Assembly (NCBI RefSeq): GCF_029635795.1
Contig: NZ_CP114280.1
Coordinates: 868,001 to 932,000 of the forward strand
Length of the DNA: 64,000 nt
Direction: 5' to 3'
From: Dickeya lacustris
GTDB taxonomy: Bacteria > Pseudomonadota > Gammaproteobacteria > Enterobacterales > Enterobacteriaceae
Made by a program: the position numbers and the translations under genes. Under the pieces are notes generated by a model. That model did no database searches, was not told where the DNA came from, and saw only the letters and a list, made by a program, of their open reading frames with translations. Shown here piece after piece: positions 1 through 64,000 of this stretch; the stretch's first letter is position 1; each line of letters begins with the position of its first letter.

Positions 1-148
1 TCAAACAACAGCCGTTATGCGCCACAGAAGCGCCCGGCTCAAGTCCAGGCAGCAGTTCAGCAGGCAGTTGGATGACGTGAGTGCGAAAATTGGGTTTTTC
101 ATCAACAGACACGACTGTCGCCGTGCCTTGAACAATACCGGTAAACAT
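1..148 (-). CDS. ribC: Riboflavin synthase alpha chain, N-terminal fragment (window edge)
   Basis: The reverse strand from 148 reads [20 protein letters not shown] and continues to [11 protein letters not shown] at the window edge, closely matching the first 49 residues of E. coli riboflavin synthase (RibC/RibE), which dismutates two 6,7-dimethyl-8-ribityllumazines into riboflavin. The visible part is the first lumazine-binding repeat, with the MFTGIV start and the conserved NGCCL stretch. The gene is cut by the window, not broken. It is divergent from mdtK, as in E. coli. The longer open frame 1..345 on this strand is in another register and is a shadow. Confidence 0.9.
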
Positions 149-312
149 GATGGTGTTCTGCTCTCCTGAATCGGGTCATAAAACGCGATGGATGCAACCT
201 TGGCGCTTATCCGATGATCGGAATAACGCCTGAAAACGCATTCATCGAATGCACGGCAGTGTGCACCAGATTGACAGGAAAACCAAACGGAACAGACGGC
301 ATAGCACAGGCA

Positions 313-341
313 TTGGTTTAACACCGTTAAATCGTTACAAT
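313..341 (+). promoter_or_regulatory. Candidate sigma70 promoter of mdtK
   Basis: TTGGTT (313-318) and TACAAT (336-341) are separated by 17 bp, about 80 bp upstream of the mdtK GTG start. The rest of the ribC-mdtK gap (149-423) shows nothing else I can name. Confidence 0.45.
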
Positions 342-423
342 GCATTATCTTTTTTTACGAAATAAAGGATGATTGTCTTTCTCGTGCCGAGATCCCTCTC
401 AATCCTGTTCTAGGAAGGTTGTT

Positions 424-1798
424 GTGCAGAAGTATTTAGCAGAAGCGCGTCATTTGCTGGCGCTGGCCATTCCCGTCATTATTGCGCAAGTCTCGCAAAC
501 CTCAATGGGTGTGGTGGATACCATCATGGCAGGCTCGTATAGCGCGACCGATATGGCTGCCGTTGCCGTGGGCACCTCCATCTGGTTGCCGGTGATTCTA
601 ATTTGGGCATGGCTTATTAATGGCGCTCACCCCGGTTGTCGCGAATCTGAATGGCTCAGGCCGGCGGGAGCGTATCGCCCATCAAACCCAGCAGGCGTTT
701 ATACTGGCCGCTATTATCGCTGTCGCCACCATGTTTGTACTTTATCAAGGGCAATATGTTATTCGCCTGATGCATGATGGCGCTCCCGAATTGGCGGATA
801 AAGCCATCAAATATTTACATGCGCTACTGTGGGGTGCTCCAGGCTACCTGTTCTATCAGGTGCTGCGCAGCCAGTGTGAGGGGTTATCCAAAACACAGCC
901 GGGTATGGTTATCGGTTTCATTGGTTTATTGATCAATATTCCTATCAACTACGTGTTTATCCACGGCAAGTTTGGCATGCCTGAACTCGGCGGCGTTGGC
1001 TGTGGGGTTGCGACGGCTTCGGTCTACTGGATAATGATGTTGCTCATGGCACTTTATTCGCGACACGCATATTGGTTAAAGGATATCCGGCGGCAGAAAA
1101 AACAGTTGCAGCCCGACTGGGCCGTATTAAAACGCTTGTCGGGTCTGGGGTTGCCCATTGCTCTGGCCATGTTATTTGAAGTGACGCTGTTCGCCATTGT
1201 CGCATTGCTGGTATTGCCGTTAGGCGTGGTGGATGTCGCCGGGCATCAAATCGCCCTCAACTTCAGCTCGCTCATGTTCGTATTGCCGTTATCCGTTGGC
1301 GTAGCGGCCACCATCCGCGTTGGCCACCGTTTGGGGGAAAAGGCTGTCGATGCCGCCCGCATCGCCGCCCATACCAGTATTTTCACCGGTATTCTTCTGG
1401 CTATCTGTACCGCGATTTTTACCATTACACTGCGTGAACCTATCGCGATGCTCTATAACAAAGACCCGGCGGTGGTCGCGATGGCCTCTCATTTGATGTT
1501 ACTGGCTGCGGTTTATCAGATTTCTGATGCGATACAGACTATCGGCAGCGGCGTACTGCGCGGATATAAAGACACCCGCGCGATTTTTTTCATCACGTTT
1601 ATCGCCTATTGGATGCTGGGGCTGCCCATCGGTTATTTGCTGGCGTTGACTGACGTGCTGTTACCGCGCATGGGGCCAGCCGGTTTTTGGTGGGGATTTA
1701 TTATTGGCCTCACCTCTTCGGCCACCATGATGGTATTACGCATCCGTCGCGTACAGCGCCAGCCGGCTGCTCACATTCTCACCAGAGCGGCGCGTTAA
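424..1798 (+). pseudogene. mdtK: MATE-family multidrug/Na+ antiporter MdtK (NorM), interrupted by a +1 frameshift
   Basis: Two overlapping frames together encode one protein matching E. coli MdtK (457 residues, 12 membrane segments), an inner-membrane exporter of fluoroquinolones and cationic drugs. Frame one starts at GTG 424 (AGGAAGG at 412-418, 5-nt spacer) with [17 protein letters not shown] and runs to SIWLPVIL. Frame two resumes at 602 with [20 protein letters not shown] and continues to the normal C-terminus. One extra base at about 601, in CTAATTT, shifts the frame; the first frame stops at 777. Everything after the shift looks intact. Gene order (ribC, mdtK, tRNA-Val) is as in E. coli. 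Either a recent inactivation or a sequencing error; there is no long homopolymer. A restart at ATG 620 would lack the first membrane segments. Confidence 0.85.
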
Positions 1799-1806
1799 TC
1801 TACAGA

Positions 1807-1829
1807 TACGCCGCTAAAAATGCGGCGTA
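1807..1829. terminator. Stem-loop after mdtK
   Basis: TACGCCGC (1807-1814) pairs with GCGGCGTA (1822-1829) around a 7-nt loop, just after the mdtK stop. No U-run follows, so this may be an RNA-stabilising hairpin or a weak terminator. Confidence 0.4.
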
Positions 1830-1884
1830 CTGCCCATAAGCTGTGCAATCAGTCTGTGAATATCGCTATTTTTGTTTTTTCCCC

Positions 1885-1913
1885 TTGCCAGCGCCCAGGT
1901 AGCCCGCTAATAT
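1885..1913 (+). promoter_or_regulatory. tRNA-Val operon promoter
   Basis: TTGCCA (1885-1890) and TAATAT (1908-1913) are separated by 17 bp and followed by a C/G-rich discriminator, as is typical of stringently controlled stable-RNA promoters. The first tRNA starts 38 bp after the -10 element. Confidence 0.7.
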
Positions 1914-1950
1914 TCGTCCCCGTCGCCACCCGGCGGCGGTATTAAAAAAT

Positions 1951-2027
1951 GCGTTCATAGCTCAGTTGGTTAGAGCACCACCTTGACATGGTGGGGGTCG
2001 TTGGTTCGAGTCCAATTGAACGCACCA
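1951..2027 (+). tRNA. valV: tRNA-Val (GAC)
   Basis: A 77-nt cloverleaf: acceptor GCGTTCA/TGAACGC, anticodon stem CCACC/GGTGG around loop TTGACAT (anticodon GAC at 1985-1987), T-arm with GTTCGAGTC, and an encoded CCA end. It lies downstream of mdtK like valV in E. coli and is cotranscribed with the next tRNA after a 4-nt spacer. Confidence 0.97.
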
Positions 2028-2031
2028 TATT

Positions 2032-2108
2032 GCGACCGTAGCTCAGTTGGTTAGAGCACCACCTTGACATGGTGGGGGTCGGTGGTTCGAGTCCACTCGG
2101 TCGCACCA
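2032..2108 (+). tRNA. valW: tRNA-Val (GAC), second copy
   Basis: A second 77-nt tRNA with the same body, acceptor stem GCGACCG/CGGTCGC, anticodon GAC at 2066-2068 and encoded CCA. It differs from the first copy mainly in the acceptor stem. It corresponds to valW of the E. coli valVW pair. Confidence 0.97.
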
Positions 2109-2271
2109 TATATTTTCTGCTATTTCGCTGCATGCGTTTATCCTACACGTTTTGTGTACCCTGCTGACTCATTCCATCATCCTTTACGACTTTCTCGATG
2201 CGTCTTTCCCGGTTTTACGGCAAAACAGCCCTGTGACGTTGTTGTCCGTTCATCACCTGCGGTGATAAAAA

Positions 2272-2295
2272 AACGGGCAGAATACGCTGCCCGTT
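2272..2295 (-). terminator. Intrinsic terminator of the arb-esterase operon
   Basis: AACGGGCAG (2272-2280) pairs with CTGCCCGTT (2287-2295). On the minus strand the stem is followed by a run of seven Ts, 24 bp beyond the esterase stop codon. A small hairpin (ATCACC TGC GGTGAT) follows. The gap 2109-2271 holds nothing else I recognise. Confidence 0.85.
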
Positions 2296-2318
2296 CGGTC
2301 TTGATGGCTCGCAGTGGA

Positions 2319-5171
<2,853 letters not shown>

Positions 5172-5227
5172 TTATTAAATTGCGTAACGAAAATTACGCA
5201 CCACTAAGAAATTGGCAAGCAGTGACC

Positions 5228-5252
5228 ACCTGCGGGTCATTTCCCCGCAGGT
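5228..5252 (-). repeat. Intercistronic stem-loop between arbB and bglH
   Basis: ACCTGCGGG (5228-5236) pairs with CCCGCAGGT (5244-5252). On the transcribed minus strand no U-run follows, so it looks like a processing or stability hairpin rather than a terminator. Confidence 0.55.
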
Positions 5253-5266
5253 AAAAAATAATAAAT

Positions 5267-6688
<1,422 letters not shown>

Positions 6689-6692
6689 CTAC

Positions 6693-8651
<1,959 letters not shown>

Positions 8652-8680
8652 TCAGCACCGGCATTTTCAGGACGAAAAAA

Positions 8681-8730
8681 AACCTGAACCGTCTTTTTGC
8701 AGAATGCCTCTGCAAAAAACAGTTCAGGTT
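8681..8730 (-). terminator. BglG-controlled terminator upstream of arbF
   Basis: On the minus strand AACCTGAAC (complement of 8722-8730) pairs with GTTCAGGTT (complement of 8681-8689), followed by a run of eight Ts. A second hairpin (TTTTTGCAGA/TCTGCAAAAA) lies inside. The 5' arm overlaps the AAAACC end of the upstream RAT, so antiterminator and terminator folding are mutually exclusive. Confidence 0.85.
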
Positions 8731-8770
8731 TTGCCTGTATTCTCATTTCAAGGAGATACAGTCACAATCC
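8727..8770 (-). promoter_or_regulatory. Ribonucleic antiterminator (RAT2) for ArbG
   Basis: Minus strand: GGATTGTGACTG, 21 central nt, then CAGGCAAAACC. The two flanks match the halves of the E. coli bgl RAT (GGATTGTTACTG and CAGGCAAAACC), which has only 6 central nt. The longer centre can pair (CTGTATCTC with GAG-A-ATACAG). It should bind dimeric unphosphorylated ArbG and prevent formation of the terminator before arbF. Confidence 0.85.
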
Positions 8771-8884
8771 AAATTTTGTTACTGACAGACTACGCTTTAT
8801 TTCTGTATTGACAAGCAGTGACGATAAGCGTTTTTTAATTTTGTGACGAAACGCTATTTTCACTCGCAACCGTGCGCACAGGCA

Positions 8885-9838
<954 letters not shown>

Positions 9839-9839
9839 T

Positions 9840-10160
9840 TATCGTTGCGCTCACTATCGCAATGAGCCGATATCCCCTGTGGCTGTTAAATTACCACCCG
9901 CCCGGCAACGCTCAAGTCTGTGGTAACGGAAACGTGAACCGGATCGACACAAAACAGCAACAACCCGGTAAACCCACACCGCCCACGGTAACGCGCCCGA
10001 CAAATAATCAACCTCAACCTGATGGCATGGCCATCAGGCAATGATTTTTTCGTGCATTTGCGCAACAAGTTTGTGTAAAAACAATAAATCGCGCATTTTT
10101 TTGCGCAAGAGCACGAAAATACGCATTATCCTTCCCGTCAACGGCTTGTATCTCTTTGCC
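9840..10160. other. arbG-pykF intergenic region
   Basis: About 320 bp without a gene. It must contain the arb operon promoter (minus strand), which I cannot place with confidence. A hairpin CCTGATGG/CCATCAGG (10018-10038) is followed on the plus strand by a T-rich tail. Next to it is a 19-bp imperfect inverted repeat, listed separately. Confidence 0.6.
10047..10119. repeat. Long inverted repeat with TTGCGCAA cores
   Basis: TTTCGTGCATTTGCGCAA (10048-10065) and TTGCGCAAGAGCACGAAA (10101-10118) are inverted copies with 16 of 18 positions matching, 35 bp apart; one more T-A pair extends the arms to 19 bp. Each arm contains the palindrome TTGCGCAA. It could be a double operator for a dimeric regulator or a cruciform or terminator-like structure. 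Function unknown. Confidence 0.7.
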
Positions 10161-10173
10161 TGATAACTATAAT
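10146..10173 (+). promoter_or_regulatory. pykF promoter
   Basis: TTGTAT (10146-10151), a 16-bp spacer and a perfect TATAAT (10168-10173). Initiation near 10180 gives an unusually long leader of about 265 nt before the pykF ATG. Confidence 0.7.
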
Positions 10174-10190
10174 ACGGAACGTCGTTTCAT

Positions 10191-10204
10191 TGAATGGTTT
10201 CAGC
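10191..10204 (+). promoter_or_regulatory. Cra (FruR) operator candidate for pykF
   Basis: TGAATGGTTTCAGC resembles the Cra consensus (TGAAACGTTTCA with a flanking GC). It lies just downstream of the inferred start site, a position expected for repression. Cra repression of pykF is established in E. coli. Confidence 0.6.
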
Positions 10205-10444
10205 GAATCACGTGCCACTGATAACACAACAATACATCACACAATCCTCAGGGATGCTGCCGCCTCGCTCCGCCTGTTTTTCGGACAGCATCCACTCACG
10301 TGCTTCTTCATCTTCCTGCAACTGTCACCATCCAGACTTATCGTTTTCATATCATCGCAAACATATTATCCCCGAGGGTTCGCCTGCCGCTAACCGTCGG
10401 TCATCCCGTTTTTTTATCCATCACAACTTGTAGAAACTACCGTT

Positions 10445-11857
10445 ATGAAAAAGACCAAAATCGTTTGTACTATCGGCCCGAAAACTGAATCAGAAGAAGT
10501 ATTGGGCAAGCTGCTGAGTGCAGGCATGAACGTTATGCGCCTGAATTTCTCGCACGGGGACTATGCCGAACACGGCCAGCGTATTAAAAATCTGCGCGCC
10601 GTTATGGAAAAAACCGGCCAGAAAGCCGCTATCCTGCTCGATACCAAAGGCCCAGAAATCCGTACCATCAAACTGGAAAACGGTGCAGATGTTTCTCTGA
10701 CCGCTGGTCAGACATTCACTTTCACCACGGATCAGAGCGTCATCGGTAACAAAGATCGCGTAGCCGTGACTTACGCCGGTTTTGCCAATGACCTGCAAGT
10801 GGGTAATACCGTGCTGGTTGACGATGGCCTGATCGGTATGGAAGTTGTTGAAATCAAAGGTGCCGAAGTCATCTGTAAAGTGCTCAACAACGGCGACCTG
10901 GGTGAAAATAAAGGCGTCAACCTGCCGGGCGTTTCTATCCAGTTGCCTGCGCTGGCTGAAAAAGACAAACGTGATTTGATCTTCGGCTGTGAGCAGGGCG
11001 TTGACTTCGTCGCAGCGTCTTTCATTCGTAAGCGTTCCGATGTTGAAGAAATTCGCGCACACCTGAAACAACACGGTGGCGAACACATTCAGATCATTTC
11101 CAAAATCGAAAACCAGGAAGGCCTGAATAACTTCGATGACATTCTGGACGCCTCTGACGGTATCATGGTCGCGCGCGGCGATTTGGGTGTTGAGATCCCG
11201 GTAGAAGAAGTGATCTTCGCCCAGAAAATGATGATCGAAAAATGTAACCAGGCACGTAAAGTGGTAATCACCGCTACCCAGATGCTTGATTCCATGATTA
11301 AAAACCCACGCCCGACTCGCGCAGAAGCCGGTGACGTCGCAAACGCCATTCTGGATGGCACTGATGCTGTCATGCTGTCTGGCGAAAGCGCCAAAGGGAA
11401 ATATCCTCTGGAGTCTGTCAGCATCATGGCGACCATCTGTGAACGTACTGACCGTGTGATGAAGCAGCGTCTGGATAAAGCGCACAACACCGGTAAACTG
11501 CGTATCACCGAAGCCGTGTGCCGTGGCGCAGTAGAAACAGCCGAGTTGCTGGAAGCACCGCTTATCGTCGTGGCGACGCAGGGTGGTAAATCAGCGAAGT
11601 CTATTCGTAAATACTTTCCGAACGCCCGCATTCTGGCGCTGACTACCAACGAGCTGACTGCGCGTCAGTTACTGCTGACGAAAGGCGTAGAAACACAGCT
11701 GGTGAAAGAAATTGCCTCGACAGATGACTTCTATCGCATCGGTAAAGAAGCGGCGCTGGCCAGTGGTTTGGCTCAGGAAGGCGACGTTGTGGTGATGGTT
11801 TCCGGCGCGCTGGTATCAAGCGGCACGACAAATACCGCCTCGGTACACCGCCTGTAA
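10445..11857 (+). CDS. pykF: Pyruvate kinase I
   Basis: A 470-residue glycolytic enzyme, the same length as E. coli PykF, that transfers phosphate from PEP to ADP; the family is a tetramer activated by fructose 1,6-bisphosphate. It begins [18 protein letters not shown]. The barrel carries [19 protein letters not shown], the catalytic signature [11 protein letters not shown] with its active-site lysine, [10 protein letters not shown] and [15 protein letters not shown]. The C-terminal allosteric domain ends [12 protein letters not shown]. The start is set by homology because the upstream Shine-Dalgarno match is weak. It is followed by a terminator and then lpp, as in E. coli, and opposes ppsA at the PEP/pyruvate node. 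Confidence 0.98.
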
Positions 11858-11877
11858 TGTGATAATGAGAACTTTTT

Positions 11878-11902
11878 AAAGCGCCCTGCGGGGCGCTTTT
11901 TT
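11878..11902 (+). terminator. pykF intrinsic terminator
   Basis: AAAGCGCCC (11878-11886), loop TGCG, GGGCGCTTT (11891-11899), continuing into a T-run 20 bp after the pykF stop. Confidence 0.92.
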
Positions 11903-12091
11903 ATTTTTAGCGCCTTTTGGCAATCAATTAATAGCGTGATCGGTTATACAAAAATGCTATATCCAGCGTCATAAAGGCCAGAGTTCTCTGATAAAATAAC
12001 GCTGTTTTACTTACTTTTTTAACCTCTCTGTAAAACTCGCTGATTCTTTGAGCGAACGATCAAAATTAAGCGCGTTCCCATAAAAAATTTA

Positions 12092-12120
12092 TTCTCATCA
12101 GAAAACGGTTTGTGTAATAC
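12092..12120 (+). promoter_or_regulatory. lpp promoter and conserved leader
   Basis: TTCTCA (12092-12097), a 17-bp spacer and TAATAC (12115-12120), both matching the E. coli lpp promoter. The downstream leader (TTGTAACGCTACATGGAG and onward to the start codon) is also nearly the same as in E. coli. The gap between the pykF terminator and this promoter is AT-rich and otherwise empty. Confidence 0.88.
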
Positions 12121-12165
12121 TTGTAACGCTACATGGAGATTAACTCAATTTAGAGGGTATTAATA

Positions 12166-12402
12166 ATGAATCGTACTAAACTGGTACTGGGCGCGGTAAT
12201 CCTGGGTTCAACTCTGCTGGCTGGTTGCTCCAGCAATGCTAAACTGGATCAGCTGTCTTCTGACGTTTCTTCTCTGAACGACAAAGTATCTGCTCTGACC
12301 AGCAAAGTTGACGCTCTGGCTACCGACGTACAGGCTGCTAAAGATGACGCAGCTCGTGCTAACCAGCGCCTGGACAACCAGGTTCGTACTTACAAGAAGT
12401 AA
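12166..12402 (+). CDS. lpp: Murein (Braun) lipoprotein
   Basis: A 78-residue precursor with the lipobox LLAGC (lipidated Cys at 21), then a heptad-repeat helix ([40 protein letters not shown]) that forms a trimeric coiled coil, ending in TYKK. The C-terminal lysine is linked to peptidoglycan by L,D-transpeptidases, tethering the outer membrane. The length equals E. coli Lpp. Its own promoter and terminator flank it, and ldtE lies convergent downstream. Confidence 0.98.
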
Positions 12403-12419
12403 GAACTGGCTGAATGAAA

Positions 12420-12448
12420 AATGGCGCACTCTGTGCGCCATTTTTTTT
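12420..12448 (+). terminator. lpp terminator
   Basis: AATGGCGCAC (12420-12429), loop TCT, GTGCGCCATT (12433-12442), then a T-run. The stretch 12449-12596 to ldtE shows nothing notable. Confidence 0.95.
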
Positions 12449-12596
12449 ATCTTTTTCTACCGCCGTTCATATGAACGGACTAACGTTATATCACCAGGCC
12501 TTACCTGCTAAGCTCGCTTACGGATACCCCCGCTGGCAAACCCGCGCAGAACGCGCGTAAACGCGCTCCGCTGCCTTTCTCCCTTTCAACGCATTA

Positions 12597-13529
12597 TCAT
12601 GGCACCTGCCCGACATTCACTAATACGGGCATACCCGAGCGCCTTGCGATAGCTGGCTGCACCACACTGGCATCGGTCTGCTGATCGCGAATGAATGCAG
12701 TTACTTTTTGGCCCAGCGCTATCGGCATGGTTTGCGGGTCATCTTTATCCGTGCGTGACAGCGGCTGATGAACCTCTATATAACGCTTTCCATCCGGTTC
12801 TACCGCTACTTTAATCGGCTCATTGATTATCTGCACACGAGTCCCTACCGGCACGTCGTTAAACAGAGCTTCAATGTCCTCAGGGCGCAGACGGATACAG
12901 CCGGAACTGACGCGCATACCGATACCAAAATCGGCATTTGTGCCATGAATCGAATACACGCCGCCGCTTTTCTCCAGCCGTAGTGCAAATAACCCCATCG
13001 GATTCTCCGGCCCTCCGGGTACCATCGCCGGTAAGATGACGCCCTGCTCTTTGTAGTGACGGCGCGTATTCGCCGTTGGTATCCAGGTAGGATTACGGCG
13101 CCGCTCGATAACATGCGTCACCATGACGGGCGTATTGCGGCCAAGTTGACCAATACCTATCGGGTAAACCCGCACCGTATTCTCCCCTTTAGGGAAATAA
13201 TACAGTCGTAACTCGGCCAGATTAATGACAATCCCCTCACGTGGCGTCTCTGGCAATAACATCTGTAAAGGAACGGTCAGCACGCTGCCCGGTTTGGGCA
13301 AGTAGGGATCGGTACCGGGATTGGCTTCCAGCATCCCCAATAGTCCAATTTTAAATTTAGCGGCAATGGTTTCTAACGGATGCCCCTCATTCGGCACCGT
13401 ATAGGTGATATTTTCGCCAATCAATCGACTGCCCGGCGGCGGCAGCGAATACTCGGTTGCATACGTGGGCTGAACGCCTGCCAACACCGCAGAAAAGAAG
13501 AGTCCCATTAAGGTCAAAATACGTTTCAT
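12597..13529 (-). CDS. ldtE: L,D-transpeptidase (LdtE/YnhG type)
   Basis: A 310-residue periplasmic enzyme with an N-terminal signal peptide (cleavage near PTYA). A LysM-like segment (YTVPNEGHPLETIAAKFKIG, about 45-90) precedes a YkuD domain (about 100-235). The active-site motif reads HGTNADFGIGMRVSSGCIRL, with the catalytic Cys in SSGC and the upstream conserved His. The family forms 3-3 peptidoglycan crosslinks or attaches Lpp. Position next to lpp matches E. coli ldtE (ynhG), hence the name, although a role like LdtA/B/C cannot be excluded from sequence alone. The C-terminus is somewhat shorter than in E. coli (334 residues). Confidence 0.88.
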   Translation of the reverse strand: MKRILTLMGLFFSAVLAGVQPTYATEYSLPPPGSRLIGENITYTVPNEGHPLETIAAKFKIGLLGMLEANPGTDPYLPKPGSVLTVPLQMLLPETPREGIVINLAELRLYYFPKGENTVRVYPIGIGQLGRNTPVMVTHVIERRRNPTWIPTANTRRHYKEQGVILPAMVPGGPENPMGLFALRLEKSGGVYSIHGTNADFGIGMRVSSGCIRLRPEDIEALFNDVPVGTRVQIINEPIKVAVEPDGKRYIEVHQPLSRTDKDDPQTMPIALGQKVTAFIRDQQTDASVVQPAIARRSGMPVLVNVGQVP

Positions 13530-13792
13530 TATTGGTTTCCTGTTTTAACACCACACATAAAACCAGCGTCTAACACTGGGCAATAGCAAGCATTCTCATT
13601 GAAAATCAACGCATTGAACCAACTACTTTCAATAGAATTTAAGAATAGAATCCCGCTGCCTGTAAATCCAGCCGTTCGATTCTGAAATCTCGTCGCACAG
13701 CATCAGGCATCTGTCTCCCTGCGCAATATACCCGCGCCCCCTTTGCTGTAACCGCTATCAAAAGCATGGCATGAAGCACACATCAGATATAT

Positions 13793-13811
13793 GATAATGA
13801 GAATTGTTTTT
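13793..13811 (+). promoter_or_regulatory. Fur-box-like operator
   Basis: GATAATGAGAATTGTTTTT matches the 19-bp Fur consensus at 14 positions (the left half GATAATGA is perfect). It lies 15 bp upstream of the start codon of the next gene, so iron-dependent repression is likely. The preceding gap (13530-13792) has no other recognisable element. Confidence 0.6.
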
Positions 13812-13826
13812 ATTGGAGCAATAGAT

Positions 13827-14228
13827 ATGTTTTCCTTCAACGCCTGGCTACAGACGCAGATTGATGACTATCGGCGTCAATTACGCAATATCACCATGGA
13901 GTTTTATCTGGCTGAGTTGTCACTAGAGCGAGATGACAGCGACGTGAGCGATCTCAGACACTATTACCTCACGGGGACACAAATGGCAGACCTGAGCATG
14001 AAGCAAGGGGATGATGCCAGCTACCTGTTCAGCATGATCAAGGTTCATCAGCGTTTGATCATCGAAATTAATTCTACTGAACGAACGCGTTTATTCCGGG
14101 TACAGAGCTACTACTTTGCACGCCAGACATTACAGTGTATTTGCAACCAATTCAGCCTGATGGGTCTGTGGGACAACGTTACCGCTTTTCAGGCTGATTT
14201 CATGCAACGCGTGGTTTTTGTGCCCTGA
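13827..14228 (+). CDS. Uncharacterised small protein behind a Fur-like box
   Basis: A 133-residue protein, MFSFNAWLQTQIDDYRRQLR and on to FMQRVVFVP. I do not recognise its family. It is soluble-looking, mostly helical and rich in charged and aromatic residues, with no signal peptide or membrane segment; the Cys pair CICN lies near residue 108. ATG 13827 is preferred because GGAG lies 8 nt upstream and the longer frame from 13791 starts inside the Fur-like box. It occupies the place where E. coli has sufABCDSE and ydiH, between ldtE and menI. The Fur box suggests expression under iron limitation; function is unknown. Confidence 0.7.
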   Translation: MFSFNAWLQTQIDDYRRQLRNITMEFYLAELSLERDDSDVSDLRHYYLTGTQMADLSMKQGDDASYLFSMIKVHQRLIIEINSTERTRLFRVQSYYFARQTLQCICNQFSLMGLWDNVTAFQADFMQRVVFVP

Positions 14229-14275
14229 TCTCACCACAGGATCCAAAGGAGCCTGTGAGAGAAAAGCGACCGGTA

Positions 14276-14704
14276 CTATGACGAGGCTGGCGTCACCACA
14301 GCGGTAGTCAGGCGTGATGTACAGCAAAGCCGCTCATGCTCATCGAAAATGTCAATCTGCCAGACCTGCATCCGTTTGCCGACATGCAGCGCACGGCAGA
14401 CGCCACGCACCTCACCGCTCGTCACCGCGCGCAGATGGTTAGCATTCACTTCTACTCCCACGACACGCTGCTCGCCTTGTGAACACAAATAACCGGCAAT
14501 CGACCCCAGTGATTCAGCCAACACCACGGATGCGCCACCGTGCAACAGGCCAAATGGCTGGCGGGTACGTTCATCAACCGGCATCACGCCTTCCAGCGTC
14601 TCATCCGTCAGTCGCGTCAGGCGAATACCGATATGACTCGCAATCCCGCCCTTGGCCATCTGATTTAATTGCTCAATATCCGCATCTCGTTTCCACAGCA
14701 TCAC
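14276..14704 (-). CDS. menI: 1,4-dihydroxy-2-naphthoyl-CoA hydrolase (hotdog thioesterase)
   Basis: A 142-residue hotdog-fold thioesterase matching E. coli MenI (YdiI): RTRQPFGLLHGGASVVLAES, GSIAGYLCSQGEQRVVGVEV, NANHLRAVTSGEVRGVCRAL. The catalytic Glu lies in VVLAES after the LLHGG motif. It hydrolyses DHNA-CoA to DHNA in menaquinone biosynthesis; E. coli YdiI is also promiscuous towards other acyl-CoAs. Its start overlaps the ydiJ stop by 4 bp (ATGA), so the two are translationally coupled, as in E. coli. Confidence 0.94.
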   Translation of the reverse strand: MMLWKRDADIEQLNQMAKGGIASHIGIRLTRLTDETLEGVMPVDERTRQPFGLLHGGASVVLAESLGSIAGYLCSQGEQRVVGVEVNANHLRAVTSGEVRGVCRALHVGKRMQVWQIDIFDEHERLCCTSRLTTAVVTPASS

Positions 14705-17700
14705 ATCAACTCCAGTAACGCCTGCAATGGGTGTCTTAAGCCGCGCCCTTCCATGCGTTTCACCTGACTACGGCAAGAATAACCGGTCGTCAGACAACGG
14801 GCTGGAGGCAACTGTTGCAGCGCAGGTTGCCACGACAACGCATAGATCCCTTTGGAATGTGTCAAATTACGGGTTTCATGGCCATAAGTCCCCGCCATAC
14901 CGCAACAGCCGACGCTGACATTTTCCAGCCGCGCGCCAAAGTGGGCGAAGATAGTCGCCCACTGCTGGCCGCTGGCAGGCAATGCCGTGGTTTCCGTACA
15001 GTGACCAAACAGATACCAGCTCTCACCACGTAATGCTTCAGCGGCACCGTCTCGCTTGCTCAGAACGCTGCTTAACCATTCATGTACCAGTTGTACCTGA
15101 AAATCACCGCGCTTATCACCCAGCGCTTCACGGTATTCGTCGCGATAGCACAGCACCAACGCCGGATCGACCCCAACCATCGGCAAACCAAGGCGCGCCA
15201 CGCGATTAAGGAAGGCGGCCGTTTTATCCGCCGTTCGGGCAAATCGCTGTAAAAAGCCTTTGATATGCTGCGGTTTACCATTAGGTGAGAAGGGCAGCAA
15301 TACCGGTCGTAACCCCAGTTTTTCCACCAGCCGAATGAAATCGGCAACCACCTGTGCATCGTAGTAACTGGTAAACGGGTCTTGCACGATGAGCACATGA
15401 TCGGCACGCTCGGCAGCAGGCATTTGCTCGAGTTGCTCAAGCGTAGTCGCCATTGCCCGGTGGCCGACAAACTGCTGACGCAACGAGGGTTCAGAAAGCA
15501 GCGGCAAATCCACCATACCGATTTGCGTGCGGCTTATCGCATTAAGCCACGGCTGGCGTAAAAAGAAGTTAAACGTTTTCGGGCTGCGCGCCATTAACGG
15601 TGCATAACTTTCTACTCCGGCCACCAGATAATCGCGCACCGGGCGCAAATAGCGAGTGTGATACAGTTGCAGAAAACGGGCGCGGAAACCCGGCACGTCA
15701 ATTTTAATCGGGCATTGCGTTGAGCAGGCTTTACAGGCCAGACAGCCCGACATCGCCTCTTTCACTTCATGAGAGAAATCATACTCGCCCCGCTGTGCCG
15801 CCAGCGTATTGCGGGTTTTGGCTATCAAACCGCGCAGACTCAGGCGCGGCTGTGCCAACGCGTTTTCCAGCGCCAGCAGATCGGCCCCCCGTTCTGACAA
15901 CAGGCGCAGCCATTCACGTACCAGCGTGGCCCGCCCCTTGGGAGAATGAATGCGATCGCCGGTGATTTTCATCGAAGGGCACATCGGGCTGCGAACATCA
16001 AAATTAAAGCACAACCCGTTACCATTGCACTCCATCGCCCCGCGATAGGCGCTACGCACGGCCAGTGGAATCTGGCGATCATAGGTGCCGCGCTTCACCG
16101 CATCGACCTGCATCATCGGCGCATCAAGGCCGAACGGTGCGCAAATCTTGCCGGGGTTGAGGCGATTGTCCGGGTCGAACGCCGCTTTAACCCGGCGCAA
16201 CTCATCATACAATTCGGGCCCGAAAAACGCCGGGCTGTACTGTGCGCGGAACCCTTTGCCGTGTTCGCCCCACAGCAAACCACCGTATTTTGCCGTCAGC
16301 GCCACAATCTCATCCGAGAGTTGCTTCATCAGCATTTCCTGCTGTGGGTCACACATATCAAGCGCCGGGCGGACATGCAGCACACCGGCATCGACATGGC
16401 CAAACATGCCATAGCTCAGGTTGTGGCTATCCAGCAAGGCGCGAAACTCGACAATATAATCCGCCAGGTGCTGCGGCGGCACACAGGTATCTTCGGCAAA
16501 CGGAATTGGTTTGGCCTGACCTTTACTGTTGCCAAGCAAGCCGACCGCTTTTTTACGCATCGCATAAATGCGCTCGATACCCGCAAGCTCGCGACACACC
16601 TGATAACCAATCACCCCGGCTTCACGGCCAGCCAGCAGCCCGTCAAGACGTTCGCACAGCGCGCCGACCTGCCCGTCTATCAAGGCCTCATCGTCTCCGG
16701 CAAACTCAACGATATTCAGCCCCAGCATCTCCTCGCCCGGCACATCGGTAATCAGTTCACTGACGGAGTGCCAGACGATGTCTTCACGCGCCAGATTGAG
16801 CACTTTTGAGTCCACCGTTTCTACCGACAGCGCGCGGGCTTCCACCATAAACGGCGCACTGCGCAGCGCAGAATCAAACGAGTCATATTTCACGTTGACC
16901 AGGCGGCGCACTTTAGGCAGCGGCGTAATATCCAGCTTCGCTTCGGTAATGAACGCCAGCGTACCTTCCGCACCGGTGAGGATTCGCGTCAAGTCAAACG
17001 ATTGCATATCATCGCTGAAGACATGGCGCAGGTCATAACCGGTCAGGAAACGGTTCAGTTTGGGGAATTTTTCAATAATGCGCGCACGTTGCTCGCGGCA
17101 ACGATGCAACACGGTGTGATAAATACGGCCAACGGGCGAGTCATCCTGCGCCAGTTGTTCTGCCAGCGCCACCGGCATTGCCTGGGTATCCAGCAATTCG
17201 CCGCCCAACAGCACCGCGCGCAGCCCCAATACATGGTCTGAGGTTTTGCCATACACCAACGACCCTTGCCCTGAGGCATCGGTATTGATCATGCCGCCAA
17301 GCGTGGCGCGGTTACTGGTGGAGAGCTCTGGTGAGAAGAAATAGCCGAATGGCTTGAGATACTGGTTAAGCTGGTCTTTAATCACCCCAGCCTCAACACG
17401 CACCCAGCCCTGTTCCGGGTTGATTTCCAAAATACGGTTCATGTAGCGGGACATGTCCACCACGATGCCCTGATTCAGCGCCTGACCATTCGTACCGGTG
17501 CCGCCGCCCCGGGGCGTAAAAATCAGCTCGCGAAATGGCGCATCACCCGCCAGACGCGCCAGCAGCGCCACATCCGCCGTTGAGCGTGGAAAAACCACGG
17601 CGTCAGGCAATAACTGATAGATACTGTTGTCCGTCGCCATTGTCAGGCGATCGGCGTAATTGGTGGCGGTATCGCCGGTAAACCCGTGTTGCTTCAACGC

Positions 17701-17760
17701 TTCCAAAAAATTCAGCACCGGTTGAACGATGCCCGGTGCCTGTGTGATCTGTGGGATCAT
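14701..17760 (-). CDS. ydiJ: FAD/FeS-dependent D-2-hydroxyglutarate dehydrogenase (YdiJ)
   Basis: A 1019-residue flavoprotein (E. coli YdiJ is 1018). The N-terminal FAD-binding domain (about 40-270) includes FTPRGGGTGTNGQALNQG. The FAD-oxidase C-terminal domain (about 280-540) follows. A ferredoxin-like region has CLACKACSTQCPIKIDVPGF (about 680). The C-terminal heterodisulfide-reductase-like CCG segment includes VGCCGMAGTYGHE. The family oxidises D-2-hydroxy acids, D-2-hydroxyglutarate for E. coli YdiJ, passing electrons through FeS clusters to an acceptor. It is cotranscribed with menI, and upstream is an isolated stem-loop before ydiK. Confidence 0.93.
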   Translation of the reverse strand: MIPQITQAPGIVQPVLNFLEALKQHGFTGDTATNYADRLTMATDNSIYQLLPDAVVFPRSTADVALLARLAGDAPFRELIFTPRGGGTGTNGQALNQGIVVDMSRYMNRILEINPEQGWVRVEAGVIKDQLNQYLKPFGYFFSPELSTSNRATLGGMINTDASGQGSLVYGKTSDHVLGLRAVLLGGELLDTQAMPVALAEQLAQDDSPVGRIYHTVLHRCREQRARIIEKFPKLNRFLTGYDLRHVFSDDMQSFDLTRILTGAEGTLAFITEAKLDITPLPKVRRLVNVKYDSFDSALRSAPFMVEARALSVETVDSKVLNLAREDIVWHSVSELITDVPGEEMLGLNIVEFAGDDEALIDGQVGALCERLDGLLAGREAGVIGYQVCRELAGIERIYAMRKKAVGLLGNSKGQAKPIPFAEDTCVPPQHLADYIVEFRALLDSHNLSYGMFGHVDAGVLHVRPALDMCDPQQEMLMKQLSDEIVALTAKYGGLLWGEHGKGFRAQYSPAFFGPELYDELRRVKAAFDPDNRLNPGKICAPFGLDAPMMQVDAVKRGTYDRQIPLAVRSAYRGAMECNGNGLCFNFDVRSPMCPSMKITGDRIHSPKGRATLVREWLRLLSERGADLLALENALAQPRLSLRGLIAKTRNTLAAQRGEYDFSHEVKEAMSGCLACKACSTQCPIKIDVPGFRARFLQLYHTRYLRPVRDYLVAGVESYAPLMARSPKTFNFFLRQPWLNAISRTQIGMVDLPLLSEPSLRQQFVGHRAMATTLEQLEQMPAAERADHVLIVQDPFTSYYDAQVVADFIRLVEKLGLRPVLLPFSPNGKPQHIKGFLQRFARTADKTAAFLNRVARLGLPMVGVDPALVLCYRDEYREALGDKRGDFQVQLVHEWLSSVLSKRDGAAEALRGESWYLFGHCTETTALPASGQQWATIFAHFGARLENVSVGCCGMAGTYGHETRNLTHSKGIYALSWQPALQQLPPARCLTTGYSCRSQVKRMEGRGLRHPLQALLELM

Positions 17761-18090
17761 TATGTGTTGACCCTGTCCGTGCGAGAGGTGTTTGCCTAGT
17801 TACGATAATTACCTTTCAGGCGACATAGCCGCTGCCTGAGGCTATGTCGTTTTATCATATTTCTCAGGTCTGTGCGTTAGTGGATAACAAAAACTTAGTG
17901 CCGTTATGCCACGGTAAGCGGCGCAACGCGGCTCATATCGCCTTGTTCGTTAAGGTATCACTGTGCAAAGTGTTGAAAATCACGCATGATTGAGGCCACC
18001 GTCAATCGGGTGCCTGCGGTATGACAGCACCCCCCTGCTTTCATCATTTTTATTAGCCATATTGCTAAATGAATGAGGTAATTACGTTTG
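17761..18090. other. ydiJ-ydiK divergent intergenic region with a strong hairpin
   Basis: About 330 bp without a gene. CGACATAGCC (17821-17830) pairs perfectly with GGCTATGTCG (17840-17849), followed on the plus strand by TTTTATC, which looks like a terminator although no gene ends here. Nothing else is evident. Confidence 0.6.
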
Positions 18091-19191
18091 ATGAAATCAT
18101 CTCAGTCACAGCGATTCGACCTGGCGCGAATCCTGTTTAGCCTGCTATTTATCGGCTTTCTGATTATTGCCTGTTTTTGGGTGGTGCAACCCTTTATTCT
18201 CGGGTTTGCCTGGGCAAGCATGGTGGTGATTGCCACCTGGCCTTTGTTGATGCGTTTACAGCAAATACTTTGGGGATATCGCGCACTGGCGGTCATCGTC
18301 ATGACGCTCTTGTTGGTGTTGCTGTTTGTTATCCCAACCTCGATTCTGGTGAGTAGCGTCATTGATAACGCCTCTAACCTGATTAGCTGGATAAATCAAC
18401 AAGATCGCCTCACGCCGCCCTCGCTTGACTGGCTGAATGCTATTCCGCTGGTCGGGGCCAAATTACACAGCAGTTGGCACTCTCTGGCCCACAGCAGCGG
18501 CCCGGCGCTCATGGCGAAAGTACAGCCGTATATCGGCCAAACGGCGGCCTGGGTCGTGGCGCAAGCGGCGCATATTGGTCGATTCCTGATGCATTGCGCC
18601 CTGATGGTGCTGTTTAGCATCTTGCTGTACAGCAAAGGCGATCAGGTCGCTCTGGGCGTGCGACGTTTTGCCATCAAGCTGGGGCGCAGAGGGGGCGATT
18701 CAGCGGTAATTCTGGCGGCACAGGCGATTCGGGCAGTCGCGCTCGGGGTCGTTGTCACCGCCATTGTACAATCCGTCTTGGGTGGGCTCGGCCTGGCTTT
18801 GGCCGGTATTCCTTATACCACGCTGCTCACGGTGCTGATGTTCCTGTCTTGTGTCGCGCAGCTCGGCCCACTGTTGGTACTGGTTCCCGCGATAATCTGG
18901 CTTTACTGGAGCGGCGACACCAGTTGGGGCACCGTCTTGCTTATCTGGAGCTGCGTGGTAGGAACGCTGGATAACATCATCCGCCCGCTGTTAATCCGTA
19001 TGGGAGCGGATTTGCCGATGTTACTCATCCTTTCCGGCGTCATTGGCGGTCTGTTGGCATTTGGCATGATAGGGCTATTCATCGGGCCGGTGGTGTTGGC
19101 TGTCTCTTATCGCCTGCTCTCTGCCTGGATGAAGGATGCGCCAGAGCCCCCGTCGCTCAATGCGCTCCCCTCGCCGACCAAAAAATCCTAA
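18091..19191 (+). CDS. ydiK: AI-2E/PerM family inner-membrane transporter YdiK
   Basis: A 366-residue protein with about seven to eight hydrophobic segments: an N-terminal pair (LFSLLFIGFLIIACFWVVQP), a soluble loop (about 90-150) and a C-terminal cluster including MFLSCVAQLGPLLVLVPAII and IGGLLAFGMIGLFIGPVVLA. It matches E. coli YdiK (370 residues) of the autoinducer-2 exporter-like family; the substrate is unknown. ATG 18091 is preferred to the preceding TTG. An imperfect hairpin follows the stop at about 19203-19227. The location between ydiJ and rprA matches E. coli. Confidence 0.9.
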   Translation: MKSSQSQRFDLARILFSLLFIGFLIIACFWVVQPFILGFAWASMVVIATWPLLMRLQQILWGYRALAVIVMTLLLVLLFVIPTSILVSSVIDNASNLISWINQQDRLTPPSLDWLNAIPLVGAKLHSSWHSLAHSSGPALMAKVQPYIGQTAAWVVAQAAHIGRFLMHCALMVLFSILLYSKGDQVALGVRRFAIKLGRRGGDSAVILAAQAIRAVALGVVVTAIVQSVLGGLGLALAGIPYTTLLTVLMFLSCVAQLGPLLVLVPAIIWLYWSGDTSWGTVLLIWSCVVGTLDNIIRPLLIRMGADLPMLLILSGVIGGLLAFGMIGLFIGPVVLAVSYRLLSAWMKDAPEPPSLNALPSPTKKS

Positions 19192-19369
19192 GAGGATTCA
19201 TCTTCCCGGCGTGGTTTACGCCGGGAATTGAAGAAAGGTAAGAATATCTTAACATTTTAAGAAAAATCTCATTATTAATCTGCAATCTGCGGCAATAAAC
19301 TCGATACAAGATCGCTTTGATCGATAAAAATTCTTTTGAACACATCAATTATTCAATAATGATTAACCA
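19192..19369. other. ydiK-rprA gap
   Basis: AT-rich stretch with a hairpin (TTCCCGGCGT/ACGCCGGGAA) just after ydiK that lacks a U-run. No open frame of interest. Confidence 0.5.
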
Positions 19370-19385
19370 TTAGGATGATTCCTAA
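19370..19385 (+). promoter_or_regulatory. RcsB box of rprA
   Basis: TTAGGATGATTCCTAA has inverted arms TTAGGA/TCCTAA like the Rcs box consensus. It lies about 22 bp upstream of the -10 element, so it overlaps the -35 region. rprA is a known RcsB-activated gene in E. coli. Confidence 0.8.
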
Positions 19386-19406
19386 TGACTCCTCACGCAC
19401 CAAAAC

Positions 19407-19414
19407 CTACTATA
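19407..19414 (+). promoter_or_regulatory. rprA -10 element
   Basis: CTACTATA, with TACTAT as the hexamer, fits a sigma70/sigmaS -10 element. The start site is inferred at about 19421. Confidence 0.6.
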
Positions 19415-19420
19415 AACCCC

Positions 19421-19578
19421 AGAGCTATTGTCAACGTTATGTTTGTCAGAACGTCATGTTCGTCAAAACGGTATGTTCCTCAAAACAGAATGTTTGTCAG
19501 TGAGGTTTTTCCTCGTCAGAGCGAGTAACGAATTGCTGTGTGTAGTCTTTGCCCATCCCCTAAGGTGGGCTTTTTTTT
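19421..19578 (+). ncRNA. rprA: RprA small regulatory RNA, with an expanded 5' half
   Basis: The 3' half, AACGAATTGCTGTGTGTAGT then CTTTGCCCATC and a GCCCA/TGGGC terminator stem with eight Ts (19571-19578), is nearly identical to E. coli RprA, an Hfq-bound sRNA that activates rpoS translation and represses csgD under envelope stress. It lies downstream of ydiK as in E. coli and has an RcsB box at the right place. The predicted length, about 155 nt, exceeds the 105 nt of E. coli RprA because the 5' half consists of four tandem 17-nt units (19434-19501). The 5' end is inferred. Confidence 0.88.
19434..19501 (+). repeat. Four tandem 17-bp repeats inside rprA
   Basis: Units begin at 19434, 19451, 19468 and 19485. 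Each reads AC, three variable bases, ATGTTYSTCA (third unit CCTCA) and a purine-rich end: for example ACGTTATGTTTGTCAGA and ACGTCATGTTCGTCAAA. The spacing is exactly 17 with no gaps. Confidence 0.9.
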
Positions 19579-19703
19579 ATTCTTTTCTGATGCTGACGGT
19601 CTCGCAAACAGGCGCGATGACCCCAACAGGGAATCTGCCCCACACTGCCCCCTCGTCTATCGCATCGAGTTCCATCACACCGTTTCATCCGGCGCAATAA
19701 AAA

Positions 19704-19731
19704 ACGCCTGACCTCTCTCGATGCCAGGCGT
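19704..19731 (-). terminator. ppsA terminator
   Basis: ACGCCTG (19704-19710) pairs with CAGGCGT (19725-19731); on the minus strand a run of Ts follows, 34 bp past the ppsA stop. The stretch 19579-19703 holds nothing else I recognise. Confidence 0.8.
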
Positions 19732-19765
19732 CGTAAGCGGATGCCGCCGATGCAGCAACGACAGA

Positions 19766-22144
19766 TTACGCTTTTTGCGCCAAATTCAGCCAGGTTTGCA
19801 CCACGGTGTCCGGGTTCAATGACAGGCTATCAATGCCTTCTGCCATCAGCCAGGCGGCAAAATCTTCGTGATCAGACGGCCCCTGACCACAGATACCAAC
19901 ATATTTGCCGTGGCGTTTAGCCGCCTGAATCGCCATTGACAGCAGCGCCTTCACCGCATCATTACGCTCATCAAACAGTGACGACACCACGCCGGAATCG
20001 CGATCGAGCCCAAGCGTTAACTGCGTCATGTCATTTGAACCTATCGAGAAGCCATCAAAATGCTCAAGAAACGCATCGGCCAACAACGCATTGGACGGGA
20101 TCTCACACATCATAATCACTTTCAGCCCGTTCTCGCCGCGCCGGAGCCCCTGATGTGCCAGCTCATCAACCACCGCCTGCGCCTGTACGACTGTGCGCAC
20201 AAACGGGATCATCACCTCAACGTTGGTCAACCCCATCAGGTTACGCACCCGTTTCACCGCTTCACACTCCAGTGCAAAACAGGCGCGAAAATCTGGCGAG
20301 ACATAACGCCCGGCGCCCCGGAAACCCAGCATCGGGTTCTCTTCATGCGGCTCATAGCGGCTGCCGCCGAGCAGGTTAGCGTATTCGTTGGACTTAAAAT
20401 CCGACAAGCGCACAATCACCCGCTTCGGCCAGAAGGCGGCCGCCAGCGTCGCAATGCCCTCTTTGAGCCGCTCAATATAAAACTCGACCGGTGAGTCGTA
20501 GCCCTGCATGAGGCGGCGAATTTCACGCTGTAATTCCGGCGTCTGGGCATCGAACTCCAGCAATGCGCGCGGGTGTACGCCAATCATGCGATTGATAATG
20601 AACTCCAGCCGCGCCAGCCCAACGCCTTCATTCGGCAGGCAGGCAAAATCAAATGCTCTGTCAGGATTGCCCACATTCATCATGATTTTCAGCGGCAGTG
20701 CTGGCAGGGTTTCTACCTGCGAACTGTTCACCGTAAAATCAAGCCGCCCCTGATACACATACCCCGTGTCGCCTTGCGCACACGAGACCGTTACCGGTTC
20801 GCCATTATGCAACCGCTCTGTTGCATCGCCGCACCCCACCACGGCTGGTATCCCCAATTCACGGGCAATAATCGCCGCATGGCAGGTGCGCCCGCCACGG
20901 TTGGTGACTATCGCGGCCGCTTTTTTCATGATAGGTTCCCAGTCGGGATCGGTCATATCAGTGACCAGCACATCACCGGCATTCACGCGGTGCATTTCGC
21001 TAATGTCATTAATGATTTTGACTTCGCCAGCACCAATGCGATGACCGATGGCGCGCCCTTCTACCCGCACCTCGCCTGCGCCTGCAAGATGATAACGCTC
21101 CATCACCTGCCCGTTAGAGCGCACCGTTTCTGGCCGAGCCTGCACGATATACAGCTTGCCGGTGTGACCATCTTTCGCCCATTCGATGTCCATCGGGCGG
21201 CCATAATGTTTCTCAATCAGCACCGCCTGATGCGCCAGCGCCTGCACCTCGTCATCGCTCAGGCTAAAACGGGTACACAGCGCGTCTTCCACGTCTTCTA
21301 TGCGCACCTGCTTGCCGTGCTCCTGGCTTGCGGCATACACCATGCGGATTTTTTTCGAGCCCATATTGCGGCGCACAACCGCAGGCCGTCCTGCCAGCAA
21401 TGTCGGTTTATGCACATAGAATTCATCCGGGTTCACGGCCCCCTGCACCACCATTTCGCCGAGTCCCCAGGCAGAAGTAATGAACACCACCTGATCGAAG
21501 CCGGATTCGGTATCAATCGTGAACATCACACCCGATGAGGCCAAATCCGAGCGCACCATGCGTTGCACACCGGCACTGAGCGCTACGCCGCGATGGTCAT
21601 ACCCCTGATGGACGCGATACGAAATGGCGCGATCGTTAAACAGTGACGCAAACACATGTTTTACCGCCACCATGACGGCGTCAATGCCCTGCACGTTAAG
21701 GAAGGTTTCCTGCTGCCCGGCAAATGAAGCATCCGGCATATCCTCTGCGGTCGCTGACGAGCGCACGGCAAACGAGGCCTGCGGCTCACCGTCCGCCAGT
21801 TGTTGATAGGCATCGCGAATCGCCTGCTCCAGCTCTGGCTGAAAAGGCGTGTCGATAATCCACTGGCGGATAGTCGCACCGGCTTTGGCAAGCTGGCTAA
21901 CATCGTCAACATCGATGGTGTCCAACAGTGCGTAGATGCGCTGATTAATACCGCTTTGATTGAGAAAATCATTAAACGCCTGCGCCGTTGTGGCAAACCC
22001 ATTCGGAACCGACACCCCCAGTTCCGACAGATTGGTGATCATCTCCCCCAGGGAGGCGTTTTTCCCCCCCACTCGCTCAACGTCATGCATACCGAGCTGG
22101 TTGTACCACAGGACATGACGCATATCAGGGCCGTTATTAGACAT
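19766..22144 (-). CDS. ppsA: Phosphoenolpyruvate synthase
   Basis: A 792-residue gluconeogenic enzyme converting pyruvate, ATP and water to PEP, AMP and phosphate. The N-terminal ATP-grasp domain (about 15-340) has [10 protein letters not shown] and [20 protein letters not shown]. The swivelling phosphohistidine domain has the catalytic His in [20 protein letters not shown]. The C-terminal PEP/pyruvate barrel (about 480-790) includes [30 protein letters not shown] and the catalytic Cys in [18 protein letters not shown] 22144 ([10 protein letters not shown]) matches E. coli and has AGGA upstream; the in-frame extension to 22243 is not family-like. Divergent from its regulator gene ppsR. Confidence 0.97.
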
Positions 22145-22364
22145 CGAAAATAATCCTTTTTGCTTACAGTTAGGGTGTAAAGAATTAAGACGAGAAATAT
22201 CGCGCCGGAACGACACCGGCGCTACGAGCGTAGCACAGGCCATCTCAAACTTCGGAAAGGTGAATCGATCAACCTAGTGAAAAAAACACAACTGACAGAC
22301 AGTGATTGCCAAAAGCCATAAAAAAAACAATATTGCTTAATAAAGGCATCTTAATCAGAAAGAT

Positions 22365-22381
22365 ATTGAAATAACGTTTCA
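22365..22381. promoter_or_regulatory. Possible Cra site in the ppsA-ppsR divergent region
   Basis: TTGAAATAACGTTTCAA is a dyad whose right part, ATAACGTTTCAA, fits the Cra consensus with two mismatches. ppsA is Cra-activated in E. coli. The divergent region (22145-22456) is AT-rich and otherwise featureless. Confidence 0.4.
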
Positions 22382-22456
22382 ATAAAAATTTAGCAAAACA
22401 GCGAATTTTCGGCACAAAGAGTGTCAGTCATCAGCGCAGGTCACTAAGGAGTGGGT

Positions 22457-23314
22457 ATGGAAAAAGAGCCGAATCTGGCAAGAGAAATCGGTATGGCAAG
22501 AAGCGTCTTTTATGTCTCCGACGGCACCGCCATCACCGCCGAAGTGCTGGGCCATGCGGTCATGTCGCAGTTTCCAGTCAACACGCACAGCCACACCTTG
22601 CCGTTTGTCGATAATGAAGCGCGGGCAACGGCCGTACGCGAACAAATCGACGAGCTCTATCGTCAGAGCGGCGTTCGCCCGCTGGTGTTTTATTCGATTG
22701 TCACACCGGCTATCCGCAATATCATCACGCATAGCGAGGGGTTTTGTCAGGACATCGTCCAGGCGCTGGTTGCGCCATTGCAGCAGGAATTAAATGTTGC
22801 GCCCATGCCGGTCGCTAACCGTACGCATGGTTTGACCGCGAATAACCTGACCAAATATGACGCGCGCATCGCCGCCATTGATTACACGCTGGCGCATGAT
22901 GACGGTATTTCATTACGTAATCTCGATCAGGCTCAGGTGATTTTACTGGGCGTGTCGCGCTGCGGTAAAACGCCCACCAGCCTGTATCTGGCAATGCAAT
23001 TTGGCATTCGTGCCGCCAACTACCCGTTTACCGCCGATGACATGGATAACCTGTCACTGCCTGCGGCACTCAAACCCTATCAACAAAAGTTGTTTGGCCT
23101 GACGATTGACGCCGAGCGGCTAGCCGCCATCCGCGAGGAACGGCGCGGTAATAGCCGTTATGCGTCACTGCGTCAGTGTCGTATGGAGCTCAATGAGGTG
23201 GAATCGCTGTTTCGCCGTCATCAGATCAACTATATCAACACCACCAATTATTCTGTTGAAGAGATATCTGCCCGCATTATCGACCTGATGGGTATCAATC
23301 GACGTATGTATTAA
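22457..23314 (+). CDS. ppsR: PEP synthase regulatory kinase/pyrophosphorylase
   Basis: A 285-residue bifunctional regulator (DUF299 family) that inactivates PpsA by ADP-dependent phosphorylation of a threonine and reactivates it by Pi-dependent dephosphorylation. [19 protein letters not shown] lies at the start and the P-loop [11 protein letters not shown] at about 165-175, close to E. coli PpsR. ATG 22457 has AAGGAG 5 nt upstream; the GTG two codons earlier overlaps that site. The N-terminus is about ten residues longer than in E. coli. Divergent from ppsA and followed by aroH, as in E. coli. Confidence 0.95.
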
Positions 23315-23369
23315 CGACCACTTAGCGGCCCCAACCGATGGATTGTCTGATAGACTATCGCCCATCGCA

Positions 23370-23453
23370 GTCAGGTGCGTTTGCTGCATTATTGCGCATG
23401 CCTCAATTGCGCACGCCTCATCACCGATTGCGTGTGATGAGGTAACACCTGAC
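23370..23453 (+). promoter_or_regulatory. Structured leader upstream of aroH with a 15-bp tandem repeat
   Basis: GTCAGGTG (23370-23377) can pair with CACCTGAC (23446-23453), enclosing a hairpin CCTCATCAC/GTGATGAGG (23416-23442). Inside is a tandem repeat: ATTGCGCATGCCTCA then ATTGCGCACGCCTCA (23391-23420, one mismatch). A 35-codon frame (23338-23445) spans it but contains no Trp codon, so classical trp-type attenuation is not supported. Confidence 0.5.
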
Positions 23454-23512
23454 AGGTATTCATTCCAGGCCCGCCGACTACGGCAAGCTTTATGCACATT
23501 CAGAGATAACAC

Positions 23513-24568
23513 ATGCAACCCACTGATGAGCTGCGCAGCGAACGGCTGACCCGTCTGGTGACGCCGCACGAACTGTTGAGCGAACTGCCGTTGACTCCGG
23601 CAGTCGCAGAAACCATCATCGCTTCTCGCACGCGTATAGAACACATTCTTTCCGGTCAGGATAACCGCCTGTTGGTGATAATCGGGCCATGCTCCATTCA
23701 TCATCCCGACAGCGCCAGAGAGTATGCGGCAAAACTGGCGATGCTGCGCACCCGTTACCAGTCGCAGCTAGAAATCGTCATGCGCGCCTATTTTGAAAAA
23801 CCCCGCACGGTAGTGGGCTGGAAGGGATTAATTGCCGACCCGCAGCTAGACGGTAGTTTTCAGGTTAACGAGGGCTTACGACAAGCGCGTCGGCTACTCC
23901 TCGACATTAATGCGCTGGGCCTGCCAACCGCCACCGAGTTTCTTGATATCGTCACGGGTCAGTACATCGCCGATACCATTAGCTGGGGCGCTATCGGCGC
24001 GCGTACAACCGAAAGCCAAATTCACCGGGAAATGGCCTCCGCGCTCTCCTGCCCGGTGGGGTTTAAAAATGGCACTGACGGTAATGTGCGCATCGCCATC
24101 GACGCTATCAGAGCCGCCCGATCGCGCCATATGTTCCTGTCGCCTGATAAGCAGGGCCACATGACGGTCTACCAGACGCACGGCAATCCATTTGGCCACA
24201 TTATTCTGCGCGGCGGAAAAACGCCCAACTATGAGGCCGAACACATTACCCGCGCCTGCCTTGCCTTGCGTGAATTTGCCCTGCCAGAGCGGTTAGTGGT
24301 CGATTTTAGTCACGGTAATAGCCAGAAGCAGTTCAAACGTCAGTTGAGTGTTGCACAGGCTATCTGTGAGCAAATGCGCGCAGGCAGTCAGGCTATTGCT
24401 GGCGTGATGGTGGAGAGTTTCTTGCGCGAAGGCGCGCAACCTTTAGAACATTCAGCGCCGCTCACTTACGGCCAATCTGTCACCGACGCCTGTCTGGGCT
24501 GGCAAGACAGTGAACAGTTGCTCGACATGCTGGCTGAGGCATCCGCGCATCGCTTACGCGCTATCTGA
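23513..24568 (+). CDS. aroH: 3-deoxy-7-phosphoheptulonate synthase, AroH type
   Basis: A 351-residue class I DAHP synthase catalysing the first step of the shikimate pathway from PEP and erythrose 4-phosphate. Motifs include LLVIIGPCSIHHPDSAREYA, YFEKPRTVVGWKGLI, IGARTTESQIHREMASALSC, GFKNGTDGNVRIA, FGHIILRGGKTPNYEAEH and VVDFSHGN. It matches E. coli AroH (Trp-feedback isozyme) best by context (after ppsR) and by its N-terminus (TDELRSERLTRLVTP). I saw no clear TrpR operator upstream. The locus places PEP supply (ppsA/ppsR) next to a PEP-consuming step. Confidence 0.93.
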   Translation: MQPTDELRSERLTRLVTPHELLSELPLTPAVAETIIASRTRIEHILSGQDNRLLVIIGPCSIHHPDSAREYAAKLAMLRTRYQSQLEIVMRAYFEKPRTVVGWKGLIADPQLDGSFQVNEGLRQARRLLLDINALGLPTATEFLDIVTGQYIADTISWGAIGARTTESQIHREMASALSCPVGFKNGTDGNVRIAIDAIRAARSRHMFLSPDKQGHMTVYQTHGNPFGHIILRGGKTPNYEAEHITRACLALREFALPERLVVDFSHGNSQKQFKRQLSVAQAICEQMRAGSQAIAGVMVESFLREGAQPLEHSAPLTYGQSVTDACLGWQDSEQLLDMLAEASAHRLRAI

Positions 24569-24604
24569 ATAGTTTTATTCAACAGCGCGCGTTGATTATC
24601 CGGT

Positions 24605-24670
24605 TATACCCTAAATCATTCGCGTTGCAGGAAGGCTCACGCACCTGCAACTTGACGTATGACGGGGATA
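24605..24670. repeat. Short MITE-like enterobacterial repeat, internally deleted
   Basis: The element begins TATACCCTAAAT and ends TATGACGGGGATA, with inner arms GTTGCAGG (24624-24631) and CCTGCAAC (24644-24651). From memory, the ends resemble a family of intergenic repeats common in Yersinia, Serratia and soft-rot bacteria that is usually longer; here the middle seems deleted. It lies exactly at the aroH/rmf synteny junction. Confidence 0.6.
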
Positions 24671-24682
24671 TCTATAAACGAA

Positions 24683-24704
24683 AACCTCCGCATTCGCGGA
24701 GGTT
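24683..24704 (-). terminator. rmf terminator
   Basis: AACCTCCGC (24683-24691), loop ATTC, GCGGAGGTT (24696-24704). On the minus strand the stem runs into TTTTCG, 22 bp past the rmf stop. It may also end aroH transcripts. Confidence 0.75.
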
Positions 24705-24725
24705 CTTCCTTCTTGAAAGACAGCG

Positions 24726-24893
24726 TCAGGCAATCACCGTCCTGTCTTCCATGGCTTGCCGCCAGCCTCCCAACCAGTTAGAGCGGGCATCGATAGATTG
24801 ATAAGGACAGAGCTCCTTGGGCCGACCAACAATGCCAGCCTGATAACCCCGTGAATGTGCCCGTGCCAAACGATCTCTTTTTTGTCTCTTCAT
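24726..24893 (-). CDS. rmf: Ribosome modulation factor
   Basis: A 55-residue basic protein read from the minus strand: MKRQKRDRLARAHSRGYQAG, then IVGRPKELCPYQSIDARSNW, then LGGWRQAMEDRTVIA. It is the same length as E. coli RMF and nearly identical across the N-terminal half and the WLGGWR motif. RMF binds the 30S subunit in stationary phase and, with HPF, converts 70S ribosomes to inactive 100S dimers. The start has a GAGGGAAACAAGG region upstream. In E. coli it also follows pqiC. The 289-bp gap up to pqiC must contain its growth-rate-regulated promoter; I could not place it. Confidence 0.97.
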   Translation of the reverse strand: MKRQKRDRLARAHSRGYQAGIVGRPKELCPYQSIDARSNWLGGWRQAMEDRTVIA

Positions 24894-25182
24894 GCCTTGT
24901 TTCCCTCATTTTGACGCTGGTGGAAAGAAACCAGTGGTTACTTTTCATGCAACCACTCTTTATGAATAGTCATTCCGGCGGTGAAGATCAAGCGATAAAA
25001 TTCACGAGATTGTCATATTTGTGAACCACACTGAGGGTTTTTCTGCGATCGGGCGGGATATAGCCACTTAACCGCTTGAGCATAAAACAAAACCGCCAGA
25101 ATGCGACAAGCATCACATAATTACCGTGAGCCCTCGCTATCCAGCGGTTTTTACTATTATCGCTGTGGCGCGTGATGAGCGC

Positions 25183-25746
25183 CTATACGCCGGCAGCGGC
25201 CTGCCGTCTGACGGACTCAGCGACCTGTTGCCAGCCTTGTGCCAGCGCGCTGACCAAGGCATCGTAGCCGTCTTCACGTAAGGCTATCTCCAGCGCAAAT
25301 GGCTGCGTCACGACGCGTTGCTCGTCTTGCAGCACCCACTCCCCCTGAATCACCGCACGCCCATCAAACCGGCCCTGAAATGCCGTCACATTGACACGCA
25401 GACTCGCGGTATTTTTCGTCACCGGCCCGCTGCTAAAAACGTGCCAGCCCGCCAGGTCATGACGTAACGATGCGACCAGCGCCTGTTGGAGTTGCTGGTC
25501 TAGCGGGCTTGCCCACAGATTATTCGCCGCAATGGTGTAACGCACGGGCGAGGTCTGAAACACCAGGCCGCTCCCTGCCAGCGAATCGGCCAGCGCTATC
25601 GGCGCAACCCACAACTGCCGCCCCTGCGCCTGCGTCACCGAGGTCTGCGCCTTCTGCGCCGTCACCGGAAGTTGATAGTAAATCTTCTGCGGGCTGGCGC
25701 AGCCTCCCAGCACCAGCACCAGCCATAACGGCCATCCTTTCATCAT
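25183..25746 (-). CDS. pqiC: Intermembrane transport lipoprotein PqiC
   Basis: A 187-residue lipoprotein, the same length as E. coli PqiC (YmbA), with lipobox LVLGGC (Cys about 16) and family stretches NNLWASPLDQQLQQALVA and GRFDGRAVIQGEWVL. It sits in the inner leaflet of the outer membrane and binds the tip of the PqiB tunnel for lipid transport between membranes. Start ATG 25746 (MMKGWPLW) gives a proper lipoprotein signal; the longer frame adds an unlikely charged leader. It is separated from pqiB by 16 bp. Confidence 0.92.
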   Translation of the reverse strand: MMKGWPLWLVLVLGGCASPQKIYYQLPVTAQKAQTSVTQAQGRQLWVAPIALADSLAGSGLVFQTSPVRYTIAANNLWASPLDQQLQQALVASLRHDLAGWHVFSSGPVTKNTASLRVNVTAFQGRFDGRAVIQGEWVLQDEQRVVTQPFALEIALREDGYDALVSALAQGWQQVAESVRRQAAAGV

Positions 25747-25762
25747 GATGCTTTCGCCTTCT

Positions 25763-27409
25763 TCATGGTTTCGCCTTCTTCGGCTGAGGGTCCTGGGCAC
25801 CGGGTGCCTCAAAAATCAACGCATTGCTTTTCTCATTGAGCGTGCGTAACAGCGGCTGTAATTCACGCAGTGTTTGATCCAAGCGCTGCATATCCGCCAC
25901 CATGTGGTTATAGGCCGGGGAGCCCGGTTGCACACCTTGCAGGCTCTGGTTCAGCTCACGCAGCGTGCGCTGCATATCCTGCGGCAGCTGTTGCATCGCC
26001 TCACTGCGCATAAATGTATTAAGCGACGTCAAGGTGGTTTGCAACTCACGCAAAGTCGTCTGACCCTGTGATAATGTTTTAGTCGCCTGCTCGACCATCG
26101 GGTTTAGCGGCAAACCATTAACTTTATCCAGCACAGACATCAGCTTTTGCTGAATTTGCGTTAACCCGCCGTTGACGGTCGGCAGCACCGGATAGCCATC
26201 CAGGGTGCTCATCGCCAGGGCACGCCCTTTTTGCTGCGGATAAAAATCAAGATCCACATAGAGTGCGCCGGTCAACAAATTGGCGGTTTTCATCGAAGCA
26301 CGCAGCCCCGATATCGCCCCTTTACTCAGCTCTTGCCCAACGTCCATCCGCTCGCGCAACCCCTGTTTGAGACGACCGGGCTCAATACGGATCAGCACCG
26401 GAATACGGTAATCACTGTCAAAACTCTGCGGCAGGTTATGCGGGAAGAAAGGCACTTCAACCACCGTACCCAGCCGAATACCGCGAAACTCGACCGGTGC
26501 GCCCACTTGTAATCCTCGCACCGATTCATCAAAGAACAGCAAATACTCTTTATAGTCGCTATAGAGCGAATCCTGAATGCTGGTCTGGTTGTCAAATAAC
26601 TGATATTCATCGCGCTCATGAGCCGGATTGCCAGGCTCCCAGCCAGCAGGCACATCAAAACTCACCCCACCGCTCAGTAAGGTACTCAGCGACCCCATTT
26701 CCACACGCATCCCTTGTGCCGAGAGGTTGAGCGCCACACCGCTGTCTTTCCAGAAGCGGACATTCGCCGTCACCAGCGGATCGTACGGGGCGGTGATAAA
26801 CAATTGATAGCGCATTTTACGGGCAACGGGGTCGAAATAGCTGGTTTCCACCGAGCCGACGCGAAAGCCGCGAAACAGCACCGGGTCGCCTGCATTTAAC
26901 TGGCCGGACTGATCGCTGTTCAGCGTGATGCGGATACCTCTGGCATCGGGAGAGGCCAGGGGCGGTGTGTCCAGCAAATGAAATGCCCGGCTATCCTGCT
27001 TATCGGCCCCGGGTTGCAGCTCAATAAACGCACCGGAAAGTAACGTGCCAAGCCCTGACACACCTTCACGGCCTATTTGCGGTTTCACCACCCAGAAGAC
27101 CGAATCCTTGCCCAGTAATTTCTCCATTCCTTCGTTCAGGCGGGCCTTAATTTCCACCTGTTGCAGGTCATCGCTTAACCGGACATTCTCAACCACCCCC
27201 ACATTGACACTGCGGCTTTTAATGGTGGTTTTCCCCGCCTCAATCCCTTCTGCGCTGCGTGTCGTCAGCGTAATTTCCGGGCCCTGATGACTGATGTGAT
27301 AAAACAAAATCCAGGCACCGATCAGAACCGTGACTATCGGCACTATCCACACCGGCGACCAGCGCGCGATGCTCTCGACGTGTGCCGTCGTTTGATTAGT
27401 CTTTGTCAA
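25763..27409 (-). CDS. pqiB: Intermembrane transport protein PqiB (MCE tunnel)
   Basis: A 548-residue protein (E. coli 546) with one N-terminal membrane segment (WSPVWIVPIVTVLIGAWILF), three MCE domains (about 45-130, 160-250, 285-395; GVVENVRLSDDLQQVEIKAR is typical) and a long C-terminal helical region that forms the needle. It makes a hexameric lipid tunnel across the periplasm. The start is taken as TTG 27409: GAGGAG lies 7 nt upstream and the protein then begins TKTNQTTAHVES. This overlaps the end of pqiA by 14 bp, implying translational coupling. Confidence 0.9.
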   Translation of the reverse strand: MTKTNQTTAHVESIARWSPVWIVPIVTVLIGAWILFYHISHQGPEITLTTRSAEGIEAGKTTIKSRSVNVGVVENVRLSDDLQQVEIKARLNEGMEKLLGKDSVFWVVKPQIGREGVSGLGTLLSGAFIELQPGADKQDSRAFHLLDTPPLASPDARGIRITLNSDQSGQLNAGDPVLFRGFRVGSVETSYFDPVARKMRYQLFITAPYDPLVTANVRFWKDSGVALNLSAQGMRVEMGSLSTLLSGGVSFDVPAGWEPGNPAHERDEYQLFDNQTSIQDSLYSDYKEYLLFFDESVRGLQVGAPVEFRGIRLGTVVEVPFFPHNLPQSFDSDYRIPVLIRIEPGRLKQGLRERMDVGQELSKGAISGLRASMKTANLLTGALYVDLDFYPQQKGRALAMSTLDGYPVLPTVNGGLTQIQQKLMSVLDKVNGLPLNPMVEQATKTLSQGQTTLRELQTTLTSLNTFMRSEAMQQLPQDMQRTLRELNQSLQGVQPGSPAYNHMVADMQRLDQTLRELQPLLRTLNEKSNALIFEAPGAQDPQPKKAKP

Positions 27410-28709
27410 CGCAATGCTCCTCTCCCTGTTCGTGATGCCTGTCCCAGAGCAAGCGGGGATCAAAGGTCATCGCGGCAATCATGGTCAAAATGACGACACT
27501 GGCAAAAAGTACCGCGCCAATGGCCGGATAAATGCTCATCAGTCGCCCCATTCGTACCATCGCCGACAGTACGGCAATCACGAATACGTCAATCATCGAC
27601 CAGCGGCCGACAAATTCCACTATCTCGTACAACTGGTGCAAACGCGCTGAATCACGGCAACGCGCCGCACGGGCGCGCCAGCACAGCCAGCCCAACGCCA
27701 GCATTTTCAATGAGGGCACCATAATACTGGCAACGAAAATCACCCATGCTATCGGCCATGAGCCGCTTTCCCACAACAGAATCACGCCGGACATAATGGT
27801 TGAGGTCGCGTTGTGTCCCAGCGCCTCTGTCACCATAATCGGTAAGAGATTCGCTGGCACATACAGCAACACCGAGGTCAGCAGCAGCGCCACTGTCCAT
27901 TGCAGGCTGTGGCGGCGACGCGCATGACCCCGGCGCAGGCAGCGTGGGCAGCGGTGCTCATGCGCAGGCAAAATCGCACTGCAACAGGCACACGCGCGCA
28001 CCCCTTGCGACAACCCGTTTTGGCCACAGACGAGACCGGCTGGCATCAACGGCGGCGGTGCGACATCATCCCATAGCCAGCGTCTATCCAGGCTCTGAAA
28101 AGCCAGCAACTGCAACAGACAAAAAACAATATAGGGAATAAAACTCGCCCCGAGACCAATGTCGCCGTAGGCCATGAGCTTGACAAAACTCACCAGCACA
28201 CCGGCGAGAAAAATCTCCGCCATCCCCCAGCTTTTTAACTGGAACAGCACCGTCGTAAACCTGCGTTTGATGCGATAAGGCAGCGGTGCTCTCAGGCACA
28301 GCAGCACCATTATCAACATCGAGCAGGCGGGCACCAGTTGCACAAACAGCAAAAACAGTGTGGCCATGCTGACATAACGCTCGGCCACCATCACCCGGGG
28401 AATTTCCAGCAATGAAATCTCGCTGCGAATCCCCGCCACCGTCATCGAGACGAAGGGAAATAGCAGGGATAACACCAGCATGATCAGGGCGCTGAAGGCG
28501 AAACTGGCAGGCCGCCAGCGCGGCTCTCGTTGACGGCTGGATAACACCGCATGACAGCGCGGGCATACGGCCCGCTCGCCATCGTGCAACGACGGCAACT
28601 CCAGCAGCAAATCACAATGCGGGCACAACATATGCCGATCATAGTTATGGCGTTCATGGTTATGCCGATCATAGCGATGCGGATCAGCGTGGTGGTGATG
28701 CTCGTTCAT
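27396..28709 (-). CDS. pqiA: Intermembrane transport protein PqiA with a His-rich N-terminus
   Basis: A 437-residue inner-membrane protein (E. coli 417) with two repeated PqiA domains. Each has a zinc-ribbon-like pair of CxxC motifs (CPHC and CPRC near 31-52; CACC and CPRC in the middle) followed by membrane helices (LIMLVLSLLFPFVSM, MAEIFLAGVLVSFVKLMAYG, VEFVGRWSMIDVFVIAVLSA). It is the membrane base for PqiB. The start is MNEHHHHADPH at 28709. The first 30 residues are dominated by His in repeated YDRHNHERH-like units, absent from the E. coli protein and possibly metal binding. Confidence 0.92.
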   Translation of the reverse strand: MNEHHHHADPHRYDRHNHERHNYDRHMLCPHCDLLLELPSLHDGERAVCPRCHAVLSSRQREPRWRPASFAFSALIMLVLSLLFPFVSMTVAGIRSEISLLEIPRVMVAERYVSMATLFLLFVQLVPACSMLIMVLLCLRAPLPYRIKRRFTTVLFQLKSWGMAEIFLAGVLVSFVKLMAYGDIGLGASFIPYIVFCLLQLLAFQSLDRRWLWDDVAPPPLMPAGLVCGQNGLSQGVRACACCSAILPAHEHRCPRCLRRGHARRRHSLQWTVALLLTSVLLYVPANLLPIMVTEALGHNATSTIMSGVILLWESGSWPIAWVIFVASIMVPSLKMLALGWLCWRARAARCRDSARLHQLYEIVEFVGRWSMIDVFVIAVLSAMVRMGRLMSIYPAIGAVLFASVVILTMIAAMTFDPRLLWDRHHEQGEEHCVDKD

Positions 28710-28815
28710 TAGCCACCTCATGAGAATCTGAGAGAGACAACACGCGTGGTATTGCGTCAATAACGGGCAACAGCGGGTTCGGTACGCCCTCTTTTTGGCA
28801 CGGCAGACAGATTAT

Positions 28816-28859
28816 CCCTCACCGCACTCGCGGTGAGGGGCAGGCTGCGGTAGCCTGCC
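28816..28859. repeat. Two adjacent perfect stem-loops between uup and pqiA
   Basis: CCCTCACCGC/GCGGTGAGGG (28816-28839, loop ACTC) is directly followed by GGCAGGCT/AGCCTGCC (28839-28859, loop GCGGT). They lie just after the uup stop; no U-run, so a 3'-end-stabilising or weak terminating structure for uup is likely. Confidence 0.6.
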
Positions 28860-28865
28860 GAATAT

Positions 28866-30782
28866 TCAGCCATTTTTCTGCGCTTCCAGCGCTTCCCAGC
28901 GTTCAAAACAGCCTTCCAGTTGCTGTTCGGCCGCCGCCAGCGCCGTCAGTACCGGCTGCGTTTCATCATGAGAGCGCGAGAAAAACGCCGGGTCATTCAT
29001 CTGTTGCTGTAAGCGCTCAATGTCTTGCTCCAGCGCCTCAATCTGCTGCGGTAATTGCTCTAGCTCACGCTGTTGGTTATAGCTGAGTTTACCGCCGCCA
29101 CGCTTGGCGCTCGGTGCGCTGGCGACGGCGGCAGGCTGCGGCGTCGGTTCTTTTTTAGCACCGCTCGACGCGCGCTGCGCCGCTGAGGACGCACGCTGCT
29201 GCTGCGCATCGTAGTAACCGCCGACATAGCGGCCAATGACGCCTTCGCCTTCAAAAATCCAGCATTCGGTGACACTGTTATCGACAAACTGACGGTCATG
29301 GCTGACCAGCAGTACCGTACCCTGATAGCTCTCCAGCAGCTCTTCGAGCAACTCCAGCGTTTCGACATCCAGATCGTTGGTCGGTTCGTCAAGAATCAAC
29401 AGGTTGCTGGGTTTCAGAAATAACCGAGCCAGCAACAGGCGGTTACGTTCCCCGCCAGACAACGCCCTGACCGGCGTCATGGCGCGTTTGGGGTGAAACA
29501 GGAAGTCTTGCAAATAGCCCAGCACATGGCGGGAGCGGCCATTAACCATCACTTCCTGTTTGCCTTCGGCGAGGTTATCCATCACCGTTTTATCTGGGTC
29601 TAATTCAGCCCGGTGTTGATCAAAATAGGCCACTTCCAGCTTGGTGCCACAGTGAATGCGCCCGGCGCTGGCCGCCAGTTGCCCCAACATCAGCTTCAGT
29701 AACGTGGTTTTCCCACAGCCGTTCGGCCCCACCAGCGCAATTTTATCGCCACGCTGCACCTGTGCCGAAAAGCCGGACACCAGCGTCTTGCCCGCTACCT
29801 GATAGTCAACGTCTTCCAGTTCAAAGACGATTTTGCCGGAGCGCGCGGCTTCTTCCACTTGCATTTTGGCCGAGCCCATCACTTCGCGGCGCTCGGCGCG
29901 CTCCTGACGCATTTCCTTAAGCGCGCGCACCCGCCCTTCGTTGCGGGTTCGCCGCGCCTTAATGCCCTGGCGTATCCACACCTCTTCCTGCGCCAGTTTA
30001 CGGTCAAACTCGGCATTCTGTAGCTCTTCTACCCGTAGCGCTTCTTCTTTACCGGCTAAGTAGGTGTCATAGTTACCCGGCCAGGACACCAGCTTGCCGC
30101 GATCCAAATCAACAATGCGGGTCGCCATATTACGGATGAATGATCGGTCATGAGAAATGAACACGATACTGCCGGAAAAGGCCTTCAGAAAACCTTCCAG
30201 CCAGTCGATGGTTTCGATATCCAGATGGTTGGTTGGCTCGTCTAACAACAACACTCGCGGGCCACTCACTAATGCCCGCCCCAGCGCCGCCTTACGCAAC
30301 CAGCCGCCGGACAGCGCCGACAGCGGCATCTCCGCCGACAGCCCCAATTGATCTAACACTTCATTAATGCGGTCTTCGAGTTTCCACAGCCCCTGATGGT
30401 CGAGCACTTCCTGAATCTTCGCCAACTGGTTGAGGTTCTTCTCGCTCGGGTCTTCCCCGACCAGGCGCAGCGCAACGTGATAGGCTTTGAGGTGTTCAGC
30501 CTGCGCTGCCACGCCTTCGGCGACAAAATCAAACACGCTGCCAGCCACATCACGCGGCGGGTCTTGTTGCAGGCGGGCGACAATCAAATCCTGCTCATAC
30601 ACCAGTCGGCCATCATCCAGGAGAACTTCTTTTGCCAGAATTTTCAGCAGTGTCGATTTCCCGGCACCGTTACGCCCGACCAGACACACCCGCTCGTTGT
30701 CTTCAATATGCAGTTCGGTATTGTCCAACAGTGGCGCGTCGCTAAATGACAGCCAGGCACCGGATAAACTGATTAATGACAT
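28866..30782 (-). CDS. uup: ABC-F family ATPase Uup
   Basis: A 638-residue soluble protein (E. coli 635) with two ABC ATPase domains and no membrane segment. Walker A motifs are GRNGAGKST (about 38) and GPNGCGKTT (about 350). Signature motifs are LSGGW and LSGGERNRLLLARLF. Walker B stretches are VLLLDEPTNHLD and LLILDEPTNDLD. A charged linker joins the domains, and a C-terminal coiled coil (about 550-638) corresponds to the DNA/RNA-binding domain. E. coli Uup limits precise transposon excision and helps ribosome and replication maintenance. Separated by 5 bp from upstream rlmL, probably cotranscribed. Confidence 0.95.
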   Translation of the reverse strand: MSLISLSGAWLSFSDAPLLDNTELHIEDNERVCLVGRNGAGKSTLLKILAKEVLLDDGRLVYEQDLIVARLQQDPPRDVAGSVFDFVAEGVAAQAEHLKAYHVALRLVGEDPSEKNLNQLAKIQEVLDHQGLWKLEDRINEVLDQLGLSAEMPLSALSGGWLRKAALGRALVSGPRVLLLDEPTNHLDIETIDWLEGFLKAFSGSIVFISHDRSFIRNMATRIVDLDRGKLVSWPGNYDTYLAGKEEALRVEELQNAEFDRKLAQEEVWIRQGIKARRTRNEGRVRALKEMRQERAERREVMGSAKMQVEEAARSGKIVFELEDVDYQVAGKTLVSGFSAQVQRGDKIALVGPNGCGKTTLLKLMLGQLAASAGRIHCGTKLEVAYFDQHRAELDPDKTVMDNLAEGKQEVMVNGRSRHVLGYLQDFLFHPKRAMTPVRALSGGERNRLLLARLFLKPSNLLILDEPTNDLDVETLELLEELLESYQGTVLLVSHDRQFVDNSVTECWIFEGEGVIGRYVGGYYDAQQQRASSAAQRASSGAKKEPTPQPAAVASAPSAKRGGGKLSYNQQRELEQLPQQIEALEQDIERLQQQMNDPAFFSRSHDETQPVLTALAAAEQQLEGCFERWEALEAQKNG

Positions 30783-30787
30783 GGTGA

Positions 30788-32917
30788 TTATTTTTCCTCA
30801 GAAGCGTGTGTAAGCAGCCAACTGTTGTGGATTTGGCGGTTACGGGCGAAATCCTGTGACAAGGTCTGTGCGCTGATATCTTTTGCCACCAGCCCAAGCG
30901 TCGTTAACCCGGCGATATCCATCTGGAAGCCGCGTTTGTTGTTGGAAAACAGAATGGTACCGCCGGGGCGCAGCATGCGTTTCAGCTGGGTCATCAGCAT
31001 CAGGTGGTCACGCTGCACATCAAATGTCGCCTCCATCCGTTTGGAGTTAGAGAAGGTCGGCGGGTCGATAAAAATCAGGTCAAACTGTTCGTGCGTCTCT
31101 TGCATCCACGCCAGACAGTCAGCCTGCATCAGCCGGTGCTGCCGCCCGGTCAAACCATTAAGGCGCAGGTTCTTTTCCGCCCACTCCAGATAGGTACGCG
31201 ACATATCCACGGTGGTCGTCGAGCGAGCGCCGCCGAGCCCGGCGTGCACGCTGGCGGTGCCGGTGTAAGCAAACAGATTGAGGAAATCTTTGCCTTTGCT
31301 CATCTGTCCCAGCATCTGCCGGGCAATACGATGGTCGAGGAACAGCCCGGTGTCGAGGTAATCGGTCAGGTTCACCCACAGCTTGGCGTTAAACTCGCTG
31401 ACTTGCAGAAACTCACCCTTCTCGGCCATTTTCTCATACTGGCTTTTGCCTTTCTGCCGCTCGCGGGTTTTCAGCACCAGATGGCTGGCCGGAATATCCA
31501 GCACGCTGAGGGTCGCATTAATAATATCAAACACGCGCTGGCGGGCTTTTTGCGCATCAATACTCTTTGGCGGCGCATACTCTTGCACCACCACCCGGCT
31601 GCCGTAACGGTCTATCGCCACGTTATACTCCGGCAGGTCGGCATCATACAGACGGTAACAGGCGATGCCCTGTTGCTGCGCCCATTTTTCCAGTTTGCGC
31701 AGATTCTTGCGCAGGCGGTTGGCAAAATCCTCGGCAAAGACCGCCGTTTGCGGCGCATCTGCCTGCGGCTCGCCTGATGCCAGGCGGTAGTTTTTCTGCA
31801 CGCAATCCAGCGGGCCGTTTTTCGCCTTGAACTGGCGATCGGCACGCAGTTGCAGGCAACTGAGCAGTTCCGGCGAGGCGCTAAACAGCGATAACTGCCA
31901 GCCGCCAAACTCACTCTTCATCTTACGGCCCAGCAGGTTATGCAGTGCAATCAGCGCCGGTTCGCTCTCCAGCCGCTCGCCGTAAGGCGGGTTGCTGACA
32001 ACGGTGCCTGCCGGCCCTTGCGGCAGCGGGTTTTTCAGTTGTGTGGCATCACGCGCGTCAAAACGGATAAGTTCGCTGACGCCGGCGCGACGCGCATTGG
32101 CGCTGGCAATCTCGATGATGCGCCGGTCAATATCCGAGCCGAAGAAACGCGATGTCGTGGCTTGCAACCCGGCACGGGCGCGCGCTTGCGCTTCGGTTGT
32201 GACACTTTTCCACAACGCGGCATCGTGTTTTTTCCAGGCCAGAAAGCCCCAATGCTGGCGATGCAGACCCGGCGCGCGATCGGCGGCCATCATCGCGGCC
32301 TCAATCAACAGCGTGCCGGAACCGCACATCGGGTCGCACATCGGCGTGCCCGGCAGCCAACCGGAGCGCTGCACAATAGCTGCCGCCAGCGTCTCTTTGA
32401 GCGGAGCCTGTCCCGCCTGCTCGCGGTAGCCGCGCAGATGCAGCCCTTCACCACTGAGATCCAGCGCAACGCTTGCCTGTTCACGCTGCAAAAACACATC
32501 CACGCGAATATCGGCTTGCTGGCGCGCCACGTCCGGGCGCTGGCCGGTTTTACGGCTAAAGCTGTCCACAATGGCATCTTTAACCTTGAGCGCACCGTAC
32601 TGACTGTTACGAATAACCTCGTTCGTGCCGTTGAAATGCACCACAAAGGTGTGATTGACATCAAACATCTCGCTCCAGTCCACCGCCTGCACGCCCAGAT
32701 ACAAATCCAGATCGCTGTAGACTTTGAACGTATTGAGCGGCAACAGAATACGCGACGCCAGTCGGCTCCACATCAGGCTTTGGTACAGCAGCCGATTATC
32801 TCCCTGAAAGTGTACACCGCCCTGCACCACCGTGCAGTGCTGCGCGCCCAGCGCCTCCAGTTCACTTTTTAACAATTCTTCCAGACCACGCGCCGTGCTG
32901 GCAAACAGAGAGTTCAT
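30788..32917 (-). CDS. rlmL: Bifunctional 23S rRNA methyltransferase RlmKL
   Basis: A 709-residue fusion (E. coli 702). The N-terminal THUMP domain (about 45-155) is followed by the RlmL domain making m2G2445 (catalytic motif NPPYGERL, about 310) and a C-terminal RlmK domain making m7G2069 ([11 protein letters not shown], about 630). SAM-binding stretches include [15 protein letters not shown] and [20 protein letters not shown]. It starts [16 protein letters not shown] like E. coli. It is divergent from ycbX across 96 bp and upstream of uup, as in E. coli. Confidence 0.96.
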
Positions 32918-33013
32918 ATCGCAGCTATCACCTTAAAGAAAATTGAGGCGCATTATAGCTAATCCCGGCGGCTTGTCATAAAGTTGCCGCTTTCCTTCAG
33001 CAAGGAGCCCCCT

Positions 33014-34120
33014 GTGATAGCACTCAACCGGCTTTTTGTTCACCCGGTCAAATCGATGCGCGGTATCAGTTTGTCGCCCATGATGGTCAGCCCCAGCGGG
33101 CCCGCGTTTGACCGCATCTTTATGCTAACCGAGCCAGACGGCACCTTTATTACCGCGCGACAGTACCCGCAATTGGTGCTTTTTGCCCCTGCGTTGACGC
33201 CCGAGGGTCTGTTACTGAGCGCCCCTGACGGCAACACGCTGGCGGTCAGCTTTACTGATTTCTCGCCCTCGCTCGCGCCAACCGAGGTTTGGGGCAACCA
33301 CTTTGAGGCGCATATTGCCCATGACCCCATCAACCGCTGGCTCAGTGAATACCTGCAGCGTCCGGTACAGTTGCGCTGGCAAGGGCCGCAACCTTCGCGG
33401 CGCGTTAAGCGCCACCCGGAAACCGCGCTGCATTTTGCCGATGGCTACCCCTTTTTGCTGGTAAATGAAGCCTCGTTTGACGATTTACGTCGGCGCTGCC
33501 CTGGCGGAATTCGCATAGAGCAATTTCGCGCCAACCTGACGGTCAGTGGCGCACAGCCCTACGAGGAAGACCAGTGGCAAACCGTGCGCATAGGGGAGGT
33601 GATTTTCGATGTCGCCAAACCTTGCAGCCGCTGCGTGCTGACGACAGTTAGCATCGAGCGCGGACGCCGCCACCCGGCGGGCGAACCGCTGGCAACGTTG
33701 CAACAGTATCGCAGCGCGCAAAATGGCGATGTTGATTTCGGTATGAACCTGATAGCCCGCAGCCGGGGCGTGCTGCGCCTTGGCGATAGTCTGGAAGTGC
33801 TCGCCACCAAGCCCCCTCGACCGTATGGCGCTGCCGCTCAAGAGACACGTGAAAAACCGACATTACCAACGCAGACTCAGGCGGTGCGCATCACCTATCA
33901 GGGCCAGACGTTCATCGGCAACAACCAGCAAATAGTGCTAGAGCAACTGGAACAACAGGGGATTCGGGTGCCTTATTCATGCCGGGCGGGTTTATGCGGC
34001 TGTTGTCGGTTAACGCTGACACAAGGTGCCGTCACGCCGCTAAAAGACGGGGCACAGACGGATGACGGTGAAATTCTGGCGTGCAGTTGCGTGCCTGCAA
34101 GCGATATTACGCTGGACTAA
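33014..34120 (+). CDS. ycbX: MOSC-ferredoxin N-hydroxylated-base reductase YcbX
   Basis: A 368-residue molybdenum-cofactor enzyme (E. coli 369). An N-terminal beta-barrel ([15 protein letters not shown]) precedes a MOSC domain (about 100-265, with [13 protein letters not shown] carrying the Moco-binding Cys) and a C-terminal 2Fe-2S ferredoxin domain ([15 protein letters not shown] and a later CSC). In E. coli YcbX detoxifies hydroxylaminopurine-type analogues. GTG 33014 is chosen because AAGGAG lies 6 nt upstream and it aligns with the family N-terminus; the frame extends upstream to 32984. Confidence 0.94.
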
Positions 34121-34168
34121 ACCTGGTCGCATCAAGCGATATGGATAAAGACATACCAATCAAGAAAT

Positions 34169-34196
34169 ACCGATAAAGCAAGACCGATAAAACAAG
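34169..34196 (+). repeat. 14-bp tandem repeat after ycbX
   Basis: ACCGATAAAGCAAG (34169-34182) and ACCGATAAAACAAG (34183-34196) are directly adjacent copies differing at one base, with a looser upstream relative (GATAAAGACATACC). Function unknown. Confidence 0.6.
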
Positions 34197-34197
34197 A

Positions 34198-34234
34198 CAG
34201 AGCAACGCCGCCGCACCAATGGTGCGTTGCTCTG
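34198..34234. terminator. Bidirectional terminator between ycbX and zapC
   Basis: CAGAGCAACGC (34198-34208) pairs with GCGTTGCTCTG (34224-34234), with a smaller alternative stem inside (GCACC/GGTGC). It lies between convergent genes and just touches the zapC frame border; flanks on both sides are T-containing (CTTTATCC; CTTGTTTTATC). Confidence 0.7.
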
Positions 34235-34236
34235 CT

Positions 34237-34791
34237 TTATCCGGCAAAGGCGTAACGCGGGGAGAGCGCGTCGCGACAGGGTGTGTAAACGCATAGTCGG
34301 TCATGCATGATTTTTATCGCGTCCGCGCGTTGTAGCGTTTTGCCGTTCAGCACCAGTTGCTCTTGCGCCAGCAGGCACAAACTGGCGTTGTCGCCAGCCT
34401 CCACCACCATAAAGCACGCCGATTCCGCTCGCTCATTTAACACCACACTCACCAGATCACCCAGTTGCGGAGCGCTATTCACTTCGCCCTGCACCCGGAA
34501 ATGCCAGCTTTTCGGCATTAACGGTTTCAGAAAACGGTTGGCGACCAACGCATTGAGTACCAACTCAGCGGTTGCGGCCATGGTTAACCCCAAAGGCTGA
34601 CACTTCTCCTGAAAAGTGAAAAACAGTGCGGCATCCTCAACGCAAAACGCCGTTGCGTTAAAGGCATCCGGCGTCAGCATGGCGGCGGGAAAATGCGAGC
34701 GAAATAGCGTGCCATTGGCAAGCTCAAGCATCAGGCGCGCCTGTTCGGCATCAAAATACCAACGCCAGTGATCGTCAGGTATGAGCTTCAT
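34237..34791 (-). CDS. zapC: Cell division protein ZapC
   Basis: A 184-residue cytosolic protein (E. coli 180) with DDHWRWYFDAEQARLMLELA, GTLFRSHFPAAMLTPDAFNA, ELVLNALVANRFLKPLMPKS and SLCLLAQEQLVLNGKTLQRA, matching ZapC (YcbW). It binds FtsZ and promotes lateral association of Z-ring protofilaments. It lies between convergent ycbX and upstream pyrD, as in E. coli. Confidence 0.94.
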   Translation of the reverse strand: MKLIPDDHWRWYFDAEQARLMLELANGTLFRSHFPAAMLTPDAFNATAFCVEDAALFFTFQEKCQPLGLTMAATAELVLNALVANRFLKPLMPKSWHFRVQGEVNSAPQLGDLVSVVLNERAESACFMVVEAGDNASLCLLAQEQLVLNGKTLQRADAIKIMHDRLCVYTPCRDALSPRYAFAG

Positions 34792-34972
34792 GTTTAACCT
34801 TTGTCCCGAGCCATTGCCCGGTGCTGATGCTTATTGTGTCTAAAGCTTCACTGGCCGAGTGATCATCAGGCCGTGAAGAAAATAAAATGACGTGATTTTA
34901 TGCAAACGAAACCGAATATAAACCAGCGACACGGAGAAAGAAACCCCGGCGCTGGCGCTGAGAAATGGAAAA

Positions 34973-35980
34973 TCAGATGTATGTAACAATATCCTTTATC
35001 AGGCGAGGGCCGTGATAAATAAAGCCGCTGTATACCTGAACAAGCGTTGCGCCTGCCGCCAGTTTTTCCCGCGCGGCCACCAGCGAATCAATCCCGCCGA
35101 CGCCAATAATCGGCAAACGCCCGTTTAATTCCTGAGATAAGCGGCGAATCACCTCGGTACTGCGCGATTGCAGCGGTCGTCCGCTTAATCCACCGGTTTG
35201 CCCGCAATGATTCAGGCCCTGAATCAGTTGCCTGTCGAGCGTGGTATTGGTGGCTATCACACCGTCAATCTGATGGCGCACCAGGCTGTCGGCAATTTGC
35301 ACCAACTCCTCTTCGGATAAATCCGGCGCAATTTTTACCGCCACCGGCACATATTTCTGATGGCGGGCATGCAGTTCGGCCTGTTTATTTTTTATCGCCT
35401 GCAACAAATCATCCAGCGCGTCGCCATATTGCAACGTGCGCAGGCCCGGCGTATTCGGCGAGGAGATGTTAATGGCAATATAACCGGAGTGGGCGTAAAC
35501 CTTATCCATACAGATAAGGTAATCCTCTTTACCCTGCTCAACCGGCGTATCTTTATTCTTGCCGATATTAATGCCGAGCACGCCGCCAAAACGGGCGCGT
35601 TTCACATTCTCAACCAGGTTGTCTACCCCACGGTTATTAAAGCCCATGCGGTTAATCAACCCTTGCGCTTCCACCACCCGGAACAGCCGGGGTTTGTCAT
35701 TGCCCGCCTGCGCACGCGGCGTCACGGTGCCTATCTCAAGGAAACCAAAGCCCATGGCCCCCAAGGCGTCAATACACTCGCCATCCTTATCAAGACCTGC
35801 CGCCAGCCCGAGCGGGTTGCGAAACGACAGCCCCATACAGGTGACAGGCTTGGTCGGCACCGCTTGGCGCACCAGCCATTCAAGGGGGGTATGGGTAATA
35901 CGACGCAGTTGATGCACGGTAAATTCGTGCGCCTGTTCGGGGTCGAGCTGGAATAATGCTTTACGAATGAGGGGATACAT
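34973..35980 (-). CDS. pyrD: Dihydroorotate dehydrogenase (quinone), class 2
   Basis: A 335-residue FMN enzyme (E. coli 336) of pyrimidine synthesis, bound to the inner membrane by its N-terminal helical domain ([20 protein letters not shown]), oxidising dihydroorotate with quinone. The barrel contains [67 protein letters not shown] [13 protein letters not shown] with the catalytic Ser, and GVGGIDS. The leader is structured and probably nucleotide-controlled (see the adjacent entry). Confidence 0.97.
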
Positions 35981-35995
35981 GACTTCTCCTGGAGT

Positions 35996-36023
35996 CCCGG
36001 TAGCAAACCGGGGGCGTATTATC
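35996..36023 (-). promoter_or_regulatory. pyrD promoter and regulatory leader hairpin
   Basis: On the minus strand GATAAT (complement of 36018-36023) serves as -10, followed by a C-run at the probable start site and a hairpin CCCGGT-TTGCT-ACCGGG (complement of 35996-36012) just upstream of AGGAG. In E. coli pyrD, start-site switching within a C/G run makes or omits a similar hairpin according to CTP/GTP levels; the same logic is likely here. Confidence 0.6.
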
Positions 36024-36074
36024 GTCTATCGGCCCATGAAAGGGAATTGACCTTGGCCAAAAAACGGCGCATCT

Positions 36075-36090
36075 GCGCAATCGTTTTCTT
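36075..36090 (-). promoter_or_regulatory. PurR operator candidate upstream of pyrD
   Basis: GCGCAATCGTTTTCTT matches the PurR consensus (ACGCAAACGTTTTCGT type) at 13 of 16 positions. It lies about 55 bp upstream of the pyrD -10. PurR control of pyrD is known in E. coli. Confidence 0.5.
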
Positions 36091-36240
36091 TTCTTTCGTC
36101 CAGCCCTGCCGCTTTTTTATTCGTTTTTTCGCTTTCCATTCCACAATAAATCATTTTTCGAATCGGTATCGGCTCTGCCAGACTGCAAAAACTGTTATCA
36201 AATCGTGATTATTGCTAATTTTTAGTTATAAGGAGTCACT

Positions 36241-36813
36241 ATGCGTGTCATAACGCTGGCCGGTAGCCCGCGCTACCCTTCTCGCTCTACCGCTTTATTG
36301 CATCACGCCGGTAAGTGGCTGGAAGCGCAAGGTGTGGACGTGCTGCCCTGGCACCTGCACAACTTCGCGCCCGATGACCTGCTCAACGCCCGCTTTGACA
36401 GCCCTTCGCTGCAAACGCTCAATAGCCAACTGGCCGAGGCCGACGGCGTATTGATAGCAACGCCCATTTATAAAGCCTCGTTTTCCGGCGGCCTGAAAGC
36501 GCTGCTCGACTTACTGCCCGAGCGGGCCTTCGAGAACAAAGTGGTGTTGCCACTGGCAAGCGCAGGCTCGATAGCCCACATGCTGGCGATTGATTACAGC
36601 CTCAAACCGGTACTCAACGCCCTGAAAGCACAGGAAATTCTACAGGGCGTGTTCGCAGAAGACAGCCAGATAAGCCACTACGACCGCACGCCGGATTTTG
36701 CCCCGGCGCTCGAAGCTCGCCTGACAGAAGCGCTACAGCTGTTTTTCCTGGCATTACAGCGCCGCGCGCCAGAGGCGCTACGCCAGCCAGTCCTTGAGCG
36801 ACTCAGTGCCTGA
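36241..36813 (+). CDS. ssuE: NADPH-dependent FMN reductase SsuE
   Basis: A 190-residue flavodoxin-like reductase that supplies FMNH2 to the monooxygenase SsuD. MRVITLAGSPRYPSRSTALL carries the FMN-binding GSPR motif, and ATPIYKASFSGGLKALLDLL the flavin-loop signature. AAGGAG lies just upstream. It is the first gene of ssuEADCB; the upstream region is AT-rich and should bind the sulfur regulators Cbl/CysB, but I cannot mark a site. Confidence 0.94.
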   Translation: MRVITLAGSPRYPSRSTALLHHAGKWLEAQGVDVLPWHLHNFAPDDLLNARFDSPSLQTLNSQLAEADGVLIATPIYKASFSGGLKALLDLLPERAFENKVVLPLASAGSIAHMLAIDYSLKPVLNALKAQEILQGVFAEDSQISHYDRTPDFAPALEARLTEALQLFFLALQRRAPEALRQPVLERLSA

Positions 36814-36865
36814 CACCACTACACGACCCCCTGAAACGTTGACCGTTGAAATAAGGAAGCCTGTT

Positions 36866-37837
36866 ATGTTGCACCGCCCGCTGCTTTCTCGCTTGAAACA
36901 TGCAGCCCTGACGTTATTACTGCCGATACTGGCCGGTACCACCTCGCTGGCTCATGCGGCCGACCCCGCCCAGTTACGCGTCGGCTTTCAAAAAGGCTCG
37001 GTCAGTCTGGTGCTGGCGAAAACCCATCAATTGCTGGAAAAGCAGTTCCCCCAGACACAAATCAGTTGGATAGAGTTTCCCGCCGGGCCACAGATGCTCG
37101 AAGCGCTGAATATCGGCAGTATTGATGTTGGCAGTACCGGTGATATTCCACCGCTGTTTGCCCAGGCGGCCGGGGCGGATTTGGTGTACATCGGCGTTGA
37201 GCCAGCCAAGCCCAAAGCGGAAGTGATTCTGGTACGCGATGACAGCCCAATCAAAACCGTCGCTGACCTCAAAGGCCGCAAAGTCGCCTTCCAGAAAGGT
37301 TCCAGCTCGCACAACCTGCTGCTGCGTAACCTGCAAAAAGCCGGGCTGACCTTTGCCGATATTCAGCCTGCTTACCTGACGCCCGCCGATGCGCGCGCCG
37401 CCTTTCAGCAAGGCAATGTCGATGCCTGGACTATCTGGGACCCGTACTACTCAGCGGCACTCTTGCAAGGTGGCGTTCGGGTACTGGCCGATGGCACCGA
37501 CCTGAATTTGACCGGCTCGTTTTATCTGGCCTCACGCGCCTATGCGGAAAAATACGGCCCGTTCCTGCAACAGTTCCTCAATACCCTGACACAAGCGGAT
37601 GCGTTAACCCTCAGCCAGCGCGCGCAAAGCGTCACGCTGCTGGCCAACGCCATGGGCCTGCCCGAAGCGGTCATCAGCGCTTATTTCGACCATCGCCCGA
37701 TTACCGTTATCAAACCGGTGGATGAACGCACGCTGCAAGCGCAACAGCACACCGCCGATCTGTTTTACGACAACCACCTGATCCCAACCCGGCTTGATGT
37801 CGCCAGCCGAATCTGGCGCGCCCCGGTCACACCCTAA
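36866..37837 (+). CDS. ssuA: Aliphatic sulfonate-binding protein SsuA
   Basis: A 323-residue periplasmic solute-binding protein (E. coli 319) with a signal peptide cleaved after SLAHAA. The mature domain begins DPAQLRVGFQKGS and contains GSIDVGSTGDIPPLFAQAAG, GRKVAFQKGSSSHNLLLRNL and VDAWTIWDPYYSAAL. ATG 36866 is preceded by AAGGAAG; the longer frame from 36794 overlaps ssuE and would bury the signal peptide. It delivers alkanesulfonates to SsuBC. Confidence 0.95.
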   Translation: MLHRPLLSRLKHAALTLLLPILAGTTSLAHAADPAQLRVGFQKGSVSLVLAKTHQLLEKQFPQTQISWIEFPAGPQMLEALNIGSIDVGSTGDIPPLFAQAAGADLVYIGVEPAKPKAEVILVRDDSPIKTVADLKGRKVAFQKGSSSHNLLLRNLQKAGLTFADIQPAYLTPADARAAFQQGNVDAWTIWDPYYSAALLQGGVRVLADGTDLNLTGSFYLASRAYAEKYGPFLQQFLNTLTQADALTLSQRAQSVTLLANAMGLPEAVISAYFDHRPITVIKPVDERTLQAQQHTADLFYDNHLIPTRLDVASRIWRAPVTP

Positions 37838-37873
37838 TATCCAGTTTGAGAGAAGAGAACGGAGACGCTCACA

Positions 37874-39022
37874 ATGAGTCTGAATATTTTCTGGTTCCTG
37901 CCCACCCACGGCGACGGCCACTATTTTGGTAAAGGCGAAAACGCCCGGCCGGTCGATCACAGCTATCTGCAACAAATTGCCCAAGCGGCTGACCGTCTGG
38001 GCTTTGGCGGCGTACTGATCCCAACCGGGCGCTCTTGCGAGGATTCGTGGCTGGTCGCCGCTTCCCTGATCCCGGTAACGCAGCGGCTGCGCTTTTTGGT
38101 TGCGCTACGCCCCGGCATCATTTCGCCTACGCTTGCCGCACGTCAGGCCGCCACGCTGGACAGACTCTCCAATGGCCGGGCATTGTTCAACCTGGTCACC
38201 GGCGGCGACCCGGACGAGCTGGCAGCCGAGGGGCTGTTTCTCGATCACGAACAGCGCTATGAAGCCTCTGCCGAATTCACCCGTATCTGGCGCGGAGTGC
38301 TGAAAGGCGAAACCGTTGACTATGATGGCAAGCATATTCAGGTCAAAGGGGCGAAACTGCACTACCCGCCGGTACAACAGCCGCACCCGCCGCTCTATTT
38401 CGGCGGCTCCTCAGATGCCGCGCTGGATTTAGCCGCCGAGCAGGTTGACCTCTACCTCACCTGGGGCGAACCGCCTGCACAAGTGAAAGAAAAGCTCGAC
38501 CAGGTGCGCGCCAGAGCCGCCGCGCAGGGGCGACAAGTCCGCTTCGGTATTCGTCTGCACGTTATCGTGCGCGAAACCGCCGAAGAAGCGTGGCAGGCCG
38601 CCAACCGGCTCATCTCCAAACTGGATGACGAGACCATCGCCGAAGCGCAGGCATCGCTAAAACGCTTTGACTCGGTAGGCCAGCAACGCATGGTGGCGCT
38701 GCATGGCGGCAAACGCGACAAGCTCGAAATCAGCCCCAACCTGTGGGCCGGTATCGGGCTGGTGCGTGGCGGCGCGGGCACGGCGCTGGTGGGCGACCCG
38801 CAAACCGTGGCGCAACGCATTGAGGAATACGCCAGTCTGGGGATTGATACCTTTGTGTTATCAGGCTACCCGCATCTGGAAGAGGCCTACAAGGTGGGCG
38901 AGCTGCTGTTCCCGCATCTGGATGTGGCGGTGCCCGAGGTGCCGCAGCCGCAGCCACTGCGCTCGCAAGGCGAAATCGTCGGCAATGAATTCGTGCCGCT
39001 GTTAAAAGCCGCCCAGAGCTAA
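37874..39022 (+). CDS. ssuD: FMNH2-dependent alkanesulfonate monooxygenase SsuD
   Basis: A 382-residue bacterial-luciferase-family enzyme (E. coli 381) that cleaves C1-substituted alkanesulfonates to aldehyde and sulfite using FMNH2 from Ssu[40 protein letters not shown] (with Cys54), [36 protein letters not shown] and [15 protein letters not shown] are typical. Third gene of the operon, closely spaced. Confidence 0.97.
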
Positions 39023-39033
39023 GGAGCCTGCCG

Positions 39034-39825
39034 ATGCGCCGGATTGTACACCTCGCGACCGGGCGGCTTACGCCCTGGCTCCTGCCGCTGTTACTGGTCG
39101 CCGTCTGGCAACTGGCCGCCAGCGCAGGCTGGCTCTCCAGCCGCATCCTGCCGTCACCGCAGGCCATCGCCGTCACCTTCTGGCGGCTGACGCGCAGCGG
39201 TGAGCTGTGGCAACACCTCAGCATCAGCACCTGGCGGGCGCTGACCGGGTTTGCCATCGGCGGTGCGCTGGGACTGGCGCTCGGCTTTATCACCGGGTTA
39301 TCGCGCACCGGTGAGCGCCTGCTGGACACCTCAATGCAGATGCTGCGCAATGTGCCGCATCTGGCGCTGATCCCGCTGGTGATTTTGTGGTTCGGCATTG
39401 ATGAAAGCGCCAAGATTTTTCTGGTCGCACTCGGCACGCTATTTCCCGTTTACCTCAACACCTATCACGGGATTCGCAATATCGACAGCGGCCTGCTGGA
39501 GATGGCGCGCAGCTACGGTTTATCAGGCTTTCGGCTGTTTTATGAAGTGGTGTTACCGGGGGCGCTGCCATCGATTATGGTCGGCGTGCGTTTTTCGCTG
39601 GGTTTGATGTGGCTGACGCTGATTGTCGCAGAAACCATCTCCGCCAGTTCCGGCATCGGTTATCTGGCCATGAACGCGCGCGAATTTCTGCAAACCGATG
39701 TCGTCGTGGTGGCGATTATTCTCTATGCCTTGCTGGGCAAACTGGCTGACGTCATTGCCCTGACGCTGGAGCGGGTGTGGCTACGCTGGCACCCAAGCTG
39801 GCAATTAACGGAGGAAACCGTATGA
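39034..39825 (+). CDS. ssuC: Aliphatic sulfonate ABC permease SsuC
   Basis: A 263-residue inner-membrane permease, the same length as E. coli SsuC, with about six membrane segments ([19 protein letters not shown] at the N-terminus). The EAA loop [20 protein letters not shown] contacts the ATPase. AAGGAG precedes the start, and the stop overlaps the ssuB start (ATGA). Confidence 0.95.
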
Positions 39826-40610
39826 CCCTGTCCCTGGACGTACCGGCACGCCTTAACGCTGGCACACCGGTGTTGATTGACGGCGTGAGCAAACGCTATG
39901 GCGCACGCACCATCCTCAACGACATTCACCTGCACATCCCAGCCGGGCAGTTTATTGCCGTGGTCGGGCGCAGCGGTTGCGGCAAAAGCACCCTGTTGCG
40001 CCTGCTGGCCGGTCTGGAGTCGGCAAGCGCCGGTGCGCTGCTGGCGGGCAGCGCGCCGTTACAGCAGGCGCGTGACGACATTCGGCTAATGTTTCAGGAA
40101 GCGCGCTTATTACCCTGGAAACGGGTGCTGGATAACGTCGGCCTCGGGTTACGCGGCGACTGGCGCACCGCCGCGCATCAGGCGCTGGACGCCGTCGGGC
40201 TGGCATCACGCGCGGCCGACTGGCCTGCGGCGCTCTCCGGCGGGCAAAAACAGCGGGTGGCGCTGGCACGTGCATTGATCCATCGCCCCGGCTTGCTGCT
40301 ACTCGATGAGCCGCTGGGCGCGCTGGATGCGCTGACCCGCATTGAGATGCAGGGGCTCATTGAATCACTCTGGCTACAGCACGGTTTTACCGTATTACTG
40401 GTCACGCACGACGTCAGCGAAGCCGTCGCCCTCGCTGACCGGGTGATTCTGATTGAAGAAGGCCGCATCGGGCTTGATGTCACGATTGACCTGCCGCGCC
40501 CGCGCCGCCGTGGTTCCGCCCGGCTGGCAGAGCTGGAAGCACAGGTGCTGGAGCGGATACTGACGCCGGTGGCTCGCGCGACACAGCCCGCACCTCAGCG
40601 CGTTGGTTGA
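39822..40610 (+). CDS. ssuB: Aliphatic sulfonate ABC ATPase SsuB
   Basis: A 262-residue ATPase: Walker [18 protein letters not shown]-loop [19 protein letters not shown], signature [16 protein letters not shown], Walker [13 protein letters not shown] and the switch His in [15 protein letters not shown] 39822 has GGAGG upstream and overlaps the ssuC stop; the longer frame from 39777 lies inside ssuC. Last gene of the operon, followed by a terminator. Confidence 0.95.
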
Positions 40611-40640
40611 TGAGATGGTTGATGAGATATTCACCACCAA

Positions 40641-40673
40641 GGGGGCGACAGTGTTTCACTGCCCCCTGTTCTT
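40641..40673 (+). terminator. ssu operon terminator
   Basis: GGGGGC (40641-40646) pairs with GCCCCC (40661-40666) with an inner stem CAGTG/CACTG; a T-rich tail (TGTTCTTCTTT) follows on the plus strand. It also separates ssuB from the convergent rdrB. Confidence 0.75.
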
Positions 40674-40675
40674 CT

Positions 40676-43129
40676 TTAAAGCGGATAATCGAAACGGTAA
40701 ATACGTCCGTTCTCATTTAACGCCGCCACCTGCGCCAGTGCATCCTGCTCGCTGTAGCCAAATTCGTTCATCAGCACGGTAAACAGATGATAAAACTCCC
40801 CTTTCATATCGGTGACAAAAATCCCCTGATCGTCAGATCCTAATGCCACCGACATAGGATGATCGCCTGCAACATAACGCTCGGGAAGATGCATCCAGCG
40901 GAATACATGGTGCTGGGTAATATCCTCGTAATAACTGATCCTGACATTGCTGGTCGGCAGCGTTTCAATCACTATGTGTTTTTCACGCACCCGCTTTTGC
41001 ACGTATTGCTGTGCAGCAAGCAGAGTACTGTCAGGCAGAAAATCGGTGTCGAACTCGGCGGAGGCTTCATACCGCGTGATCACGTCTGCATCAAACCAGC
41101 GCTGTTTCAGCAATATCAACGCCTCTTTGCCATAGCGTTTTGCAAACTCACCGACCCGCTCGAACTCTTCTCCCAGCCAGCCCACCGGCCTGTCCGTCTT
41201 ATCTTGCAGATAATTTCGCACCTGTATGGGGTCAAGCCCGCGACCGTCAAAAAAGATCTGTAACACGACGATGGAAGGGTGCTGTGCAAAAATCCGGTAC
41301 GCCAGCATCGCAATTTCGCTATCCAGCCGTACCAGCGATAAATCGCTGCCCTCTCGCTGCTCCAGTAACAACTTGCGTACAAACAGCAGGTTTTCCAGCC
41401 ATTCGCCTTGCTTAATGAACAACGTCTCCGGCATTTTCGTACGCCAAAACGTCGGCATAATACCAATCGCCGTAGCGTGACCGATGCGATCGCCATTCGA
41501 TAACTCCAGCAGCGTCAGGCTGTCATAGACGGCGCGAATGCCACTGATCAGATGTTCAAAATCCTCCCCGGCGTGGTAGGTGAAATGGGCGATACCCTGA
41601 CGGCGTGCCTGACGAAAAAGCACGGCGAACACTTCCGGTGGAGCCTCGCGCTCATTGGCGGCGGCATCAAACCCGGTAAGCAGCGAGCGCAACGCCGGAA
41701 ACGCCTCCAACACCTGAAATAATGCATGAGCACGCATCAACACATCTTCACGTAGTGCGCTGAAATGGGAAGAGCCATCACGATAATCCCAGTGACGTTT
41801 GATGAAATGCACCACCAGCCGTAGCGCCGGACGTGTCGCGCCAAGACAGGCTTGTGCCAGCGCATTTAACTCCGGTGGCTTATCAAGCGATGACGCACTC
41901 GGGTTCTGGTAGTCCCAAAACCCGTCAAGGATACGCGTGATCAGTTGCTTATTCTTATCGGACGTGTCTTTCGGCGCAAAACGCCCTTCAATCGTCGCCA
42001 TCATCGATGTGCCCGATGCCCGCTCACCATGTAACTGATAAAAACGGGCAGCATAGCGTTCTTCTATCGGCTCACGTGGACCTAACTCGGTAAATTTCTG
42101 GAACTGATCAAAACCTATCTGATCGGTGCGCTGCACCAGCAAACGCTGAAACAGGTTCATGCATAGCAAATACAGCCAATAGCAGGCATCTTCCGTCGCC
42201 GACGGATGAGCGCGCAACGCATGTAACACCCGGATATGAAAATGCAGCTCGCACAGGCCCTGATACTGTTGTGGCTGGGCATATGCCGCCTGTTCCCAGG
42301 CAAAAAAGCCCGCGTCGGGAGCGACAATATCGTCACAGCGCAGCAAGTCAGCAAAGTGCTGTTTTGCCGGTTTACCCTCACACGCCGGGTGATACCGACC
42401 TTCGGCCCAGCGTAGTAGCCACTCGCGGCAATAACGCGCGATATGCAGCATACGGCTCACTTTAATCGGGGTATCCAGCGAGTGAGCTACGGCATAAAAG
42501 CGCCGCAATCGGGTAGGGTCATCCTTACGGCTTTTCTCCATTTCATTAATCAGCGCATCGGGATGCAGCAGGCTGTGATGCCACATCAGTTCCACAAAGG
42601 TGGTGCCGTTAAGGTGCATATGCGCTTCATGCAACCCTTCGTGTTGCAGATAATCCTCAACGCGTGGATGCCAGGGCGACACAATTGGCCGGTAACCCAA
42701 CGTCTGCTTCAGCCGAGCCAGCAATTCAAACAACGGTGGGCACGTCTTGCCGCACCACATCTGCTCCAGTTGATAAGCGATAACCGGGAAACCAGATTGA
42801 TTCGCCACCCAGTTTTGCCACTCGCCAAAGCGCGACTGGCGCACCGCCAGCCGACGCTGGTCTTCGTCCAGATGGTAGCGAGCCGCCTGCCCAAGCAACG
42901 CCCTGCACCACCCTTTGGCTTCACGCTGACGTGACAGCAAGTGATCCCAGTGGCGCTCAAACATCGGGTCGGTATGGGTAAACTGACGCTGATACCAACT
43001 GTTATAGGTCACGGCTTCGATGTCTTTTTCCGGCAAAGTCGAGCGCTCACCCGACAGCAACAACGGCAGTTGCGTCAGCAAAAGCTCATACAACCGGGGC
43101 TCCGCAAGAAGGTATTGGTTGAGAAACAT
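40676..43129 (-). CDS. rdrB: RADAR adenosine deaminase RdrB
   Basis: An 817-residue protein with a divergent adenosine/AMP deaminase barrel inside a much longer chain. Metal-site motifs in family order: HEAHMHLNGT (His170, His172), YHAGEDFEHL (His519, Glu522), GDRIGHATAIG (His551) and LGSDDQGIF (Asp766, Asp767). Ordinary adenosine deaminases are about 330-350 residues; the long N-terminal region and insertion match RdrB of RADAR. There it assembles into a large cage and deaminates adenosine (reported as A-to-I RNA editing and ATP/dATP-to-ITP conversion) during phage infection. It follows rdrA by 31 bp on the same transcript. Base composition resembles the host. The start is preceded by a weak AAGG. 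Purine catabolism is unlikely given the partner. Confidence 0.9.
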   Translation of the reverse strand: MFLNQYLLAEPRLYELLLTQLPLLLSGERSTLPEKDIEAVTYNSWYQRQFTHTDPMFERHWDHLLSRQREAKGWCRALLGQAARYHLDEDQRRLAVRQSRFGEWQNWVANQSGFPVIAYQLEQMWCGKTCPPLFELLARLKQTLGYRPIVSPWHPRVEDYLQHEGLHEAHMHLNGTTFVELMWHHSLLHPDALINEMEKSRKDDPTRLRRFYAVAHSLDTPIKVSRMLHIARYCREWLLRWAEGRYHPACEGKPAKQHFADLLRCDDIVAPDAGFFAWEQAAYAQPQQYQGLCELHFHIRVLHALRAHPSATEDACYWLYLLCMNLFQRLLVQRTDQIGFDQFQKFTELGPREPIEERYAARFYQLHGERASGTSMMATIEGRFAPKDTSDKNKQLITRILDGFWDYQNPSASSLDKPPELNALAQACLGATRPALRLVVHFIKRHWDYRDGSSHFSALREDVLMRAHALFQVLEAFPALRSLLTGFDAAANEREAPPEVFAVLFRQARRQGIAHFTYHAGEDFEHLISGIRAVYDSLTLLELSNGDRIGHATAIGIMPTFWRTKMPETLFIKQGEWLENLLFVRKLLLEQREGSDLSLVRLDSEIAMLAYRIFAQHPSIVVLQIFFDGRGLDPIQVRNYLQDKTDRPVGWLGEEFERVGEFAKRYGKEALILLKQRWFDADVITRYEASAEFDTDFLPDSTLLAAQQYVQKRVREKHIVIETLPTSNVRISYYEDITQHHVFRWMHLPERYVAGDHPMSVALGSDDQGIFVTDMKGEFYHLFTVLMNEFGYSEQDALAQVAALNENGRIYRFDYPL

Positions 43130-43160
43130 GTTGGGCCTTATTGGTTATCTGGTTGTGGGG

Positions 43161-45998
43161 CTACTGTTGTTTTTTCTTTGATGTTGATGATGTATCTTCT
43201 TTTGGTGTTATAAAACATCCAGAAACAGGCAAACGGGAAATATATAAATAATTATCTTCCGAAGGTGTGTTACTTTTCTGAGTTATTTGCACATCGTTAA
43301 TTTCCTCAATAGAATATAAGTTGCCCAACAATCCAGTGGATAAAATCATCTGGTACAGTTTTTCTCTATCTTTTTTCCTGCCGCCTTTTATTTCCCATAA
43401 TGTGATTTTTTTATTTCCCAAACCTACCTGACAAAAAGAGGAGGGTTTCAAGTCAGGCAATAAGAAGGGTAAAATTAGCGGGCAGCGAATGATTGCGCTG
43501 GTTACTGGCAGGAAATCAGAGAATTTAAATTGATTACTTTTATTCTCTGTTTTTTTATTGTGCGAATTAATAAAGCCAATAACGCGATTTATATTATTGA
43601 TTAACTCTCTGGGAGAAATAGCCGTGTTTTTAGCAGAAGCGAATCGCTTTACCAATTTTTCAGGGATATCTGGATTGTAATTAACTTCTTCTATCAAAAA
43701 AGAATTTATTACCCCAAAAACAAATGATGAGAAAAGATGACCGAGAAGAATGTCTTCTTTTTTGCTTCCTTCTTCACCTTTATATGAAAATTTCTTGCCA
43801 GAAAAATCTTTTGATGCAGAAAGCAATGTATACTGAACTCTCTCCCAGATTTTCCCCATCAGTAAGGATGAACAACTTATTTCGCTAGTTTTTTTCCATT
43901 CTGTTATTTTATCATTCAGAATATCTATAAAAATATTTTCTGAATCTTGCGTATTATCATCATCCGTATCATCCGTATCATCCGTATCATCCGTATCATC
44001 CGCTTTATCCTTTGTCTCTTTGTCTCTATTTAGGAAAGCTGGATAACCGAATGTCTGTACTGAAATAAAACGCTCAACAGAATAATTACTATTTTTGTCC
44101 AGCAATCGAGCCATCACCGCCAGCAAGCTAAAGACAGAAATATAATCTCTTTTTTCTGCCCCTTCCTGAACGCTGCTGGCCGAGGCCAGAATAGTCACTG
44201 CCGCGACGACATCAATATAGTTATGGTTCACTTTCGCTAAATTTCTGGAAAGCCAATCTAACGAGCTTATCACGTCACCGTCTTCCCATCCCGTTAGGGC
44301 TTTGAATCTCTCTTTAATAAGATTATTTCTTCTTCTATTGACTCTTATCACTCCACCATGAATTTTTTTTGATATACTCCCATGTTCATGGAAAATTATC
44401 GGGTTACAATGCGCCGCCACCCCCGTCACGTTTTCACCACGGGTTAACCCAAGATACTCAACATACGCTCTTGGCAGATTACTAACCTCTTTTTCTTTTT
44501 CAGCCAAATAGTGCATATAGACATTGGCTGGCATTGCACTGGTGAACATAAAAGTCAACGCATTTGATAATGTATTTTCTTTTAAAAACCGGCTAACGAG
44601 CATTGTGAGATACATTTTCGCCGCGTTATAAGCGCCATCATCACTATCAGGTCGCAAATAAAAACCGGTTTCCAGATCGCCATGCCGATGGCACACATTA
44701 AATATTGCACAGGCAATTTTATTAAAATCTTTAACCCCTTCTTCCGATAGGTCATCATCGATCCCCTGATCAATAAACTCCCCCAAAAAAATACGCTTCA
44801 ATGCAGATATTATCGTTTCCGTTAACTTAGAGAGTTCATTCAATTCGCCATTCTGATTGACAGGCATCATTCTTAAAAACTGCACAACCGTTCTTATTGG
44901 CTGAGAAAGAATAAAATTCCGAAAATACTCTTGCTGATCTTTTTTTACCTTCAGCGAGAGGGAGATAATATCAAACAAAAAATCTGGCGACTGCCCATCC
45001 GTGTGTGGATCAGAACCTTCAATCCCCTTGTACTTTTTACCATTTCTTGAAAAAAATACGCGTCTCTGTTGGCTTTCAAATAATTTAATCAACAACTGCA
45101 AATCGATGCGTTGATGTGCAGGAAAAACTTTTAGCATATACTGCTGAGTTAAGTGAAGGATCAAATCCCTAGATTCTTTTTCATCACTTTCTTTTTCATC
45201 ACCCGACTGTAACTCAATCTTTTTTTGATTTTTGACAATGTAATTGTACAGTTTTAAATCCCCTGAAATCAGCACCACCACTCTGGGGTGGTTCAAATAG
45301 CGGCGGATAGTTTCCAGAACCTCATAAGCTTTTTGCGTATGGGTATCAACATCATCAATAGCGATAATAAATAATTCTTTATTTAACACCTCGGCAATTT
45401 CATTAATAAAGCGATGTAATCGTTCTTCCAAATACTGTCCACTTTTGGCACTTTTCAACGCCTGACTTAAGAACCAGCCATCATCATGCTTATCATGGTT
45501 TTCTTTATGGTGACTGGCAAGTTTCAGCCCTTCCGCCATCTCTTCAAGGCATTTATTCAGTCGCTGATTTTTCTCTTCATCCACACAATACTTAAGCTTG
45601 CTGTCATAGAGTTGTTTAAATTTCACGACAATATCAATCAGGATATTTTGATGTGTCTCAATTAACGTTGGGTCTATAAAAGCCAGAGGGAAAACACCAT
45701 TCTTTTCCTCAGAATAGCAATTCAACATTGCTCTTATGAATGTAGTTTTACCAGTGCCTCGCTGGCCATTAATAAAAATGGTATTATTTTTACGAATTAT
45801 TTCGCCTGGAAAACCATCACTATTCGGCTGACATGACTTTTCTTTATTATATTCTTTCACATCTTCAACAAAACCCTTCATCAAATCATCTAACTGCCCT
45901 TTCGCTGCATATTGCAGCATGGAGCTTACCTCATACTTATTTAAATCAAATACATTATCGAGATCAATAATAACCTCACTAATACTTTCATTACTCAT
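43161..45998 (-). CDS. rdrA: RADAR ATPase RdrA
   Basis: A 945-residue cytosolic protein with a STAND/AAA-like P-loop module: Walker A GQRGTGKT at about 78-85, Walker B LFIIAIDDVDTH at about 209-220, and a sensor-like VVVLISGD at about 240-247. The long C-terminal region has no recognised domain. Size, ATPase motifs and pairing with an RdrB-type deaminase identify RdrA, the ring ATPase that docks on RdrB and is needed for phage defence. ATG 45998 has GGAG 5 nt upstream; the GTG two codons earlier overlaps it. An acidic DDT repeat (about residues 666-680) is encoded by a 9-bp microsatellite. The gene is far more AT-rich than its neighbours, a sign of transfer. Confidence 0.9.
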   Translation of the reverse strand: MSNESISEVIIDLDNVFDLNKYEVSSMLQYAAKGQLDDLMKGFVEDVKEYNKEKSCQPNSDGFPGEIIRKNNTIFINGQRGTGKTTFIRAMLNCYSEEKNGVFPLAFIDPTLIETHQNILIDIVVKFKQLYDSKLKYCVDEEKNQRLNKCLEEMAEGLKLASHHKENHDKHDDGWFLSQALKSAKSGQYLEERLHRFINEIAEVLNKELFIIAIDDVDTHTQKAYEVLETIRRYLNHPRVVVLISGDLKLYNYIVKNQKKIELQSGDEKESDEKESRDLILHLTQQYMLKVFPAHQRIDLQLLIKLFESQQRRVFFSRNGKKYKGIEGSDPHTDGQSPDFLFDIISLSLKVKKDQQEYFRNFILSQPIRTVVQFLRMMPVNQNGELNELSKLTETIISALKRIFLGEFIDQGIDDDLSEEGVKDFNKIACAIFNVCHRHGDLETGFYLRPDSDDGAYNAAKMYLTMLVSRFLKENTLSNALTFMFTSAMPANVYMHYLAEKEKEVSNLPRAYVEYLGLTRGENVTGVAAHCNPIIFHEHGSISKKIHGGVIRVNRRRNNLIKERFKALTGWEDGDVISSLDWLSRNLAKVNHNYIDVVAAVTILASASSVQEGAEKRDYISVFSLLAVMARLLDKNSNYSVERFISVQTFGYPAFLNRDKETKDKADDTDDTDDTDDTDDDNTQDSENIFIDILNDKITEWKKTSEISCSSLLMGKIWERVQYTLLSASKDFSGKKFSYKGEEGSKKEDILLGHLFSSFVFGVINSFLIEEVNYNPDIPEKLVKRFASAKNTAISPRELINNINRVIGFINSHNKKTENKSNQFKFSDFLPVTSAIIRCPLILPFLLPDLKPSSFCQVGLGNKKITLWEIKGGRKKDREKLYQMILSTGLLGNLYSIEEINDVQITQKSNTPSEDNYLYISRLPVSGCFITPKEDTSSTSKKKQQ
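43959..44003. repeat. 9-bp microsatellite inside rdrA
   Basis: ATCATCCGT occurs four times without change (43959-43994), with a fifth unit differing at its last base (43995-44003). On the coding strand it encodes repeated Asp-Asp-Thr. Copy changes would keep the reading frame. Confidence 0.95.
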
Positions 45999-46063
45999 AA
46001 ACACTCCATGCCATTAAATTATATTGAAATAACAAAGCAGATAATCTTATTTTACGGTCGCAG

Positions 46064-46091
46064 TTATTACACTCAGATAATTGAATGTCAA
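46064..46091 (-). promoter_or_regulatory. Promoter of the rdrAB operon
   Basis: On the minus strand a consensus TTGACA (complement of 46086-46091), a 16-bp spacer and TAATAA (complement of 46064-46069), about 65 bp upstream of the rdrA ATG. It lies downstream of the pepN terminator, so rdrAB is an independent transcription unit. Confidence 0.75.
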
Positions 46092-46154
46092 TAAAAGCAG
46101 GATAGGTGGCAGGCGATATAACTAACCGAATGGCTATAATGTGATGGAATTAAA

Positions 46155-46176
46155 AAAGCCGGGAATTTCCCGGCTT
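46155..46176 (-). terminator. pepN terminator
   Basis: AAAGCCGGGAA pairs with TTCCCGGCTTT as an almost loopless palindrome; on the minus strand a run of Ts follows. It lies 43 bp past the pepN stop and insulates rdrAB from pepN read-through. Confidence 0.85.
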
Positions 46177-46218
46177 TGAGGGTAAGCGAATAAATAACCC
46201 ATCCTTGATGTTTGAACC

Positions 46219-48834
46219 TTACGCATCCAGCGCTTTCGTGATTTTCTCGAACAGATCGCCGGAGAGGTTTTCCAGCCCTTTGAGGGTTTCCAGCGCCTGG
46301 CGCATCAGCGCCTGACGCGCTGAATCGTAACGCTTAAGGCGGATTAACGGTTCGATCAGGCGCGAGGCCACCTGCGGGTTGCGGGTGTTCAGTTCGGTCA
46401 GCATGTCGGTGAGAAACTGATAGCCGCTGCCGTCTTTGGCGTGAAAGGCGGATGGATTACCGGCACAGAAGCCGCCGACCAGCGAGCGCACCCGGTTGGG
46501 GTTGCCAAGGCTAAATGAGCGGTGGTTAAGCAAGTCGCGTACCCGCGCCTGCACGTCGGCGGCCGGGCTGCTGGCTTGCAACATAAACCATTTGTCCATC
46601 ACCAGACCATCCTGATGCCAGCGCTCGTCAAAATCCGCCAGCAGCGTATCGGCACAAGGCAACTGCGCGGCCACGGCCGCACTCATTGCCGCCAGCGAAT
46701 CCGTCATGTTATCCGCACTCTGGAACTGCGCCATGACCGACTTATCCGCCTCGGCGCGATCGGCAAAGGCCAGATAGCTGAGGCAGAGATTACGCAGCGC
46801 GCGTTTGCCCATATCGTGTTGGTCAACGCGGTATTGCGCGAGCTTATTGGCGCGATACACCGCCAGCAGTTCATCCGCCATCTCATCGGCCAGCGTTTGC
46901 ACCAGCATCTGGCGCACAGCGGCTATCGCATCCGGGTCAATCACCTCAAACAGCTCGGCCATTTCGTTTTCGCTCGGCAACGACAAGATTTGTGCTGCCA
47001 GCATCGGGTCAAGCGTTTCATCCAGCAACACGCCCCGGAACGCATCGACCACATGCAGCGGCAGCGACAGCGGCTGTTGTTGCTGGTGGCACGCCACATT
47101 CAGGCGAATATAGTTGCCGAGCAGACTTTGTGCCGCATCCCAGCGCGAGAAGGCATTGCTGGCATGGCGCATCAGGAAGGTGAGCTGTTCATCGCGCCAC
47201 GGGTAATTGAGTTTTACCGGTGCCGAAAACTCACGCAGCAGTGACGGCACCGGCTGGCAAGGTACATCGTCAAACACGAAGGTTTGCTCCGCTGCGGTGA
47301 CATTGAGCACCGCCCCCAGCGCCTGCCCCTTCTGGCGCAGCGCAATCACCCGGCCTTCGGTATCATACAACTCAACATCCAGCGGAATATGCAGCGGCAG
47401 CTTGTCTTGCTTATCCGCGCCAACCGGCGTCATCTGGCTGACATGCAAGCGGTACTGGCGGGTCGCTGCGTCATACTCGTCGCTCACGGTCACAACCGGC
47501 GTACCCGACTGGCTGTACCAGCGGCGGAACTGCGATAAATCGACGCTTGAGGCGTCTTCCATCGCCTGCACGAAGTCATCACAGGTGGCGGCGCTGCCGT
47601 CATGGCGGTCAAAATAGAGCCGCATCCCCGCCTGGAATTTTTCTTCGCCCAGCAAGGTGTGCATCATACGGATCACTTCCGAGCCTTTTTCATACACCGT
47701 CAGGGTGTAGAAGTTATTCATCTCGATGACTTTGTCCGGGCGAATGGGGTGCGACATCGGGCTGGCGTCTTCGGCGAACTGCGCGCCGCGCATCACCCGC
47801 ACGTTATCAATGCGATTCGCCGGGCGGGAACCGACGTCGGAGCTGAACTCCTGATCGCGAAATACCGTCAGCCCCTCTTTGAGGCTCAACTGGAACCAGT
47901 CGCGGCAAGTGACGCGGTTGCCGGTCCAGTTATGGAAATATTCGTGGGCGATGACCGCTTCGATACCGAGATAGTCTTTATCGGTGGCGGTTTCGGCTTT
48001 CGCCAGCACATACTTGGAGTTGAAAATGTTCAACCCTTTGTTTTCCATTGCCCCCATGTTGAAGAAGTCCACCGCCACAATCATATAGATGTCGAGGTCG
48101 TACTCCAGGCCAAAACGGGTTTCATCCCATTTCATGGCGTTTTTCAACGAGGTCATGGCCCAGTCAGCGCGATCGAGATTGCCGCAATCGACAAACAGTT
48201 CCAGCGCCACATCACGGCCTGAACGGGTGACAAAAGTATCGCGCAGCACATCAAAATTACCGGCCACCAACGCAAACAGATAACAGGGTTTCGGGAACGG
48301 ATCTTGCCATTCGACCCAGTGGCGGCCATCATCCAGCTCGCCTTGCGCCACGCGGTTGCCGTTAGAGAGCAGATACGGGTAGCGGGCTTTCTGTGCCGTA
48401 ATGCGGGTGGTAAAACGCGCCAGCACATCCGGCCTATCCAGATAATAGGTGATATGACGGAAGCCTTCTGCTTCACACTGGGTACACAACGCCTCGCCAG
48501 ACTGATAGAGCCCTTCCAGCGCGCTGTTCGCCGCCGGGTTTATCTGTGTTTCAATACGTAGCGTGAACGCCTCCGGCACGCCAGAGAGCTCAAGCGCCCC
48601 GGCGATTTCTCGATAATCGGCCCACGCCTGACCATCGACCTGCACACTCACCAGCGTCAACCCTTCGCCATCAAGCCGTAATGTCGCGCCTTTTTCTCCC
48701 TGCAACACCACCTGACTGGTCGCCACCACATGGGTGTGCTCTGCATCAAGCGTAAAATCCAGTGCGATGTCGGTGATGGTGTAATCCGGCGCGCGGTAGT
48801 CGTGCCGATATTTTACTTGTGGTTGTTGACTCAT
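46219..48834 (-). CDS. pepN: Aminopeptidase N (M1 family)
   Basis: An 871-residue zinc metallopeptidase (E. coli 870). The exopeptidase motif GAMENKG precedes the zinc site HEYFHNW with the second Glu in the following KEGLTVFRDQEF stretch (HExxH-x18-E), all near residues 260-325. It starts MSQQPQVKYRHDYRAPDYTI. It degrades peptides released by ATP-dependent proteases. Divergent from pncB; in E. coli ssuB is its direct downstream neighbour, but here rdrAB intervenes. Confidence 0.98.
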   Translation of the reverse strand: MSQQPQVKYRHDYRAPDYTITDIALDFTLDAEHTHVVATSQVVLQGEKGATLRLDGEGLTLVSVQVDGQAWADYREIAGALELSGVPEAFTLRIETQINPAANSALEGLYQSGEALCTQCEAEGFRHITYYLDRPDVLARFTTRITAQKARYPYLLSNGNRVAQGELDDGRHWVEWQDPFPKPCYLFALVAGNFDVLRDTFVTRSGRDVALELFVDCGNLDRADWAMTSLKNAMKWDETRFGLEYDLDIYMIVAVDFFNMGAMENKGLNIFNSKYVLAKAETATDKDYLGIEAVIAHEYFHNWTGNRVTCRDWFQLSLKEGLTVFRDQEFSSDVGSRPANRIDNVRVMRGAQFAEDASPMSHPIRPDKVIEMNNFYTLTVYEKGSEVIRMMHTLLGEEKFQAGMRLYFDRHDGSAATCDDFVQAMEDASSVDLSQFRRWYSQSGTPVVTVSDEYDAATRQYRLHVSQMTPVGADKQDKLPLHIPLDVELYDTEGRVIALRQKGQALGAVLNVTAAEQTFVFDDVPCQPVPSLLREFSAPVKLNYPWRDEQLTFLMRHASNAFSRWDAAQSLLGNYIRLNVACHQQQQPLSLPLHVVDAFRGVLLDETLDPMLAAQILSLPSENEMAELFEVIDPDAIAAVRQMLVQTLADEMADELLAVYRANKLAQYRVDQHDMGKRALRNLCLSYLAFADRAEADKSVMAQFQSADNMTDSLAAMSAAVAAQLPCADTLLADFDERWHQDGLVMDKWFMLQASSPAADVQARVRDLLNHRSFSLGNPNRVRSLVGGFCAGNPSAFHAKDGSGYQFLTDMLTELNTRNPQVASRLIEPLIRLKRYDSARQALMRQALETLKGLENLSGDLFEKITKALDA

Positions 48835-49005
48835 AACTGATTACCTTATGACTGAATGAGAGATGGCGCGACGCCCCGTGCGGGTAGTCCTTCTTCTCTG
48901 TGAGGCTATATATAAAGAAAGAACCACATCAACCCTGCCGCACAAGCCCAACCGTGTTTATCAGGTTTTGCGCCATCCTGATGTATTCGCCCGGCAAACA
49001 AGAAC

Positions 49006-49029
49006 AAACAGCGGCGCGCGCCGCTGTTT
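49006..49029. terminator. Perfect 24-bp palindrome, terminator-like
   Basis: AAACAGCGGC (49006-49015), centre GCGC, GCCGCTGTTT (49020-49029), followed by TTCCC on the plus strand and TTGTTC on the minus. It resembles a bidirectional terminator but lies between two divergent genes, so it may end an unannotated transcript. Confidence 0.65.
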
Positions 49030-49384
49030 TCCCATCGCCTCTGTGCAGGCTGTCTTGTCTGTTTTTACGCTGTTCCGTTATGCAACAGGCTGTTAGGTCT
49101 ATTAAAGGGGAGAGAGTGGCGGAATGCAAACTTTCTGCATCTGTTCTGCTCGTCTTCTCGCCAGCATGCGGCTTATCGTGCGGACGCGGCTTTTTTGTTT
49201 AGTATAAAAAACATTATGATTCAATCACTCCTGTTAAATTCAGCGTAAAAACAGATACTTTTTTGTCACAATCGCACAATTGAATCTCGCCTTCATGCGC
49301 CCAATATGATGTGATAAGCGCCATTAAATCGACAGAAGGTTGACACCGCAGCGCCACGGCTACGTCGCGCCACTGTCAACTGCA

Positions 49385-49428
49385 TTAAACAAGATTGCCT
49401 TGAGCAAGGCAGCCTTAAACAAAATTGC
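49385..49428 (+). repeat. Direct repeat in the pncB leader
   Basis: TTAAACAAGATTGC (49385-49398) and TTAAACAAAATTGC (49415-49428), one mismatch, 30 bp apart, flank the stem GCCTT-GAGC-AAGGC. This lies within 70 bp of the pncB start; a regulator or mRNA structure is possible. It does not fit the NadR dyad. Confidence 0.6.
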
Positions 49429-49454
49429 ATGAAACGAGGATGCGGGAACGCATT

Positions 49455-50660
49455 ATGACTTTACACACCTCCCCGATACTGACCTCATTGCTGGATACCG
49501 ATGCTTATAAATTGCACATGCAGCAAGCGGTATATCATCATTATCGTGATGTTCATGTTGCAGCGGAATTTCGCTGCCGTGGCGATGAGTTACTGGGGGT
49601 CTATGCCGATGAAATTCGTGCTCAAATAGACGCCATGAGTCAGTTATCGCTGCGTGATGACGAATATGCTTATCTCGCATCGTTGCCGTTCTTTCAACCT
49701 GACTACCTCAACTGGCTGAAAACGTTCCGTTTTAACCCGGCCCACATTCAGGTCAGTCAACACCAGGGCAAGCTGGACATCCGCATCACCGGCCCATGGC
49801 ACGAAGTGATTTTATGGGAAGTGCCGTTGCTGGCGGTGATCAGTGAAGTGGTACATCAGGCGCGCCACCCCGGAAATTATCGCGATGCCGCCCTCGCGCA
49901 ATTGCACCATACTCTGAGCGAATTTCGCACCCTCAGCCAGGATGTGGATTTACGTGACTTCCGCCTGATGGATTTCGGCACTCGCCGCCGCTTCTCGCGC
50001 AGCGTACACCACGACATTGTGCGCACGCTCAACGATCACTTTCCCTGGCTTATCGGCACCAGCAACTATTTTCTGGCGCATCAATTCGCATTGACGCCCG
50101 TCGGCACACAGGCCCATGAGTGGTTCCAGGCCCATCAACAAATCAGCCCGACACTGGCCAACAGCCAGCGCGCCGCGCTGGATGCCTGGCTGCGCGAATA
50201 CCCGCATCAACTGGGTATCGCACTGACGGATTGCATCACCATGGATGCTTTCCTGCGTGACTTTGACAAACGTTTCGCCGAGCGTTACCAAGGTTTACGC
50301 CATGACTCAGGCGACCCTATCGAATGGGGTGAAAAAGCCATCGCCCATTACCGGGCTTTAGGCATAGACCCGATGAGCAAAACGCTTGTGTTCTCCGATA
50401 ACCTCAATCTGGCAAAAGCGTTACACCTCTACCGCCACTTCCAGCAGCGCATTCCGGTTGTATTTGGTATCGGCACGCGCCTGACCTGTGACATCCCCGG
50501 CGTTAAACCGCTTAATATCGTCATCAAATTAGTGGAATGCAACGGCAAACCGGTGGCGAAATTATCAGACAGCCCCGGAAAAACCATCTGCCAGGATCAG
50601 GCCTTCGTCAGCGAGCTGCGTAAAGCCTTCGATTTACCGCGCATTAAAAAAGCGTCCTGA
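49455..50660 (+). CDS. pncB: Nicotinate phosphoribosyltransferase
   Basis: A 401-residue NAD-salvage enzyme (E. coli 400) forming nicotinate mononucleotide from nicotinate and PRPP with ATP. It starts [20 protein letters not shown] at ATG 49455, matching the family. [12 protein letters not shown] carries the region with the phosphorylatable His environment; [40 protein letters not shown] and [20 protein letters not shown] are diagnostic. Upstream asnS order matches E. coli. Confidence 0.97.
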
Positions 50661-50844
50661 CGCACATTACGCTGCCTACTCTTTAATCCGCCAACACCGC
50701 GATCGCACAAAACTTGGTGCGTTGCGGTGATTTCCACTTGTGTCCTGCAAGACGGCAAGTAACATAAACCGACGTCCCACGACGGGACTGAACATATTGA
50801 TAATATTTCACCCACATTGACCAATAACCAATAGAGAGAATGTT

Positions 50845-52245
50845 ATGAGCGTAGTGCCTGTAGTCGATGTACTGCAAGGCCGTGTCGCCGTTGACAGTGA
50901 CGTCACCGTGCGCGGCTGGGTACGTACCCGGAGAGACTCTAAAGCCGGTATTTCCTTTATCGCCGTCTATGACGGTTCCTGCTTTGATTCGCTACAGGCC
51001 GTCGTGAATAATAATCTGGACAATTACCAGAGCGACGTACTGCGCCTGACCACCGGTTGCTCCGTCGAAGTCACCGGTAAAGTGGTGGAATCTCCCGGTG
51101 AAGGCCAAAGCTTTGAGATTCAGGCCACCGCGCTGACGGTCGTCGGTTGGGTAGAAGACCCGGATACCTACCCGATGGCGGCAAAACGCCACAGCATCGA
51201 GTATCTGCGTGAAGTGGCGCACCTGCGCCCGCGCACTAACCTGATTGGCGCTGTCGCGCGCGTGCGTCACACGCTGGCGCAGGCTATTCATCGCTTCTTC
51301 CATCAGAACGGCTTTTATTGGGTTTCCACCCCGCTGATTACCGCATCAGACACCGAAGGTGCCGGTGAAATGTTCCGCGTCTCCACGCTGGATTTGGAAA
51401 ACCTGCCGCGTAACGAGCAAGGCCGGGTGGATTTCAGCGAAGACTTCTTCGGTAAAGAGGCGTTTCTGACCGTCTCTGGCCAGTTGAACGGCGAAACTTA
51501 CGCCTGCGCGCTGTCTAAAATCTACACCTTCGGGCCGACCTTCCGGGCGGAAAACTCCAATACCAGCCGCCACCTGGCTGAATTCTGGATGATTGAGCCG
51601 GAAGTGGCGTTCGCCACCCTGGACGATATCGCTTCGCTGGCGGAAAACTTACTGAAGTTCGTGTTTCAGGCGGTGCTGGAAGAGCGCGCTGACGACATGA
51701 AATTCTTCGCCGAGCGAGTCGATAAAGACGCCGTTAGCCGCCTGGAGCGCTTTGTCAGTTCCGATTTCGCACAGGTGGATTACACCGATGCGATAACCAT
51801 TCTGGAAAACTGCGGGCAGACGTTTGAGAACCCGGTTTCCTGGGGCATCGACCTCTCATCCGAGCACGAACGCTATTTGGCGGAAAAACACTTCCAGGCA
51901 CCGGTGGTGGTGAAAAACTACCCGAAAGATATCAAGGCGTTTTATATGCGCATGAATCAGGATGGGAAAACCGTGGCGGCCATGGATGTGCTGGCCCCCG
52001 GCATCGGCGAAATTATCGGTGGCTCGCAGCGTGAAGAGCGTCTGGAGCAGTTGGACGCCCGTCTGGAAGAAATGGGGCTCAGTAAAGAAGATTACTGGTG
52101 GTATCGCGATCTGCGTCGCTACGGCACCATTCCTCATTCAGGCTTCGGTCTCGGCTTTGAACGCCTGATTGCTTATGTAACCGGTGTACAAAACGTGCGC
52201 GATGTGATCCCGTTCCCGCGTACACCGCGCAATGCAAGTTTCTAA
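50845..52245 (+). CDS. asnS: Asparaginyl-tRNA synthetase
   Basis: A 466-residue class IIb synthetase, the same length as in E. coli. An N-terminal OB-fold anticodon-binding domain (about 1-115, [20 protein letters not shown]) precedes the catalytic domain with motif 2 [20 protein letters not shown] and motif 3 [18 protein letters not shown] 50845 follows an AGAGAGAATG context. It ends in a strong terminator before ompF, as in E. coli. Confidence 0.98.
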
Positions 52246-52284
52246 GCTAAAAATTACATAAGAAAAACAAATATCTGCATCAAT

Positions 52285-52307
52285 AAGGGCACCTTCAGGG
52301 TGCCCTT
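52285..52307 (+). terminator. asnS terminator
   Basis: AAGGGCACC (52285-52293), loop TTCAG, GGTGCCCTT (52299-52307), then ATTTTTTTATTTT. Confidence 0.93.
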
Positions 52308-52412
52308 ATTTTTTTATTTTAGAGATTGCTCACAAAGTTCCGTTATATTTACAAATTGTAATACAAATTTTCTATTGGTTACTCGATTTCGAAATTAGTA
52401 TCATTTAAACGG

Positions 52413-52418
52413 TAGATA
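52413..52418 (+). promoter_or_regulatory. ompF promoter -10 region and OmpR-controlled upstream DNA
   Basis: TAGATA aligns with TAGCGA of the E. coli ompF promoter, and the downstream TGAATGGAACACTGCGTGCA aligns with the E. coli ompF leader. The AT-rich DNA at 52330-52410 is where OmpR boxes are expected; I did not resolve individual sites. Confidence 0.6.
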
Positions 52419-52527
52419 AACACGCAACTGAATGGAACACTGCGTGCAGACACAGGAAGACAACTGTATCGACAATAAAGTTCCCAACGGGTTTTTGAAT
52501 TGTGATGCAGGTGTCTTATATAACACC

Positions 52528-52549
52528 AATGAGGGTAATAATGATGAAG
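52528..52549 (+). promoter_or_regulatory. MicF-type sRNA target at the ompF start
   Basis: AATGAGGGTAATA followed by ATGATGAAG is almost identical to the E. coli ompF translation-initiation region that pairs with MicF sRNA. The micF gene itself is not in this window. Confidence 0.6.
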
Positions 52550-53611
52550 CGCAATATTCTTGCAGTGGTAATCCCGGCTCTGTTAGCTGCTGGTGCAGCG
52601 AATGCAGCTGAAGTGTACAACAAAGACGGCAACAAGCTGGATTTGACTGGTAAAATCGAAGCTGCCCATTATTTTGGCGATGAGTCCAAAAGTGTCATGG
52701 GTGACGGCGACCAGACCTTTGCTCGTCTGGGCTTCAAAGGTGAAACCAAAATCAATAGCGATCTGACCGGTTATGGTCGTTTTGAGTATGAATTTAACGC
52801 AAGCTCTGCTGAAGATACTAACAGCGCTGATGGTAAAACCCGTTACGCATATGCTGGCTTGAAATTCGGTGACTTAGGCTCACTGGATTACGGCCGTAAC
52901 CGTGCCGTTGGCTATGATGGTCTGTCTTACACTGACGTACTGCCAGAACAGGGTGGTGATTCTGTCTACACCGACAACATCACTGGCCGTAACGCTGGCG
53001 TTGCAACCTACCGTAACAAAAACTTCTTCGGCCTGGTAGATGGCTGGGACTTCGCGCTGGGTTATCAGGCCAAGCACGACGGCTCTACACAGTACAGAAA
53101 AAATACCGGTGATGGCTGGGCGGTCTCTTCTTCTTATACCGCACCGTTTGGCGTTGGCGTGATCGGTTCTTACACTGCTGCTGATCGTACTGACAAACAG
53201 ACTGCTGATAATCGCGGTAAAAAGGCTGAAGCGTGGGCAACTGGCCTGAAATATGACGCTAACAACGTCTATGTGGCTACCACCTACGGTGAATACCACA
53301 ACCTGTCTTATAAAAACGCTACTGCTACTTCTGCTTACGACAAAACTAAAGTGTTTGAAGCCGTTGCTCAGTACAACTTCGATTTCGGCCTGACCCCGTC
53401 TTTAGGTTATGTTAGTGCCAAAGCAGATGACGATACCGCAAACACCAGCGGCTACCTGAAGAAATATGTCAGCATCGGCGCTACCTATGCATTCAACAAA
53501 AACTTCTCTACTCTGGTTGAGTACGATATCAACCTGATCAAAGATGACAGCAACCAGCTCGGTGTTAAAACTGGTAACACTGTAGCAGTCGGTGCAATTT
53601 ATCAGTTCTAA
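52541..53611 (+). CDS. ompF: OmpF-type general porin, copy 1
   Basis: A 356-residue trimeric outer-membrane porin precursor. The signal peptide MMKRNILAVVIPALLAAGAA ends NAA, and the mature form starts AEVYNKDGNKLDLTGK. Sixteen-strand barrel features include DQTFARLGFKGETKINSDLT, the constriction-loop region ending in LPEQGGDS, and the terminal Phe (AVGAIYQF) for BAM recognition. The asnS-ompF-aspC context is as in E. coli. The in-frame start at 52502 would add an unlikely leader. A near-identical N-terminus recurs in copy 2. Confidence 0.95.
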   Translation: MMKRNILAVVIPALLAAGAANAAEVYNKDGNKLDLTGKIEAAHYFGDESKSVMGDGDQTFARLGFKGETKINSDLTGYGRFEYEFNASSAEDTNSADGKTRYAYAGLKFGDLGSLDYGRNRAVGYDGLSYTDVLPEQGGDSVYTDNITGRNAGVATYRNKNFFGLVDGWDFALGYQAKHDGSTQYRKNTGDGWAVSSSYTAPFGVGVIGSYTAADRTDKQTADNRGKKAEAWATGLKYDANNVYVATTYGEYHNLSYKNATATSAYDKTKVFEAVAQYNFDFGLTPSLGYVSAKADDDTANTSGYLKKYVSIGATYAFNKNFSTLVEYDINLIKDDSNQLGVKTGNTVAVGAIYQF

Positions 53612-53646
53612 TCAGCCCTGCTGATTAACTGATTTACACTGTCGAG

Positions 53647-53681
53647 AACATCAGCCGACCTGTCGGCTGATGTTTTTTTAT
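53647..53681 (+). terminator. ompF copy 1 terminator
   Basis: AACATCAGCCGAC (53647-53659), 2-nt centre, GTCGGCTGATGTT (53662-53674) and a T-run. Confidence 0.93.
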
Positions 53682-54086
53682 GCCTGCCATTTTATTTCAC
53701 CTGATTGTCCCCTGCTTCCTTTTCTGCTTCTGCTCCCTCCTGGCTCACTCCCTTGCCGCATTTTCCAGCGTAAAAATATCATTTGGTACATTAGGCACCT
53801 TAAACACAGACTTTAATTAAGGTTTTTTGCCATAAAATCATATTAATAAAAATGAAATATTAAATACATATTTATCATTTTAATATCATGAAAATGAAGG
53901 ATTTTTTTCATATTAAATTCATTTTTTTAGCTATAGGTAAACGTTATCAGTCACTGATTTAAAGAAGAAAATGCATAACTAAAGACAATGAATGAATAAT
54001 CCACCCATTTTTTATTTTATAAAAATATTTACTTACAAATTGAAATAAAGTGTTTCGCCAACACGTGATTGGTAGCATTTGTGTAG
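53682..54086. other. AT-rich spacer between the porin genes
   Basis: About 400 bp, strongly AT-rich from 53770 to 54060, with no open frame I support. It probably holds the OmpR-binding region of the second porin and is a likely H-NS target by composition. Confidence 0.5.
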
Positions 54087-54092
54087 TAGATA
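54087..54092 (+). promoter_or_regulatory. Second porin promoter -10 region
   Basis: TAGATAAAC is shared with copy 1, as are TGAATGGAACACTGC and GACACAG-AAGACA downstream, showing that the promoter and leader were duplicated with the gene. Confidence 0.6.
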
Positions 54093-54196
54093 AACCCGAC
54101 CATGAATGGAACACTGCTTGCGGACACAGAAAGACACCGGCTGGCGACAGAAGTTCATAACGACACGACTGTAAAGACAAGCCGGACACATAACAC

Positions 54197-54220
54197 AATG
54201 AGGGTAATTTAATGATGAAG
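54197..54220 (+). promoter_or_regulatory. MicF-type target at the second porin start
   Basis: CAATGAGGGTAATTT followed by AATGATGAAG matches the copy 1 initiation region, so both mRNAs are expected to answer to the same sRNA. Confidence 0.55.
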
Positions 54221-55300
54221 CGTAATATTCTGGCCGTGGTGATACCGGCACTGTTGGCAGCAGGCGCAGCCAACGCCGCAGAGGTGTACAACAAAGATGG
54301 CAATAAGCTTGATTTAACCGGCAAACTGCACGCCGGTTATTATTTCGGTGATACAGCCAAAAGCTTTGAAGGTAAAGGCGATCAAACCTATGCCCGCTTA
54401 GGTTTTAAAGGCGAAACCAAGATTAATGACGATCTGACCGGTTATGGTCGCTTTGAATATCACTTTGATGCCAGTAACGCAGAAGACACTAACAGCCTTC
54501 CTTCTGGGAGCAATGGCAACGGCAGCAAAACCCGTTATGCTTATGCTGGCCTGAAATTCGGTAACTTCGGCTCTTTTGATTATGGTCGCAATAAAGGCAT
54601 CGCTTATGACGGTATCTCTTATACCGACGTACTGCCAGAGTGGGGTGGCGACCAAGGCTATACCGATAACATTACCGGGCGCAGTGCTGGTGTTGCGACC
54701 TATCGCAACAAGAACTTCTTCGGCCTGGTGCAGGGCTGGGATTTTGGCCTGCAATATCAGGCGAAACATGCAGACTCCACCGCACCTAAAAAACAGACCG
54801 GTGACGGCTTTGGTATTTCCTCTTCCTATACGTCGCCGATTGGCGTAGGCGTGATTGCCTCTTATGAAGCGGTAGACCGCACCACCTCACAGGTAGCCGA
54901 TGGCCGTGGCCAGAAGGCGGACGCCTGGGCTGCCGGCCTGAAGTATGATGCCAACAATATCTACCTTGCCACCACCTACGGTGAGTATCACAACCTGAGC
55001 TATGTTGGCAGCGTTGCACTGGATAAAACCAAAGTGTTCGAAGCCGTTGCCCAGTACCACTTTGACTTTGGTTTAACGCCGTCTCTGGCGTATGTTTCCG
55101 CTAAAGCTGATAACGACACGTCCGCCGTGAAAACCAGCGGTTATATCACTAAATACGTCAGCATCGGCGGGACATATAACTTCAATAAGAACCTGGCGGC
55201 TAACGTCGAGTATCTGGTCAACCTGATTGATGCAGACAGCAACCCGTACGGTAAGAAAACGGGTAACAGCGTCTTTACCGGCCTGACCTACCAGTTCTAA
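54212..55300 (+). CDS. OmpF/OmpC-type general porin, copy 2
   Basis: A 362-residue porin precursor whose signal peptide equals that of copy 1 and whose mature chain is a close paralogue: GDQTYARLGFKGETKINDDL, GVATYRNKNFFGLVQGWDFG and terminal GLTYQF. It differs from copy 1 mainly in the surface loops (for example the SLPSGSNGNGSKT insertion) and the Lys/Asp content around the constriction loop (LPEWGGDQG). Tandem duplication 600 bp downstream of copy 1, with its own promoter and terminator. Divergence in loops suggests different selectivity or phage/antibody exposure. Confidence 0.93.
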   Translation: MMKRNILAVVIPALLAAGAANAAEVYNKDGNKLDLTGKLHAGYYFGDTAKSFEGKGDQTYARLGFKGETKINDDLTGYGRFEYHFDASNAEDTNSLPSGSNGNGSKTRYAYAGLKFGNFGSFDYGRNKGIAYDGISYTDVLPEWGGDQGYTDNITGRSAGVATYRNKNFFGLVQGWDFGLQYQAKHADSTAPKKQTGDGFGISSSYTSPIGVGVIASYEAVDRTTSQVADGRGQKADAWAAGLKYDANNIYLATTYGEYHNLSYVGSVALDKTKVFEAVAQYHFDFGLTPSLAYVSAKADNDTSAVKTSGYITKYVSIGGTYNFNKNLAANVEYLVNLIDADSNPYGKKTGNSVFTGLTYQF

Positions 55301-55325
55301 TCTCTCTTGATGTCACACCTGTGTT

Positions 55326-55354
55326 AAGCCGGGAACCCTCTCCCGGCTTTTTTA
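55326..55354 (+). terminator. Second porin terminator
   Basis: AAGCCGGGA (55326-55334), loop ACCCTC, TCCCGGCTT (55341-55349) and a T-run. The gap to aspC (55355-55552) has nothing notable. Confidence 0.92.
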
Positions 55355-55552
55355 TTACCTGAGCGCATCAGCGGCGCGATAGCGGTATGTTTACGCAAGG
55401 ATAGGCTTACCACACCGCCCGTCAGGGCCATTTATGCCAGTGTTTACCCTTGTGCCATTATTTCTGTTTCTTTTGATGCAAACGGTTGGCAAAGCCAGAC
55501 GCTGGCGTTAACCTGCTATTTCTGTTTACTCTCTGTCATGGATTACGTCGCA

Positions 55553-56743
55553 ATGTTTGAAAAAATCACTGCCGCTCCTGCTGACCCGATTTTGGGGCTG
55601 GCTGACCTGTTTCGCGCTGATGAACGCTCGCACAAAATTAACCTCGGCATCGGTGTCTATAAAGATGAAACCGGTAAAACACCGGTATTGACGTGCGTTA
55701 AAAAAGCAGAGCAACTGCTGCTGGAAACAGAAACCACCAAAAATTACCTGAGTATTGATGGTATTCCTGAATTTGCCCGCTGCACGCAGGAACTGCTGTT
55801 CGGTAAACAGAGTGAGATTATTGCGAATAAGCGTGCTCGCACCGCCCAAACCCCCGGCGGAACCGGCGGATTGCGTGTTGCGGCGGATTTCATCGCCCAT
55901 CAAACCAGCGCAAAACGTATTTGGGTAAGCAACCCAAGCTGGCCGAACCACAAAAATGTGTTCGCCTCGGTCGGGCTGGAAGTGTGTGATTATGCCTATT
56001 ATGACGCCGAGAACCATGCGCTGGATTTTGACGGCATGCTCAGTAGCCTCAATGCGGCGCAAGCTGGCGATGTGGTGCTGTTCCACGGCTGTTGTCACAA
56101 CCCAACCGGTATCGATCCGACTGCTGAACAGTGGGAGCAACTGGCAACGATGGCGCTGGAAAAAGGCTGGCTGCCGCTGTTTGACTTTGCTTATCAGGGC
56201 TTTGCCCGTGGGCTGGAAGAAGATGCTGAGGGGCTACGTATTTTCGCCGCTAAACATCAGGAATTGCTGGTTGCCAGCTCTTATTCGAAAAACTTCGGCT
56301 TGTATAACGAGCGCGTGGGTGCCTGTACGCTGGTTGCCGCTGATGCCGCCACAGCAGATATCGCCTTCAGCCAGGTGAAAGCCGGTATTCGAGCTAACTA
56401 CTCCAACCCGCCGTCACACGGTGCTGCGGTTGTGGCTACGGTGTTGTCAAACGATGCGCTGCGCACCATCTGGGAACAAGAGTTAACGGCGATGCGCGAA
56501 CGCATTCAACGTATGCGCCAGTTGTTCGTCAACACGCTACAGGAAAAAGGCGCCGCACAGGACTTCTCGTTTATCATTAATCAGAACGGCATGTTTTCAT
56601 TCAGTGGCCTGAGCAAAGATCAGGTGCTGCGCTTACGCGATGAATTTGGTATTTATGCCGTGAATTCAGGGCGTATCAACGTCGCCGGGATGACGCCGGA
56701 AAACATGGCTCCGCTGTGCGAGGCAATTGTCGCCGTGCTGTAA
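55553..56743 (+). CDS. aspC: Aspartate aminotransferase
   Basis: A 396-residue PLP enzyme, the same length as E. coli AspC, interconverting aspartate/2-oxoglutarate and oxaloacetate/glutamate. [20 protein letters not shown] begins at ATG 55553 (homology start; the frame also opens at 55538). [49 protein letters not shown] and the PLP-lysine motif [16 protein letters not shown] are present, and the carboxylate-binding Arg lies near the end (GRINVAGM). Confidence 0.97.
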
Positions 56744-56807
56744 TGTGCCGCCGTGCTGTAATACATGGCCGCGAACGCGCTTAATGGCCAATAGCCCGGT
56801 TGGATTT

Positions 56808-56844
56808 AATGCCAGTCAGTTATCCTGACTGGCATTATTTTTTT
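56808..56844 (+). terminator. aspC terminator
   Basis: AATGCCAGTCAG (56808-56819) pairs with CTGACTGGCATT (56825-56836), then ATTTTTTT. The stem sequence recurs after ycbL (59336-59363). Confidence 0.92.
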
Positions 56845-56905
56845 ACTCTGCGCCAGCGCCTGATACCTGAGCGAGGCAAACAAGGCTCGGGTTTACGCCG
56901 CTCAT

Positions 56906-59149
56906 TCACCCTCTTGGCCGCTTACCCTGCACCGCAGTTTTTCCAGCCCCTGTGCGAACCTGCGATTTAGCTTTATTACCTTTACCGTCCGGCCTTGCCT
57001 GGGATGACGTTGTTGACGCTGACTCGCGCAGCGGTTGGGCATGACGGCGTTGATGTTTGATATCACTGTGCCGGGTCAGCGCGGGTCGTGCGCCCTTGGC
57101 CACAAGCGTTGCCCGTTCGCCACGGCTTTCAACCGGCACCAGACATTCAGGGCCGGAACCAATCAAATAGCCCTTGCCCATCGCCAGCAGCGCTTCGCGG
57201 ATAATCGGCCAGCCTGCCGGGTCGTGGTAACGCAGAATCGCTTTGTGCAAGCGACGGCGACGCTCACCCTTGGCGACAAACACATCGCCTCCCACCCGGC
57301 GTACTTTGGCAAGCGGGTTTTTCTCGCTGTAATACATGGTGGTCGCATTTGCGAGCGGCGAGGGGTAAAAATTCTGTACCTGATCCAACTTAAAGCGATT
57401 GGCTTTGAGCCAGAGCGCCAGATTCACCATGTCTTCATCGGTGGTGCCGGGGTGTGCGGCAATAAAATAGGGGATCAGATACTGCTCTTTACCCGCCTCT
57501 TTTGAGAACTTATCAAACAATGACTTGAACTTGTAATAGGTGCCCATGCCCGGCTTCATCATCATCGCCAGCGGCCCTTCTTCGGTGTGTTCAGGGGCGA
57601 TTTTGAGATAGCCGCCGACATGGTATCGGGCCAGTTCCCGCACGTAGCGCGGGTCTTCCACCGCCAAGTCATAACGCACGCCCGAGGCAATCAGGATTTT
57701 CTTGATGCCCTTGAGATCGCGCGCCTTGCGATAAAGATTGATCGTCGGCGTATGATCGGTGTTCATGTGTGGGCAGATGCCCGGCCAGACGCAGGAGGCA
57801 CGGCGGCAGGTCTGCTCGGCGCGGGGATTTTTACAGCGTAACCGGTACATATTGGCGGTCGGGCCGCCGAGATCGGAAATGACGCCGGTAAACCCAGGCA
57901 CCTTGTCACGAATCTCTTCAATTTCTTTTAATATCGACTCTTCCGAACGGCTCTGGATAATGCGCCCTTCATGCTCGGTGATGGAGCAAAACGAGCAGCC
58001 GCCAAAGCAGCCGCGCATAATATTCACCGACGTCTTGATCATATCGTAGGCTGGGATCTTCTCCTTCCCATACGCCGGGTGCGGCACCCGTTGGTACGGC
58101 AAGCCAAACACCCCATCCATCTCATCGGTTTCCAGCGGAAAAGCCGGCGGGTTCACCCAGATAATGCGATCGCCATGCGCCTGCGCCAGCGCCCGGGCAC
58201 AGCCGGGGTTAGTCTCATGATGCAGAATGCGCGACGCATGGGCATAGAGCACTTTGTCTTCTTTGATGCGCTCGAAAGCCGGCAGCTTAATATAGGTCTT
58301 CTCCCAGGGCTTGGGTTTCGCTGGCTGTACCTGCACCGGTTTCGCGTCTTGTGCGGCTGGCGCGCTCTCACTGGCACTGTCTGAACATGGCGCGCCTTCC
58401 ATGTACGGGTTAGGAATAGGATCGATACGGCCAATCTGGTCAAGCTTACTCGAATCTACACCGCTCCAGCCGGGCAACGGCTCGCGGCGAATAATCGCAG
58501 TGCCGCGAATATCTTGCATCACCTCAATACGCTCCCCCGCCGCAATGCGGTGGGCGACCTCAATCAGCGGGCGCTCGGCGTTGCCGTAGATAAGGATATC
58601 GGCCTTGGCATCAAACAGGATGGAGCGGCGGATTGTTTCCGACCAGTAATCATAGTGGGCAATACGGCGCAGCGAGGCCTCAATGCCGCCGATGACGACA
58701 GGCACCTCTTTGTACGCCTCCTTACAGCGCTGGGTATAGACCAGTGTGGCGCGATCGGGCCGCTTACCGGCGACATTACCGGGAGTATAGGCATCATCGT
58801 GGCGCAACTTTTTATCCGAGGTGTAGCGGTTAATCATCGAGTCCATGTTACCCGCTGTCACACCGAAAAAGAGATTAGGCTTGCCCAGGCGCATAAAGTC
58901 CGCCTTGGAAGACCAGTCCGGCTGGGCGATGATCCCGACCCGAAACCCTTGTGCTTCAAGCATACGGCCAATCACCGCCATACCAAAACTCGGGTGATCG
59001 ACATACGCATCGCCTGTCACCAGGATAACGTCGCAACTGTCCCACCCGAGCTCATCCATCTCTTTACGCGACATGGGCAGGAAAGGCGCGGTGCCGTAGC
59101 ATTCGGCCCAGTAACGAGGGTAGGAGAAAATGGGGGTTATCGGTTGCAT
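56906..59149 (-). CDS. ygiQ: Radical SAM protein YgiQ (UPF0313)
   Basis: A 747-residue protein matching E. coli YgiQ: an N-terminal domain ([40 protein letters not shown]), a radical-SAM core with the 4Fe-4S motif CFGGCSFC (CxxxCxxC, about 375-385) and a basic, low-complexity C-terminus (ending [20 protein letters not shown] and KRPRG). The reaction is not established. ATG 59149 has AAGTGG 5 nt upstream. In E. coli the gene lies elsewhere, near 68 min; here it is inserted between aspC and ycbL, flanked by look-alike terminator stems. Confidence 0.93.
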
Positions 59150-59335
59150 ATTGACCACTTGAAAAATTCTGGTCGCGCATTATACCGGCTGGTCAGGGCC
59201 CCGGCGATGCCTTTTTCTCATTTTACCTGTTTGACGTTTACCCGTTTGCCGTTGTCGTTGTCATGGGCGAAAACGGTTACATCATCACAGCGCGCAAACG
59301 AACGGCGTGCTTTTGCAATCAGCGTCAGTAAAAAA

Positions 59336-59363
59336 ATGCCAGTCAGGACAAACCGACTGGCAT
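59336..59363 (-). terminator. ycbL terminator
   Basis: ATGCCAGTC (59336-59344) pairs with GACTGGCAT (59355-59363); on the minus strand a T-run follows, 44 bp past the ycbL stop. Confidence 0.85.
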
Positions 59364-59407
59364 AGATTCAACAGAGAAGCCCGCGAGTGACGACGTGAGT
59401 GTGGCTG

Positions 59408-60046
59408 TCAGTCGCTATCACGCAAAAATGGATTGGTGCGGCGCTCTTCGCCGAACGTTGACATCGGGCCATGGCCCGGAATGAACGCAATGTCGTCACC
59501 CAATGGAAAGAGTTTATGGCGGATAGAATCCACCAGCGCCTGATGGTCGCCTTGCGGAAAATCGCTGCGCCCGACGCCACCCCGGAAGATAACATCCCCC
59601 ACCTGGGCGAGACGCGCTTTTTTATCAACGAACACCACATGACCCGGCGTATGCCCCGGACAGTGCACCACTGACAGCTCTGACTCGCCAATCACCACGG
59701 TATCGCCCTCCTCCAGCCAGCGCGTCGGCACCAGCGGCAGACAATCACGCAACCCAAACATGCGGCTTTGTGCAGGTAAACCATCGAGCCAAAATGCATC
59801 GGCCTGTTGCGGGCCGACAATCGGCACCGCAAAGTGTTCAGCCAGTTCAGCCGCTGCCCCGACATGATCTAAATGGCCATGGGTGAGCAGAATCTGCGTC
59901 ACCGTTACCTCAGCTTGCGTCACGGCCTGCCGAATGGTTTGCACATCGCCGCCGGGGTCAACAATGGCGGCTTGTCGGGTTTTTTCACACCACAGCAGGG
60001 TGCAATTCTGACTAAAGTCTGTGACGGGAATAATCTGGTATTTCAT
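59408..60046 (-). CDS. gloC: Type II glyoxalase-like hydrolase GloC (YcbL)
   Basis: A 212-residue metallo-beta-lactamase-fold hydrolase (E. coli YcbL 215). [20 protein letters not shown] carries the HxHxDH metal motif; further ligands lie in [31 protein letters not shown] and PGHGPMS. It hydrolyses S-D-lactoylglutathione in methylglyoxal detoxification. Followed downstream by ygiQ and preceded by mepK. Confidence 0.94.
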
Positions 60047-60108
60047 ACCGCTCCGTTAGTTACCTCATCCTTGCAGGGCACCTAATTCTCTGCTTGGGTC
60101 GTTTAACG

Positions 60109-60657
60109 TTACCAGGTGCGCACGGCCCCGGTATCTATATGGATAAAATTACTTTGCGGGTAATATCCGACGCCTCCGGCACGCATTTTCATCGCCGCCT
60201 TACGGATATTAGCCAGTTGGACACCCTCAATATGGAAGTCCATGGCTTTCCCCTGAGTATGGTAGCTCTGTTTTGCCACACCCCGACTGCTTGAGCGCAG
60301 ATCTTCATTGGTACTGTAGGAGCGATAGCCAGAGATCAGCTGTACCGGCTTGGTTGTGCCAAGCATCACCTGTAAGCGGTATAGCTGATCAAACAGTGCC
60401 GGATCGATCGTTTTCACTTTATTCGCCCGGTAATCACGGAAGAAATGGTTCAACCGTGATAGCTCTGACTTGTTATAGCGGCGGCCATCAAAGAATTCGA
60501 CTTTGATACGCTCACCGGTATTCACATTATTCAGCGTGAGGATACGGGGACGGGTGGTAGATAGCGAAGCCAGCGATTGCCCCGGCAGCAATGCAATACC
60601 CAGCGCCGCGCCGCCGAGTGCAAGCCATTTGCGTCGATGATGATCAATTGGTTCCAT
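60109..60657 (-). CDS. mepK: Murein endopeptidase MepK (YcbK)
   Basis: A 182-residue protein, the same length as E. coli MepK, with a twin-arginine signal (HHRRKWLALGGAALGIALLP, cleavage near SLAS) and a peptidase M15-like (DUF882) domain: LISGYRSYSTNEDLR, SYHTQGKAMDFHIEGVQL and NFIHIDTG supply the His/Asp/His metal ligands. It cleaves 3-3 crosslinks made by L,D-transpeptidases, fitting its position next to ldtD. ATG 60657 gives the proper Tat signal. Confidence 0.94.
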   Translation of the reverse strand: MEPIDHHRRKWLALGGAALGIALLPGQSLASLSTTRPRILTLNNVNTGERIKVEFFDGRRYNKSELSRLNHFFRDYRANKVKTIDPALFDQLYRLQVMLGTTKPVQLISGYRSYSTNEDLRSSSRGVAKQSYHTQGKAMDFHIEGVQLANIRKAAMKMRAGGVGYYPQSNFIHIDTGAVRTW

Positions 60658-60838
60658 AAAACACGAACACCCTGGACTGAAAAAGGAGAAAGCGATACAC
60701 CACATGTATCGCCCTGCACCTTAACTGCCACGCCTCACGGCGTCAACCCGCTTTAGCGGCGCACGCGGGGCGCATCGCAGCGAGTATCCGGCTGCGATGC
60801 TCAACGCCTCCGAGCAGAACAACCACAATTACGCAGAC

Positions 60839-62482
60839 TTACTGCAATAATAAGCCTGCTTTAGATAACACCATCGCACCGCTTTTTACCGTGTCATCAT
60901 AATTGTAAATATCTGTGCGGAATTGCGGCTTGCCATCTTCCGCTACCCAGGCGGTCAGATAATAGAAATGAACCTGTATACGCTGGCGCACAGGAACATA
61001 GGTCGTATTACCCTGCTCGATGGTTGAGGAGATGCGCGCACCATTCCAGCCAGCATCTTGCAGTAACAGCGCGGCCAGTTCGGAAGCTTTATTCACCCGC
61101 ACGCAGCCTGAACTCAAGGCGCGAATGTCCTTCTGGAACAGATTGTGGTTCGGTGTATCGTGCAGGTAGATAGCATCCGTATTCGGGATATTGAACTTAT
61201 AGCGCCCCAGAGAATTACTCTGCCCCGGGGCCTGACGCAGCCGATAAGGGAAATTCCCTGCCGACACGGTCGGCCAGTCAATCATGGCCGGATCGATAGA
61301 CTGGGCATTATCGCTCCAGTCGGACAGCACGGTATAACCGTGGCGCTGTAGATAGCTGGGGTCTTGTATTACTTTGGGAATAATATCCTGACGCGTTAGC
61401 GTCGTTGGTACATTCCACGGTGGATTCATCACCACATTGCTCAGTGAGGTGTTCATCAGCGGCGTCTTACGCTTTGGCTGGCCCACAATCACCCTTGATG
61501 CCAGAATTTCCGCGCCATTTTGATAAAAACTCAGCGAGTAATTGGGAATATTAACAACGATGCCGCTGTTAACCTTATCCGGCACCAATCGCAAGCGCTG
61601 AATATTTAACGCCAATAACGCCGCTCGCTGCTGGGGCGGCACATTCAGCCAGTCACGGGTACGTTTGCCTATCACGCCGTCATCCTGCAACCCTTGCGCA
61701 TGCTGAAAACGTTTGACCGCTTCAACCAGCTCGCCGTCATAATGGGTTGCCACCGCAGCGGCGCTCTCCGGCTTCAGCAGGCCGCTACGCTGTAAAATCT
61801 CAGCCAATACCAGTAATGCTTCGCTGTTATCCCCCGGGCGCAGTGAATCAGCCAGTACCAGTTTTGGCCACGCGCGGTTATCAGCAAGTAGGGTTTTCAA
61901 TGCATTATGCATCTTTGTATATTGCGAATGCCGTGGTGCCAGTGCAGCAACAAAGGCCACACCATTGCCAGCCGCAAGCGCTTGCTGCCATTGGTTAACC
62001 ATCGCCGCTGGCGGCGCTGAAAGCGTGTAAGGCACACTGCCATACAGCCAGTTATTGCCGTTTTTCTCGACACCCGCGACAAATTGCATATAACCCAGCA
62101 TCGCGTCAGACAGCACCACATCGCGAGAAAAGTCGCTCAGGCGCGGGTCTGTCAGCCACGTCACCCAGGCGGTGAATTGCGGTTGCACACCGGACAACGC
62201 CACTTCTGCCAGTTGTTGCTGGAAGGCTTTGACCAATTGACTATCACGCCACAGCGGTTGGTGATGCTGATGCGAGTACAGCGCGTTCAGTTCATTAAGA
62301 TAACGCAGAGAAATACCGGCGGGTAAACCAGCGGATAGCGAAGCGGGATGCGTTTGAGCCACGGGTAGCGCCGCCGATGATGTCGCAGACTGAACAGGCA
62401 ATGCCGCACTCATGCCGCAAGCCCATACAGCACCGACCATACCCAGCAGCCGCGTTTGTTTTCTTTGTTTACCTGACAACAT
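60839..62482 (-). CDS. ldtD: L,D-transpeptidase LdtD (YcbB)
   Basis: A 547-residue periplasmic enzyme (E. coli 615). A signal peptide (WACGMSAALPVQSATSS) is followed by an N-terminal scaffold domain (about 50-230), a peptidoglycan-binding domain (AVKRFQHAQGLQDDGVIGKR, about 255-300) and a YkuD catalytic domain with HDTPNHNLFQKDIRALSSGC VRV (catalytic Cys in SSGC). It forms 3-3 crosslinks, important under outer-membrane stress and for beta-lactam resistance. It lacks the acidic insertion found in E. coli LdtD before the peptidoglycan-binding domain. The start is uncertain: ATG 62482 (AGGGG upstream) is preferred over ATG 62506 and the frame opening at 62566. Confidence 0.9.
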   Translation of the reverse strand: MLSGKQRKQTRLLGMVGAVWACGMSAALPVQSATSSAALPVAQTHPASLSAGLPAGISLRYLNELNALYSHQHHQPLWRDSQLVKAFQQQLAEVALSGVQPQFTAWVTWLTDPRLSDFSRDVVLSDAMLGYMQFVAGVEKNGNNWLYGSVPYTLSAPPAAMVNQWQQALAAGNGVAFVAALAPRHSQYTKMHNALKTLLADNRAWPKLVLADSLRPGDNSEALLVLAEILQRSGLLKPESAAAVATHYDGELVEAVKRFQHAQGLQDDGVIGKRTRDWLNVPPQQRAALLALNIQRLRLVPDKVNSGIVVNIPNYSLSFYQNGAEILASRVIVGQPKRKTPLMNTSLSNVVMNPPWNVPTTLTRQDIIPKVIQDPSYLQRHGYTVLSDWSDNAQSIDPAMIDWPTVSAGNFPYRLRQAPGQSNSLGRYKFNIPNTDAIYLHDTPNHNLFQKDIRALSSGCVRVNKASELAALLLQDAGWNGARISSTIEQGNTTYVPVRQRIQVHFYYLTAWVAEDGKPQFRTDIYNYDDTVKSGAMVLSKAGLLLQ

Positions 62483-62855
62483 CCATTTATCCCCTGTACT
62501 TAACATGACGCGGCGGTATGACGCCGGCATCATCAACGGACTGAAAACTGAGACACACAACAGCACTCACAGACGTAATGTGAAAGCGGCCACCCACTCG
62601 GACGGCCTATAAACATAAATGAACATAACATAATGACTCGTGGTTTATACCGGGCAGGCACACTCAAGCGGCCAATAATTATACGTTCTGTGCGATAATT
62701 ATAACTATCATACAGTGAGTTATCTGATTATACCCGTCATACTTCTGCATTGGCCTTGATTCACGCATGGCAACAGCCACTATTGATAGCTGATAGCTGA
62801 TAGCGCAGAACCGCGTATCGACACAACAGCGCCAACGCACGCTTGCCTGATGCGC
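62483..62855. other. ldtD-selO gap, synteny junction
   Basis: No gene is supported. It contains two palindromic ATAATTATA copies (62675-62683 and 62695-62703, 20 bp apart), a 17-bp half of the repeat seen after aroH (62729-62745), and a short tandem GATAGCT run (62785-62804). Confidence 0.6.
62729..62745. repeat. Solo end of the MITE-like repeat
   Basis: TATACCCGTCATACTTC matches the inverted terminal end of the repeat family seen at 24605-24670 (whose right end, read in reverse, is TATCCCCGTCATACG). No second end is present. Confidence 0.5.
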
Positions 62856-64000
62856 TTAACTGGAGCAGGAGATCACCAGCTGTTTACCCCACTCCGGGGG
62901 TAAGGCCGCCAGGTCAGCCATATCCGGTTGTTCGTCATAGGGTTGGCATAAGGCCTGATGAACCCTCGCCAATAACTGACTATCGCCTCTGGCAAGCTCA
63001 TCAATAACGCGCTGGGCCAAATAATTTCGCAGGACATAGCGGGGGCTCGCCTGCTTCATGCGCTGTCGGCGCTTATCCTCATCACATTCATCCTGTTGCA
63101 GTCGCTGACGATAAGCATGCAGCCAACGGTCAAGCGCGGGCCGGTCAACAAACAGGTCTTGCAGCGGCGAGGCGGCGCTATGTAGCTCGGTTTCAGCCAG
63201 CAGGCGAAAGGTCTGGGTATAATCGGCTCGCTCGCGCTGCATTAATGCCAGTAATTCTTGCAGAAGCGCATTATCCTGCGTCTGGGGTGTCGTAAAGCCC
63301 AGCCGGGCGCGCATCAGTTCGCCAAAACGCCGCATCAGCGCTGGCTCATAGCAGGCCAGCGCCTGTTCCAGTTGATTGGCCGACATCAGGGATGACAGCG
63401 CCTGAGCCAACCGATGCAGGTTCCACAGCCCCACAGCCGGTTGATGATTAAACGCATAGCGCCCCTGATAATCTGAATGGTTACAAATGTATTGCGGCTG
63501 ATAATCGTCCATAAAACCATAGGGGCCATAATCCAGCGTGATGCCCAAAATAGACAGGTTATCGGTATTCATGACACCGTGCGCAAACCCCACGGCCTGC
63601 CACTGCGCAATCAGGCATGCGGTGCGCTCAACAACATCGCAAAACCATAAAAAGTAACGCTCCGGTTCCTGCTGCCAGTGCGGCCAATGCTGTGCAATCA
63701 CATACTCAGCCAGTTGGCGCACCTTCTCCGGCTCCCGGCGATAATAAAAATGCTCGAAGTGACCAAAACGCACATGGCTTTGCGCTATGCGCATTAACAT
63801 TGCGCCGGTCTCTTCCTGCTCGCGTTGCACCATATGTTCACTGCCAACGAGGGTTAATGCGCGCGTGCTGGGAATACCAAGGTGATGTAACGCCTCTGAA
63901 GCCAAAAATTCACGCACCACCGAACGCAGTACCGCCCGGCCATCCCCCATGCGGGAATAAGGCGTGCGACCAGCCCCCTTGAGATGCCAGTCCAGCGTCT
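62856..64000 (-). CDS. selO: Protein adenylyltransferase SelO (YdiU), N-terminus beyond the window
   Basis: An open frame of at least 381 codons running off the window edge, matching the C-terminal three quarters of E. coli SelO (YdiU), a pseudokinase-fold enzyme that AMPylates redox proteins. Upstream of residue [10 protein letters not shown] the frame continues as [13 protein letters not shown], as in E. coli. [20 protein letters not shown] holds the catalytic Asn/Asp, and CSS at the C-terminus carries the conserved redox Cys. In E. coli it sits beside aroH; here 38 kb separates them. The gene is cut by the window, not broken. Confidence 0.94.

Follow-up and report, generated by a model that had tools for sequence, protein, structure and literature searches.

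A two-gene RADAR locus in Dickeya and the exchange of its RdrA C-terminal region

Introduction

Two adjacent minus-strand open reading frames (ORFs) lie between ssuB and pepN in a plant-associated bacterium, and an earlier note, made from the sequence alone, had read them as the rdrA and rdrB genes of a RADAR anti-phage system. RADAR itself is already known, and what it senses was left as an open question in the structure paper (PMC9994260). The locus raises two questions: is it a RADAR system, and if so, which of its parts may recognise phage? The second could not be approached from one window (here the whole 64,000-nucleotide stretch analysed, whose positions serve as coordinates throughout and whose host genome is a single contig of 4,367,773 bases), because comparison with relatives was needed to reveal that RdrA is a mosaic.

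Locus structure

The first gene, rdrA, encodes the AAA+ ATPase of RADAR and occupies 43161..45998 on the minus strand (945 aa from an ATG at 45998). A GTG at 46004 is an alternative start, giving an ORF of 43161-46004 and 947 aa, but judged by eye the ATG is the better one, with GGAG 5 nt upstream. Residue numbers for RdrA nevertheless follow the 947-aa version, i.e., the earlier note's number plus 2. The second gene, rdrB, encodes the adenosine-deaminase-fold effector (40676..43129, minus strand, 817 aa). Both ORFs were recovered at the positions first proposed for them, as a two-gene operon between ssuB and pepN.

ssuB is on the plus strand and ends at 40610, and pepN is on the minus strand and ends at 46219, so that 65 bp separate ssuB from rdrB and 214 bp separate rdrA from pepN. 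A third gene of the usual size therefore cannot fit, and we rejected a third or membrane gene at this locus for that reason. The description of the locus as minimal is correct, since rdrD exists in a related locus (L087) and is absent here. Some short same-strand ORFs on the 3' side extend into ssuB antisense.

A terminator-like hairpin after pepN (46155..46177, minus strand) sets that gene apart from rdrA, and the AT-rich rdrA leader (46005..46154, minus strand) contains a TTGACA hexamer found by eye. Given the hairpin and this leader, rdrAB probably has its own promoter; the promoter scan made no call on the rdrA strand in the AT-rich leader.

Identity of RdrB and RdrA

At full length, RdrB matched only RADAR proteins by sequence among solved structures, with E. 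coli RdrB scoring 441 bits over residues 31-813 (phmmer). Its single-chain AlphaFold model (mean pLDDT 91.0) had 8hr7_E as top Foldseek match (TM 0.80/0.85), with 8hr7_M at TM 0.84/0.87. Identity to the solved RADAR chains was 31-33%, and adenosine deaminases came after these chains, far behind. RdrA likewise matched only RADAR proteins at full length (178 bits to E. coli RdrA over 39-851), and its single-chain model (mean pLDDT 81.8) had 8hr8_A as top match (TM 0.73/0.82) at 18-20% identity to solved RADAR, other AAA+ proteins being far behind. The best matches in the structure search proposed as a check were thus RADAR chains for both proteins, not unrelated ATPases or housekeeping deaminases.

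The active-site motifs listed for RdrB (HMHLNG, HAGE, RIGHA and SDD) are all present and in that order. HMHLNG (42605..42622) holds zinc ligands H170 and H172, HAGE (41564..41575) holds zinc ligand H519 and catalytic E522, RIGHA (41474..41488) holds H551, and SDD (40829..40837) is residues 765-767, all on the minus strand. In the alignment, E. coli RdrB H152, H154, H498, H530 and E501 correspond to H170, H172, H519, H551 and E522, and the zinc histidines and catalytic glutamate are identical in 33/33 aligned loci. Sequence, catalytic residues and predicted fold all match the solved E. coli RADAR, bearing out the assignment as RdrB.

RdrA divides into a conserved ATPase core (residues to about 303; 45096..45998, minus strand) and a variable, exchangeable C-terminal region, hereafter the C-part (residues about 304-947; 43164..45095, minus strand), which is our proposed recognition module. 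The core holds Walker A, Walker B, the crown insertion and sensor 1; by model and alignment it runs through an HLxQQYxxKxxPxxxRI motif and ends near residue 303. Both ATPase motifs named from the sequence are there: Walker A is GQRGTGKT (residues 80-87; 45744..45767, minus strand) and Walker B is LFIIAIDDVD (residues 211-220; 45345..45374, minus strand). Beyond the core, the AlphaFold model has sensor 2 (R371) and then a mostly helical lobe, and a perfect tandem repeat of 9 bp x 4.9 (43959..44002, minus strand) codes for a (DDT)n acidic linker.

E. coli RdrA G81, K82, T83, D221 and D222 align with G85, K86, T87, D217 and D218 of the window protein, and sensor 1 D253 and sensor 2 R377 align with D249 and R371. 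Apart from T83, each of these is identical in 33/33 aligned loci; the T83 position is identical in 21/33 and is T or S in the rows. On these alignments the RdrA and RdrB motifs are not chance, as residues named in the structure paper (PMC9994260) fall on or beside them. rdrA also adjoins rdrB on the same strand in 26/26 loci scored, window included.

The interface residues behave differently. E. coli RdrA K150, E151 and R162 correspond to N146, Q147 and E158, and E. coli RdrB E595-E597 to A615, Q616 and H617, in a poorly aligned stretch. Across the 33 loci, K150 is identical in 11, E151 in 11 and R162 in 9, and E595-E597 in 6, 13 and 11. L081, which is RADAR by its RefSeq name, keeps only K150 of these. 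As judged from the alignment, the residues of the crown and the three-fold interface that were mutated in the E. coli study are therefore not universal across RADAR loci.

Could the pair instead be a housekeeping adenosine deaminase beside an unrelated ATPase? RdrB does have a Pfam A_deaminase match (41 bits), as such an enzyme would, but the genome's own ADA is elsewhere (408862-409833, 377 bits), the full-length matches are RADAR proteins and the distribution is patchy, with window-type RADAR in 2/9 genomes of the genus sample (the window's and G006). This reading is already contradicted, and we give it practically no weight. Membership of the locus in RADAR is near certain.

Classification and annotation

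We placed the window in a single FastTree phylogeny of RdrB (33 loci, midpoint root; L007, L010 and L015 left out of the alignment and tree), in which L077, an E. coli RdrB, stands in for the solved protein (1855 bits over 1-799). Halomonas L001 and Proteus L071 form one group with the window and G006 (support 1.000), which in turn joins the E. coli type together with several loci from Pseudomonas and Burkholderiales (support 0.966). The NCBI-named and rdrD-bearing types sit apart on a long branch (support 1.000). By this phylogeny, the window RADAR belongs to the same large RdrB clade as the solved structures.

The profile search suggested earlier gave a split answer. The best matches of both proteins are RdrA and RdrB in NCBIfam (NF041743/NF041744) and PADLOC (PDLC02216-PDLC02219), but the scores fall far below the NCBIfam cut-offs (RdrB 119.5 of 800, RdrA 190.3 of 600). 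The RdrB cut-off of 800 is passed by L068 (955 bits) and L087 (990 bits) and failed by L077 (118.6) and L072 (115.9). It is a database threshold rather than a defining trait, as solved-type L077 fails it too. These NCBIfam and PADLOC models are presumably of the C. rodentium type.

The solved-structure clade seems under-annotated: four solved-type rdrB genes in RefSeq E. coli are named ‘adenosine deaminase’, ‘hypothetical protein’ or ‘amidohydrolase family protein’. Since solved-type RdrB proteins (window, L072 and L077) score below the cut-off, RADAR counts made with the NCBIfam RdrB cut-off are likely too low.

Distribution

Among the matches listed, the named proteins that come closest belong to Dickeya, chiefly to D. 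chrysanthemi. G006, a second species, has RADAR at the same ssuB/pepN site, and 3/9 genomes of the genus sample (G002, G005 and G007) have another RADAR type elsewhere in the genome. In the two occupied sites, the ssuB and pepN matches are 5.5-5.6 kb apart, and in seven genomes without RADAR at the site they are 132-152 bp apart. No target duplication was seen by eye between empty and occupied sites; the whole intergenic stretch differs because the empty sites have a common, different terminator.

The window RdrA was matched at E <= 1e-10 in 16/392 family genomes, and in a wider class sample RdrB was matched at E <= 1e-20 in 1/369 genomes, which was the window's own. Among 5,426 E. coli genomes, a solved-type rdrB query matched over at least 80% of its length in 4, and the L068 rdrB query matched in 23, over 80% in none. 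ET826, one of three E. coli loci examined among those 23, is a remnant beside IS1. Phage or plasmid carriage was rejected, with no match in 50,697 phage records and matches in 7/72,556 plasmid records, all below 60% identity.

Exchange of the RdrA C-terminal region

Window and G006 have one operon with unlike histories. At the protein level they are 99.4% identical in RdrB, 84.7% in RdrA 1-275 and 66.4% in the RdrA C-part. In 200-base bins, DNA identity is 96.5-99.5% in rdrB and mostly 88-97% in the near flanks, and it drops to 66-84% over 43.2-45.2 kb of rdrA. Synonymous divergence (dS) follows the same pattern: 0.060 in rdrB, 0.532 in rdrA 1-275 and 1.390 in rdrA 276-947, with 0.166-0.340 in five nearby genes (ssuB 0.178, ssuC 0.340, ssuD 0.166, pepN 0.274, asnS 0.302). 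Another neighbour, pncB, is an outlier at 0.886. With rdrB dS low and rdrA dS high, the operon combines a recently shared effector with an rdrA allele that is much older. Because the divergence extends to synonymous sites, this is allele replacement and not only amino-acid selection, and the C-part dN/dS of 0.16 means that positive selection by point mutation is not visible in this pair.

The same contrast recurs in other RADAR loci. We picked by hand eight groups of close relatives whose RdrB proteins are at least 80% identical without being near-identical, drawing on 26 two-gene loci, the E. coli loci and seven more loci, and counted an exchange where at least one pair had an RdrA C-part at least 25 points below RdrB. 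Five of the eight qualified, window/G006 among them, and the contrast also occurs within E. coli. In the other four, identities in RdrB/RdrA-N/RdrA-C are, for example, 94.9/92.7/59.4 for L068/L069 (Dickeya), 96.7/84.7/64.9 for L012/L013 (two Paludibacteraceae MAGs), 89.1/93.3/47.6 for E. coli MSI001/W284 (Enterobacteriaceae group) and 87.0/86.7/55.8 for L086/L087. The exchange groups span three RdrB types (solved clade, NCBI-named and rdrD-bearing) and two phyla, Paludibacteraceae being Bacteroidota. The N/C split point varies by comparison (275 of the window, 330 of L072, 300 of L068).

Three groups gave no clear exchange: RdrB and RdrA C-part identities are 85.7 and 72.8 in L006/L016, 81.1 and 75.5 in L002/L003, and 97.4 and 99.2 in L073/L090 (where the L090 RdrB is partial). 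L084/L085 runs the opposite way (RdrB 70.7, RdrA-N 85.3). The tally leaves out the near-identical L005/L007, L079/L080 and L081/L082, and L078, which has no whole RdrB; the 26-locus comparison leaves out L010, which shares a contig with L071, and L015, whose RdrB is partial. The alignments hold 65 RdrA and 58 RdrB sequences out of 120 listed matches each.

The contrast might be a mere rate difference, with the C-part a loosely constrained scaffold that drifts faster than RdrB. RdrA-C identity is indeed below RdrB identity in 324/325 pairs, extra divergence towards the far C-terminus is found in some unswapped pairs as well, and outside the ATPase RdrA conservation is limited family-wide (PMC9994260). 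However, dS is raised too (rdrB 0.06 vs rdrA-C 1.39), and in two unswapped pairs from the same groups every part is about equally conserved: L068/L070 (RdrB 86.8, ATPase part 90.0, C-part 87.4) and L072/L075 (89.3, 92.1, 86.8). The C-part therefore need not run a much faster clock. With alleles also changing nearest relative at a breakpoint in the triple tests below, a faster clock as sole cause is rejected, and we rate the scaffold reading as very improbable.

Recombination tests

A rate difference cannot explain an allele whose best match changes from one relative to another part-way along its length, and several such alleles were found. Before residue 282, 89% of the deciding sites of L079 (E. 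coli W284) agree with L072; beyond it the share is 23%, and the remaining sites agree with L076 (767 sites, 0/5000 permutations). In L068 the nearest relative changes from L069 to L070 at residue 274, the match to L069 falling from 80% to 15% (0/5000 permutations). Within Dickeya, P0122 has the core of P0136 and a C-part of window type (break 228), P0131 joins a P0134 core to a P0129 C-part (break 300), and the window RdrA itself is nearest to P0127 up to residue 224 and to P0122 beyond it (0/5000 permutations). These Dickeya triples head a ranking, made with no threshold or correction, of the 907 triples (from at most 1365) that switch at their best point, and the case rests on the effect sizes (6% vs 95%). 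The short P0132 and P0133 were left out of the Dickeya triples and groupings.

The top-ranked breaks fall at 224-306, beginning a little past Walker B and reaching the boundary of the ATPase core, and those at 224-251 are inside the core. With L070 as the child, the break is at 366, and in the L068/L069 and L012/L013 pair profiles it is close to residue 480, so there is more than one exchange point.

rdrB is not a clean control, because its triples also switch and it therefore recombines as well. In the Enterobacteriaceae group, the nearest relative switches in 31/56 rdrB triples and 25/60 rdrA triples, 12 and 16 of these respectively with 0/1000 permutations, and the best chi2 is 40 for rdrB and 321 for rdrA. 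For the Dickeya group the figures are 88 for rdrB, from a single strong switch in its final residues, and 162 for rdrA. By these tests, rdrA differs only in the strength of the switch. Pair-wise break tests are not specific, as with small permutation counts they also flag pairs that we counted as unswapped (L072/L075, L072/L074, L006/L016 and L002/L003), and the exchange claim does not rest on them.

Allele diversity in Dickeya has the same shape. At 75% identity, 15 full-length Dickeya RdrA proteins fall into a single group over residues 1-225 but into seven over residues 304-947; the first stretch separates into six groups at 88%, and the second still makes four at 60%. Among the matches listed, where many rows are unnamed, Dickeya-named RdrB forms two clusters (28 and 3 members; that of 28 was clustered at 90% identity) and Dickeya-named RdrA forms 16 (29 members). 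Going by these counts, the one RdrB cluster of 28 seems to serve most of the 16 RdrA clusters. At the level of aligned sequence, these comparisons show that the RdrA C-part is exchanged by recombination between closely similar operons, with RdrB and most of the core staying in place.

Proposed mechanism

By homology, and following published work on relatives, an RdrB dodecamer would deaminate ATP and dATP to ITP and dITP. An RdrA AAA+ heptamer would dock over the RdrB active site and switch RdrB on during infection, and the resulting activity would stop phage growth. The C-part would be an exchangeable recognition module whose exchange alters what is recognised. Because the C-part is exchanged while RdrB and the core are kept, we think it likely that the locus is a complete RADAR in which the swapped C-part serves as the recognition module, choosing the phage signal that fires the system. 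We infer this sensing role from the pattern of exchange among alleles. Duncan-Lowey et al. suggest the unique C-terminal domain of RdrA as phage sensor and assign sensor 2 to the ATPase; our exchanged part includes that domain plus sensor 2 (PMC9994260).

The chief rival is that phage inhibitors bind the C-part and that its exchange is an escape from them, sensing being unchanged. Exchange and old, divergent alleles fit any arms-race surface, and the sequences fit inhibitor escape and sensing equally; the suspicion of Duncan-Lowey et al. that the C-terminal region is the sensor speaks against inhibitor escape (PMC9994260), which we regard as unlikely.

A further alternative concerns chemistry. 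The earlier note had RADAR act on adenosine in RNA or nucleotides, and its nucleotide half is the one now favoured, as ATP/dATP to ITP/dITP. That RdrB mainly edits adenosines in RNA, with RdrA loading the RNA, was the first proposal, and the PDB titles of RdrA rings read ‘in RNA-loading state’. However, Duncan-Lowey et al. found no broad RNA editing and ATP-to-ITP conversion instead (PMC9994260), and the next matches of the RdrB fold after the RADAR chains are adenosine deaminases that act on small substrates. A mainly RNA-editing role therefore looks distinctly improbable.

Taking the C-part as sensor, RADAR as a whole might be a modular immune receptor, in which an ATP-poisoning effector and core are combined with interchangeable C-parts traded across strains and species, each class recognising a different phage signal. 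We lean slightly towards this wider model. HsdS target-recognition domains and Avs sensor regions also combine a fixed core with a swapped recognition part; their proteins and chemistry differ from those of RdrA, and the likeness is only an analogy. Natural operons with like effector and core and different C-parts are ready-made swaps that may help to place the sensor and lead to the trigger.

Relation to known systems

Among the matches listed in our literature search, we found no RdrA C-part exchange and no Dickeya RADAR; most subscription journals lay outside its scope, and a report elsewhere is possible. One of the closest known systems is E. coli RADAR (PDB 8fnt, 8fnv, 8fnw and 8hr7-8hrc), which has the same gene order, both folds, the same large RdrB clade, the zinc tetrad, the catalytic glutamate, Walker A/B, sensor 1 and sensor 2 in common with the window. 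It differs at the crown (K150/E151/R162, N/Q/E in the window) and at RdrB E595-E597 (A/Q/H). The RADAR named by NCBIfam and PADLOC is in a separate RdrB clade.

Cad1, a CARF-fused protein of type III CRISPR, also has an ADA-fold effector, which is reported to convert ATP to ITP (PMC11645235). The window has no CARF or CRISPR match; there is a weak local match only, to PDLC01908 (41.7 bits). The rdrD-bearing RADAR of L086 and L087 is like the window in its rdrA-rdrB core and in an RdrA C-part far more variable than RdrB. Unlike the window, these two loci have a gene after rdrB with four transmembrane segments by crude hydropathy, and that of L087 is RdrD (NF041745, 284.1 bits against a cut-off of 230).

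Composition and repeats of rdrA

The two genes of the RADAR operon differ in base composition, with a GC content of 36.8% for rdrA (43161-46004, the span from its GTG start) versus 53.7% for rdrB (40676-43129) in the window, and rdrA has the lower GC content in 28 of 29 RADAR loci. Within rdrA lies a perfect tandem repeat (43959-44002; 9 bp, 4.9 copies), which encodes DDT repeats in an acidic linker, a low-confidence part of the predicted structure. Gain or loss of copies would preserve the reading frame.

Variation among RADAR loci

RADAR has decayed in some strains, as rdrB is annotated as two ORFs in E. coli 1303 (L078, 6007-8406) and is reduced to a 3' remnant with an adjoining IS1 in E. 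coli ET826 (L083, 6144-6908). In L070, the locus of G007, another genome of the genus, RdrA (11085-13442) has approximately 80 fewer residues than its relatives, with a 213-bp gap between rdrA and rdrB, and is possibly truncated. One pair of loci, L084 and L085, reverses the main pattern: RdrB diverges more (70.7% identity) than the ATPase part of RdrA (85.3%).

Neighbouring genes

Between the window and G006, a congeneric genome with RADAR at the same site, pncB (49425-50660) has a dS of 0.886 versus 0.17-0.34 for five other genes nearby, so the pncB region may have recombined too. Judged from their translations, two similar outer-membrane-porin-like genes form a tandem pair (52502-53611 and 54212-55300).
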